Source: Acidimicrobiaceae bacterium
GTDB taxonomy: Bacteria > Actinomycetota > Acidimicrobiia > Acidimicrobiales > Ilumatobacteraceae
DNA: 41,076 nt
Assembly: GCA_947467375.1 (NCBI GenBank)
Contig: CANIHL010000010.1
Coordinates: forward strand, 1 to 41,076
Direction: 5' to 3'
The position numbers were made by a program, and so were the translations under genes. Shown here in pieces: positions 1 to 41,076 of this stretch. The notes under the pieces were generated by a model that was given only the letters and a program-made list of their open reading frames with translations, was not told where the DNA came from and made no database searches. Positions within the stretch are counted from its first letter, which is position 1. Each line of letters starts with the position of its first letter.

Positions 1-2
1 CT

Positions 3-359
3 GCGCTCGGCGGCCCAACCGACTTCTGTGAAAGCTCCACAAAGTATTTGGTTTCTGCGCCTGTCATTCGTGAAATTACAGCTCAGCGCACTGGCTGGAT
101 TGAATCTGTTGGTGCAAAAGAAATTGGCATGAGTGTGGTGGTGTTGGGTGGTGGACGAACGCAACCCGGGGCACCTATTGACTGGCGAGTCGGCGTAAAC
201 GGCATTCCGAGTGTTGGTGACAAGGTCGAGAGCTCAACAGTCATTGCTCGAGTACATGCCGCCTCTGAAGTTGCTGCAGAAATCGCAGAAAAACGAATTC
301 GCGCTGCAATTTCAATTAGTGAATCTCACGTAGATCCACGCCAAGTACTTATTGCATAG
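3..359 (+). CDS. deoA: Thymidine phosphorylase, C-terminal part (cut by window edge)
   Basis: This is the last ~118 residues of a pyrimidine-nucleoside phosphorylase, which splits thymidine into thymine and deoxyribose-1-phosphate in nucleoside salvage. The reading frame is open to the left edge, so the true start lies outside the window; the TTG at 48 is only an internal codon. The visible part starts ALGGPTDFCE, the conserved segment before the C-terminal domain. It continues with VIREITAQRTGWIESV, a GMSVVVLGGGR glycine-rich turn and an APIDWRVGV segment, in the order found in the C-terminal alpha/beta domain of DeoA/Pdp enzymes. The stop at 357-359 lies two bases from the stop of a convergent gene. 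Assignment to DeoA rather than Pdp is from memory of family sequences. Confidence 0.85.
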   Translation, partial: ALGGPTDFCESSTKYLVSAPVIREITAQRTGWIESVGAKEIGMSVVVLGGGRTQPGAPIDWRVGVNGIPSVGDKVESSTVIARVHAASEVAAEIAEKRIRAAISISESHVDPRQVLIA

Positions 360-361
360 TT

Positions 362-613
362 CTACTTCAGTATTGAATTGAGAAATACCCCAAGAATTGT
401 GCCGGTTGCCCCGAGTATGGCGACCATCACCATTGCTGTTATTCCAACGAACTTCCATGCTGTTGTGTTCATTTGATCAATTAGTTTCGATTCAGATTTA
501 ACAATCCGAAGTTCGAGTCGTAGTGCAAGATTTCGTAGGTCGCTTTTTGTGGCCGGTTCTGAAGAACTGATGTTGAGGTCGTCCTTGACCTGATCCTGAA
601 ATTCGTTGTCCAT
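362..613 (-). CDS. Small membrane-anchored coiled-coil protein
   Basis: This predicts a protein of about 83 residues from the ATG at 613; an upstream ATG at 667 would add 18 residues. A central charged heptad-like stretch (SDLRNLALRLELRIVKSESK) suggests a short coiled coil. It is followed by one hydrophobic helix of ~24 residues (WKFVGITAMVMVAILGATG and onward) that ends almost at the C-terminus. The layout, a helix beginning with a TKSDL-type motif and then a C-terminal membrane anchor, resembles the small CCDC90/DUF1640-like proteins of bacteria and phages. No function can be assigned. It converges on the thymidine phosphorylase gene with a two-base gap. Codon use and the clear domain layout support a real gene. 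Confidence 0.6.
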   Translation of the reverse strand: MDNEFQDQVKDDLNISSSEPATKSDLRNLALRLELRIVKSESKLIDQMNTTAWKFVGITAMVMVAILGATGTILGVFLNSILK

Positions 614-695
614 GAGTGTTCCTAGTGCAGTTGGGTTCATGTGGCACATGTGTGCGAGGACAACCATGGTTGACGGTGAGATTGTTACATAAGCC

Positions 696-723
696 TTGCT
701 TTGGCTGTCAAGTATCCTGATAT
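696..723 (+). promoter_or_regulatory. Possible promoter of the tRNA-Arg gene
   Basis: TTGCTT at 696-701 and TGATAT at 718-723, separated by 16 bases, resemble -35 and -10 boxes. The tRNA starts seven bases after the -10 box, so transcription would begin at or very near the mature 5' end. This is sequence resemblance only. Confidence 0.3.
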
Positions 724-729
724 GCCGAG

Positions 730-805
730 GCCCCCGTAGCTCAGTGGATAGAGCGACGGTTTCCTAAACCGCAGGTCGCATGTTCGATTCATGCCGGGGG
801 CACCA
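730..805 (+). tRNA. tRNA-Arg (anticodon CCU)
   Basis: A full cloverleaf is readable. The acceptor GCCCCCG pairs perfectly with CGGGGGC, the D stem is GCTC/GAGC, and the anticodon arm is ACGGT-TTCCTAA-ACCGC with anticodon CCT at 763-765. The variable loop has five bases, the T arm is GCATG-TTCGATT-CATGC, and CCA is encoded at 803-805. The only flaw is an A-C at pair 27-43. Anticodon CCU reads AGG arginine codons. A degenerate copy lies 2.1 kb downstream, which suggests this tRNA served as an integration site. Confidence 0.95.
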
Positions 806-813
806 GTGAAATA
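759..813 (+). repeat. Direct repeat, left copy (probable attL core)
   Basis: These 55 bases, from the tRNA anticodon arm through the encoded CCA and eight bases beyond, are identical to 2855-2909. Upstream, 733-756 is also identical to 2829-2852. The two copies differ only at 757-758 in between, and a one-base indel follows after 813. Confidence 0.85.
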
Positions 814-864
814 AGGGTTTTGTAATTCACGAAATTCAATGGGTGAATTTTTAGTGAATGTTGA

Positions 865-881
865 TTTAGAAACTTTCTAAA
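865..881. repeat. 17-bp perfect palindrome near the left tRNA repeat
   Basis: TTTAGAAA at 865-872 and its exact reverse complement TTTCTAAA at 874-881 flank one central base. It lies between the tRNA and the lipoprotein stop codon, inside the A+T-rich remnant. It could be a protein-binding site or a weak hairpin; nothing shows which. Confidence 0.4.
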
Positions 882-894
882 TTGCTATAGATCT

Positions 895-1110
895 TTAAAG
901 TTGAGGGTAATCCAAGAAGCATTGGTCTAATTGTCGTTGCTCCGCTTTAGTAAGAGCGCTGACATTGTTGTTTGGATTATTAAATAGATTCAGGTTTAAC
1001 AAATATTGTCGATTAAGACTTATGCACTCGTCAAGAGTGAGATCAGGTTTATCTTTTGAGCACGAAGTCAGCGATAGCCCCAGTGCAGAAATGCAAATGG
1101 CGACGGTCAC
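895..1110 (-). CDS. Small putative lipoprotein
   Basis: The 71-residue product begins with a hydrophobic segment (VAICISALGLSL) and a lipobox-like LTSC, with the cysteine at about residue 17, so it should be exported and lipid-anchored. The remaining ~54 residues are polar and Asn/Leu-rich with two further cysteines (DECISLN and DQCFLDY) that could form a disulfide. The family is not recognised. The gene lies inside the element remnant between the tRNA and the truncated recombinase and shares its A+T-rich composition, which suggests acquired DNA. The start is the first methionine. The small size leaves some doubt that it is expressed. Confidence 0.5.
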   Translation of the reverse strand: MTVAICISALGLSLTSCSKDKPDLTLDECISLNRQYLLNLNLFNNPNNNVSALTKAEQRQLDQCFLDYPQL

Positions 1111-1166
1111 GCGCCTAAACTACGTTTTATTTTTCTGAGAAAACAACGGTTGAAATTCTAAAGCAA

Positions 1167-1700
1167 TCATGATTTGGAGACTTTCTGTAGATACGAATAC
1201 ATCAATTGTTCAATGGGCTTATTGATACTCAAATACCATTTATGCCGATATTGGTCATGTTGATTCATTGGCAAGCCATTTTCTGCCAATGGAAGATCCT
1301 CGTGCACATTGTTCAAAGGGAGATTCAAATACTGCTGCGTAGCATTTGCAGCGTCTATGTGTCCCTTTTCGGTTCCTTGTGCGTAGAGGGCCAATGTGGT
1401 TGAAATACTCCTATGCCCAAGGCGTTCTTGAACTACCTTTTGGCTTGCTCCCGAAGCGATCAGAATCGTTACATATGTCCTTCTCGGGTCATGGAATGTG
1501 ATGTTTGGTAAATCTGCTTTAATTACCGCCTTCTTGAACACACGCTGAATGAAGTTTCGGTAGTGGATTAGATGTCCTTCTGGACTTGTGAAAAGTGGTT
1601 CGTCTTCGTTCGCTTCCGTGCGTCCAATGTTTGTGCTTAACTGCATTAAATGAATAAATTGCACGTATCTCCTAGGCATAGGCACGTTTTGTCTTGAGCG
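1167..1700 (-). pseudogene. Tyrosine recombinase/phage integrase, N-terminally truncated
   Basis: The frame encodes the C-terminal catalytic half of a tyrosine site-specific recombinase. Visible are HDPRRTYVT (the H-x-x-R box), an ASGASQKVVQERLGHRS box with the second catalytic histidine, and the nucleophile region STTLALYAQ. The first catalytic arginine and the whole N-terminal SAM-like DNA-binding domain are missing. Family-like residues (RSRQNVPMPRR) continue upstream of the GTG at 1685 and then hit an in-frame stop at 1701-1703, just before the start of the gene on the opposite strand. Full-length relatives are usually 350-400 residues, so this is a broken gene. The tail after the tyrosine is unusually long (~70 residues). 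It probably once mobilised the surrounding element using the tRNA-Arg target. Confidence 0.8.
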
Positions 1701-1713
1701 CTAGACCCCAAAG

Positions 1714-2703
1714 ATGAAACGAGCACTTCAAGTCGGTGTCATAGCCATGGTTGTCCTGCAGTTTTGGGTTGCATCAGCCGCCGCCAGCTCGACTTCGTGT
1801 AAAAGGGTAAACACCACAAAGACGATCGCGGGGGTTCGATACACGTGCACTCGAGTCAACAAAAAACTTCGTTGGGTATCAAAGTCACGGAGCTCTAGCT
1901 CGCGAATCGGAACGGTGTCAACCTCCACCATTCCAAAGTCCCAGGAAACCGTGGTGCACCGGACGCTTTCGGATGCGTTGCGGAACACGACGTTTCAAAT
2001 CGCACTGCAACAGTTCCCTGAAATCGCGCAGGGAATCGTTTTGGAATCACCGATTTCTTTCAATGCGTTGCAAATGTCCGTGTTCGGCCTAAACACTGTC
2101 AAGCCCGAGTTCTTTGCAGTGCCCTTCAATCAAAAGAGCCAGTACGAAGAAGCCAAGATGACCTTCGATCCATTCGAGGCGATGGTGACCGTTAATGTGC
2201 TTCGTGCGCCGGCCTTCGGTGATGCAATCGATTTGAGCACGGGATTCGAGAGCGTCCACTCAGAGCGAGTCGCTACGACCATCCGACCAAACACAGTGCC
2301 AACAGCATCGGCACCGATGAATCTCGCACTGCAACTTTCGAAGAAGGTCGAATTGGCTTCCGGCTTTTACTTAATTGTCCTCAGTTTTGAATGGACCAAT
2401 CTCGAAGTACTCACGGTTCGACTGTGGGGTCAGGAAAGCGGAATCAATACCGCTGGTGGCAAGGGCGGAGATATGACGAAAGTGTGCACCTACACTCCGA
2501 CCACTGACGCATATCCGCAAGGTCGCGCGTATGCAGGTCTCGGAGTGCGTCAGTGGAATGGTCTATCTAGCTCAACCATTGGATTCGGAACTCGGTTCGT
2601 TCCCGCAACTGCCAAGGTGACGGCATGTAGCGTTCGAGGTGAGTGGGGAAACGATATCTTCAATCCAGGTGACCTCGATATTGCGCTCGTTCTCAAGAAT
2701 TAG
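1714..2703 (+). CDS. Secreted protein of unknown function
   Basis: The 329-residue product starts MKRALQVG, followed by a hydrophobic core and an ASAAAS cleavage-type site near residue 25, a clear Sec signal peptide. A short motif with two cysteines and aromatic residues follows (CKRVNTTKTIAGVRYTCTRVNKKLRW, residues ~29-54). It resembles small 'C...Y-x-C...G-K-L-x-W' modules at the N-termini of many actinobacterial secreted proteins. A Ser/Thr-rich linker then leads to a ~230-residue domain with no recognised family. It is the only apparently intact larger gene within the tRNA-bounded remnant. It is divergent from the truncated recombinase, whose remaining frame stops 11 bases before this start, so its insertion may have caused the truncation. 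Confidence 0.65.
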   Translation: MKRALQVGVIAMVVLQFWVASAAASSTSCKRVNTTKTIAGVRYTCTRVNKKLRWVSKSRSSSSRIGTVSTSTIPKSQETVVHRTLSDALRNTTFQIALQQFPEIAQGIVLESPISFNALQMSVFGLNTVKPEFFAVPFNQKSQYEEAKMTFDPFEAMVTVNVLRAPAFGDAIDLSTGFESVHSERVATTIRPNTVPTASAPMNLALQLSKKVELASGFYLIVLSFEWTNLEVLTVRLWGQESGINTAGGKGGDMTKVCTYTPTTDAYPQGRAYAGLGVRQWNGLSSSTIGFGTRFVPATAKVTACSVRGEWGNDIFNPGDLDIALVLKN

Positions 2704-2825
2704 GTTTCGCAGAATCTAATAATGAGTTTTGCAATACATTGTGAGCCGTGCACGTCTCAGTAGCCATTTGAACGACGGCACAAACTGTTGTGATTACTTA
2801 CATAATCACATTTCGCGGCATCACC

Positions 2826-2901
2826 GGTCCCGTAGCTCAGTGGATAGAGCGATTGTTTCCTAAACCGCAGGTCGCATGTTCGATTCATGCCGGGGGCACC
2901 A
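2826..2901 (+). pseudogene. Degenerate second copy of tRNA-Arg(CCU)
   Basis: The sequence is a near copy of the tRNA at 730-805, but its 5' side has decayed. Acceptor pair 2-71 is G-G and 3-70 is U-G. In the anticodon stem, pair 29-41 is a U-C mismatch, 28-42 a wobble and 27-43 A-C. The T arm, anticodon CCT and CCA end are unchanged. A functional tRNA is unlikely. This pattern, an intact 3' half and a diverged 5' half, is what the distal end of an element integrated into a tRNA 3' end looks like. Confidence 0.75.
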
Positions 2902-2909
2902 GTGAAATA
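2855..2909 (+). repeat. Direct repeat, right copy (probable attR core)
   Basis: Identical over 55 bases to 759-813, at a distance of 2096 bases. It ends five bases before the stop codon of the TspO-family gene on the opposite strand. Confidence 0.85.
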
Positions 2910-2914
2910 CAGGG

Positions 2915-3376
2915 TTATTGTGCGGCGTAACCAAAAGCGAGCGATGTCGCCACTGCTAACCAGAGTTGGTAAGGCAGAAAAGCAAAACCAAGAACTGGAG
3001 ATGCACGAAACGCCAGGACGAGAAGCGGGATCGTGAATACGGTTGCAAGCACGAGCGCGAAACCAGCTGCAAGAAGCGAGTGCGGCACAAAAAATAGCTT
3101 TGCCCAGGAAAGCGCGGCAATCACACTTAGCGCGAGAGAGACGAGCCAAACCACTTGGTTTGTGGTTGATAGTCGGCTTGCGACGAGCCATGTAGCGACG
3201 ATAAGCATCGCAAAGTTGTATGGCCAGATGATTCCGAATACGAAGCCGGGTGGCTGCCAGGTCAGGCGAGGTAGTGAGCGATACCACTCTGCATCAGTGG
3301 CCACCATGCGCCCAGAGCCGATTACGTAAATGGCAATAATGACGGTTCCGAGAACTCCTACAACGTTGCGACTCAT
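2915..3376 (-). CDS. TspO/MBR family membrane protein
   Basis: This protein of about 153 residues has five hydrophobic segments, the fold of tryptophan-rich sensory proteins/translocator proteins that bind tetrapyrroles and are linked to stress and porphyrin handling. Family landmarks are WYRSLPRLTWQPPGFVFGIIW (residues ~32-52) after the first helix and the C-terminal LPYQLWLAVATSLAFGYAAQ. The length matches TspO (150-160 residues). The start is placed at the ATG at 3376, five codons inside the longest frame. It is followed 38 bases upstream by a nitroreductase gene on the same strand, so the two may be co-transcribed. Its stop lies beside the right tRNA repeat, marking the edge of the element remnant. 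Confidence 0.85.
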   Translation of the reverse strand: MSRNVVGVLGTVIIAIYVIGSGRMVATDAEWYRSLPRLTWQPPGFVFGIIWPYNFAMLIVATWLVASRLSTTNQVVWLVSLALSVIAALSWAKLFFVPHSLLAAGFALVLATVFTIPLLVLAFRASPVLGFAFLPYQLWLAVATSLAFGYAAQ

Positions 3377-3414
3377 GCTCAAGTGTGGCACTCAGCAGTC
3401 AGCCCGTGCAGTAA

Positions 3415-4089
3415 TCAGTCAAAACCAATAAACGAGGCAACCTTGTCGTTGGGCGAGCGGCGTGATTTCACGTCGTTCGCCACAAACGATTCGTCTGGGT
3501 AGCCCATAGCAACACAGGTCATAATTACCTGGTCATCGGGAATGTTTGCATTTTCGCGAACTACCGAAGACTGCATAATTCCTTGGCCGTTAATTACTGA
3601 GCCAATTCCTTTTGACCAGGCAGCAAGTACAAGTCCGTATGTTGCTGCGCCACAATCGAAATGAGCGATGGTGTCATCGGCAAGCGCCTTGTCAACGGTG
3701 ATCACGATAGAAACCGGTGCATCAAACTGGCGGAAACCGCGCATAACCCAGTCCAATCGACGCTCTTTGTCGTCACGTGCAATTCCCATTGCTTCAAAGA
3801 GCTGAACTGCAATTTCAATTTGTCGTTCGTGGTGCGGGCCTTCGTAACCATGATTCAATTTGATCTCGCGATCAACCGATGAGCCAGCCATCATCTTTTC
3901 CGTGTTGCCTTTACGGATTCGCTCAAGCGGTTCGCCCGTAAGTACGTGGAAGTGCCAAGGCTGGGTGTTCATTGACGATGGCGCGTGCTTGGCGATGTGA
4001 ATGATCTCCTCGAGAATTTCTCTTGGAATCGGGTCAGTCTTGTAACCACGAATACTTCTGCGGTCTTGGGCGATTTCTTCGTAGTCCAT
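3415..4089 (-). CDS. Nitroreductase family FMN-dependent oxidoreductase
   Basis: The 224-residue protein has the nitroreductase signature: RRSIRGYK at residues 10-17 and PSSMNTQPWHF at 37-47, both contacting FMN. Near the C-terminus is a GIGSVINGQG loop followed by a VAMGYP motif. Members are homodimeric flavoproteins that transfer electrons from NAD(P)H to nitro compounds, quinones or related acceptors; the physiological substrate is unknown here. The start ATG at 4089 gives a normal family length. It is transcribed toward the TspO gene and is divergent from the gene at 4140, leaving a 50-base shared promoter region. Confidence 0.9.
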   Translation of the reverse strand: MDYEEIAQDRRSIRGYKTDPIPREILEEIIHIAKHAPSSMNTQPWHFHVLTGEPLERIRKGNTEKMMAGSSVDREIKLNHGYEGPHHERQIEIAVQLFEAMGIARDDKERRLDWVMRGFRQFDAPVSIVITVDKALADDTIAHFDCGAATYGLVLAAWSKGIGSVINGQGIMQSSVVRENANIPDDQVIMTCVAMGYPDESFVANDVKSRRSPNDKVASFIGFD

Positions 4090-4139
4090 GGCTAAAGCCT
4101 AGAAGTGAAGCTGCAAACGGAACGAACTAGGGTTTTGCG

Positions 4140-4775
4140 ATGGCTGAAATTGCACCACAACGACTGATTGACCATATGCGTGGCATTCGTTACGGCGAAG
4201 TACTTGCCATGTTCTTGCGTGACACCGGTCTTGAAGCCGAGGTGTACGGCACCCAAATGTTGAATGATTGCCCCCAGGAATTATGGGACACATTGAATGC
4301 CGATGAGATCGCCAAAGACATGGGTGCAGTGTTTGTGAAGTTGAACGGCCCTCGTTATTGGCTGCTTGACGGATTGGGTTCGAAAGTTGCGGTGGTGGAC
4401 CCTGTGTTTAAAGATTTCAACGGAATTCAAATGCGTCGCATTGCGACTATTCCCATTGGCGCCGATTTTGCAGCTGGCCCATACACGATTCGTAATGTGA
4501 ATCGCGGAGCGGTGTTCTTCTTTGATGCGGGAAAAACTGTGTATGAATTGGTTGACCCAGATGGTCGCGCATTTGTTTTGCAGGCGCGTTGCGTGGGTGT
4601 TGACCCAGGCATGACCGAAGAATCGTTGGCAACCCTTGGCGAGCGGCTTGCTCTTCCCGAGGGCTGGTCGTATCGCACACGGTTGCTGGATGCTGAATTA
4701 GTTGTTGACACCAGCGCAACGTTGGCCACAGTGGTGCAAGACGAATTCGAAAATACCTACACGCTTCCGTACTAA
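4140..4775 (+). CDS. Conserved-looking hypothetical protein
   Basis: The 211-residue product has no signal peptide or membrane helix. The N-terminus is mixed alpha/beta (MRGIRYGEVLAMFLRD). A middle part has GPRYWLLDGLGSKV and a GADFAAGPYTIRNVNRG segment, then FFFDAGKTVYELVDPDGRAFVLQA, a run of short beta strands suggestive of a barrel. It ends in a strand-rich tail. I do not recognise the family and assign no function. The ATG at 4140 is the first in-frame start and the gene is divergent from the nitroreductase. Even composition and good codon use indicate a real gene. Confidence 0.7.
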   Translation: MAEIAPQRLIDHMRGIRYGEVLAMFLRDTGLEAEVYGTQMLNDCPQELWDTLNADEIAKDMGAVFVKLNGPRYWLLDGLGSKVAVVDPVFKDFNGIQMRRIATIPIGADFAAGPYTIRNVNRGAVFFFDAGKTVYELVDPDGRAFVLQARCVGVDPGMTEESLATLGERLALPEGWSYRTRLLDAELVVDTSATLATVVQDEFENTYTLPY

Positions 4776-4817
4776 TCCCACAAAGCACCCTTTCTGATGG
4801 AGCGATAATATTGGTTC

Positions 4818-4997
4818 ATGAGTATTGGCGATCCAAAGGCACCGATTGTGGCGATTTCCGGTGGCGATCCAATGTCGCTGGGCGTTGAAGAGGGTTGGAT
4901 AACACCACCATCACGAACTGGGAAATTGAATGCTCCATTGCACTTGCTGTCACAGCGCCGATCAATTGATGTGATTACTGAGGATCGTGGCGAATGA
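4818..4997 (+). CDS. Possible small protein (59 residues)
   Basis: ATG at 4818 opens a 59-codon frame in an otherwise empty gap. The product starts MSIGDPKAPIVAISGGDP, ends in TEDRGE, and has no membrane segment or known motif. The stop TGA overlaps the ATG of a second, 22-codon frame (4994-5062), an ATGA arrangement typical of coupled genes. No strong ribosome-binding site is visible (GGAG lies about 15 bases upstream). It may be a real short gene or the remains of a longer one. Confidence 0.3.
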   Translation: MSIGDPKAPIVAISGGDPMSLGVEEGWITPPSRTGKLNAPLHLLSQRRSIDVITEDRGE

Positions 4998-5063
4998 ATA
5001 CATTCGACATTCGTCAAGCAATTGCTGCGAGAGCACTTGGGTTTTCTGTAGTCGGTGCCTAAC

Positions 5064-6122
5064 TTAAGAGAACGACAGGATGTTGCCGATTTCTGGCGAC
5101 ATTTTTCCCGCAACTAATTGCGAGTAGGTATCGCTCACCGCGTCCGCGCCTCGCGCGTGTTCAATTCGTAGCCACTGTTTTGAACCTTCAATAAATGTAT
5201 TGAGTGCAGTTTCGAGTCGATTATTCAGTTCCTCGCGACCCCACTCTTTGCCTCGCTTCGATAATTGACTAGGAGCAAAGAAGAATTGTGGTTTGGGACC
5301 GGGAAAATCAACACGGTGACTGGTTTGATCCCAGTGTGTTGCGCCAATGCTGCAGGAATACTTCAGGGATTCACCAAAATGGGTGTGTATACCTGCGACT
5401 ATTTCAGGATTTCCAGCCATGTCGGCAAGCACGGTTTGGATCGAAGGATTGAGCGAAGCGATCTCGCTGTAGGCCACAACGTCATGGTATTCGCCAACGC
5501 TGTTCACGAAGTCAACGTTCGCGTCCGATGTGAGCCCGATCACGCGCATCGTTGGGTTTGTACGTAAACAATGGGCTAATGCAATTGAGGTTTTGCTGGA
5601 TGCACTGGTAATCAGCACCTGTGTTGCGTCAAAAAAGTTCTGCTCGCGCAGAAAGTCTTCTGCAAGAAACGAAGTCATGAACAGTCCTCGGAAAATGAGC
5701 ATGGCATTGTCGTTTTCGCCTTCGGTGTCTGAAACCTTGTCAAAGGCGCGGTACGCCATGGCGTGCTTTTCTCGGTGTGCTCCAGCATCTATGAAACCAT
5801 TTCGTGACAACTGTGCTTGCACAATGTGTTCGTTGCCAACGGGGAAGAACCCGAAATATCTGCCTCCTACAGCAATTTCTGGGTTCGCCGATTCACGGAC
5901 AATTCCATATCCCATTGCAGGCAATCTGCCCCAACCGGCTTCAGCGGGAAAGAACCCCCAATAATCCAGGAAGTCTCCACCAAGGGCGTAACTGATGTTG
6001 TTCGACGTAAGCGCAAACCGTTCAAGTGTTAAACGCACTTCACCAGGCGCGAGTGCAACAGGTTCAGTGGTGTGCATTCGAAAATGTCGAATGTCGGAGC
6101 GGTCAATTTCGAGGTAATTCAC
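5064..6122 (-). CDS. DUF2855 family protein
   Basis: The 352-residue protein matches my memory of the DUF2855 family, distant relatives of medium-chain dehydrogenases with no settled function. An N-terminal half (LTLERFALTSNNISYALGGDFLDYWGFFPA) resembles a degenerate GroES-like domain, and the middle has a Rossmann-like segment (VLITSASSKTSIALAHCL, about residues 168-185). It lacks the usual zinc ligands of alcohol dehydrogenases. The start codon is GTG at 6122. The upstream gene on the same strand, a quinone oxidoreductase-like protein, ends 15 bases away, so the two probably form an operon of related oxidoreductases. Confidence 0.8.
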   Translation of the reverse strand: MNYLEIDRSDIRHFRMHTTEPVALAPGEVRLTLERFALTSNNISYALGGDFLDYWGFFPAEAGWGRLPAMGYGIVRESANPEIAVGGRYFGFFPVGNEHIVQAQLSRNGFIDAGAHREKHAMAYRAFDKVSDTEGENDNAMLIFRGLFMTSFLAEDFLREQNFFDATQVLITSASSKTSIALAHCLRTNPTMRVIGLTSDANVDFVNSVGEYHDVVAYSEIASLNPSIQTVLADMAGNPEIVAGIHTHFGESLKYSCSIGATHWDQTSHRVDFPGPKPQFFFAPSQLSKRGKEWGREELNNRLETALNTFIEGSKQWLRIEHARGADAVSDTYSQLVAGKMSPEIGNILSFS

Positions 6123-6137
6123 CTCGCCATTATTGCC

Positions 6138-7106
6138 TTACGGAGTGAGCAAAACGCGACCGAAGGCCTTGCGGTCTTCGATGTAGCGGTGAGCGGCAGC
6201 TGCTTCCGACAATGGGAAGGTCTTGTCAATCACCACGTCGAGTTCTTTTTTAGCAATGCGTCCGAGCAAGTTCTCAATGAGTGCGTGTGTGCGACCAGGG
6301 TTCATACCCATTTCGGCACCTAAGAACACGCCAGTGATGGTTGCGTTCTTTTGCATGATTGGCCAAACCTCTGGTGGGCGCTCTTCACGACCAGCGCGAC
6401 CTACCCAACTAATACGACCGCGGTAGGCGAGTGATGCGATGCTGCTTTCCAGAGTTGCGCCACCAACTGAATCGAGCACCAAGTTCACGCCCGCACCATT
6501 GGTGAGTTCCATTACGGTTTTTGCGCAATCAACTTTTGTGTAGTTGATGCCGTGGTCGAGGCCGTACTTCTTCAATTTCTCTAGGCGCTCATCGCTTGAT
6601 GAAGTGGCGATCACTGTTGCACCAGCAGCCTTTGCAAGCTGAATTGCCGCAATACCTACGCCGCTTGCGCCTGCCTGAATAAGCACAGTCTCGCCAGCCT
6701 GAAGGTGTCCAAACTCGAACAAGCAATCGTCTGCAGTGCCAAATTCAATTGGCACTCCTGCTGCTTCTTGTAATGACAAACCATTTGGAATTGCCCACGT
6801 TGAAACAGCCCACGGGCAAATAACTTCTGCGTGCGAACCAAAACCCATGGTCGCAACAACTGCTTGACCAGGTGTGAAGCCAGTTGCGTTTGCGCCAACT
6901 TCGCGCACAATTCCCGATGCTTGGTAACCAACAATGTGTGGTTTGGAAGCAAGTGCTCCACCTAAACGATTCAGCGTGTCGCCGCCTTGAATGGCAATTG
7001 CGGCAACGTCAATAAGGAGTCCATCTGCGAACAATGTTGGCTCAGCAACATCTTCGTACTTCAAGACTTCGGGTGCACCAGTTTCGTAATAGACAGCAGC
7101 TTTCAT
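6138..7106 (-). CDS. Quinone oxidoreductase-like MDR family protein
   Basis: This 322-residue, NADPH-type medium-chain dehydrogenase/reductase belongs to the zinc-free QOR group. It starts MKAAVYYETGAPEVLKYEDV, a typical opening for the group. The GroES-like domain contains GYQASGIVREVG, and the nucleotide-binding domain has QAGASGVGIAAIQLAKAAGATVIAT (about residues 142-166) with the AxxGVG variant of the dinucleotide motif. No zinc-binding cysteine cluster is present. Such enzymes reduce quinones or alpha,beta-unsaturated carbonyls; the substrate cannot be told. It is first of a two-gene leftward unit with the DUF2855 gene and follows the terminator of the HU gene. Confidence 0.88.
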   Translation of the reverse strand: MKAAVYYETGAPEVLKYEDVAEPTLFADGLLIDVAAIAIQGGDTLNRLGGALASKPHIVGYQASGIVREVGANATGFTPGQAVVATMGFGSHAEVICPWAVSTWAIPNGLSLQEAAGVPIEFGTADDCLFEFGHLQAGETVLIQAGASGVGIAAIQLAKAAGATVIATSSSDERLEKLKKYGLDHGINYTKVDCAKTVMELTNGAGVNLVLDSVGGATLESSIASLAYRGRISWVGRAGREERPPEVWPIMQKNATITGVFLGAEMGMNPGRTHALIENLLGRIAKKELDVVIDKTFPLSEAAAAHRYIEDRKAFGRVLLTP

Positions 7107-7142
7107 TTGGCTGACGCTAACTGCGAAGTGTTCCCGAAATAC

Positions 7143-7170
7143 AAAAGACCCGCCCTTTCGGACGGGTCTT
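7143..7170 (-). terminator. Intrinsic terminator after the HU gene
   Basis: Arms AAGACCCG (7145-7152) and CGGGTCTT (7163-7170) form an 8-bp stem, with two further GC pairs inside if one base bulges. On the minus strand the hairpin is followed by TTTTGT. It lies ~30 bases downstream of the HU stop codon and ~40 bases before the start of the next leftward gene. Confidence 0.8.
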
Positions 7171-7200
7171 CAGTTTTAAGCGAGGTTATTGAAATAAGAA

Positions 7201-7611
7201 TTACTTCTTCTTCTTTTTTACAACTTTCTTAGGAGCTGCTTTTTTCGGAGCTGGCTTCTTAGGAGCTGCAGCCTTTTTTGGTGCTGGTTTTGCAACTGGC
7301 GCCATTGGCTTTGTGTTCAATTTCGGAGCTGGAGAAACACCAAGTGCGATGTCCTTGAAGCCCTTAAGTGCGGTGATCTTTGCAACTGTCTTTGCCTTGA
7401 TCTGAATCGTCTCACCCGTGGCCGGGTTGCGACCTTGGCGTGCTGGACGCTTGATCTTGGCGAACTTTGCAAAGCCCGAGAGGTTCACGATTTCACCCTT
7501 GGCAACAGTTGCCAGGATTACGTCGATCGTTCCTTCGACAGTCGACGTTGCCGTCTTCTTGTCTACGCCAGTGTGAAGTGCTACTGCTTGAATGAGGTCA
7601 CGTTTTTTCAT
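7201..7611 (-). CDS. hup: HU-family DNA-binding protein with Lys/Ala/Pro-rich tail
   Basis: Residues 1-90 form an HU/IHF domain, a dimeric nucleoid protein that bends DNA. MKKRDLIQAVALHTGVDKK is the N-terminal helix, FAKFAKIKRPARQGRNPATGE the beta arm with the conserved RNPATGE tip, followed by IKAKTVAKITALKGFKD. The last ~45 residues are a low-complexity tail of KPAPKKAA-type units ending VVKKKKK, as in the two-part HU proteins (HupB type) of actinobacteria, where the tail binds DNA nonspecifically. This tail is a useful sign that the host is an actinobacterium. The gene is single, with its own terminator downstream. Confidence 0.93.
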   Translation of the reverse strand: MKKRDLIQAVALHTGVDKKTATSTVEGTIDVILATVAKGEIVNLSGFAKFAKIKRPARQGRNPATGETIQIKAKTVAKITALKGFKDIALGVSPAPKLNTKPMAPVAKPAPKKAAAPKKPAPKKAAPKKVVKKKKK

Positions 7612-7651
7612 AACCGAAAATGTATAGCAAGGGAGACGCCAGGTAGTGGAT

Positions 7652-7676
7652 AGTGCCCGTTTTCAGGGCACTTTTT
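7652..7676 (+). terminator. Hairpin with plus-strand T-run (terminator-like)
   Basis: AGTGCCC (7652-7658) and GGGCACT (7666-7672) form a perfect 7-bp stem, and five Ts follow on the plus strand. It lies between the start of the HU gene and the stop of the DUF1348 gene, both leftward, so the T-run is on the wrong strand for the DUF1348 transcript. It may still end that transcript weakly or block antisense reading. Confidence 0.4.
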
Positions 7677-7742
7677 GATGCCACGGCGATTGGGGGTATG
7701 GAAGAAGGGGGGATTTGCCTGTATTTGCAGGGTTTTTGTCAA

Positions 7743-8198
7743 CTAATTCAGTGGAATCCCTGAGGTATCGCCTTCTGCGCGAGCACCAAAGATACGGCGA
7801 TCTGACTCGTTGATCTCGAGGTCGTTAATCGATGCTTCGCGTCGGCGCATGTATCCAAGGTCATCAAATTCCCAGTTTTCATTGCCGTAACTGCGGAACC
7901 ATTGACCCGCAGCATTTCGCCATTCGTATTGAAAGCGCACGGCAATTCTGTTTCCGCTAAACGCCCACAGGTCCTTGCGCAAGACGTAATCAATTTCGCG
8001 TTCCCATTTTTGTTTCAGAAACGCAACGATTTCGTCACGCCCCTGTACAAATTCGTTGCGATTGCGCCATTGCGAATCTGGTGTGTATGCACCGGCAACA
8101 CGCTCTGCATCTTTCGAGTTCCACGCGTTTTCTGCCATCAACACTTTTTGTTGTGCAGTTTCTTCAGTGAATGGGGGAAGTGGGTTGCGTGGTTCCAT
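7743..8198 (-). CDS. DUF1348 family protein (NTF2-like fold)
   Basis: The 151-residue protein matches the DUF1348 family, small SnoaL/NTF2-like proteins. Landmarks are [26 protein letters not shown] (residues ~24-49), the [19 protein letters not shown] segment, and the aromatic-rich stretch [25 protein letters not shown], which normally lines the cone-shaped cavity. The family's activity is unknown. The ATG at 8198 gives the usual length. It is divergent from the Old Yellow Enzyme gene, leaving ~40 bases for both promoters. Confidence 0.88.
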
Positions 8199-8239
8199 TA
8201 CGCAAAGTTAGCCAATATGCATCGGTAGCCTCTATCGCT

Positions 8240-9316
8240 ATGAGTTCACTTTTTGATGCAGTTCCGTTCATGCATGGCCCAGCAATGCCAAACAGGTTTA
8301 TGTTGTCGCCTCTAACGAATCAGCAGAGCAATGTTGATGGAACTTTGTCTGAGGAAGAATTCACGTGGCTCACCATGCGTGCGCAAGGCGGGTTTGGTCT
8401 CACGATGACGTGTGCTTCACATGTTCAGCGAATAGGGCAGGGCTTTCCAGGCCAGCTCGGTTGTTTCGGAGATGAGCATGCTGCAGGCTTGAAGCGCATC
8501 GCCGACGCAATTCGTGCAACAGGAAACCTTTCATATGTTCAGTTGCATCATGCAGGCAATCGTTCACCGAAGGAACTGATTGGCGAAGCGCCGGTGTGTC
8601 CGTCGGAAGATTCGGAAACAGGTGCGCGCGAACTTACGCATGCAGAAGTGGAACAACTGATTGCCGACTTTGTTGCTGCAGCGGTTCGTTGCGACAAGGC
8701 TGGCTTTGACGGCGTTGAACTACATGGCGCTCATGGTTACATCATTTGTCAGTTTCTCTCCAGCGATATCAACAAGCGCACTGATGAGTTTGGTGGCTCA
8801 TTGGAAAACCGTGCTCGTGTGTTGATGCGCATTGTCGATGGCGTGCGCGAACAATGCAGGCCCGACCTGCAACTAGCAGTGCGCTTGTCACCAGAACGCT
8901 TCGGCATGTTGGTGGATGAAATTCGCGAGGTGTTTGCCTGGCTTGTGGCCAGCAACAAAGTTGACCTCATTGACATGTCGCTATGGGACGTATTTAAGGA
9001 AGCCCACGAGCCAGAACATGCCGGCAAACAATTGCTTGAGTTGTTCACCTCAATTCCACGCGGCAACGTAAAGCTTGCCGTTGCTGGAAAAATTGCCACT
9101 CCGCAAGATGCCCAAAAGGTGATTGACCTCGGCGCAGACATTGCCACATTGGGCCGCGGCGCAATCTTGCATCACGACTACCCGAACAAAACAAAAGCCG
9201 ATCCACACTTCACACCTCGAACACTGCCAGTGGCAGCCGAAGTGTTGCGTTCCGAAGGGCTTTCAGAGCCCTTCGTGAACTACATGAAGATGTGGACCGG
9301 CTTTGTAAGTGAGTAA
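8240..9316 (+). CDS. NADH:flavin oxidoreductase (Old Yellow Enzyme family)
   Basis: The 358-residue TIM-barrel FMN enzyme starts LFDAVPFMHGPAMPNRFMLSPLTNQQS, the family N-terminus. Later motifs are YVQLHHAGNRS, GVELHGAHGYIICQFLS with the His pair that holds the substrate carbonyl, NKRTDEFGGSLENRARV, and the phosphate-binding end GADIATLGRGAI. Members reduce the C=C bonds of enones with NAD(P)H; the natural substrate is not evident. The longest frame begins upstream at 8171, inside the divergent gene, so the ATG at 8240, which matches the family start, is preferred. It converges on a dehydrogenase gene with a four-base gap. Confidence 0.9.
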   Translation: MSSLFDAVPFMHGPAMPNRFMLSPLTNQQSNVDGTLSEEEFTWLTMRAQGGFGLTMTCASHVQRIGQGFPGQLGCFGDEHAAGLKRIADAIRATGNLSYVQLHHAGNRSPKELIGEAPVCPSEDSETGARELTHAEVEQLIADFVAAAVRCDKAGFDGVELHGAHGYIICQFLSSDINKRTDEFGGSLENRARVLMRIVDGVREQCRPDLQLAVRLSPERFGMLVDEIREVFAWLVASNKVDLIDMSLWDVFKEAHEPEHAGKQLLELFTSIPRGNVKLAVAGKIATPQDAQKVIDLGADIATLGRGAILHHDYPNKTKADPHFTPRTLPVAAEVLRSEGLSEPFVNYMKMWTGFVSE

Positions 9317-9320
9317 CTAA

Positions 9321-11741
9321 TTACGAACGAAGACGATCGTTCTTTGGGTCGAACAATGGTTCTGCACCAACGGTGACAGTTGCGCGTTTGCCAAAGATTT
9401 CAACTTCCAACTTGGTTCCTGCTGCTTCAAACTCTGGGAACACGTAACCAAGAGCAACGCTCTGGTTCAGTGTGAAGCTCCAGCCGCCTGAAGTTGCAAT
9501 ACCAACACGCTTGTCGCCGCTGAAAATGCTGGCGCAGAACGGAACGTCTGCATCGCCATCAACATCAAGTGTCATTGGCACGAAACGGTAGGTCGAACCA
9601 TTCTTCTTTTCTTCAACGAGTGCTGCTTTGCCCACGAACTCTTTGTTCATGTCAACGAAGCGATCGAGTGAAGCGTCGAATGGCGAGAAACCAATTTCAA
9701 GGTCGCCCTTCCAGCCGCGGTAGCACTTGTCGAGACGAAGGCTGTCTACTGCGTAGATACCCATGTCACGAATGCCGTGCTTTTCACCTGCTGCTGAAAT
9801 TTGGTCATACAACGCAACCATTTGGTTATTTGCTGCGTGCAATTCCCAACCAAGTTCACCTACGTAGTTCACGCGCAGTGCAAGCACTGTGCCAACTGAA
9901 GTTTCAATCAACTTGTGTGACAACCATGGGAAGTCAGCATTCTCAAGTGAAGTAGTGGTGACCTTTGACAGCACTTCACGTGCCTGTGGTCCTACCAAGA
10001 TAAGTGAGCCGTAATCCTTGGTGACGTTCTTAATGGTGACGCTGCCATCTGTTGGCATTGCCATTTCCAAAACGTCGAGGTCGTGCCATTCCGAGCTTGC
10101 TGCGCCAACGAGGTAGAACTTGTCTTCTGCCAAGCGGGCAACGGTGAGTTCACTCAGCAACTTGCCGTCTGGCAACAGTGCGTAGCTGAGGCTCAAGCGG
10201 CCAACCTTTGGCAACTTGGTGCAAATGAGGTTGTCAAGGAAGGCAAATGCGCCTGGCCCAGCAACTTCAATTTTGGTGAAGCCTGGAAGGTCGAGCAGTG
10301 CAACTGAGTTGCGTGCTGCATGACATTCTTCAGCAACAACTTTGCGCCATCCGTTTTTGCGGAAGAACGACAAAGTGTGATCGGTAACTTCGCCCTTCGG
10401 GTCGAAATACGTTGGACGCTCCCAGCCACCGCGAGCACCAAATGCTGCGCCTTTTGCCTTCAATTTGTCGTATAACGGCGACATGTATGAAGGACGGCCT
10501 GCAGGACGCTCTTCAAATGGGAAGCCCATTGCGTATTCGTTTTGGTACACCTCGAGCGCGCGGTCAATGGTGTACTGCGTTGTTGCGTACTCCTTGAAAC
10601 GACGACGATCGATTCCCCAAATGTCGAACTCTGGTCGACCATTCAACATCCACTCGGCAATTGCTTTTCCTGCACCGCCACCTTGAGCAATACCGAAACT
10701 GAATGTGTTGCAATGGAAGAAGTTGCGTAGACCGCGTTCTGGTCCGAGGTATGGGTTGCCGTCTGGTGCGTATGGAATTGGTCCGTTTACAACACGTGCA
10801 ATTCCGGCTTCTGCAATCAAAGGCACGCGCTCGCCGGCGTCAAGAATTTGTGGTTCCAAACGCTCGAGTTCTGCTGGCCACAACTTTCCTGCGAAGTCGT
10901 CAGGAATTCCGTCAAGCCACATTGCAGTTGACTGCCACTCGTATGGACCGAGAATGTAACTGTGACGCTCCTGTCGCAAGTAGTACGAAGTGTCTACGTC
11001 GCGAAGCAGTGGAAGTGGCTTTGATAGTGCTGCAAGTTCTGGAATTTCTTCCGTTACCAAGTACTGGTGAGCCATGGTCATGATTGGCAAGTGGCGACCA
11101 AGGAGTGCCATCACTTCGCCTGCGCGATAGCCAGCAGCGTTCAACACCATTTCGCATTCAATGGTTGCTTTGTCGGTGGTGACGATCCATTCATGGTTTG
11201 GCTTCTGCTCAAGACCAATGACACGTTCGTGACGACGAATTTCAGCGCCCAATGCACGTGCAGCGCGAGCAAGTGCCTGCGTTACTTGTGATGGGTCAAT
11301 GTCGCCGTCTAGTGGGTCCCACAATGCGCCAACAAGATCGTGTGTCTCAACGAATGGATATACCTGTTGCAATTCTGAAGGAGTAAGTACGTCGTACTCC
11401 ATTCCGTTTGCGCGTGCCATCGACTTCACATGCTTGAACTCGGCCATGCGCTCTTCGCTGTGTGCAAGACGCACCGAACCGGTGACGTGATAGTTAATAG
11501 GGAAGTCCGGGTCTTTGGCGAGCTCGGTGTACAACTCTGCGGTGTACTTCTGCACCTTCAACATGGACCACGAACCAGAGAACGTTGGTACGTTGCCGGC
11601 TGCGTGCCAGGTGGAGCCTTCTGTCAATTCATCGCGCTCAAGCAGCAACACGTCGGTGCAGCCCATCTTTGCAAGGTGATACAGGGCGCTCACGCCCGCA
11701 ATGCCGCCGCCGATAATGACAATCCGTGCGCGCTCACTCAT
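9321..11741 (-). CDS. FAD-dependent oxidoreductase with GcvT domain (dimethylglycine/sarcosine dehydrogenase family), copy A
   Basis: The 806-residue, two-part enzyme has an N-terminal DAO-type domain with the Rossmann motif GGGIAG (residues 11-16) and GSTWHAAG (42-49); in characterised family members this histidine (H46 here) carries covalent FAD. A central FAO_M linker follows, then from about residue 420 GcvT and GcvT-C domains that in relatives bind tetrahydrofolate and capture formaldehyde as 5,10-methylene-THF (VNYVGELGWELH and AVDSLRLDKCYRGW are typical). Members oxidise N-methyl groups of dimethylglycine, sarcosine or related amines. The HAAGNVPTFSGSWS subtype differs clearly from the divergent neighbour at 11871, so this is not a recent duplicate. 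The exact substrate is unknown. Confidence 0.88.
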   Translation of the reverse strand: MSERARIVIIGGGIAGVSALYHLAKMGCTDVLLLERDELTEGSTWHAAGNVPTFSGSWSMLKVQKYTAELYTELAKDPDFPINYHVTGSVRLAHSEERMAEFKHVKSMARANGMEYDVLTPSELQQVYPFVETHDLVGALWDPLDGDIDPSQVTQALARAARALGAEIRRHERVIGLEQKPNHEWIVTTDKATIECEMVLNAAGYRAGEVMALLGRHLPIMTMAHQYLVTEEIPELAALSKPLPLLRDVDTSYYLRQERHSYILGPYEWQSTAMWLDGIPDDFAGKLWPAELERLEPQILDAGERVPLIAEAGIARVVNGPIPYAPDGNPYLGPERGLRNFFHCNTFSFGIAQGGGAGKAIAEWMLNGRPEFDIWGIDRRRFKEYATTQYTIDRALEVYQNEYAMGFPFEERPAGRPSYMSPLYDKLKAKGAAFGARGGWERPTYFDPKGEVTDHTLSFFRKNGWRKVVAEECHAARNSVALLDLPGFTKIEVAGPGAFAFLDNLICTKLPKVGRLSLSYALLPDGKLLSELTVARLAEDKFYLVGAASSEWHDLDVLEMAMPTDGSVTIKNVTKDYGSLILVGPQAREVLSKVTTTSLENADFPWLSHKLIETSVGTVLALRVNYVGELGWELHAANNQMVALYDQISAAGEKHGIRDMGIYAVDSLRLDKCYRGWKGDLEIGFSPFDASLDRFVDMNKEFVGKAALVEEKKNGSTYRFVPMTLDVDGDADVPFCASIFSGDKRVGIATSGGWSFTLNQSVALGYVFPEFEAAGTKLEVEIFGKRATVTVGAEPLFDPKNDRLRS

Positions 11742-11768
11742 ATATATGTCCCCGATTTCGTCAGATCA

Positions 11769-11788
11769 GGCCCGAGTCTGGGCCGGCC
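11769..11788. promoter_or_regulatory. Inverted repeats between the divergent dehydrogenase genes
   Basis: GGCCC (11769-11773) and GGGCC (11780-11784) form an inverted repeat, immediately followed by the palindrome GGCCGGCC (11781-11788). They lie in the 129-base gap that must hold promoters for both divergent genes. An operator role is possible but only inferred. Confidence 0.25.
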
Positions 11789-11859
11789 AGTGCGTGATAT
11801 ATCTCGCCGTGACATACTAGACAAGCAATTATTCGATGCCAATTTGAGCCAGTAGGTCC

Positions 11860-11865
11860 GAGGAG
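11860..11865 (+). promoter_or_regulatory. Ribosome-binding site supporting a GTG start
   Basis: GAGGAG sits five bases before the GTG at 11871. It supports that GTG as the start of dehydrogenase copy B, which has no nearby ATG. Confidence 0.6.
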
Positions 11866-11870
11866 TTTCC

Positions 11871-14318
11871 GTGTCAAATCTGCCAAGTAACGCCAAGGTG
11901 GTCATCGTCGGCGGCGGAATTGTTGGTTGCAGCATCGCCTATCACCTCGCCAAGCGCGGTGAGACCGATGTGTTGCTACTCGAGCGCAAGCAGCTCACGT
12001 CAGGAACCACATGGCACGCAGCAGGTCTTGTTGGACAATTGCGCGCAACACAAAACCTCACACGCCTTGCGCAGTACACCACCAACCTGTTCGCAACGCT
12101 TGAAGAAGAAACTGGTCAAGCAACAGGTTTCCAACAGCGCGGTTCGGTTGCTATTGCAACGAACGAAGAACGATTTGAAGAATTGAAGCGCGGTGCATCA
12201 ATGGCGCGAGTGTTCGGTTTGCCGGTGAACATCATCACCCCTGCAGACGTGAAAGAACTTGTTCCACTTGCTCGCGTAGATGACTTGGTTGGTGCAGTGC
12301 ACTTGCCTGGCGACGGAGTGGTGAACCCAATCGACGTTACGCAGGCTCTTGCGAAGGGTGCACGTGCTCACGGAGTACGCATTGTTGAAAACGTAAAAGT
12401 CGATCGCATCGTTGTTGAAAACGGTCGCGCAGTTGGTGTTGAAGTTGAAGGACAAATCATTCGTGCCGAAGCTGTGGTGAATGCTGCGGGTATGTGGGCG
12501 CGCGAACTTGGTGGTCAAGTTGGTGCAACAGTGCCGTTGCATGCTGCCGAGCACTTCTACATTGTGACCGAAGCAGTTGAAGGAATTTCTCCGACTATGC
12601 CGGTGTTGCGCGACCAAGATGGTTCGGGTTACTTCAAGGAAGATGCAGGCAAGTTGTTGGTTGGTTGGTTTGAACCAGTTGCCAAGCCATGGGGCATGAA
12701 GGGAATTTCAGAAGAGTTCTCGTTTACTTCGCTTCCTGAAGACTTTGAGCACATTGCGCCGCTCATCGAGAACGCAACTCACCGTATGAATCTGTTGGAG
12801 CAAACCGGTATTCGTTTGTTCTTTAACGGACCAGAATCATTTACTCCAGACGATCGTTACTTGCTCGGTGAACAACCAGAAGTAAAGGGTCTGTTCGTTG
12901 CAGCGGGTTTCAACTCCATTGGTATTCAGTCTTCGGGTGGTGCAGGAAAAGTGCTTGCCGACTGGATCGTTGATGGACGTCCGCCGATGGACTTGTGGGA
13001 TGTTGATGTTCGTCGCGTTATGCCGTTCCAAAGCAACAAGAATTACTTGCACGACCGCACGGTTGAATCGCTTGGTTTGTTGTACGCAATGCACTGGCCT
13101 TTCCGTCAACCAGAAACCGCTCGCGGCGTACGCCGTTCGCCATTCCACGACCGTTTGACAGCAAAAGGTGCATGTTTTGGTGAAGTTGCTGGCTGGGAAC
13201 GTACCAACTGGTTTGCTCCTGCTGGCGTAAAAGCCGAATACGAGTACACCTATGGTCGCCCAAATTGGTTTGAGTATTCAGCGCAAGAGTGCCGCGCAAC
13301 TCGTGAAGCAGTAGCCATGTTCGATCAATCGTCATTCGGCAAGTTTGTGCTTAAAGGTCCAGATGCCGAAAAGATCATCAACCGTGTGTCGGCAAACGAC
13401 ATGTCGGTGCCTGTTGGCAAGTTGGTGTACACGCAGTGGTTGAACGAGCGCGGCGGTATTGAAGCCGACCTCACAGTTACTCGCGAATCGCAAGACCGCT
13501 ATTTGGTGGTTACTGCAGCAGCAACACAAATTCGCGACTACATCTATTTGAAAGACCAAATTGGCAAAGATGAGCGTGCAGTAGTTATCGACGTCACGTC
13601 GGCTTCTGCGGTGCTCAGCATCATGGGCCCGAACTCGCGCGCATTGTTGCAGTCACTCACCACAACCGATATGTCGAACGAAGCGTTCCCGTTTGGAACT
13701 TCACAAATTATTGACATCGGTTATGCGCGAGTGCGTGCAAGCCGCGTCACCTTCGTGGGAGAACTTGGTTGGGAGTTGTACATTCCTACCGAATTCGCAA
13801 CAGGTGTGTTCGACGTGATTGTTGCAGCAGGACCACAATTCGGTTTGAAGCACGCGGGTTATCACGCGCTGAACTCGCTGCGTATGGAAAAGGGATATCG
13901 CCACTGGAGCCACGACGTGTCGCCAGACGACACTCCGCTCGAGTCCGGCCTTGGGTTCACTGTTGCGTGGAACAAGCCAGGCGGGTTCATTGGCCGCGAA
14001 GCATTGTTGAAGCAAAAAGAATCAGGCGTGAAAAAGCGCCTGGTGCAGTTTGCAATGAAAGACCCAATGAAGAACCTGTATCACAACGAACCAATTTGGC
14101 GTAACGGCGAAATCGTTGGCCACATCACGTCGGGAATGTTCGGGCACGCCATCGGCAAGTCCATTGGTATGGGTTATGTTGAAAATCATCATGGCTTGGT
14201 CGACAAGGCCTTTGTGATGGATGGAACATACGAAATTGAAGTTGCGGGCGAGCGGTTTGCGGCAGAGGCGCAACTCGATCCGTTTTATGATCCAAAGAGT
14301 GAACGCGTAAAGGCATAA
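11871..14318 (+). CDS. FAD-dependent oxidoreductase with GcvT domain (dimethylglycine/sarcosine dehydrogenase family), copy B
   Basis: This 815-residue enzyme has the same architecture as copy A: Rossmann motif GGGIVG (residues 14-19), SGTTWHAAGLVGQLR with the FAD-linking histidine at residue 49, a C-terminal FAD-contacting stretch (AAGFNSIGIQSSGGAGKVLADW, ~345-366), then GcvT domains including FVGELGWELY and HALNSLRMEKGYRHW. It probably oxidises an N-methylated amine and passes the one-carbon unit to tetrahydrofolate. The start is GTG with GAGGAG upstream. Its stop overlaps the ribosome-binding site of the MttB-like gene 12 bases on, so the two are surely co-transcribed. It belongs to a different subtype from copy A, suggesting two demethylation steps or two substrates. 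Confidence 0.9.
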   Translation: MSNLPSNAKVVIVGGGIVGCSIAYHLAKRGETDVLLLERKQLTSGTTWHAAGLVGQLRATQNLTRLAQYTTNLFATLEEETGQATGFQQRGSVAIATNEERFEELKRGASMARVFGLPVNIITPADVKELVPLARVDDLVGAVHLPGDGVVNPIDVTQALAKGARAHGVRIVENVKVDRIVVENGRAVGVEVEGQIIRAEAVVNAAGMWARELGGQVGATVPLHAAEHFYIVTEAVEGISPTMPVLRDQDGSGYFKEDAGKLLVGWFEPVAKPWGMKGISEEFSFTSLPEDFEHIAPLIENATHRMNLLEQTGIRLFFNGPESFTPDDRYLLGEQPEVKGLFVAAGFNSIGIQSSGGAGKVLADWIVDGRPPMDLWDVDVRRVMPFQSNKNYLHDRTVESLGLLYAMHWPFRQPETARGVRRSPFHDRLTAKGACFGEVAGWERTNWFAPAGVKAEYEYTYGRPNWFEYSAQECRATREAVAMFDQSSFGKFVLKGPDAEKIINRVSANDMSVPVGKLVYTQWLNERGGIEADLTVTRESQDRYLVVTAAATQIRDYIYLKDQIGKDERAVVIDVTSASAVLSIMGPNSRALLQSLTTTDMSNEAFPFGTSQIIDIGYARVRASRVTFVGELGWELYIPTEFATGVFDVIVAAGPQFGLKHAGYHALNSLRMEKGYRHWSHDVSPDDTPLESGLGFTVAWNKPGGFIGREALLKQKESGVKKRLVQFAMKDPMKNLYHNEPIWRNGEIVGHITSGMFGHAIGKSIGMGYVENHHGLVDKAFVMDGTYEIEVAGERFAAEAQLDPFYDPKSERVKA

Positions 14319-14323
14319 AGGAG
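14317..14323 (+). promoter_or_regulatory. Ribosome-binding site of the MttB-like gene
   Basis: AAAGGAG overlaps the stop codon of dehydrogenase copy B and stands seven bases before the ATG at 14331, so the two genes are likely translationally coupled. Confidence 0.65.
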
Positions 14324-14330
14324 AAAGAAC

Positions 14331-15902
14331 ATGACTGAATCAACGAATGCTCGACGCGGAGGTCGCGCTGCACGTAACGCATTGCGCGCAGCACCGCTAA
14401 CTGATGACATCAAGCCAGTACGCCCGGGTATGCCGGCCGGCCGTTACAAGCCGCTTACCGACTCCGAAGTGCTGAAGATTCACGAGGCTGCCATCAACGT
14501 TCTGGAAAACATCGGTATTGCTGATGCCATTCCATCCACGCTTGAGTACCTCTTGCCAAAGGGTTGCAAGCTCGATGAAAACGGCCGTTTATTGTTCCCA
14601 CGTTCACTCATTGAGCACACGCTTGAAATTGCTGGCCGTAATTTCCCTCTATATGCGCAAGATCCGCAGTACGACATGGAGCCATGGGGCACCAATACAT
14701 ATTTCGGTACGGCAGGTGCTGCTGTGTACATCGCCGATTACGAGACGGGCGAGTACCGCGAATCGGTATCGCAAGATGCGTACGACATTGCTCGCATTGT
14801 CGACAAGATGGAGCACTTGCACTTCTACCAACGAGCAGTTGTGCCTCGCGATATTCCAGAAGCATCAGCAATGGATATCAATACCTGCTACCTCAGCGTG
14901 AGTGGAACCACCAAGCACGTTGGTACGTCGTGGGTGCATCCAGATCACCTTGAAGCATCGCTCAAGATGTTGCACGAAATTGCAGGCGGCGAAGACAAGT
15001 GGCGTGCACGTCCATTCGTGAGCCAGTCCAACTGCTTTGTTGTTCCACCACTGAAGTTCGCAAGCGATGCATGTAAGTGCCTCGAAGTCGCAGTGCATGG
15101 TGGAATGCCAGTGTTGTTGTTGTCGGCTGGTCAGGCTGGCGCAACAGCACCTGCAGCAATTGCTGGTGCCTTGGTACAACAAGTTGCCGAGTGCCTTGCA
15201 GGCCTTGCATACGTAAACGCAATCAAGCCAGGCGCTCCAGCAATCTTCGGATTGTGGTGCTTCGTTTCCGACTTGCGTTCAGGTGCAATGTCGGGTGGCA
15301 GCCCAGAGCAAGTGTTGTTGTCTGCAGCAAGTGCGCAGATGGCTCAGTTCTACAACCTCACAGGTGGAACCTCATCGGGAATTTCCGATGCGAAGTATCC
15401 AGACGCGCAGTCAGGTTCAGAAAAAGGCATTAACCACGCACTTGTTGGTAACGCTGGCATGAACCTGATTTACGAAGCTGCAGGTATGCACGGAAGTTTG
15501 TTGGGCTACTCCTATGAGGGAATCATTCTCGATAATGACACCATTGGTTCGGTGCAACGCACCATCAAAGGAATCGAAGTTACGGACGAGTCGTTGTCTA
15601 TTGAAACCATGCGCGCTCAGTGCATTGGTGGACCTGGTCACTACTTGGGTGCCGAGCAGACGCTGCGCATTATGCAGAGTGAATATCTGTACCCAGCAAT
15701 TGGAGACCGGCTCAGTTCAAAAGAGTGGAAAGAAGTGGGCAAGCCTCAGATTAATGATGTTGCTCACAAGAAGGTTCGAGAAATTCTGGACAGCCATTAC
15801 CCAAGCCATATTCCAGAGGCAATGGACGCCAACATTCGCTCGTACTTAGACATTCGTTTGCCACGCGAAAAGATGGTCAATCCAAACTTGATTATCGCCT
15901 AG
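14331..15902 (+). CDS. Trimethylamine methyltransferase (MttB) family protein, non-pyrrolysine
   Basis: This 523-residue member of the MttB superfamily (COG5598) has TIM-barrel methyltransferase character. Landmarks are RYKPLTDSEVLKIHEAAINVLENIG (~43-67), the GTAGAAVYIADYETGEYRE segment, SGTTKHVGTSW and NLTGGTSSGISDAK. The frame is uninterrupted, so there is no amber codon for pyrrolysine. Non-pyrrolysine members characterised elsewhere demethylate quaternary amines such as glycine betaine, proline betaine or carnitine and pass the methyl to a corrinoid protein. No corrinoid protein or reactivase gene is seen here. It is flanked by GcvT-type dehydrogenase copy B (12 bases upstream) and a MftD-like oxidase, which suggests a folate-linked demethylation route. 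The substrate is unknown. Confidence 0.85.
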   Translation: MTESTNARRGGRAARNALRAAPLTDDIKPVRPGMPAGRYKPLTDSEVLKIHEAAINVLENIGIADAIPSTLEYLLPKGCKLDENGRLLFPRSLIEHTLEIAGRNFPLYAQDPQYDMEPWGTNTYFGTAGAAVYIADYETGEYRESVSQDAYDIARIVDKMEHLHFYQRAVVPRDIPEASAMDINTCYLSVSGTTKHVGTSWVHPDHLEASLKMLHEIAGGEDKWRARPFVSQSNCFVVPPLKFASDACKCLEVAVHGGMPVLLLSAGQAGATAPAAIAGALVQQVAECLAGLAYVNAIKPGAPAIFGLWCFVSDLRSGAMSGGSPEQVLLSAASAQMAQFYNLTGGTSSGISDAKYPDAQSGSEKGINHALVGNAGMNLIYEAAGMHGSLLGYSYEGIILDNDTIGSVQRTIKGIEVTDESLSIETMRAQCIGGPGHYLGAEQTLRIMQSEYLYPAIGDRLSSKEWKEVGKPQINDVAHKKVREILDSHYPSHIPEAMDANIRSYLDIRLPREKMVNPNLIIA

Positions 15903-15953
15903 TTAGGCGGTTTCACTGAGGTTCGCCTCGGCATCGTCAAATAGGATGCGTGC

Positions 15954-17126
15954 ATGGCAAATGCATGGTTCGAAACAGTCGCCGAAGCTCAGCGCCGCGC
16001 ACAAAAGCGCTTGCCGAAGTCGGTGTACGGCGCGCTCGTTGCAGGTTCTGAAAAGGGGCTTTCCTCGCGCGACAACCTGGATTCATTCGACCAACTTGGC
16101 TTTGCTCCGCACATTGCAGGCCTCTCCGGTCAACGCGACATGGCAGTAAGCGTGATGGGTCAGCAGTTGTCGATGCCGGTCATTATTTCGCCAACTGGCG
16201 TTCAAGCAGTACACCCCCAAGGTGAAGTTGCTATTGCGCGTGCTGCTCAAAACCGTGGCATTCCGATGGGGCTCAGTTCATTTGCCAGCAAGTCGGTTGA
16301 AGAAGTTGCTGCAGTGAACACCCAGACGCTGTTTCAGATGTATTGGTGTGGCGACAAAGACACGTTGGTGCAACGTATGGAACGTGCTCGTGCTGCTGGT
16401 GCAACTGGGCTCATTGTCACGCTTGACTGGTCATTCTCAAATGGTCGCGACTGGGGTAGTCCATGGATTCCGGAGAAGGTCAACCTGAAAGCAATGCTCA
16501 AGCTTGCACCTGAAGTATTGGTGAAGCCTGAGTGGTTGTGGTCGTTTGCAAAAACTGGTCGCATTCCAGACCTGACTGCACCGAACATGCAAAAGCCTGG
16601 CGAAGATGCTCCAACATTTTTTGGCGCGTACTACGAATGGATGCAGACAACGCTTCCAACGTGGGAAGACATTGCGTGGTTGCGCCAGCAGTGGGGTGGA
16701 CCTTTCATGGTGAAGGGCGTTAGTCGAATTGACGATGCAAAGCGTGTGGTTGATCTTGGTGCGACTGCGCTTTCGGTTTCGAACCATGGTGGAAACAACT
16801 TGGATGGAACCCCAGCGCCAATTCGCGCTCTTCCCGCAATTGCCGATGCTGTTGGTTCACAAATTGATGTGTTGCTCGACGGTGGTGTGCGACGCGGTAG
16901 CGACGTGGTGAAGGCCATGGCACTTGGTGCTCGCGCGGTCATGATTGGTCGCGCATATTTGTGGGGTCTCGCTGCAAATGGACAGGCCGGAGTAGAAAAC
17001 GTGCTCGACGTAATTCGTGGCGGTATTGACTCCGCGTTACTTGGCCTAGGTAAGTCACATGTCAATGAACTCACTCGCGACGATGTCGTTGCGCCTGCAG
17101 ATTTCTCCCGCAAACTAGGCGCGTAA
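15954..17126 (+). CDS. MftD-like FMN-dependent alpha-hydroxy-acid oxidase family protein
   Basis: The 390-residue FMN TIM-barrel protein closely resembles my memory of the mycofactocin flavoprotein MftD. It opens MANAWFETVAEAQRRAQKRLP, has VIISPTGVQAVHPQGE, and its active-site box is SNHGGNNLDGTPAPIR with the catalytic histidine at residue 278. Lactate/glycolate oxidases have Arg where this protein has Asn281 (NHGGR to NHGGN), so it is unlikely to use a simple alpha-hydroxy acid. MftD performs oxidative deamination in mycofactocin maturation. No mftA, B, C, E or F is in the window, and the genes on both sides are of amine and sulfate-ester type, so it may be a relative acting on a small amine. 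It lies 51 bases after the MttB-like gene. Confidence 0.83.
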   Translation: MANAWFETVAEAQRRAQKRLPKSVYGALVAGSEKGLSSRDNLDSFDQLGFAPHIAGLSGQRDMAVSVMGQQLSMPVIISPTGVQAVHPQGEVAIARAAQNRGIPMGLSSFASKSVEEVAAVNTQTLFQMYWCGDKDTLVQRMERARAAGATGLIVTLDWSFSNGRDWGSPWIPEKVNLKAMLKLAPEVLVKPEWLWSFAKTGRIPDLTAPNMQKPGEDAPTFFGAYYEWMQTTLPTWEDIAWLRQQWGGPFMVKGVSRIDDAKRVVDLGATALSVSNHGGNNLDGTPAPIRALPAIADAVGSQIDVLLDGGVRRGSDVVKAMALGARAVMIGRAYLWGLAANGQAGVENVLDVIRGGIDSALLGLGKSHVNELTRDDVVAPADFSRKLGA

Positions 17127-17146
17127 GCGCAGAATACGAGTTGCTC

Positions 17147-18856
17147 ATGGCGCGTCGGACACGAAGTTTCGAACCAAATGCGTCGAAGTCAGTAACTCTT
17201 CCAGGTGGGCAAATTGCCCACGAGTTACACGTTGAACAGTCGCGCCGTTTAGCCCGCTCATTCAGCGAAGTACGCCCAGGCGTGTGGTGCTTTGTTGGTA
17301 ACGGATTATCGAATCAGTCATTTATTGATGCCCCTGAAGGAATTATTGCAATCGATACGGGTGAATCTATTGAAGAAATGAATGAGGCGATCGCAGAATT
17401 GCGCAACGTGTCGGCCCGTCCAATTGTTGCGGTGATGTACACACACTTTCACTACGTTGATGGCACAAAGGCTGTTATTGCAGAAAATGGTGGCAAGGCA
17501 GTTCCTATTTGGGGGCACGAAAAGATTGCTGAGAATCGTCGTCGTACTGCCAGTGAAATCGCGCCTGCTTATGGCCGTGGTTTGGTTGAACAGTTCGCTA
17601 TGCAGCTTCCAGAAGACGGTGAAGATGGTCGAGTAAATGTTGGCCTTGGTCACTTTTATCGCAACCCGAAACATGCTCCGTTTACTCCTGGGTTCATAGA
17701 GCCAACCCACACGTTTGGGTCAGCGGCATCGATCAATGTTGCTGGCTTGGATATTGAAGTGACACACGCACCGTCGGACGCCGATGATTCGGTGACGTAC
17801 TGGATTCCATCGCTTGGTGTTGCCGTAAACAACCTGGTGTGGCCAGTGCTGTTCAACGTGTTTGCCATTCGTGGCGAAGAATATCGAGACCCACGAATTC
17901 TGCTTAAAGGAGTTGATCACCTGCTTTCGCTGAATGCACAACATCTTGTTGGCGCACACGGGCCGCACATTTCTGGTGCGCAAGAAATTGCAACTCGCGT
18001 TACGAAGTATCGCGACTCCCTTCAGTTCATGTGGGATCAAACGGTGCGCGCAACCAACGCTGGAATGACGAGCACCGAAATTGCAGAATCGGTTGATCTG
18101 CCAGAAACCTTTGATGGTGATTACCTGACATCCGAGTTGTACGGAGTGGTTGAGCATCATGTTCGACAAATTCGAACCGGCTTGTTCGGATTCTTTGATG
18201 GCGATGAAGCCAACTTGTTTCCTACGCCACCGCGCGAGCGCACGGCAAAACTGATTGCTGGGTTTGGCGGTAGGGAAGCAGTGCGTAAACAGGTCTCGGA
18301 CGCCCTTACACAAGACGACGTGCGTTGGGCTTTAGAGCTTGGTTCCTGGTTGGTGCGCAGTGAAGGTGCTGAAGATGCCGATCGCGCGTTGCTTGCCAAG
18401 GCATTGCGCATGGTGGCACAGCGAACGAGTGCCGCAAATATTCGTAACTGGTGTATAACTCGTGCGCGTGTGTTGGATGGAACGGCAAATGTTGCGCGAT
18501 TGAAGAACGTGCACTTACGTAAGCCGACACTGCTCAGCGCTGGATTTGAAAAGTCAGTGCACATTCTTCGCGTGCTACTTGTTCCCGAACGAGTGGGCGA
18601 AACCAACATTCGCTTGAAGTTTGAACTCGATGGAAACGTCACTGGTTTGCATATTCGCAACTATGTGGCAGTTCCATATTTGGGCAACGATGCCGACGCA
18701 ACAATTACGACTTCTCTAGACACCTGGACGAACATGCTCTCGGGTGCAACCACGTTGAGTGCAGCGCTTGCCGATGGCTCAATAGCCATTGCGGGAAACG
18801 TAGATGCTGCAGTTCATGCGCTTCGCTGCTTCGATGTGAAAGGCCTTGTTGCCTAA
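17147..18856 (+). CDS. Alkylsulfatase-like metallo-beta-lactamase-fold protein with altered metal motif
   Basis: The ~569-residue protein has the three-part layout of SdsA1/BDS1-type alkylsulfatases: an N-terminal MBL domain, a helical dimerisation domain (GFFDGDEANLFPTPPRERTAKL through the next ~110 residues) and an SCP2-like C-terminal domain. Such enzymes cleave primary or secondary alkyl sulfates using two zinc ions. The metal motif is unusual: where the family has H-x-H-x-D-H, this reads H100-F-H102-Y-V-D105, losing the second histidine or shifting the aspartate. The TEAPxE region reads APSDADDS. No signal peptide is seen. The ATG at 17147 is preferred over the TTG at 17141. The stop overlaps the ATG of the next sulfatase (TAATG). 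Activity on sulfate esters is therefore plausible but doubtful. Confidence 0.78.
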   Translation: MARRTRSFEPNASKSVTLPGGQIAHELHVEQSRRLARSFSEVRPGVWCFVGNGLSNQSFIDAPEGIIAIDTGESIEEMNEAIAELRNVSARPIVAVMYTHFHYVDGTKAVIAENGGKAVPIWGHEKIAENRRRTASEIAPAYGRGLVEQFAMQLPEDGEDGRVNVGLGHFYRNPKHAPFTPGFIEPTHTFGSAASINVAGLDIEVTHAPSDADDSVTYWIPSLGVAVNNLVWPVLFNVFAIRGEEYRDPRILLKGVDHLLSLNAQHLVGAHGPHISGAQEIATRVTKYRDSLQFMWDQTVRATNAGMTSTEIAESVDLPETFDGDYLTSELYGVVEHHVRQIRTGLFGFFDGDEANLFPTPPRERTAKLIAGFGGREAVRKQVSDALTQDDVRWALELGSWLVRSEGAEDADRALLAKALRMVAQRTSAANIRNWCITRARVLDGTANVARLKNVHLRKPTLLSAGFEKSVHILRVLLVPERVGETNIRLKFELDGNVTGLHIRNYVAVPYLGNDADATITTSLDTWTNMLSGATTLSAALADGSIAIAGNVDAAVHALRCFDVKGLVA

Positions 18857-21189
18857 TGGCGCAGAAACTGCCGTTAGGAACCCCAAAGTTTGCAGGTAAG
18901 GCAGAACGTTTAATTGCACAGTCAACACCGAGCAAGCTCGGTCGACAGAGCGCCCCTGAAGGCGCGCCAAACATTGTGCTCATATTGCTGGACGACGTGG
19001 GCTTCGGATCGTTTGGAACTTTCGGTGGTCCAGTGCCAACACCAACACTTGATCGCATTGCCAACGTTGGTCTCCGCTATAACCAATTCCACACCACTGC
19101 GCTGTGTTCTCCAACACGTGCTGCGATGCTGACGGGTCGCAACCACCACGCCGTACACATGGGTGGCATTACTGAAATAGCGAACTCGTTTCCTGGCTAC
19201 GACAGCGCGATACCACCCGAGGCAGCAACGATGGCTCAGGTGTTACGCATGTCTGGCTACGCAACGTCGGTATTTGGCAAGTGGCACCTCGCGCCTTCGT
19301 GGGAGCAAAGCCCTGCTGGTCCATTTGATCGTTGGCCAACTGGTTTGGGCTTTGACAAGTTCTACGGAATTATTGGCGCGGAGTCTTCGCAATGGGAACC
19401 ACCCGTATACGACCAGACCACGCCAATTTCTCCACACGTTGGCAACCCTGGGTACCACCTGACTGAAGACTTGGCAGACCAAACCATTGCGTGGATAGAG
19501 CGACAGCAAGTGTCGCGACCAAATCAACCATTCTTCACGTACTTCTCAACTCCTGCGTTGCATGCACCGCATCATGTTGCACGTGAATGGATAGACAAGT
19601 TCAAAGGTCACTTTGATGGCGGCTGGGATGTACTGCGTGAAGAAATTTACGAGCGTCAACTGAAGCTCGGTGTTATTCCGCCGAATACAACACTTACTAA
19701 ACGACCAGAACAAGTGCCTGCATGGAACGATTACCCAGAGCGTTACCAACCGGTTGCTTCGCGACTCATGGAAACCTTTGCGGGGTTCCTTGCGCATACC
19801 GATGCACAAGTTGGGCGTGTAATCGACGCGCTCGAACGCCTAAATATTATGGACAACACGTTGGTGGTGTACATCACTGGCGACAACGGTGCATCTGCTG
19901 AAGGAACAATTCATGGAGCATGGAGTGCGCCGTCGTTTCAAAATGGAGTTCCAGAAGACCCTGAATGGTTGCTTGAACATATTGAAGACTTTGGTACGGC
20001 AAAGTGCGAAAACCATTTCAATGTTGGTTGGGCGTGGGCGCTTGACTCGCCATTCCAATGGATGAAGCAGGTTGCTTCACACTTTGGCGGAACCCGTAAT
20101 GCAATGGCGCTTAGTTGGCCAAAGAAGATTCGTGATGCAGGTGGTCTGCGCGAACAGTTCCATCACGTAATCGACCTTGTGCCAACGATCTATGAATTGG
20201 TTGGGATTGAAGCCCCAACACACGTGAACGGCATTGAACAGATGCCAATTCATGGAACGTCGATGGCGTATTCGTTCGACAACGCGAATGCACCAAGTAC
20301 GCACACCACTCAATACTTTGAAATTCTGGGTAATCGCGCCATCTATCACGAGGGTTGGATGGCGTCGTGTTTCCACGGTCGTTTGCCGTGGATCCGTTTG
20401 CAGGGTCTCGATTTTGATGGACCACAAGAAGTGTGGGAGTTGTACAACATCAGCGAAGACTTCTCGCAGGCAGTGAATCTTGCAGAGAAGTTCCCGGAAA
20501 AACTTGCCGAATTGCAAGAGTTGTTTCATCAGAATGCAATTCAGTACGACATTTACCCTTTGCGTGATGCGGGTTCGCCTCGCAATGGCGAGTTCGCAGT
20601 TCCGCATTCACTGGATGGAATCAACAAGGTGACGTACACGCGGGCTCATGTGCGCATGCCTGAGAGCTCGGTGCTGAACGTGAAGAACTGCTCCTGGAAA
20701 ATGACCGCGGAAATTGTGGTTCCAGAAGGCGGCGCACATGGCGTGATTGCGTGTCAGGGCGGCAACATGGCGGGTTGGTCTCTATATATCGATGAATTGG
20801 GTAAACCGACGTATCACTACAACTGGTTTGGCCACGTGCATTCGGTAGTTATGGACACCCAAACGCTTAATGCGGGGCATCACGAGATCGTTGTGGACTT
20901 TGCATACGACGGCGGATTCGGTGCCGGCGGAGTTGCAACGATGTTTGTAGATGATCGTGAAGCGGGAAGTGTGCGAATTGAAAAAACGGTGCCCCTCGTG
21001 TATTCGATGAGTGGAGAAACTTTTGATGTTGGTGTCGACACAGGATCGCCTGTAGGTAATTACCCGCACCTATTCACATGCACTGCCGACATTGTTGGCG
21101 TAACGATTGAACGACTCGATGAGCCAAGCGCAGCAACGAAACAAAAAATGCGCGAAGGTGAATTTAGGGCAAGCATCAGCACGCAATAA
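18856..21189 (+). CDS. Type I sulfatase (arylsulfatase, formylglycine-dependent)
   Basis: The 777-residue alkaline-phosphatase-superfamily sulfatase has NIVLILLDDVGFGSFGTFGG at residues 39-58 with the metal-binding Asp pair 46-47. The formylglycine motif is CSPTR, with Cys84 to be converted by a formylglycine-generating enzyme not seen here. VFGKWHLAP and a metal-binding ITGDNGAS complete the active site. The last ~180 residues form a beta-rich domain seen in the long arylsulfatase (AtsA-like) subgroup. No signal peptide is visible, so action in the cytoplasm is likely. The start ATG overlaps the stop of the alkylsulfatase-like gene, implying coupled translation. It is the last gene of the rightward run that begins with dehydrogenase copy B. 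Confidence 0.9.
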   Translation: MAQKLPLGTPKFAGKAERLIAQSTPSKLGRQSAPEGAPNIVLILLDDVGFGSFGTFGGPVPTPTLDRIANVGLRYNQFHTTALCSPTRAAMLTGRNHHAVHMGGITEIANSFPGYDSAIPPEAATMAQVLRMSGYATSVFGKWHLAPSWEQSPAGPFDRWPTGLGFDKFYGIIGAESSQWEPPVYDQTTPISPHVGNPGYHLTEDLADQTIAWIERQQVSRPNQPFFTYFSTPALHAPHHVAREWIDKFKGHFDGGWDVLREEIYERQLKLGVIPPNTTLTKRPEQVPAWNDYPERYQPVASRLMETFAGFLAHTDAQVGRVIDALERLNIMDNTLVVYITGDNGASAEGTIHGAWSAPSFQNGVPEDPEWLLEHIEDFGTAKCENHFNVGWAWALDSPFQWMKQVASHFGGTRNAMALSWPKKIRDAGGLREQFHHVIDLVPTIYELVGIEAPTHVNGIEQMPIHGTSMAYSFDNANAPSTHTTQYFEILGNRAIYHEGWMASCFHGRLPWIRLQGLDFDGPQEVWELYNISEDFSQAVNLAEKFPEKLAELQELFHQNAIQYDIYPLRDAGSPRNGEFAVPHSLDGINKVTYTRAHVRMPESSVLNVKNCSWKMTAEIVVPEGGAHGVIACQGGNMAGWSLYIDELGKPTYHYNWFGHVHSVVMDTQTLNAGHHEIVVDFAYDGGFGAGGVATMFVDDREAGSVRIEKTVPLVYSMSGETFDVGVDTGSPVGNYPHLFTCTADIVGVTIERLDEPSAATKQKMREGEFRASISTQ

Positions 21190-22155
21190 TTACTGAACTA
21201 TGCGTTCGTAAGTAACTTTTCCTCGAAAAGTTGAGAATCCCACTGCTGTGTATAAACCGTATGCACCAGTGGGATTTTCTGTATCTACGTCGAGGGCTGC
21301 ATGGGTTAACCCATCGCGTTTGTAAGCCGCAAGTGCGTGGGTGATGAGCGACTTTCCGATCGACTTTTTCCGGTGCTCGGCAAGGGTTGCCAGCTTGTCA
21401 ATCCATCCAATGCGTTTTCCTAATACTTCATCGTCGGACTCATACCGATGTGACAGCAACAGTCCAACAATGTTGTTGTTGGAATCGACTGCAAAAAACG
21501 ACTGGTCAAGCCGTGCTGTAGAGCCATGAACCAGTTGTTCCCAGCCTTCTTCGCTTGTTGGGGTGGAGCCCCAGTGGTCCATGAAAGCTTGATTCTTTGT
21601 ACTTCTCGCTTCTTCGTCACGTGAAGAATCCCAAGGCACAATTGAATATTCAGTAGCAGTAAACACCTCGGGCGAATTGGCAAGATCAATAATCAAGTCA
21701 TCATTCCAGCGGACTGGGCTCATATTGAAACTTTGGAATAGCGACCCTGCGGTTGAGTTTGTTGCACTCATATCTGAACGCAAAAACTTTGGAAGAGTTC
21801 GGTTCGTTGAACGCAATAACGATTCGCCATGCTCTGTTGCCCACTGCATGACTGCAGTTCCTACACCGTTGTTCCGGTATTCAGGTTTGGTTGTGCCAAA
21901 GATGTAGCAGCGTTCTTCTTTGGTTTCTGAAGGCAGGAAAATGGTGTAACCCACACCAATGATGCGTGATTCGTGTTCGGCAACCATCACATCGTGATCA
22001 AGATCGCAATATGTTCCATCAAATTCTTCTGCGAGTTCTTCAGCAGTCTGGACAAAAACAAGACCGTCAAAGGACAAACCTTCAGAAAGCAATGCGGCAA
22101 TCTCTGGAAGGTCTGAATGAGTTGCCTGACGAAGTTGAAATTGAAACGCTGCCAT
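21190..22155 (-). CDS. Tandem GNAT N-acetyltransferase
   Basis: From the ATG at 22155 the 321-residue product starts MAAFQFQLRQATHSDLPEIAALL and holds two GNAT folds. The first (to ~150) has the acetyl-CoA loop region GTTKPEYRNNGVGTAVMQW. The second (to the end) has LATLAEHRKKSIGKSLITHAL followed by DVDTENPTGAYGLYTAVGF, a complete motif A and B. The layout is like MshD-type double acetyltransferases, but the substrate is unknown. The ATG overlaps the stop codon of the ABC-F gene (TAATG), so the two are translated together. A longer frame to 22209 lies inside the ABC-F gene and is not needed. It ends flush against the sulfatase stop on the other strand. Confidence 0.85.
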   Translation of the reverse strand: MAAFQFQLRQATHSDLPEIAALLSEGLSFDGLVFVQTAEELAEEFDGTYCDLDHDVMVAEHESRIIGVGYTIFLPSETKEERCYIFGTTKPEYRNNGVGTAVMQWATEHGESLLRSTNRTLPKFLRSDMSATNSTAGSLFQSFNMSPVRWNDDLIIDLANSPEVFTATEYSIVPWDSSRDEEARSTKNQAFMDHWGSTPTSEEGWEQLVHGSTARLDQSFFAVDSNNNIVGLLLSHRYESDDEVLGKRIGWIDKLATLAEHRKKSIGKSLITHALAAYKRDGLTHAALDVDTENPTGAYGLYTAVGFSTFRGKVTYERIVQ

Positions 22156-23963
22156 TACTGAGAAGAGGTTATTCCTTGGGATTCCGCTTCTGCAGCAATA
22201 GTTAGCCAATGTACTTCTGCTGCATCAACGGACTGTTGGGCGAGTGCAAGTTCTGCGCTCACTCGTGCGAGTTCAACGTGGTCGTTGCCAACCGCAGACA
22301 ACTCTCGTTCAAGTTTCTGCAACTTTTCAGTTGCCTGCGCAAGCGTCTTCTCGGTTTGCCCAAGCAAACGGCGCAATGTGCTCGGGCTTTTTGCTGGCTT
22401 CACCTTTGTTGGTTGCGCCGAATCGATTGCAGGAGCAGACTTCAATTTTGGTGCAGTTTGGTTGGTGGTTTGCTTGCCTCGCTGTTGTAACCAACCAGCA
22501 ATACCGCCAACTACTTGACGTGTGCCACCTTCGCCGTCAAGCGCCAACACGTCAATAACAGTGCGGTCTAGGAATACGCGGTCGTGGCTGACCACCACCA
22601 CAATTCCAGGCCAGTCATCGAGGTATTCCTCGAGTGCTCGCAACGTATCAAGGTCGAGATCGTTTGTTGGTTCGTCCAGCATCAACACGTTTGGTTGTTC
22701 AATAAGCGTGAGTAGCAACTGCAAACGACGACGTTCGCCACCAGAAAGCGTTGACAACGGCGCGAACTGCGAATCGCCATCAAACCAAAAGCGCTTCATT
22801 AAGTTGATGTCTTCTACCGAAGGGTTTCCTTTGTCGCCCATAACGGCTTCGCGCACGGTTTGCGAAAGATTGAGCTCGCGACCGAGTTGGTCGTAGTAGC
22901 CAATTTTTACCGTGCTACCTACTTCCACATGTCCACCAGTTGGCTTCAAACGGCCAGCAATGAGATCGAGCAGCGTGCTCTTTCCTGCGCCGTTCGGACC
23001 AACGATGCCCAAACGATCGCCGGGTTCGAGTGTGTAATCAAATGCATGGAGTACTTCATGCTCGGCAGATTTTTCAGATGCGGGCCATGAAAATGCAATG
23101 CCTTGCAGTTCGATGCCCTTTGAACCGAGTCGCTGACTGCCTAATGACAAACCAAGTTCGCCCTGTCGCGCGGGGCCTTCTGCTTTGCGCGAAACTAATT
23201 CTTTTGCTGCGTCCATACGCGCTTTTGGTTTTGTTGTGCGTGCAGGTGCACCACGGCGCAACCATGCAAGTTCGGTGCGTGCCAAGTTTTTGCGAACTTG
23301 TTCGGCGGTAGCTGCGCGCTCTTCGCGCTCAATGCGACCAGCCAAGTACGCGGCGTAACCGGAACCTGCAGTTTTGCTGGTTGGCACGTGCATGTATGCA
23401 GAACCACGATCAATTTCCAACACTTTGTTGGTTACACGGTCAAGTACGTGTCGGTCGTGTGTAACGAGTAACAGCCCACCGCGGTATTGCGCTAACCATT
23501 CCTCTAGATAGGAGATGGCATCGAGATCGAGGTGGTTGGTTGGCTCATCCAAAATGAGTGCATCCCATTCGTTCACCAGCAACTGGGCCAGTGCAACACG
23601 TTTTTGTTGACCACCAGAAAGTTCGTTGGTCTGTGCATCGAGTAATCCAGACATTCCCAACTTGTCGAGCATGGCTTCTCCGCGCCAGTCTTCTCCAACC
23701 GCATCGCGCACAGTTCCGGCGGGGAGTACTGGTTGTTGAGCGAGGATTCCAATACGCGCGCCTCGTCCACGATGCACTACGCCATTGTCTGGCGAGTATT
23801 CACCACTCAAAATGCGTAGCAGTGTGCTTTTGCCACAACCGTTTAATCCAACAATGCCAATTCGGTCGCCCTCGGAAACGGTGAGGGAGATATCGGTGAA
23901 CAGTGGACGGTTTGGTCGGGATGCCGAAAGTTTCTGGGCATCAATCACGATCACGACGCTCAA
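22155..23963 (-). CDS. ABC-F family ATPase, Uup type
   Basis: The ~602-residue protein has two ABC ATPase domains and no membrane segments. The first Walker A is GLNGCGKST (39-47) with LSGGQQKRVALAQ and LILDEPTNHLD. The second has GPNGAGKST, LSGGERRRLQLL and LMLDEPTNDLD. The linker contains RTELAWLRRGAPARTTKPKAR, characteristic of Uup, and the C-terminal ~90 residues form a predicted coiled coil (LLGQTEKTLAQATEKLQKLERELSAV). ABC-F proteins act on the ribosome; Uup has been linked to ribosome rescue and DNA-related phenotypes. The start is TTG at 23963 or the GTG three codons later. It is followed by a coupled GNAT gene. Confidence 0.9.
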   Translation of the reverse strand: MSVVIVIDAQKLSASRPNRPLFTDISLTVSEGDRIGIVGLNGCGKSTLLRILSGEYSPDNGVVHRGRGARIGILAQQPVLPAGTVRDAVGEDWRGEAMLDKLGMSGLLDAQTNELSGGQQKRVALAQLLVNEWDALILDEPTNHLDLDAISYLEEWLAQYRGGLLLVTHDRHVLDRVTNKVLEIDRGSAYMHVPTSKTAGSGYAAYLAGRIEREERAATAEQVRKNLARTELAWLRRGAPARTTKPKARMDAAKELVSRKAEGPARQGELGLSLGSQRLGSKGIELQGIAFSWPASEKSAEHEVLHAFDYTLEPGDRLGIVGPNGAGKSTLLDLIAGRLKPTGGHVEVGSTVKIGYYDQLGRELNLSQTVREAVMGDKGNPSVEDINLMKRFWFDGDSQFAPLSTLSGGERRRLQLLLTLIEQPNVLMLDEPTNDLDLDTLRALEEYLDDWPGIVVVVSHDRVFLDRTVIDVLALDGEGGTRQVVGGIAGWLQQRGKQTTNQTAPKLKSAPAIDSAQPTKVKPAKSPSTLRRLLGQTEKTLAQATEKLQKLERELSAVGNDHVELARVSAELALAQQSVDAAEVHWLTIAAEAESQGITSSQ

Positions 23964-24009
23964 TTCTAGGGCTGTTTACTCACATATTGACGGTGGCTAC
24001 CATTGAGCC

Positions 24010-25215
24010 ATGTCTACAACCCAACTTCGTGAGTCTTTGAAGCAACGAGCATGTGAGTCAATCGACAAACTGAAAAATGATCTTGTCGGTATCAGTCACG
24101 ACATTCACGCTCACCCAGAAGAAAACTATGAAGAGCATTTCGCGCACAAGCGTTTGACCGACGCAATTGGCGATCACAAGTTGGATGTAACGCGCAAGGC
24201 GTACGACTTGGATACCGCATTCAATGTTGCAGTTGGGTCGAAGGGAACCACAGTTGCCGTACTGTGCGAATACGACGCACTGCCTGGAATTGGCCATGCA
24301 TGTGGACACAACATCATCGCTGCAGCAGGGCTTGGCGCTGGTCTTGCACTTGCCGGTTTAGCAGAAGAAGCAGGCGGTCGGTTGCGCCTGATGGGTACGC
24401 CCGCAGAAGAAGGCGGCGGCGGAAAAATTGAAATGGCGCGCAAGGGTGCATTCACTGGCATCGACGCAGCAATGATTATTCATCCAGCTGACCGCGAACT
24501 TGCACGCATGAATGCAATTGCTATTCAGCACTGCTTGGCTAAATACACGGGAGAAGCAGCACACGCTGCCGTGTCGCCGCACCTTGGTAAAAACGCACTT
24601 GATGCTGCAGTGCTTGGATACATGAATGTTGCTGCACTTCGTCAGCACATCATGCCAACCGAGCGCATTCACGGAATTTTCTTGAAGGGTGGAGAAAAGC
24701 CAAACATCGTTCCGCGTGAAGCGGAAATGGATTGGTATGTTCGCTCGAACACTATTGAAACTATGCAGCCGCTGAAGCAGCGCGTTGCTGGTTGTTTGCA
24801 CGGTGGCGCACAAGCTGCTGGTTGCACAGTTGAACTTGAGTGGCAGCCAAACCCGTATGCCGACATTATTGACAACATTCCATTGCTTGCGGCTTACGTA
24901 GAAAACTCTGCACAGTTTGGGCGAATGCTCACCACCGACTACATGGCGGGAACTGGTGGCGGTTCAACCGACATGGGAAATATCAGCTACCTCACGCCTT
25001 CAATTCACCCGATGATTGCAGTTGCGCCTCACGGAGTGTCATTGCACACGCCAGAGTTTGCTGACTATGCAACAAACGATGATGCAACACGTGCAATTTT
25101 GGACGGTGCAAAAATCATGGCGATGACTGCTATCGACCTCTGGACAAACGATGCGCTCGTTGCCGAAATGCGCACAGCATTCGGCGATGGCTTCGTGCCT
25201 GAAGGCGTTCTTTAG
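24010..25215 (+). CDS. M20 family metallo-amidohydrolase (AbgB/PM20D2-like)
   Basis: The 401-residue peptidase M20 enzyme has a metal site recognisable in HAHPE (33-37), EYDALPGIGHACGHN (87-101) and GTPAEEGGGGK (129-139, with the general-base Glu). A dimerisation lid domain follows in the middle. The closest-looking relatives are the aminobenzoyl-glutamate or beta-alanyl-dipeptide hydrolases rather than succinyl-diaminopimelate enzymes, but the substrate is inferred. There is no signal peptide, so it is cytoplasmic. It starts at the ATG at 24010, divergent from the Uup-type gene. Its stop overlaps by four bases the stop of the convergent ABC-F gene. Confidence 0.88.
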   Translation: MSTTQLRESLKQRACESIDKLKNDLVGISHDIHAHPEENYEEHFAHKRLTDAIGDHKLDVTRKAYDLDTAFNVAVGSKGTTVAVLCEYDALPGIGHACGHNIIAAAGLGAGLALAGLAEEAGGRLRLMGTPAEEGGGGKIEMARKGAFTGIDAAMIIHPADRELARMNAIAIQHCLAKYTGEAAHAAVSPHLGKNALDAAVLGYMNVAALRQHIMPTERIHGIFLKGGEKPNIVPREAEMDWYVRSNTIETMQPLKQRVAGCLHGGAQAAGCTVELEWQPNPYADIIDNIPLLAAYVENSAQFGRMLTTDYMAGTGGGSTDMGNISYLTPSIHPMIAVAPHGVSLHTPEFADYATNDDATRAILDGAKIMAMTAIDLWTNDALVAEMRTAFGDGFVPEGVL

Positions 25216-26852
25216 TCGCGAGTTAGCGGTTTAGCTAAACGCAGGCCGGCAAGTTTGTCGGGTTCGCTTAACCCTGCCATGGCAATGTCGAAGTCGGGAA
25301 GTGCGTACACCTCGCCGTCGTCGGTGATCATGATGTAACGATCGAATTGGGCAAGGAATGTGCGGTCGTGGCTCACTGCAACCACGGTTCCCTCGAAACC
25401 ATCTAGCGCCTTTTCCAACGCTTCAGATGATTCGATGTCTAAGTTGTCGGTTGGCTCGTCTAGCAACAATACGTTGTGGCCTTCAATTTCGAGTCGCAAA
25501 ATTTCGAGTCGAGCCTTTTGCCCACCGGAAAGTGTTTCAAACTTTTGGCGAGCGTTATTACGCAGGCCATAGCGAGCCAGCGTTTTCATTGCCTTTTCTT
25601 CTTCAGAAATGCGGTCAAGCACAATGTCGACGCACTCACGGCCAAGGAAGTCTGGTCGGTTGTTCACCTGGGTGAATACGCCAACTGACGTGCGTGGCCC
25701 AAAGGTAATTTTCCCTTCGGTCGGTTCGTTTTCACCACTTAATACTTTGAGCAGGTGAGTTTTACCGGTGCCATTCGGACCAATGAGACCAACTCGTTCG
25801 CCGTGGTGAATTTCTTCGCTAAATGGCATAAACAAATTGTCGATTGCAATTTTTTCGAGTTTGGCAACGCGTCGTGCGGCATCTGCTCCACGGAGGCGTA
25901 CATAAATCTGCTGATCGGCAACCGGAGGCGGTGGGGGACCAGCAGCTACGAACTTCTCCCAGCGTGTTTCAGCGCCGTTTGCTTTGGTTGCATTCTTAAA
26001 GTTTTGTGCGGCGCGTTGTTTCATGATTTTCATGTGATGAAACAAACGACGTTCTTCTTCGTTCCAACGCTTCAAGTCGTCACCCAGCAGTTCTTGACGT
26101 TTTGCACGTGCTTCTGGGAACGTCTTATACGACCCACCATGCACCCAACAACCCGAACCTTCAATGACCACGACTTTGGTTGAACACTCTTCAAGTAATT
26201 TGCGGTCGTGACTCACCATCAAGATGGTGGACTTGCACGATTTGATCTGCTCTTCAAGCCATTTGCGGGTAGGGATGTCGAGGTAGTTGTCTGGTTCGTC
26301 CAGAAGCAACACATCAGCTCCGCTCGTGAGCAATAGGTCGAGTACCAAGCGTTTACGCTCGCCACCAGAAAGTTCGGAAACGAGACGGACCGAGAAATCG
26401 TCAACAGGTGTCTTTACGCTGCGTTGTGCAGATGCTTGCCACTTTGCTTCCAAGTCATAACCGCCAAGGTCGCCCCAGTCGGCGAGCGCATTGGCGTATC
26501 CCATGCCGTCGTCGTCTCCACTGCCAAGAGTTTTCTCTGCAGCAACTAACGCGCGTCCAGCATTTCGCAAATTCTTTGGAGCAACTTCAATCAACATTTC
26601 GCGCAAGGTGTCGTTAGGTCGAGACATTCCTACGTCTTGTGTCATGTTCAACATGGTTCCGCCAATAGCGAACTCGCCACCATCGGCTTCAATTTCTTGA
26701 GTAAGAATTCGCAGGATGGTGCTCTTGCCAACGCCGTTGGCACCAACTATTGCTGCGTGTTCGCCAGGTGAAACTTTGAAGCTCACATCAAAAAACAATT
26801 GATCCGCGCCTGGTGGGCCGTATTCAAGTTCGCTTACTACGATGCTGCTCAC
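25212..26852 (-). CDS. ABC-F family ATPase, second copy
   Basis: The 546-residue duplicated ABC ATPase has GANGVGKST (about residue 37-45), LSGGERKRLVLDLLL, then in the second half GPNGTGKTH and LSGGQKARLEILR with LLLDEPTDNLD. The first Walker B reads LLLDEPDNYLD instead of the usual LDEPTNHLD, and Walker A of the second half ends GKTH. The inter-domain linker is long and basic (RRLFHHMKIMKQRAAQNFKN), as expected for a ribosome tRNA-exit-site binder. It lacks the coiled-coil tail of the Uup-type protein nearby, so it belongs to another ABC-F branch. It overlaps the M20 gene at the 3' end and is divergent from the MFS gene. Confidence 0.88.
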   Translation of the reverse strand: MSSIVVSELEYGPPGADQLFFDVSFKVSPGEHAAIVGANGVGKSTILRILTQEIEADGGEFAIGGTMLNMTQDVGMSRPNDTLREMLIEVAPKNLRNAGRALVAAEKTLGSGDDDGMGYANALADWGDLGGYDLEAKWQASAQRSVKTPVDDFSVRLVSELSGGERKRLVLDLLLTSGADVLLLDEPDNYLDIPTRKWLEEQIKSCKSTILMVSHDRKLLEECSTKVVVIEGSGCWVHGGSYKTFPEARAKRQELLGDDLKRWNEEERRLFHHMKIMKQRAAQNFKNATKANGAETRWEKFVAAGPPPPPVADQQIYVRLRGADAARRVAKLEKIAIDNLFMPFSEEIHHGERVGLIGPNGTGKTHLLKVLSGENEPTEGKITFGPRTSVGVFTQVNNRPDFLGRECVDIVLDRISEEEKAMKTLARYGLRNNARQKFETLSGGQKARLEILRLEIEGHNVLLLDEPTDNLDIESSEALEKALDGFEGTVVAVSHDRTFLAQFDRYIMITDDGEVYALPDFDIAMAGLSEPDKLAGLRLAKPLTRD

Positions 26853-26896
26853 CCGAAAGAGTCTGTCGGAGAAATGGCTCAGTTACGCTGTGAAAT

Positions 26897-28102
26897 GTGA
26901 ATAATAAACGCGCATTTGGTCTTTTGCAGGTGACCAACGCGGTGTCGGGAATTTCAAATGGCGTGGTCATGATCACCGTGCCATGGATTGTGCTTGAACT
27001 CACGGGATCGGCAGCAAAAGCGGGGTTATTGGCCGCGTTATCCAGCCTGCCCGGAATTTTCGTTTCGCCAGTTGTTGGAGGATTAATCGACAGATTTGGT
27101 CGCCGAGCCATTTCTATGTTTTCCGATGTCATGTCGATGATTTCGGTATTGATGTTTTTGGTGATTAATGCCGTTGGTGATTTGACCTACTCGTGGATTT
27201 TAATAATTGCCGTACTTGGAGCATGTTTCGACCCTGCCGGATACACGGCTCGCAAGGCGCTTATTCCCAATGCCGCGACTGCTTCGGGAATTGAAATTGA
27301 CTCGGCAAACGGCCGGCACGAAGGAATTTTTGCAATTGGTTGGATGGTTGGTCCAGCAATTGGCTCTGCATGCATCAAATGGAGCGGACCGATGCTTGCA
27401 TTCGCTGTCACAGCAGTCATGTTTGCTGCAGCCACAATTGCAGTGTCGCTCATGCATGTGGATGATGAACATGGAAAAACAGTGGCGCATCACGAAGATG
27501 GACATGAGTCATTCTTCGCATCATTGCGCGAGGGCTTCCATGCACTGACGCGAGACAAGCCGCTGTTTGCTCTAGCAATTGGCTTCATGTTTTTGTCGGG
27601 TTTGTATATGCCTATTGACACGGTAATTTTCCCAACGTATTTTGAGTCCATAAATAATGCGACCGGACTAGGTGCGTTGTTTGCATCCCTCGCCGCAGGA
27701 ATGGTGATCGGCTCATTTGCGTATGGGCGACTTGCCGCAAGGTTTTCAACCAGCGCATTGCTGCGCATTGTGATGATTGTGTCTACGGCATCTCTCATGC
27801 CAATGGTGATTTTGCCACCAACATGGTTGTTTGTTGTACTCGGATTCTTCGCCGGGCTTTCGTGGGGGCCGTTCAACCCGCTGTGGAACTCCATTGTGCA
27901 AAAGCGAGTTCAGCCAGAGTTGCAAGGTCGTGTGTATGGATTGCAGATGTCGCTGTTGTATGCCGCACCACCACTTGGGCAACTCATTGTTGGAGCATCC
28001 GTTGACCATTTCGGTCTGCAGTCAACATTTGTTGTGGTGATGGCGGTATTCGGGCTGGTGGGGTTCACCTTCGCTGCTACTCCAATATTGCGCAAGCTTT
28101 AG
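26897..28102 (+). CDS. MFS transporter
   Basis: The 401-residue membrane protein has about twelve hydrophobic segments. After the first helix pair it carries GGLIDRFGRRAISMFSDVMSM (~61-81), the MFS motif A, and after the midpoint the equivalent YGRLAARFSTSALLRIV. It looks like the DHA3-type drug or metabolite exporters, but the substrate is unknown. The start is GTG at 26897; an ATG two bases earlier is out of frame and runs straight into a stop. The downstream esterase gene starts ten bases after its stop, so the two are probably one transcript. Confidence 0.85.
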   Translation: MNNKRAFGLLQVTNAVSGISNGVVMITVPWIVLELTGSAAKAGLLAALSSLPGIFVSPVVGGLIDRFGRRAISMFSDVMSMISVLMFLVINAVGDLTYSWILIIAVLGACFDPAGYTARKALIPNAATASGIEIDSANGRHEGIFAIGWMVGPAIGSACIKWSGPMLAFAVTAVMFAAATIAVSLMHVDDEHGKTVAHHEDGHESFFASLREGFHALTRDKPLFALAIGFMFLSGLYMPIDTVIFPTYFESINNATGLGALFASLAAGMVIGSFAYGRLAARFSTSALLRIVMIVSTASLMPMVILPPTWLFVVLGFFAGLSWGPFNPLWNSIVQKRVQPELQGRVYGLQMSLLYAAPPLGQLIVGASVDHFGLQSTFVVVMAVFGLVGFTFAATPILRKL

Positions 28103-28111
28103 AGTGAAAGT

Positions 28112-29017
28112 ATGCCACTTCACCCTCAAGCACAAGCAGTAGCCGACTTCTACGCAGCGGTGCGTACCGTACCGTTTGAGTCTCTTGGAATTGATGAAGC
28201 GCGAGCAACTTATGCTGCGGGTAATCCCGTTGGCACTGAAGAGGTGTATGAAATTCGGGATGTACTCGCGGGGACTATTCCATGTCGCTTGTATAAACCA
28301 TCTTCACGAAATTATCTTGGTCTGATGGTGTTTTTCCACGGCGGTGGATGGACGATTGGCGATTTGAATACTCACGACACAGTGTGTCGTTCATTGGCAA
28401 ATAAGTCAGGTCACGCAATTCTTGCCGTTGACTACCGACTGGCTCCAGAGCACGTTTATCCAGCCGCTTTCGATGACTGCGTTACCGCAGTGAAATGGGC
28501 ACATGACAACGCGGCAGCCTTAGGCATTGACGGCACGCGATTGGCAGTTGGTGGCGATTCTGCAGGTGGCAACCTGGCTGCAGCGGTTGCACTGGCCGAA
28601 GTGGTTCCACTGAAATTTCAAATGTTGATCTATCCATCTGTGGATATGAGCATGAAGTCACCATCAATAGAAGAAAATGCGCATGCACCGGTGTTAACGA
28701 AGTCGGTCATGCTGTGGTTCGGTGATAACTACATGGGTAAAAACGGTGACCGTAGCGCCATCAGTGCATCGCCGATTCATGCCTCTGATGATGTGCTGAA
28801 GCGGATGCCACCGGCAATCGTGATTACTGCTCAATACGATCCTCTTCGCGATGAAGGCGAGGCTTATGGAAAACGACTAGTTGAAAATGGTGTCTCGGTA
28901 ACGATCACTCGCTACAACGGTGCATTCCATGGATTCTTCAACATGCTTGCCATTCTGGACGATGCACAGTCTGCACACGCTCAAGCAGCAATGCTGTTAA
29001 AGAAATACTTGGACTAA
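28112..29017 (+). CDS. Alpha/beta hydrolase, hormone-sensitive-lipase (family IV) esterase
   Basis: The 301-residue esterase/acetylhydrolase has the oxyanion motif HGGGW at 76-80, the nucleophile elbow GDSAGGN with Ser150, an acid residue at Asp243 (QYDPLRDEG) and His273 (AFHGF), a complete catalytic triad. Family IV enzymes cleave short acyl esters. No signal peptide is seen, so it acts in the cytoplasm. It lies ten bases downstream of an MFS transporter, which suggests uptake or export of an ester or its product. It converges on the isochorismatase-like gene with a four-base gap. Confidence 0.9.
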   Translation: MPLHPQAQAVADFYAAVRTVPFESLGIDEARATYAAGNPVGTEEVYEIRDVLAGTIPCRLYKPSSRNYLGLMVFFHGGGWTIGDLNTHDTVCRSLANKSGHAILAVDYRLAPEHVYPAAFDDCVTAVKWAHDNAAALGIDGTRLAVGGDSAGGNLAAAVALAEVVPLKFQMLIYPSVDMSMKSPSIEENAHAPVLTKSVMLWFGDNYMGKNGDRSAISASPIHASDDVLKRMPPAIVITAQYDPLRDEGEAYGKRLVENGVSVTITRYNGAFHGFFNMLAILDDAQSAHAQAAMLLKKYLD

Positions 29018-29021
29018 CGAA

Positions 29022-29642
29022 TTATTCGTTGCCCTGCACACGCTCAAGGTGTGTGTTGTCGGCAGCAAGTAGGCCAAGTGCGTCACCAGGTGTGATCGCA
29101 GTGCAGAACTCGCCATGCAGGTTGGCAACGGTCATGTCGTGCACAAGTTCGGGGTCGTAGTCCGCGCCGTCCCAGCCAATTCGGTTTGACGTAGCGCAGC
29201 AGTCGGGAACGAGATACGTATCGAAGCCAAGATTGCCGGCCATGCGCGTGGTGGTTTCAATGCACATGTTGGTGAAAAAGCCAACGATGACGAGGCGTTG
29301 GATGCCTTTACGACGCAGTTCAACCTCAAGGTCAGTGCCAATGAATCCACTATTCACATCTTTTTCTACAACGATGTCACCAGGCTGAATTTCGAAGCCT
29401 GGTTTCTGATCTCCGGTAGGAAGCGAAAACTTCAGTGGTGAATTGGCCTCGCGTGAATCGTGACGTGTGTAGGCAATCGGTAATTCTTTTTCGCGAAAAC
29501 CAGCAAGCAAGCGAAGCATGTGTGACTCTGCATCGGGGTTATTGCGACGACCAGTTGGCCCGCCCCAATGTTGCAATACGTCAACACCTTTTTGCACATC
29601 GATGAGCAGTAGGGCAGTTTCTTTTCCAAATTGGCGAATCAT
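29022..29642 (-). CDS. Isochorismatase family cysteine hydrolase
   Basis: The 206-residue protein, from the ATG at 29642, has the cysteine-hydrolase triad of the isochorismatase superfamily: Asp15 (LLLIDVQKG), Lys94 (VVEKDVNSGF) and Cys127 (GFFTNMCIETTTRM). The cis-peptide-bearing region before the cysteine is typical. Family members hydrolyse amides or ureido groups (nicotinamidase, N-carbamoylsarcosine amidohydrolase, biuret and related). The substrate is not decided here, though an N-carbamoyl amine would fit the amine theme of the window. It starts ten bases after the stop of the SCO6745-family gene on the same strand; a longer frame to 29708 lies inside that gene. Confidence 0.88.
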   Translation of the reverse strand: MIRQFGKETALLLIDVQKGVDVLQHWGGPTGRRNNPDAESHMLRLLAGFREKELPIAYTRHDSREANSPLKFSLPTGDQKPGFEIQPGDIVVEKDVNSGFIGTDLEVELRRKGIQRLVIVGFFTNMCIETTTRMAGNLGFDTYLVPDCCATSNRIGWDGADYDPELVHDMTVANLHGEFCTAITPGDALGLLAADNTHLERVQGNE

Positions 29643-29652
29643 GGAGCAAATG

Positions 29653-30525
29653 CTACTTGCGACGTGAGTCGCGGGCTGCAGGCATCCAGTTTTCTCCAGC
29701 CGTTGCATCTATACGTGCAAGAAATTTGTGTCCTACTGGCTCGATGAGCGCGCAGTACTTCTCGGTGAGTTCGACACCTAAAGAACGCCATGCCTTTTCA
29801 CTGAGTTCATTGGTCTTGTCCTCAAGGAATTCGCGATAGGCGAGACCTGCTTCATTGATCCGACCATTGGTCACAAATCCACGAACATCTAGAACATCCC
29901 ACGCTTGCGCGAGTTGTGCATCGTCGGCTCCACGACTGCGTGGAATCCAGTCGCCCGGGTAACCCAAAAATGCATCGTGCAAAAGCCCCGCCTGCACACC
30001 GCTGATGTCTTCGCTGGCAAGAATGGCGAAGTGTGTGTCGCCACGCCATTCGCGAATGCAATTCACGGCAAGCCATGCACTGAGCACCGGATTGTCGATA
30101 TTTCGTGGCCAACTTTTGTGTGCGGCGTACACGGTGTGTCCAGCAACGGGCAGTGAATCGGCCGCGTCCCACAATTGAGGAGCAAGTGCGCCAAGTTCGT
30201 TGATAATTTCTGGCGCATATTCGCTCAACCCGGCCACTACTGCTTCGTTGCGAACGCGGTATGCGTCTTCAAACGTGGTGTGTTGGCGTGCAACGTCCAA
30301 GCACAGATTGATAAATTCTTCACGAATGGAATAAAACGCTGCAGTAACAACATCGTTTCCCGCATTTGCAAGCGGGGCAGAACGAGTGGTGATGTAATAG
30401 CCGAGACCGTTGGGTACGCCAAGATCGGTAAACAGCTGAATGCCCTTAGGGTCCCAGTAGATCCAGCCAATTAATCGGTGTGATGCAAGCGATGCTCTGG
30501 CACTTAGTGATCGCCAATCAGTCAT
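29653..30525 (-). CDS. SCO6745 family protein
   Basis: The 290-residue protein, from the ATG at 30525 (MTDWRSLSARASLASHRLIGWIYWD), resembles the SCO6745 family found widely in actinobacteria. Features are an N-terminal helical part, a central LDVARQHTTFEDAYRVRNEAVVAGL helix, and the conserved INCIREWRGDTHFAIL-type segment (VNCIREWRGDTHFAILASED, ~175-194) followed by GLLHDAFLGYP. The C-terminal half may include a winged-helix-like region (DVRGFVTNGRINEAGLAYREFLE). The role is unknown. It precedes the cysteine hydrolase gene in a two-gene unit and is divergent from the AlkB-like gene. Confidence 0.8.
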   Translation of the reverse strand: MTDWRSLSARASLASHRLIGWIYWDPKGIQLFTDLGVPNGLGYYITTRSAPLANAGNDVVTAAFYSIREEFINLCLDVARQHTTFEDAYRVRNEAVVAGLSEYAPEIINELGALAPQLWDAADSLPVAGHTVYAAHKSWPRNIDNPVLSAWLAVNCIREWRGDTHFAILASEDISGVQAGLLHDAFLGYPGDWIPRSRGADDAQLAQAWDVLDVRGFVTNGRINEAGLAYREFLEDKTNELSEKAWRSLGVELTEKYCALIEPVGHKFLARIDATAGENWMPAARDSRRK

Positions 30526-30564
30526 GTGAAGACCGTAGCAATAGTGCAACAATATGAGCGAACT

Positions 30565-31182
30565 ATGAGCACTCCCAGCCTGTTTAGTGACAAGCGTGAG
30601 TTACTGCCATTTGATGGAAGCGCCTTGTTGATTCCGCGCTTCATTGCACCTGTTGAATCCACAAAACTCTTCGCAAAAATCAATGAGGAAACACCTTGGG
30701 AAATGCCTGAAATGGTGATGTTTGGAAAGAAATATCCACAAGCTGGATTATCCACATGGTTTACCAACACAAAAGTGAGTTATGTGTATTCAGGCATTAC
30801 TCGCACGCCACATGCCATGACGCCACTGTTAAACGATGTCATGAATGCTTGCGCAGCGGCTTCTGGCGCAGAGTACAACTCGGTGCTGGTCAACCTGTAC
30901 CGCGACGGCAACGACAGTGTCAGTTGGCATTCAGATAACGAAGAAATCAACGGAAGTGAACCGACTATTGCTTCGGTCAGTATTGGCGCTACACGCAGAT
31001 TCGACTTGCGACACAAGGAATCTGGAGAGACCGTCCGTGTTGACTTGGAAGATGGTTCGTTGCTCGTGATGTCGGGGTTATCGCAGCACTGCTGGGTGCA
31101 TCAAATAGCAAAGACGAAGACCAAAGTTGGCCCTCGCATTAACTTGACGTTTCGACGAGTAATTACTTCGCAGCAGCCTTAA
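30565..31182 (+). CDS. AlkB-like 2-oxoglutarate/Fe(II) dioxygenase
   Basis: The 205-residue product, from the ATG at 30565, matches the AlkB/ALKBH2-type DNA or RNA demethylases. The iron ligands are His122 and Asp124 (WHSDNE) and His179 (QHCWVHQI). 2-Oxoglutarate is held by Arg191 of PRINLTFR, with Arg197 next to it. The N-terminal substrate lid has PRFIAPVESTKLFAKINEETPWEM. These enzymes remove methyl adducts such as 1-methyladenine and 3-methylcytosine, releasing formaldehyde. An upstream start at 30526 would add 13 poorly conserved residues and overlap the divergent promoter. It overlaps the 3' end of the convergent homocysteine methyltransferase-like gene by 20 bases. Confidence 0.9.
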   Translation: MSTPSLFSDKRELLPFDGSALLIPRFIAPVESTKLFAKINEETPWEMPEMVMFGKKYPQAGLSTWFTNTKVSYVYSGITRTPHAMTPLLNDVMNACAAASGAEYNSVLVNLYRDGNDSVSWHSDNEEINGSEPTIASVSIGATRRFDLRHKESGETVRVDLEDGSLLVMSGLSQHCWVHQIAKTKTKVGPRINLTFRRVITSQQP

Positions 31183-32098
31183 CACGCTGTGCAGCTTGGA
31201 TGTGTTCGATGGTGAGACCACAGCATCCACCAATGAGTTGCACTCCGTTGTTCACCCATTCGGAATAAAACTCTTCAAGTTTTTCTGCGGGAATCACTTC
31301 GTTGAAGTTCCAGTCGGGCATTTCAAAATATCCACTGTCAGGGTAAACACCGATTGGGCCAGTAAACCGCTTGCGCACCATTTCGATGGTGTCACTCACC
31401 GCTTGAGGTTGCGTGTGCATCACGTTGACCACATCGATACCTGTCTCTGGAATGAAATTGATGATGGTTTCAAGCGGAGATTCTTCGGCGAGATTGAAGC
31501 TGATGATGTTTCCTGCATCGCTACGTCGTGCTGAAAGTCCGAACCATACGGGCAGTCCAGTTGCTTGCGCTGCTGCAAGTGCAAGTGGGGTTCTGTTCTC
31601 TTCGTACATCATTTCGAGCATGATGTGATCTACTCCACCGGCCTTCAGTAACTGCGCAAGTTCGTGAAACGATTCAGCCATTTGTGCTGGTGGAGGAGTG
31701 CGATCGGGGTCAACCAAGTCAGTTCCTGCAATGTGGGGAACCATGTGCGAAAGCGAGCCTCCAACTACAACATTGCGACCATCAGGAGCCTTGTCACGCG
31801 CGCGAAGTGCAGCGTCGACTGCAGTTTTCACAATGTCTTTGACCTTGTCGCCGTATCCAGCCGGAGTCAACATCATGGAATTTGCTGCATAGGTATTAGT
31901 GGTGATGACGTCACTACCTGCATGGATGTAGTCGAGGTGAATTTGTGTAAGCAGTTCGCCATTGTTCAGCGTTGCGGGGCCGCACCATGCTTCGGGGCTC
32001 ATTTCCACGCCACGACGCTGCAGTTCAGTTCCTGTTGCTCCGTCAAGAATGATGACTTCGCCTGCGTCTAAACGCTGTTTGATTATCTGATAGCTCAT
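31163..32098 (-). CDS. Homocysteine S-methyltransferase family protein with incomplete zinc motif
   Basis: The 311-residue TIM-barrel protein has the family N-terminus (VIILDGATGTELQRRGV), SDVITTNTYAANSMML and the C-terminal zinc motif GGCCG (Cys292-Cys293). The family transfers methyl groups from S-methylmethionine, betaine or methyl-THF to homocysteine using a zinc held by three cysteines. The first is normally in a V-N-C stretch in the middle of the barrel. Here that place reads VVNVMHTQPQ, with no cysteine. The nearby His could substitute, or the enzyme may have lost or changed activity. It lies two bases after a RhtB/LysE-type exporter gene, so the pair is one operon. No methyl donor can be named. 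Confidence 0.8.
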   Translation of the reverse strand: MSYQIIKQRLDAGEVIILDGATGTELQRRGVEMSPEAWCGPATLNNGELLTQIHLDYIHAGSDVITTNTYAANSMMLTPAGYGDKVKDIVKTAVDAALRARDKAPDGRNVVVGGSLSHMVPHIAGTDLVDPDRTPPPAQMAESFHELAQLLKAGGVDHIMLEMMYEENRTPLALAAAQATGLPVWFGLSARRSDAGNIISFNLAEESPLETIINFIPETGIDVVNVMHTQPQAVSDTIEMVRKRFTGPIGVYPDSGYFEMPDWNFNEVIPAEKLEEFYSEWVNNGVQLIGGCCGLTIEHIQAAQRVKAAAK

Positions 32099-32100
32099 GG

Positions 32101-32727
32101 TTACGACCTTTTTGTTGAAGCTGCGATTACACCAAGTAGTACGAACACGCTTCCAGCAACGTATCGCTGTACGAATGGAAGAGATTTACCTCGAAGTAGC
32201 GGGCCACGCAATGCGCTCGCAAGAATTGCATACAGTCCGTCGGAACACATACCTAAAAGTACAAAGATTGATCCGAGAACGAGTGACTGCAAAGCCGTTG
32301 AACCTTTTTCCGTGTCAATGAACTGAGGAAGAAACGACAGAAAGAACAATGCGACTTTTGGGTTGAACGTATTGACAACAATTCCTTGCGTAAAACTTTT
32401 GCGTCGTGATAGCGACTTTTGCTCTTGATTGAATGTTGCGGGTTTGCGAGACAGTGTTCGAATTCCGGTGTAGATCAGATAGCCAGCACCGATCCATTTC
32501 ACTACGCCAAAGGCTGCGGCAGATGCGGCAATCACCGCGGAGAGCCCAAGCGTTGCGGCAACGACATGCATGAAGTTGCCGATCTCTAATCCCGCAACAG
32601 CAGCAAGTGCCGTGCTTCGACCATCGGAAATACTGCGATTAATGACGTACAACACCGCTGGGCCAGGGATAACGAGAAGCGCCAAGGATGCGATCGCAAA
32701 GGCGATCATGGAGTCAAGTGAGGGCAC
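32101..32727 (-). CDS. LysE/RhtB family amino acid exporter
   Basis: The 208-residue membrane protein has five to six hydrophobic helices. Landmarks of the family are IPGPAVLYVINRSISDG (residues ~20-36) and the GAGYLIYTGIRTL segment. After the cytoplasmic loop comes FTQGIVVNTFNPKVALFFLSFLPQF, which is almost diagnostic. Members export homoserine, threonine, leucine or similar amino acids. The downstream gene, two bases away, is a homocysteine S-methyltransferase-like enzyme, so the pair may handle a sulfur amino acid or homoserine-type compound. That link is inference from context. Confidence 0.9.
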   Translation of the reverse strand: MPSLDSMIAFAIASLALLVIPGPAVLYVINRSISDGRSTALAAVAGLEIGNFMHVVAATLGLSAVIAASAAAFGVVKWIGAGYLIYTGIRTLSRKPATFNQEQKSLSRRKSFTQGIVVNTFNPKVALFFLSFLPQFIDTEKGSTALQSLVLGSIFVLLGMCSDGLYAILASALRGPLLRGKSLPFVQRYVAGSVFVLLGVIAASTKRS

Positions 32728-32852
32728 GAATGCAGACTAGTTCGTTACGGTTTCATGACAGTTGCCCCTAATCCTTGTAAAAGCAGAGTCAATGAGTAAA
32801 GGTGCAGTGAATAATTGGTAAATTTCTATCCAAGTCAAAAAAGGGAGAATGT

Positions 32853-33362
32853 ATGAAGAAGTCAATCGTTCGAGTACTTGGTGTAACCGCAATTTTGTCG
32901 ACCATGACTATGGGTTGTGCAGCAGATGCCAATGATGCATCTGGTACCCATGCAGATGCAGAACAAGACGCAGCTGCAGCTGGTGCTGGTGGAGAACAAG
33001 CAGTTGCTGCTGGTGCGAACGAAGGAAACTTCATAAGCGGAACTCTTCAAGAATGGAAAGTGTCAGTCTCGCCTAACAAGGCCACTACAGGGGAAGTTAA
33101 ATTCACTATCTCTAACAAGGGCACCATTGGCCATGAGTTCCTCGTTGTTAAGACAGATATCGCAGACGGCATGATCACGCTTGATGGCGATCACTTCGCT
33201 GAACCATCGCCTGGCCTCGAAGTAATTGATGAAATCGGCGAATTCAAACAAGGAACAACAGAGTTGCTGGTGCTCACGTTGGAGCCAGGTAATTACCAGT
33301 TGGTATGCAACCTTCCCGGCCACTACGCCGCAGGAATGCATACGACCTTCGTCGTCAGCTGA
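32853..33362 (+). CDS. Cupredoxin-like copper-binding lipoprotein
   Basis: The 169-residue protein has a lipoprotein signal (MKKSIVRVLGVTAILSTMTMGC, lipobox Cys22), then a low-complexity Ala/Gly/Glu linker to about residue 55, then a cupredoxin domain. Copper ligands are readable as His94 (IGHEF), Cys152, His157 and Met162 in the C-terminal loop VCNLPGHYAAGMHT, the type-1 order H...C-x4-H-x4-M. It should be an outer-leaflet electron carrier or copper-storage protein. The ATG at 32853 has GGGAG six bases upstream. A six-pair hairpin after the stop separates it from the ferredoxin gene, so it is probably a single-gene unit. Confidence 0.88.
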   Translation: MKKSIVRVLGVTAILSTMTMGCAADANDASGTHADAEQDAAAAGAGGEQAVAAGANEGNFISGTLQEWKVSVSPNKATTGEVKFTISNKGTIGHEFLVVKTDIADGMITLDGDHFAEPSPGLEVIDEIGEFKQGTTELLVLTLEPGNYQLVCNLPGHYAAGMHTTFVVS

Positions 33363-33374
33363 TCTCCGACACCA

Positions 33375-33389
33375 CGCGCCAAAGGCGCG
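33375..33389. terminator. GC-rich hairpin after the cupredoxin gene
   Basis: CGCGCC (33375-33380) and GGCGCG (33384-33389) form a perfect 6-bp stem with an AAA loop, 12 bases after the stop codon. No T-run follows on the plus strand, so it may pause or stabilise the transcript end rather than be a classic intrinsic terminator. Confidence 0.4.
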
Positions 33390-33406
33390 ATCGTTAGTCT
33401 GTGGGT

Positions 33407-33601
33407 ATGAGAGTTTCTGTAGATATGGGTTCATGCCACGGTCATCAAATGTGTGCCATTGCAGCGCCAGAAGTTTTTGGTAGCGACGAATTGGGCAACG
33501 CAACTGTGTTGATTGCTGGTGATATTCCTGCAGAGCTTGAAGGAAAAGCGCGTCGTGCCGAGGCAAATTGCCCGGAGCGAGCAATTATTATTAGCGAATA
33601 G
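33407..33601 (+). CDS. 3Fe-4S ferredoxin (P450-associated type)
   Basis: The 64-residue ferredoxin, from the ATG at 33407, has Cys10, Cys16 and Cys55 (SCHGHQMC and NCPERAI). Histidine at position 13 stands where four-iron ferredoxins have another cysteine, the signature of single [3Fe-4S] ferredoxins. These typically pass electrons from a ferredoxin reductase to a cytochrome P450. The P450 gene starts 19 bases after its stop, so the pair forms a two-gene unit. No ferredoxin reductase is in the window. A GTG at 33401 would add two residues. Confidence 0.9.
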   Translation: MRVSVDMGSCHGHQMCAIAAPEVFGSDELGNATVLIAGDIPAELEGKARRAEANCPERAIIISE

Positions 33602-33620
33602 TGAACCTGGGGGGTTCGTT

Positions 33621-34829
33621 ATGACCGACACACGCAAGCCAGTTGAGAGTCTGCTTACGGACTACGACATTTTCGAACCGAGCTTTATTGCCAACCCGTA
33701 TCCGGGATACAGCGAGATTCGTGAATCCGAATGCCCAATCGCGCATACCGATCGCTACCAGGGTTCATGGCTGCCAACACGGTACGAAGATGTTGTTGCA
33801 CTGGCGCAAGAGTACGAAGTGTTTACTTCGCGTGGCATTTTGGTCATGCCTCCACCTCCTGGTCAGGCCGAAGGCGCTTACGGCGGCGTTGCAGCACCTC
33901 CAATTACTTCAGACCCGCCAGATCATCATTGGCATCGACGATTGATTCTTCCAGTGTTCGCTCCGCAAGCTGTAGCGAAGTACGAACAAGGAACTAAAGA
34001 CTTGTGCAATGCATTAATTGATGAGTTCATTGACAAAGGGACAGCCGACGCTGCTGCCGACTACGCGCAGCACATTCCTGTGCGCGTAATTTCGACGATG
34101 CTTGGAGTTCCATTTGACATGGAAGAAGAGTTCACCGATTGGGTGCGTGGTGTATTAGAAAATATGCACGATTTAGAGCGACGCAAGCGCAGTCGACAAT
34201 CGATTATTGAATTCTTTTTGGCTCAAGTTGAAGACCGTAAGAAGAACCCACGCGACAACGATTTGATTACCGAATTATTGAACACTGAAGTTGAAGGCAA
34301 GAAAGTCCCTATTGAGTACGTTCTTGGCGTGTGCAACCTGATGCTCGTTGCAGGAATTGACACCACATGGTCGGCAATTGGTTCTGTTATGTGGCACATG
34401 GCCCAACACCCAGAACACCGTAAGCAATTGCGCGAAAATGATGACCTGTGGCCAACTGCCATTGAAGAACTGTTGCGTGTGTATGCACCGGTAACTATGG
34501 CTCGCATTGTTGATCGCGACATCGAATTTCAGGGATGCCCAATGAAAGCTGGTGACAGGGTGCTGATGGCATTCCCGGCAGCCAATCGTGACCCGCGTCA
34601 GTTTGAGAACCCAGATGAAGTGATTTTGGATCGCGAACATAACCGCCATGTGGCGTTTGGCTCTGGCATTCACCGCTGTGCAGGCAGCAACCTTGCTCGC
34701 TTGGAAGTGCGTGTTGCGTTACAAACGTGGCTCGAACGCATTCCTGAGTTTGAACTTGTTGACCCGGCCAGTGTCACATGGGCCGGCGGTCAAGTGCACG
34801 GCCCACGCAGTTGCATGGTGAAGTTTTAA
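33621..34829 (+). CDS. Cytochrome P450
   Basis: The 402-residue bacterial P450 has the I-helix oxygen-activation motif AGIDTT at 244-249, the ExxR pair Glu283-Arg286 (EELLR) and the haem loop FGSGIHRCAGSNLAR with the thiolate ligand Cys353. There is no membrane anchor, so it is soluble. The substrate is unknown; the early motif SDPPDHHWHRRLI is the usual C-helix region contacting haem propionate. The start is the ATG at 33621, which matches the family length; the longer frame to 33513 lies inside the ferredoxin gene. It depends on the 3Fe-4S ferredoxin just upstream. Confidence 0.93.
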   Translation: MTDTRKPVESLLTDYDIFEPSFIANPYPGYSEIRESECPIAHTDRYQGSWLPTRYEDVVALAQEYEVFTSRGILVMPPPPGQAEGAYGGVAAPPITSDPPDHHWHRRLILPVFAPQAVAKYEQGTKDLCNALIDEFIDKGTADAAADYAQHIPVRVISTMLGVPFDMEEEFTDWVRGVLENMHDLERRKRSRQSIIEFFLAQVEDRKKNPRDNDLITELLNTEVEGKKVPIEYVLGVCNLMLVAGIDTTWSAIGSVMWHMAQHPEHRKQLRENDDLWPTAIEELLRVYAPVTMARIVDRDIEFQGCPMKAGDRVLMAFPAANRDPRQFENPDEVILDREHNRHVAFGSGIHRCAGSNLARLEVRVALQTWLERIPEFELVDPASVTWAGGQVHGPRSCMVKF

Positions 34830-34855
34830 CCAAAGAACAAACGTTTTAGTTGGTT
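34828..34855. terminator. Imperfect 28-base inverted repeat between convergent stops
   Basis: AACCAA at 34828-34833 and TTGGTT at 34850-34855 pair perfectly, with an imperfect AT-rich inner stem around AAACGTTT. It spans the gap between the stops of the P450 and MMPL genes, where a two-way terminator would be expected. It is A+T-rich and weak. Confidence 0.3.
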
Positions 34856-37128
34856 GCCTCTTCGGAGTGCACCACATGGTGACCTTCAACATCGATTTTT
34901 GGAAGCACGCGGTTGATCCATGCTGGAATCCACCAGTTGCGATTACCTAAGAGTTCCATAGTTGCAGGCACCAACACCATGCGCACGAGTGTTGCGTCGA
35001 TGAATACTGCAAGTGCCAGGCCAAGGCCAAACAACTTCAATTGACGGTCGTAACCAAGAACAAATGCAGAGAACACGCACACCATGATGAGCGCTGCAGC
35101 GGTAATGACTCGTGCAGTTGCCGTTAGGCCATCGGCTACGGCAGAAGCATTGTCACCTGTGCGGTCGTATTCCTCTTTCACTCGTGACAACAAGAACACT
35201 TCGTAGTCCATAGACAATCCGAACACAATGGCGAACAGCATCATTGGCGCCCAACTTTCAATTGGGCCAGCCTTGCCAACGCCGATCAGGCTCATTCCCC
35301 AGCCCCATTGGAAGATGGCGACAAGTACACCGTAAGCAGCACCAATGGAAAGCAAGTTCATGATGACTGCCTTCAATGGAACGAGCAAACTGCGGAATAC
35401 AGCCATGAGCAACAGGAATGAAAGCGAAAGAACACCAAGGAACAGGTACGGCATACGACTGCCGATGGAGTCTGCGAAGTCCACGCCTGCAGCAGTGAAG
35501 CCTCCAACTTTTGCTTCAACACCAGTTTGTGGAATGACGTTTGAGCGCAAGTTGCGAATCAGTTCTTCAGTCTTTACGTCTTGCGGGGAGGTGGTTGGGT
35601 AAGCCATGACGAGCGAAAGACTTCCGTCTTGCGAAGCCGGCATGCCTTGTGCAAATGCAACACCTTCGGTGGCATTCAACGTGTCGACAAAAGTTTGCAA
35701 TGCTTCTGGAGTTTTTGCTGCATCGCCTTGCACGGTAATAAAGAGTGGCCCGTTGAATCCAGGTCCGAAACCTTCAGCCAACATGTCGTACGCGCGGCGA
35801 ACGGTGGTGGACTCCGGTGCATTTCCATTGTCACCAAAACCCAGGCGAATTGATGCGAGTGGCGCAGCGAGAACAAGCAAAATTGCTGTTGCGCTGAGTG
35901 CTGCGGTCCATGGGCGACGTTGAATAAAGCGACTCCAGCGATACCAGAAGGTGAGCTCTTTCGCCTTTGGCGTTTTACGTGGAATATGGCGTCGAAGTGG
36001 CTTGATTGCAAAACTGAGTGCGGTGATGACAACAACTGCAATCACGCCAATGAGTGCGAACGTTGGTGTTTCGGTAATTACCGCAAGCAATGCAGAAACA
36101 ATGAAGGCAACGAGTGAAATGAGTGCCGCCCAGGTGGTCACGCCAATGCGATGCTTTGCCATTGCGAGAAGCGAAGGCAACAGTGTGATGCTTGCGAGCA
36201 TCATGATGAGCACGCCGACAACTGCGCCAATGGCGAGTCCGCGAGCAAATGCAAGTCCCATGACGAACAATCCGAGGAGCGAGATGATGACGGTGATGCC
36301 AGCGAAAATGACTGCACGACCCGAAGTGTCTACGGCATCGACCACCGCTTCTTCTACGGTGAGTCCTTCGGCTAAACCTTCGCGGTAGCGAGTCACGATG
36401 AACAGTGCATAGTCAATACCGACGCCAAGGCCAATCATGGCAACAAGTGATGTGGTGAAGTCAGGCATCGGTACGACGTGGCTCAAGATGATGGCAAGCG
36501 ATGAGCCCACTCCAAGACCAATGAGTGCGGTGCCAATCGGCAGACCCATTGCAAGCACAGAACCAAATGCAAGAACCAAAATGATCATTGCAGCGAGTAA
36601 TCCGTAAATTTCGGAGGCTGGCATTTCAAAACCGGCAAAGACGTTTCCGCCGTATTCCAATTTCAGACCATCAATATGAACGGCTTTACCCATGTCTTGA
36701 ATTTGCGTTGAAAGCGACATGATTTCGGACTGGGAACGAAGGGAAACATCAAGAGAAGCAAAGCCAGTTGTGCCTGCCTGGTTGATTTGACCCTGTGCAG
36801 TTTCGCTGAATGGTGAAATAACGGTTACGCCAGGAAGTGATTCAACGTTGTCAAAAAAAGGCGTGAGCGCTGCAACTACGTCATCGGAGTTGACACCATT
36901 TGGCGACGAGAAAACAATGTCACCGGAGAAACCAGCTTTGTTCGGGCTACTTGCCTCAAGCAGTTTCTGAACATCATTGGCTTCGCTTTTTGGAAGTTCG
37001 AATTGGGTGCTGAAGTCGCTGCCCATTTTTCCTGACAGCATGCCAACGATGACAAGGAGAGGAATCCAGATTCCGAACACCATGATTCGGCGATGACGAA
37101 CGCTAAAACGAGCGAGTGCAGCAAGCAT
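34846..37128 (-). CDS. MMPL family RND-type transporter
   Basis: The ~760-residue membrane protein has two repeats, each an extracytoplasmic loop plus about six helices. MLAALARFSVRHRRIMVFGIW is the N-terminus. The conserved Asp-Tyr boxes are GLGVGIDYALFIVTRYREGL in the first half and IVFGLSMDYEVFLLSRVKEEYDRTG in the second. The layout and motifs are those of MMPL proteins, which export lipids or other hydrophobic compounds across the actinobacterial envelope, driven by protons. The ATG at 37128 is preferred to a TTG at 37155. The sulfatase-like gene upstream on the same strand ends about 100 bases away, so a link is possible but uncertain. Confidence 0.9.
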   Translation of the reverse strand: MLAALARFSVRHRRIMVFGIWIPLLVIVGMLSGKMGSDFSTQFELPKSEANDVQKLLEASSPNKAGFSGDIVFSSPNGVNSDDVVAALTPFFDNVESLPGVTVISPFSETAQGQINQAGTTGFASLDVSLRSQSEIMSLSTQIQDMGKAVHIDGLKLEYGGNVFAGFEMPASEIYGLLAAMIILVLAFGSVLAMGLPIGTALIGLGVGSSLAIILSHVVPMPDFTTSLVAMIGLGVGIDYALFIVTRYREGLAEGLTVEEAVVDAVDTSGRAVIFAGITVIISLLGLFVMGLAFARGLAIGAVVGVLIMMLASITLLPSLLAMAKHRIGVTTWAALISLVAFIVSALLAVITETPTFALIGVIAVVVITALSFAIKPLRRHIPRKTPKAKELTFWYRWSRFIQRRPWTAALSATAILLVLAAPLASIRLGFGDNGNAPESTTVRRAYDMLAEGFGPGFNGPLFITVQGDAAKTPEALQTFVDTLNATEGVAFAQGMPASQDGSLSLVMAYPTTSPQDVKTEELIRNLRSNVIPQTGVEAKVGGFTAAGVDFADSIGSRMPYLFLGVLSLSFLLLMAVFRSLLVPLKAVIMNLLSIGAAYGVLVAIFQWGWGMSLIGVGKAGPIESWAPMMLFAIVFGLSMDYEVFLLSRVKEEYDRTGDNASAVADGLTATARVITAAALIMVCVFSAFVLGYDRQLKLFGLGLALAVFIDATLVRMVLVPATMELLGNRNWWIPAWINRVLPKIDVEGHHVVHSEEATN

Positions 37129-37228
37129 GTGAGGGGGCTTTCTGTGCAAGGCCAACAGGGGGTCGGCTCAGTGGACTATTAGATAGTAATTGGCACTAAT
37201 TGCTTGAGGTCGGATTGAGGGCGTGAAA

Positions 37229-38686
37229 TTAGTTACGCCAAGTAACACCAGTTGGCCATTCGCCAACTCCACCGTCTTCCATGAGCATGCCAGTGAGGTC
37301 ACGATTGGTGTGACGCGAACGCCACACCAACATGTCCTGCGCCATGGTGAGCACTCGTGACGGATCGGTAAACGTGGTGCGCCACGTTGGGTCAGTAGCA
37401 AGATCAAATGCCAACCATGTTCCATCACCGAATTGCACATATGCCTTGTCGTCGTAACGTCGAACTGCGAGGTTCTGTTTTTCTAGTCGTTGATCCCACG
37501 GCCAATTCCGTTCGCCCATGCGAATGAAATAGTGACGCCAGTCGTATTCATACGATGCTGCATCTCGCCATTGGGGAAGCGGTTCACCACGCAAAAACGG
37601 AGTGAGCGGCAAACCATCGCATTGCTTCGGCACGGGTTGACCGAGTGCTTCTGCAATGGTTGGCACGATGTCAACATTTTCAGTGAACTCTGTGACTTCG
37701 GTTCCGTGCTGTGAAGAATGCTGAGGGTCACGGACGATTCCAAGAATGTGGTAGCTCTGATCGAAGAATCCAAGTTTCTCTTTTAGACCATGATCGCCTA
37801 ATTGCTCGCCGTGATCTGCAGTCACAATGATGACGGTGTTTTCCCACATGCCAAGTTCGACCAAGGTGTCCCACACTCGACCAAGTTGTTCATCAACATC
37901 GCCGATCATGCCGTAGTACTGCGCGATCATGTGCCGAACTTCTGACTCATCAGTCGGTGCTGCCGCGCCTGGAATTTGCAAAGCGAAATCGTGAAATGGA
38001 TGACGTTCATCTGATGGGCTAATTGGCATTGGCACATCTGCTGGGTCGTATGCACTTGACCATTTTCCTGCAGCGGAATATGGCGGGTGCGGGCGAAGGT
38101 AACTGGCGTGTGCAAACCACGAACCGTTTTGTTCGCGTAACCATGCAAGAAAGTGATCGGTCAGAAACGCCGACATTCCGAACTCCGCAGGACGCGATGG
38201 TTCGCCGAGTAACGCTTGCTGCGCATTCATCGGAACATCGAAGCCATTGGCGCGCAGGTGTTCGATCCACAATGTGTGAGGTTCGGGAAGAAAGAGCTTG
38301 CAGTCAAAACCTGGAAGCACTTCTTCATACGTGTTCAATCGAGAATCGTTTGAGTCTGCGACATCTCGGGGGTCGATTGCTTGGTCGGTATAACCAAATA
38401 GAACAGGTTCGTATCCGGCGCGTTGCGCAAGCAGCGCAACATTGTCAAATCGTCCATCGAGTGGTGTGCCGTTGGCAACGACGCGGTGATTCATTTGATA
38501 CATGCCCGTGTACAAACTGGCGCGCCCAGGGCTGCATGGAGCACATTGGCTGTAGTGCTTGGTGAGGCGCACGCCCTGTTGCGCGAGCCGATCAAGATTT
38601 GGCGTTCGAACGAGTGGATGACCCGCAATGGATAAACAATCTGCACGGAATTGATCCAAAGTTATGAGCAGGACATTCGGCTTCAT
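37229..38686 (-). CDS. Phosphonate monoester hydrolase-like sulfatase family protein
   Basis: The 485-residue alkaline-phosphatase-superfamily enzyme carries the formylglycine motif CSPGR at 51-55, with metal ligands Asp11 (LITLDQFRAD) and Asp291-His292 (TADHGEQLGDHG). Flanks such as CAPCSPGRASLYTGMYQMNHR and SYLRPHPPYSA resemble the phosphonate monoester hydrolase/promiscuous arylsulfatase group more than the arylsulfatase at 18856. Such enzymes hydrolyse phosphonate and phosphate mono- or diesters and sulfate esters. Conversion of Cys51 to formylglycine is assumed; no maturase is in the window. No signal peptide is present. It is divergent from the alpha/beta hydrolase gene. Confidence 0.85.
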   Translation of the reverse strand: MKPNVLLITLDQFRADCLSIAGHPLVRTPNLDRLAQQGVRLTKHYSQCAPCSPGRASLYTGMYQMNHRVVANGTPLDGRFDNVALLAQRAGYEPVLFGYTDQAIDPRDVADSNDSRLNTYEEVLPGFDCKLFLPEPHTLWIEHLRANGFDVPMNAQQALLGEPSRPAEFGMSAFLTDHFLAWLREQNGSWFAHASYLRPHPPYSAAGKWSSAYDPADVPMPISPSDERHPFHDFALQIPGAAAPTDESEVRHMIAQYYGMIGDVDEQLGRVWDTLVELGMWENTVIIVTADHGEQLGDHGLKEKLGFFDQSYHILGIVRDPQHSSQHGTEVTEFTENVDIVPTIAEALGQPVPKQCDGLPLTPFLRGEPLPQWRDAASYEYDWRHYFIRMGERNWPWDQRLEKQNLAVRRYDDKAYVQFGDGTWLAFDLATDPTWRTTFTDPSRVLTMAQDMLVWRSRHTNRDLTGMLMEDGGVGEWPTGVTWRN

Positions 38687-38712
38687 TGAGTGTGAAGCGT
38701 AGTGTGATTGTT

Positions 38713-39597
38713 ATGAATTCTGCTGAGCGCACCACCGTGATGGTTGATGCTGGCACGGGAGTTGCGCTGCGTACGGTGCGCTGGGGAAATCCCGCAGACT
38801 CGGTGTTTGCTCCGTTGGTGCTCATTCATGGGTTGGCTTCAAACGCAATGTTGTGGGAGGGAGCGGCCCTTGAGTTAGCTGCCCTTGGTCATGCAGTCGT
38901 GGCGGTTGATTTGCGCGGGCACGGTTTGAGCGAAAAACCCGACGATGGATACGACATGGTGTCGGTGACAAACGATGTTGTTGGCGTCTTGCACAAACTT
39001 GCCGCAGATGGTTACGAGCGACCTGTCGTCATCGGTCAATCGTGGGGTGGCAACGTGGTAGTTGAGCTTGCACATGTGCACCCCGAACTTGTTCGCGGGG
39101 TAGTCGCTGTTGACGGCGGGTTCTTAGAACTGCAAACACATTTTCCACAATGGGAAGAGTGTTCAGTTGCTCTTCGTCCACCAAATTTATTGGGCACTCC
39201 TGTTTCACGGATGCGCGGATATATGGAAGGTGCGCACCCTGATTGGCCAAAGACAGGCATCGACGGCTCGATGGCCAATTTCGAACACCTGCCTGATGGA
39301 ACTATTCGACCATGGCTTACCTTGGAGCGCCATCTGATGGTGTTGCGTGGATTATGGGAACACAAGCCGACACATATATATAAAGACGTATCCGTGCCGG
39401 TGATGTTTGTTCCCGCAGAAGGCCCGGGCGGTGTGTTTTCAGAAACAAAACGCCACGCCGTTGAGCACGCATTGCACAATGTGCCAACAGTTCGGGTTGA
39501 ATGGTTCAGTCCCGCAGATCACGACTTGCATGCACAACACCCTGTGCGTTTTGCGAAAGTTGTGCATACAGCAACAACAGATGGGTTCTTTTCATGA
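38713..39597 (+). CDS. Alpha/beta hydrolase
   Basis: The ~294-residue cytoplasmic hydrolase, from the ATG at 38713, has the oxyanion region LIHGLASNAMLW (37-48), VDLRGHGLSEKP (65-76), the nucleophile elbow GQSWGGN with Ser110, and a C-terminal histidine in SPADHDLHAQHP (His270 or His273). This is the classic esterase/epoxide hydrolase/lactonase fold; no substrate is evident. Its stop overlaps the start of the next gene (ATGA), so both are translated together. A TTG at 38686 would add nine residues and overlap the divergent gene's start. Confidence 0.85.
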   Translation: MNSAERTTVMVDAGTGVALRTVRWGNPADSVFAPLVLIHGLASNAMLWEGAALELAALGHAVVAVDLRGHGLSEKPDDGYDMVSVTNDVVGVLHKLAADGYERPVVIGQSWGGNVVVELAHVHPELVRGVVAVDGGFLELQTHFPQWEECSVALRPPNLLGTPVSRMRGYMEGAHPDWPKTGIDGSMANFEHLPDGTIRPWLTLERHLMVLRGLWEHKPTHIYKDVSVPVMFVPAEGPGGVFSETKRHAVEHALHNVPTVRVEWFSPADHDLHAQHPVRFAKVVHTATTDGFFS

Positions 39598-40850
39598 CGC
39601 TTCCACGCATTTTGGTCATTATGGGTTCTGGCGAAACTGCGCCAACCATGGTGCCAACCCATCGTCTTATTTCACGCATGTTGCCAAGCCCTGCGCGTGC
39701 AACACTGCTTGACACGCCGTACGGGTTTCAAGAAAATGCACCTGAACTCGCTTCAAAAGCAGTGGAGTATTTCAACACCAGTATCAATATGAAATTGGAT
39801 GTTGCTGGGTTGACGCAATTGATAGACGCAGATGCGCTGACAGTTGAGCGCGGTTTGCAATTGGTAGCAGATGCTCATTATGTATTTGCGGGCCCTGGTT
39901 CGCCAACGTATGCATTGCGCCAATGGAGCGGAAGTCCACTCGCTGGTTTGCTGGTGAAGAAGCTGCGCGACGGTGGAGTAGTCACGTTTGCGTCTGCTGC
40001 TGCACTGACGCTTGGCAGATTCACGGTTCCCGTGTACGAAATTTATAAAGCCGGAGCTAACCCGTATTGGCTAGAGGGTTTGAATATTCTCGGCGAAATT
40101 GGCGTTAATGCTGTTGTTATTCCGCATTACAACAATGCTGAAGGTGGGCATCACGACACTCGTTTTTGTTACATGGGCGAACGTCGCCTTTCAGTAATGG
40201 AAACCGAGCTTCCCGATGACGTTTACGTGTTGGGTGTAGACGAACACACAGGTCTGATGCTTGACCTCGATGCAAACACTGCAACCGTGGTTGGCAAGGG
40301 TGTGGTGAGCCTGCGCTTGCGTGGAACTACCGCTGAAATTGCAAGCGGTGAAGTGTTCTCTATTGATCGCTTGCGTAACCCATGGTCGGATGTAGTTGCG
40401 TCAATAGCCGCCGCAACTCCTTCTTCAGCACCAGCGGTAGTTGAAACGGTAGATAGCAATTTGCGTCATGCAACCGATCGACTCAATAATGCATTTGCTG
40501 CTGCGCTTAATGAAGGAAATGCAGATGCTGCAGCGCGTGCTGCGCTGGAGTTAGATGATGCAATTGCGGGTTGGTCTGCAGACACGTTGCAAAGCACTGA
40601 CGCAGAATATGCGCGCAGCGTATTGCGCAGCATGGTGACACGTCTGGCAGGTGCGGCGACTGGTGGGTTACGTGACCCGCGCGAAGTCGTTGGGCCGTTC
40701 GTGCAAATTCTGCTTGATCTTCGTGCGCAGGTGCGCTCTGACAAACGCTTCGATTTGTCCGACTTGATTCGCGATCGATTCGCTGACATCAACGTTGAAG
40801 TGCGTGACACCCCGCAGGGCGTTGAATGGGGCTTCCGCCAAGAGAGTTAA
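39594..40850 (+). CDS. Peptidase S51/glutamine-amidotransferase-like protein with a cysteinyl-tRNA-synthetase-like C-terminus
   Basis: The 418-residue protein starts at the ATG at 39594, which overlaps the stop of the hydrolase gene. Residues 1-230 look like the S51/class I amidotransferase-like fold: VIMGSGETAPTM near the start, LLDTPYGFQENA, VFAGPGSPTYALRQW and the turn FASAAALTLG, where S51 peptidases have a GxSAGA nucleophile. The canonical glycines around that serine are missing, so activity is uncertain. The last ~45 residues (LDLRAQVRSDKRFDLSDLIRD and on, with VRDTPQGVEW) closely resemble the C-terminal domain of cysteinyl-tRNA synthetase, and residues ~290-335 look like the preceding helical part. 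No HIGH or KMSKS motif is present, so it is not a synthetase. Function unknown. Confidence 0.75.
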   Translation: MTLPRILVIMGSGETAPTMVPTHRLISRMLPSPARATLLDTPYGFQENAPELASKAVEYFNTSINMKLDVAGLTQLIDADALTVERGLQLVADAHYVFAGPGSPTYALRQWSGSPLAGLLVKKLRDGGVVTFASAAALTLGRFTVPVYEIYKAGANPYWLEGLNILGEIGVNAVVIPHYNNAEGGHHDTRFCYMGERRLSVMETELPDDVYVLGVDEHTGLMLDLDANTATVVGKGVVSLRLRGTTAEIASGEVFSIDRLRNPWSDVVASIAAATPSSAPAVVETVDSNLRHATDRLNNAFAAALNEGNADAAARAALELDDAIAGWSADTLQSTDAEYARSVLRSMVTRLAGAATGGLRDPREVVGPFVQILLDLRAQVRSDKRFDLSDLIRDRFADINVEVRDTPQGVEWGFRQES

Positions 40851-40928
40851 GTTCACACATAGCTTCACACGTGAGGGTGTTGGAAAATTGTGGTCATTAT
40901 CAAAAGTAGATGTGACTACAATTGAAAG

Positions 40929-41076
40929 ATGAGGAAAATCGCTCAAACCCGTCAGGTTGAAGTTGGAATTCGCGACTTGAAGAGCCAATTCAGTAAGTAC
41001 ATCGATCGTGTCCAAAAGGGAGACGAAATCATCGTGACAGAACACGGAAAACCGGTTGCGCGCATTAGCCCAGTCA
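40929..41076 (+). CDS. Phd/YefM-type antitoxin, N-terminal part (cut by window edge)
   Basis: The ATG at 40929 opens a frame that runs off the window after 49 codons. The segment RQVEVGIRDLKSQFSKYIDR followed by VQKGDEIIVTEHGKPVARISPV is the Phd/YefM-type antitoxin core, a DNA-binding dimer that represses its own operon and neutralises a partner toxin. The toxin, often a VapC/PIN-type or RelE-type protein, would lie just downstream, outside the window. A TACAAT box at 40917-40922 is a possible -10 element, leaving a very short leader. It follows the S51-like gene by 78 bases and seems to begin a separate unit. Confidence 0.85.
   Translation, partial: MRKIAQTRQVEVGIRDLKSQFSKYIDRVQKGDEIIVTEHGKPVARISPV

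Follow-up and report, generated by a model that had tools for sequence, protein, structure and literature searches.

A widespread, unannotated bacterial protein family that joins an S51-like hydrolase domain to a cysteinyl-tRNA synthetase-type anticodon-binding domain

The GCA anticodon is a major identity element of tRNA-Cys (PMC9976931), and in E. coli cysteinyl-tRNA synthetase (CysRS) the residues R423, R427, W432 and D436 contact the anticodon base G34, according to an analysis of structure 1u0b (PMC12684709). ThrRS-ed consists of an editing domain and an anticodon-binding domain, and has no synthetase domain (PMC9976931; PMC8762117). Among enzymes of the peptidase S51 type, MccG uses a Ser-His-Asp triad to cleave the aminoacyl-nucleotide carboxamide of processed microcin C (PMC9239234). 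Here we describe an unannotated, widespread bacterial family in which a peptidase-like enzyme is joined to the anticodon-reading piece of CysRS. The fusion resembles the known free-standing proteins that combine a hydrolase with a synthetase-derived anticodon-binding domain, and it possibly has a role in cysteine-tRNA biology. Cysteine is usually held to need no editing, because CysRS discriminates well. A hydrolase dedicated to reading the anticodon of tRNA-Cys, found in several phyla and in genomes of about 1 Mb, would, if our reading is true, mean that either a quality-control step or a use of Cys-tRNA has been overlooked.

The family member studied here is encoded in a window (the whole stretch of DNA that was analysed) of 41,076 nucleotides. 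Its gene lies on the forward strand at 39594..40850, with an ATG at 39594, backed by relatives that align from residue 1, and a stop codon at 40848-40850. AF2 modelling of the 418-residue product with the family alignment gave a pLDDT of 91.8 and predicts a domain at residues 1-266, disorder at 276-285, three helices, two more helices and a beta hairpin. Directly upstream on the same strand lies an alpha/beta-hydrolase gene (38686..39597, counted from a TTG at 38686; PF12697, E 4.2e-21), and its stop codon overlaps the start of the fusion gene in the tetranucleotide ATGA (39594..39597). This overlap recurs in distant loci and bears out the translational coupling of the two genes that the preliminary description had proposed. 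Divergent from the alpha/beta-hydrolase gene, positions 37229-38686 of the reverse strand encode a sulfatase-family hydrolase near PehA (NF045661, 402 bits against a cut-off of 900). Downstream on the forward strand, from 40929 to the end of the window at 41076 and running off it, we recognized by eye the first part of a small antitoxin-like protein of the Phd/YefM type (MRKIAQTRQVEVGIRDLKSQFSKYIDRVQKGDEIIVTEHGKPVARISPV).

Taken alone, the fusion protein matches PF23493 (CysS_C) at sub-threshold E-values of 0.006 for the C-terminal fragment and 0.042 for the whole protein; since it stays under curated cut-offs, relatives were required to judge homology. A profile of 52 members with pairwise identities below 75% matched CysRS entries of the PDB through its C-terminal part, with E-values of 2.2e-12, 3.2e-11, 6.6e-11, 7.4e-11 and further values ranging to 1.2e-5. 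Pfam CysS_C was matched by 47 of the 52 non-redundant members (best E 8.5e-13). When the C-domains of the family were compared with those of CysRS from the same class, hhalign returned 98.9% across 122 columns, helical bundle included; the control, the fusion N-domain against the same CysRS C-domains, returned 0.1%. These statistics rule out chance similarity. The relationship also holds in the reverse direction, as the family profile matches genes the size of CysRS in further genomes of the phylum with E-values of about 1e-17, and the CysRS model matches the C-termini of the fusion family. Earlier reading of the DNA had described a fusion of an S51-like with a CysRS-type C-terminal domain, and profile searches, hhalign and the predicted fold agree with it; the CysRS-like peptides that it had noticed are located at residues 385 and 403, within a similarity that extends over about 120 residues.

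The C-terminal half begins with a linker (residues 276-289, 40419..40460, forward strand), of which residues 276-285 are predicted to be disordered with pLDDT below 50. It is followed by a helical bundle at residues ~290-361 (40461..40676; helices 290-306, 310-328 and 335-357), which by hhalign corresponds to the helical, DALR-type region of CysRS and aligns with it from E. coli residue 336 onward, and by a CysRS-type anticodon-binding domain (CysS_C) at residues ~362-415 (40677..40838), assigned by profile, structure and hhalign. Compared with E. coli CysRS (1u0b/1li5), the fusion protein is thus homologous over about 122 columns that comprise the C-terminal bundle and the anticodon-binding domain, whereas the Rossmann catalytic domain is missing. 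HIGH-like and KMSKS-like motifs are absent from its sequence, as had been noted before. It is not a broken or split CysRS either: a normal CysRS coexists in 40 of 40 genomes of the class examined, the source genome has its own of 456 residues, and its relatives share the fusion throughout. A tree built from C-domains placed CysRS and the fusion family in two separate groups with none misplaced (support 0.965), a clean split that fits a single old fusion. Outside the reader residues the C-domain diverges more than the N-domain, and the bundle is shortened in some relatives; members of 355-357 residues from genomes of ~1 Mb still keep the anticodon reader.

The reader residues themselves span 40722..40829 on the forward strand. 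In the alignment, R377, R381, F386, D390, R393, D405 and W412 of the fusion protein correspond to R423, R427, W432, D436, R439, D451 and W458 of E. coli CysRS. Residues R377, R381, D390, R393, D405 and W412 are identical in 52 of 52 members and position 386 invariably holds an aromatic residue (F, Y or W), and the family retains all of the G34-contact positions (R423, R427, the aromatic W432 and D436). Streptomyces and Nonomuraea members that are ~40% identical show this pattern as well. M346, D349 and T352, which are conserved in CysRS, are not retained. As these positions were lost while the reader residues stayed, retention is selective for the anticodon reader. This is the strongest sequence-derived sign of tRNA-Cys binding that we obtained, and the fusion protein probably binds tRNA-Cys. 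That the protein may sense tRNA or a compound linked to cysteine, or act on one of them, had been suggested previously, and this idea gains strength from the retention of every G34-contact residue.

Structure prediction is consistent with this assignment. The C-terminal part of the full model matched 1u0b, in which CysRS is bound to tRNA-Cys, with Z 7.9 and an rmsd of 16.6, which means that the sub-domains differ in orientation. Modelled alone, the C-domain reached a pLDDT of 94.4, and Foldseek returned CysRS 1u0b as the sole outstanding match (E 5e-3, probability 0.99; next match E 1.0), so the predicted fold of the C-domain is CysRS-like. With VIA-align, generic helical bundles dominated (Z ~10) and CysRS 3sp1 scored Z 8.1. 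As generic bundles outscore CysRS, comparison of the bundle fold is not decisive by itself, and the claim is carried by the sequence evidence.

The N-terminal half (residues 1-266, 39594..40391, forward strand) has a predicted S51 fold, in line with the S51- or amidotransferase-like N-terminus originally proposed. VIA-align placed it next to the cyanophycinase-like peptidase 6nqc (Z 25.0, 233 residues aligned, 2.7 A), cyanophycinase 7uqw (Z 23.5) and PepE 6a4r (Z 20.2), and the family profile matched 6nqc through its N-terminal part with an E-value of 1.4e-7. The fusion protein itself gave no match to Pfam PF03575 (Peptidase_S51); 15 of the 52 members did so at E<=0.01 (best 8.1e-6). The putative nucleophile is Ser134 in F-A-S-A-A-A (39993..39995), which is invariant in the 52 members, aligns with SAG of 6nqc and, by DSSP of the model, lies between strand 128-133 and helix 134-137. 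His178 of PHYNN (40125..40127), the putative catalytic histidine, is likewise invariant, follows strand 173-177 and aligns with PHFN of 6nqc. Both sit at strand ends, as in S51. Asp216-Glu217 of GVDEHT (40239..40244) aligns with GIDEVTA of 6nqc and is the candidate catalytic acid. D216 is present in 52 of 52 members and E217 in 44; the remaining eight (L046, L052, L056-L058, L063, L065 and L075, most from Chloroflexota) have S or G in its place, so that their putative triad lacks its acid or has it at a shifted position. The GXSAG nucleophile motif of S51 was not found in any of the 52 members, all of which read xSAA, and we therefore call the protein S51-like rather than an S51 member.

Conservation is higher in the N-domain than in the C-domain. 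It includes the motifs GSGE, GFQxN, GPGSPxYA, SAA, PxYExYKxG, PHxxNxEGxxxDTxxC and GxD, and the invariant or near-invariant polar residues S12, E14, H23, R24, D40, Q46, N48, Y148, E149, K152, N181, E183, D188, C192 and R198. Compared with PepE, CphB, 6nqc and MccG, the family is thus alike in fold (Z 20-25), in the positions of Ser and His and in strand order, but differs in having xSAA for GXSAG, the extra motifs GFQxN and EG..HDTR.CY.G, a variable acid position, a PF03575 score under the cut-off and a fused C-domain.

A scan of bacterial and archaeal genomes yielded 183 relatives, from which 79 loci were kept. Within the class, about 68 of 198 genomes carry a strong match (rows with E <1e-30); 296 genomes of the phylum provided further carriers outside Acidimicrobiia, plasmid-collection records added members from Nonomuraea and Streptomyces, and one family of genomes of ~1 Mb contributes 33 carriers. 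The architecture is constant across Acidimicrobiia, other Actinomycetota, Chloroflexota and Rokubacteria (Candidatus Rokuibacteriota). Annotated records of the family read 'hypothetical protein'. In the literature that we searched, nothing joined cysteinyl-tRNA synthetase with peptidase S51 and nothing relevant was found on the domain or the fusion, so the combination looks unreported.

MshC (mycothiol ligase), a paralogue of CysRS, is another CysRS-derived protein, and the source genome has a truncated CysRS-like gene of MshC size (388 residues). This MshC-like gene keeps the catalytic part, its match ending at position 367 of the CysRS model, whereas the fusion keeps only the part that the MshC-like gene is without. 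No MshC-like match was among the matches listed by the CysRS search for the fusion-carrying ~1-Mb genomes, and we rejected a link to mycothiol. A special tRNA-Cys as partner was also rejected, as one ordinary tRNA-Cys (GCA) is found among the best 30 of 44 tRNA matches in the source genome.

In Acidimicrobiia, Chloroflexota and Rokubacteria, most loci have the alpha/beta-hydrolase gene directly upstream of the fusion gene, mostly with the 4-nt overlap, and S119, D143 and H279 of its product are invariant in 28 sequences. In several further lineages, among them the carriers with ~1-Mb genomes and the Streptomyces plasmids, it was not found beside the fusion gene. Several families of Acidimicrobiia have the order CtaA - ClpS - DUF2017 - Gfo/Idh - Gfo/Idh - alpha/beta hydrolase - fusion gene, and in other Acidimicrobiia the fusion gene directly follows ClpS-DUF2017. 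Loci of the Ilumatobacteraceae type have a convergent zinc ABC transporter.

Together, sequence comparison and structure prediction show a two-domain anatomy, kept reader residues, a conserved Ser/His pair and a conserved gene pair. They are compatible with a model, which we favour tentatively and by analogy with ThrRS-ed, in which the fusion protein is a tRNA-Cys-binding hydrolase that acts in trans on the aminoacyl group of tRNA-Cys. The CysRS-derived module would bind the GCA anticodon loop with the residues that CysRS uses, and the Ser-His-acid site of the S51 fold would hydrolyse an acyl group on the bound tRNA-Cys. That the protein acts on the aminoacyl end, and on which acyl group, we infer; it may be a wrong, D-, N-blocked or chemically damaged residue that is removed in trans, or the tRNA may be discharged in another way. 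The co-translated alpha/beta hydrolase would probably belong to the same pathway. More broadly, it is about an even call whether the family is a previously unrecognised class of tRNA-Cys-dependent enzymes, S51-fold serine hydrolases led by a CysRS-derived anticodon reader that proofread or repair tRNA-Cys in trans, or spend Cys-tRNA in a pathway with the coupled alpha/beta hydrolase. Because domain boundaries, the candidate Ser134 and the likely tRNA-contact residues are defined, the idea is directly testable with one purified protein and one tRNA.

Like the fusion, ThrRS-ed has a hydrolytic domain and an anticodon-binding domain derived from a synthetase and is without the synthetase domain. 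However, the hydrolase fold of the fusion is unrelated to that of ThrRS-ed and of the free-standing trans-editing proteins AlaX, ProXp and DTD, the system would be that of cysteine and not threonine, and trans-editing is here only a proposal. Several points count against it. We know of no need for editing by bacterial CysRS, and S51 enzymes, as far as we know, cleave amide bonds and not tRNA esters. The imperfect conservation of the E217 acid (44 of 52) and the xSAA sequence in place of GXSAG count in the same direction. In a tRNA complex the anticodon lies ~75 A from the acceptor end, a long distance to be bridged by the linker and the bundle, which some members have in shortened form; this is a real difficulty for the reading. 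Absence of the family from many genomes of the class means that it is not a universal proofreader. Nor is it a substitute for D-aminoacyl-tRNA deacylase: of 13 carriers, 4 lack the gene for that enzyme, as do 5 of 27 non-carriers, so that it shows no mutual exclusion with the family.

The main rivals to hydrolysis in trans are the use of Cys-tRNA as a donor and a peptidase controlled by tRNA. As a donor enzyme, the protein would take the cysteinyl group from Cys-tRNA-Cys onto Ser134 and transfer it to a peptide or a small molecule. The alpha/beta hydrolase, in some lineages together with two Gfo/Idh/MocA oxidoreductases, would work on the same compound. The operon with small-molecule enzymes (the alpha/beta hydrolase in most loci, a Gfo/Idh/MocA pair upstream in about ten) speaks for this, and the very many invariant or near-invariant polar residues of the N-domain suggest a specific, complex ligand. 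Yet no biosynthetic cluster is common to the phyla, carriers with genomes of ~1 Mb do without the operon and the fold relatives are hydrolases, and we consider a donor role unlikely. A regulated peptidase is unlikely, too. Here the C-domain would detect tRNA-Cys, for instance in its uncharged form when cysteine is short, and would switch a peptidase of the S51 type whose action on peptides or thiols frees cysteine or other amino acids. S51 enzymes are dipeptidases and the reader domain is intact, but the pocket motifs are unlike those of PepE and cyanophycinase (no GXSAG, and an added EG-HDTR-C-Y-G segment), and to our knowledge no regulator of this design exists.

Other readings give the C-domain a lesser part. 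It could have been repurposed to bind a protein instead of tRNA, in which case the enzyme would be a common peptidase or amidohydrolase to which a structural tail is attached; its greater divergence outside the reader residues would fit, and CysS_C is also named in a non-synthetase protein, YqeB. Such repurposing does not predict, however, that the positions of R423, R427, D436, R439 and D451 are invariant while others that are conserved in CysRS drift, and we hold it to be distinctly unlikely. The enzyme might instead detoxify CysRS-aimed inhibitors (aminoacyl-nucleotide Trojan-horse antibiotics), and the CysRS piece would then be an accessory. Such a role is known for the S51 enzyme MccG, which acts on processed microcin C (PMC9239234), and members of the family occur on Streptomyces plasmids. 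On the other hand, it is not evident why a small-molecule hydrolase should need an anticodon reader, and the fact that streamlined ~1-Mb genomes keep the family suggests a routine role. PADLOC gave no match, which counts against detoxification and led us to discard anti-phage defence as well. We regard detoxification as very improbable. Breakdown of a cyanophycin-type storage polymer, with the fused domain irrelevant, has the cyanophycinase fold match (Z 23) in its favour, but the TIGR02069 score is 15 bits against a cut-off of 126.6, and none of 40 genomes from the class has a cyanophycin synthetase (TIGR02068) above the curated cut-off; we reject a cyanophycinase identity and give such a function hardly any credence.

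Some of the neighbouring genes deserve mention. The N-degron adaptor ClpS is encoded upstream of the fusion gene, in some cases directly, in 12 of 82 loci (L047, L048, L049, L062, L093, L094, L098, L156-L159 and L166), which belong to several Acidimicrobiia families. DUF2017 usually accompanies it, and a link between a tRNA-reading hydrolase and this adaptor is conceivable. In three loci (L049:2369-4126, L062:2435-4090 and L048:2348-4063) the Gfo/Idh/MocA oxidoreductase of the same operon has ~200 extra N-terminal residues, which match no Pfam family, and is followed by a shorter Gfo/Idh gene. The members on linear Streptomyces plasmids (L219 and L220) have genes for DUF4331, TPR, 'nickel transporter' and class F sortase proteins nearby and no alpha/beta hydrolase. 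Metal transport genes adjoin the fusion gene in two unrelated lineages (L012:7288-9930 and L148:8752-10712, both on the reverse strand), as ZnuABC or as ABC/CbiQ with a Fur-family regulator.
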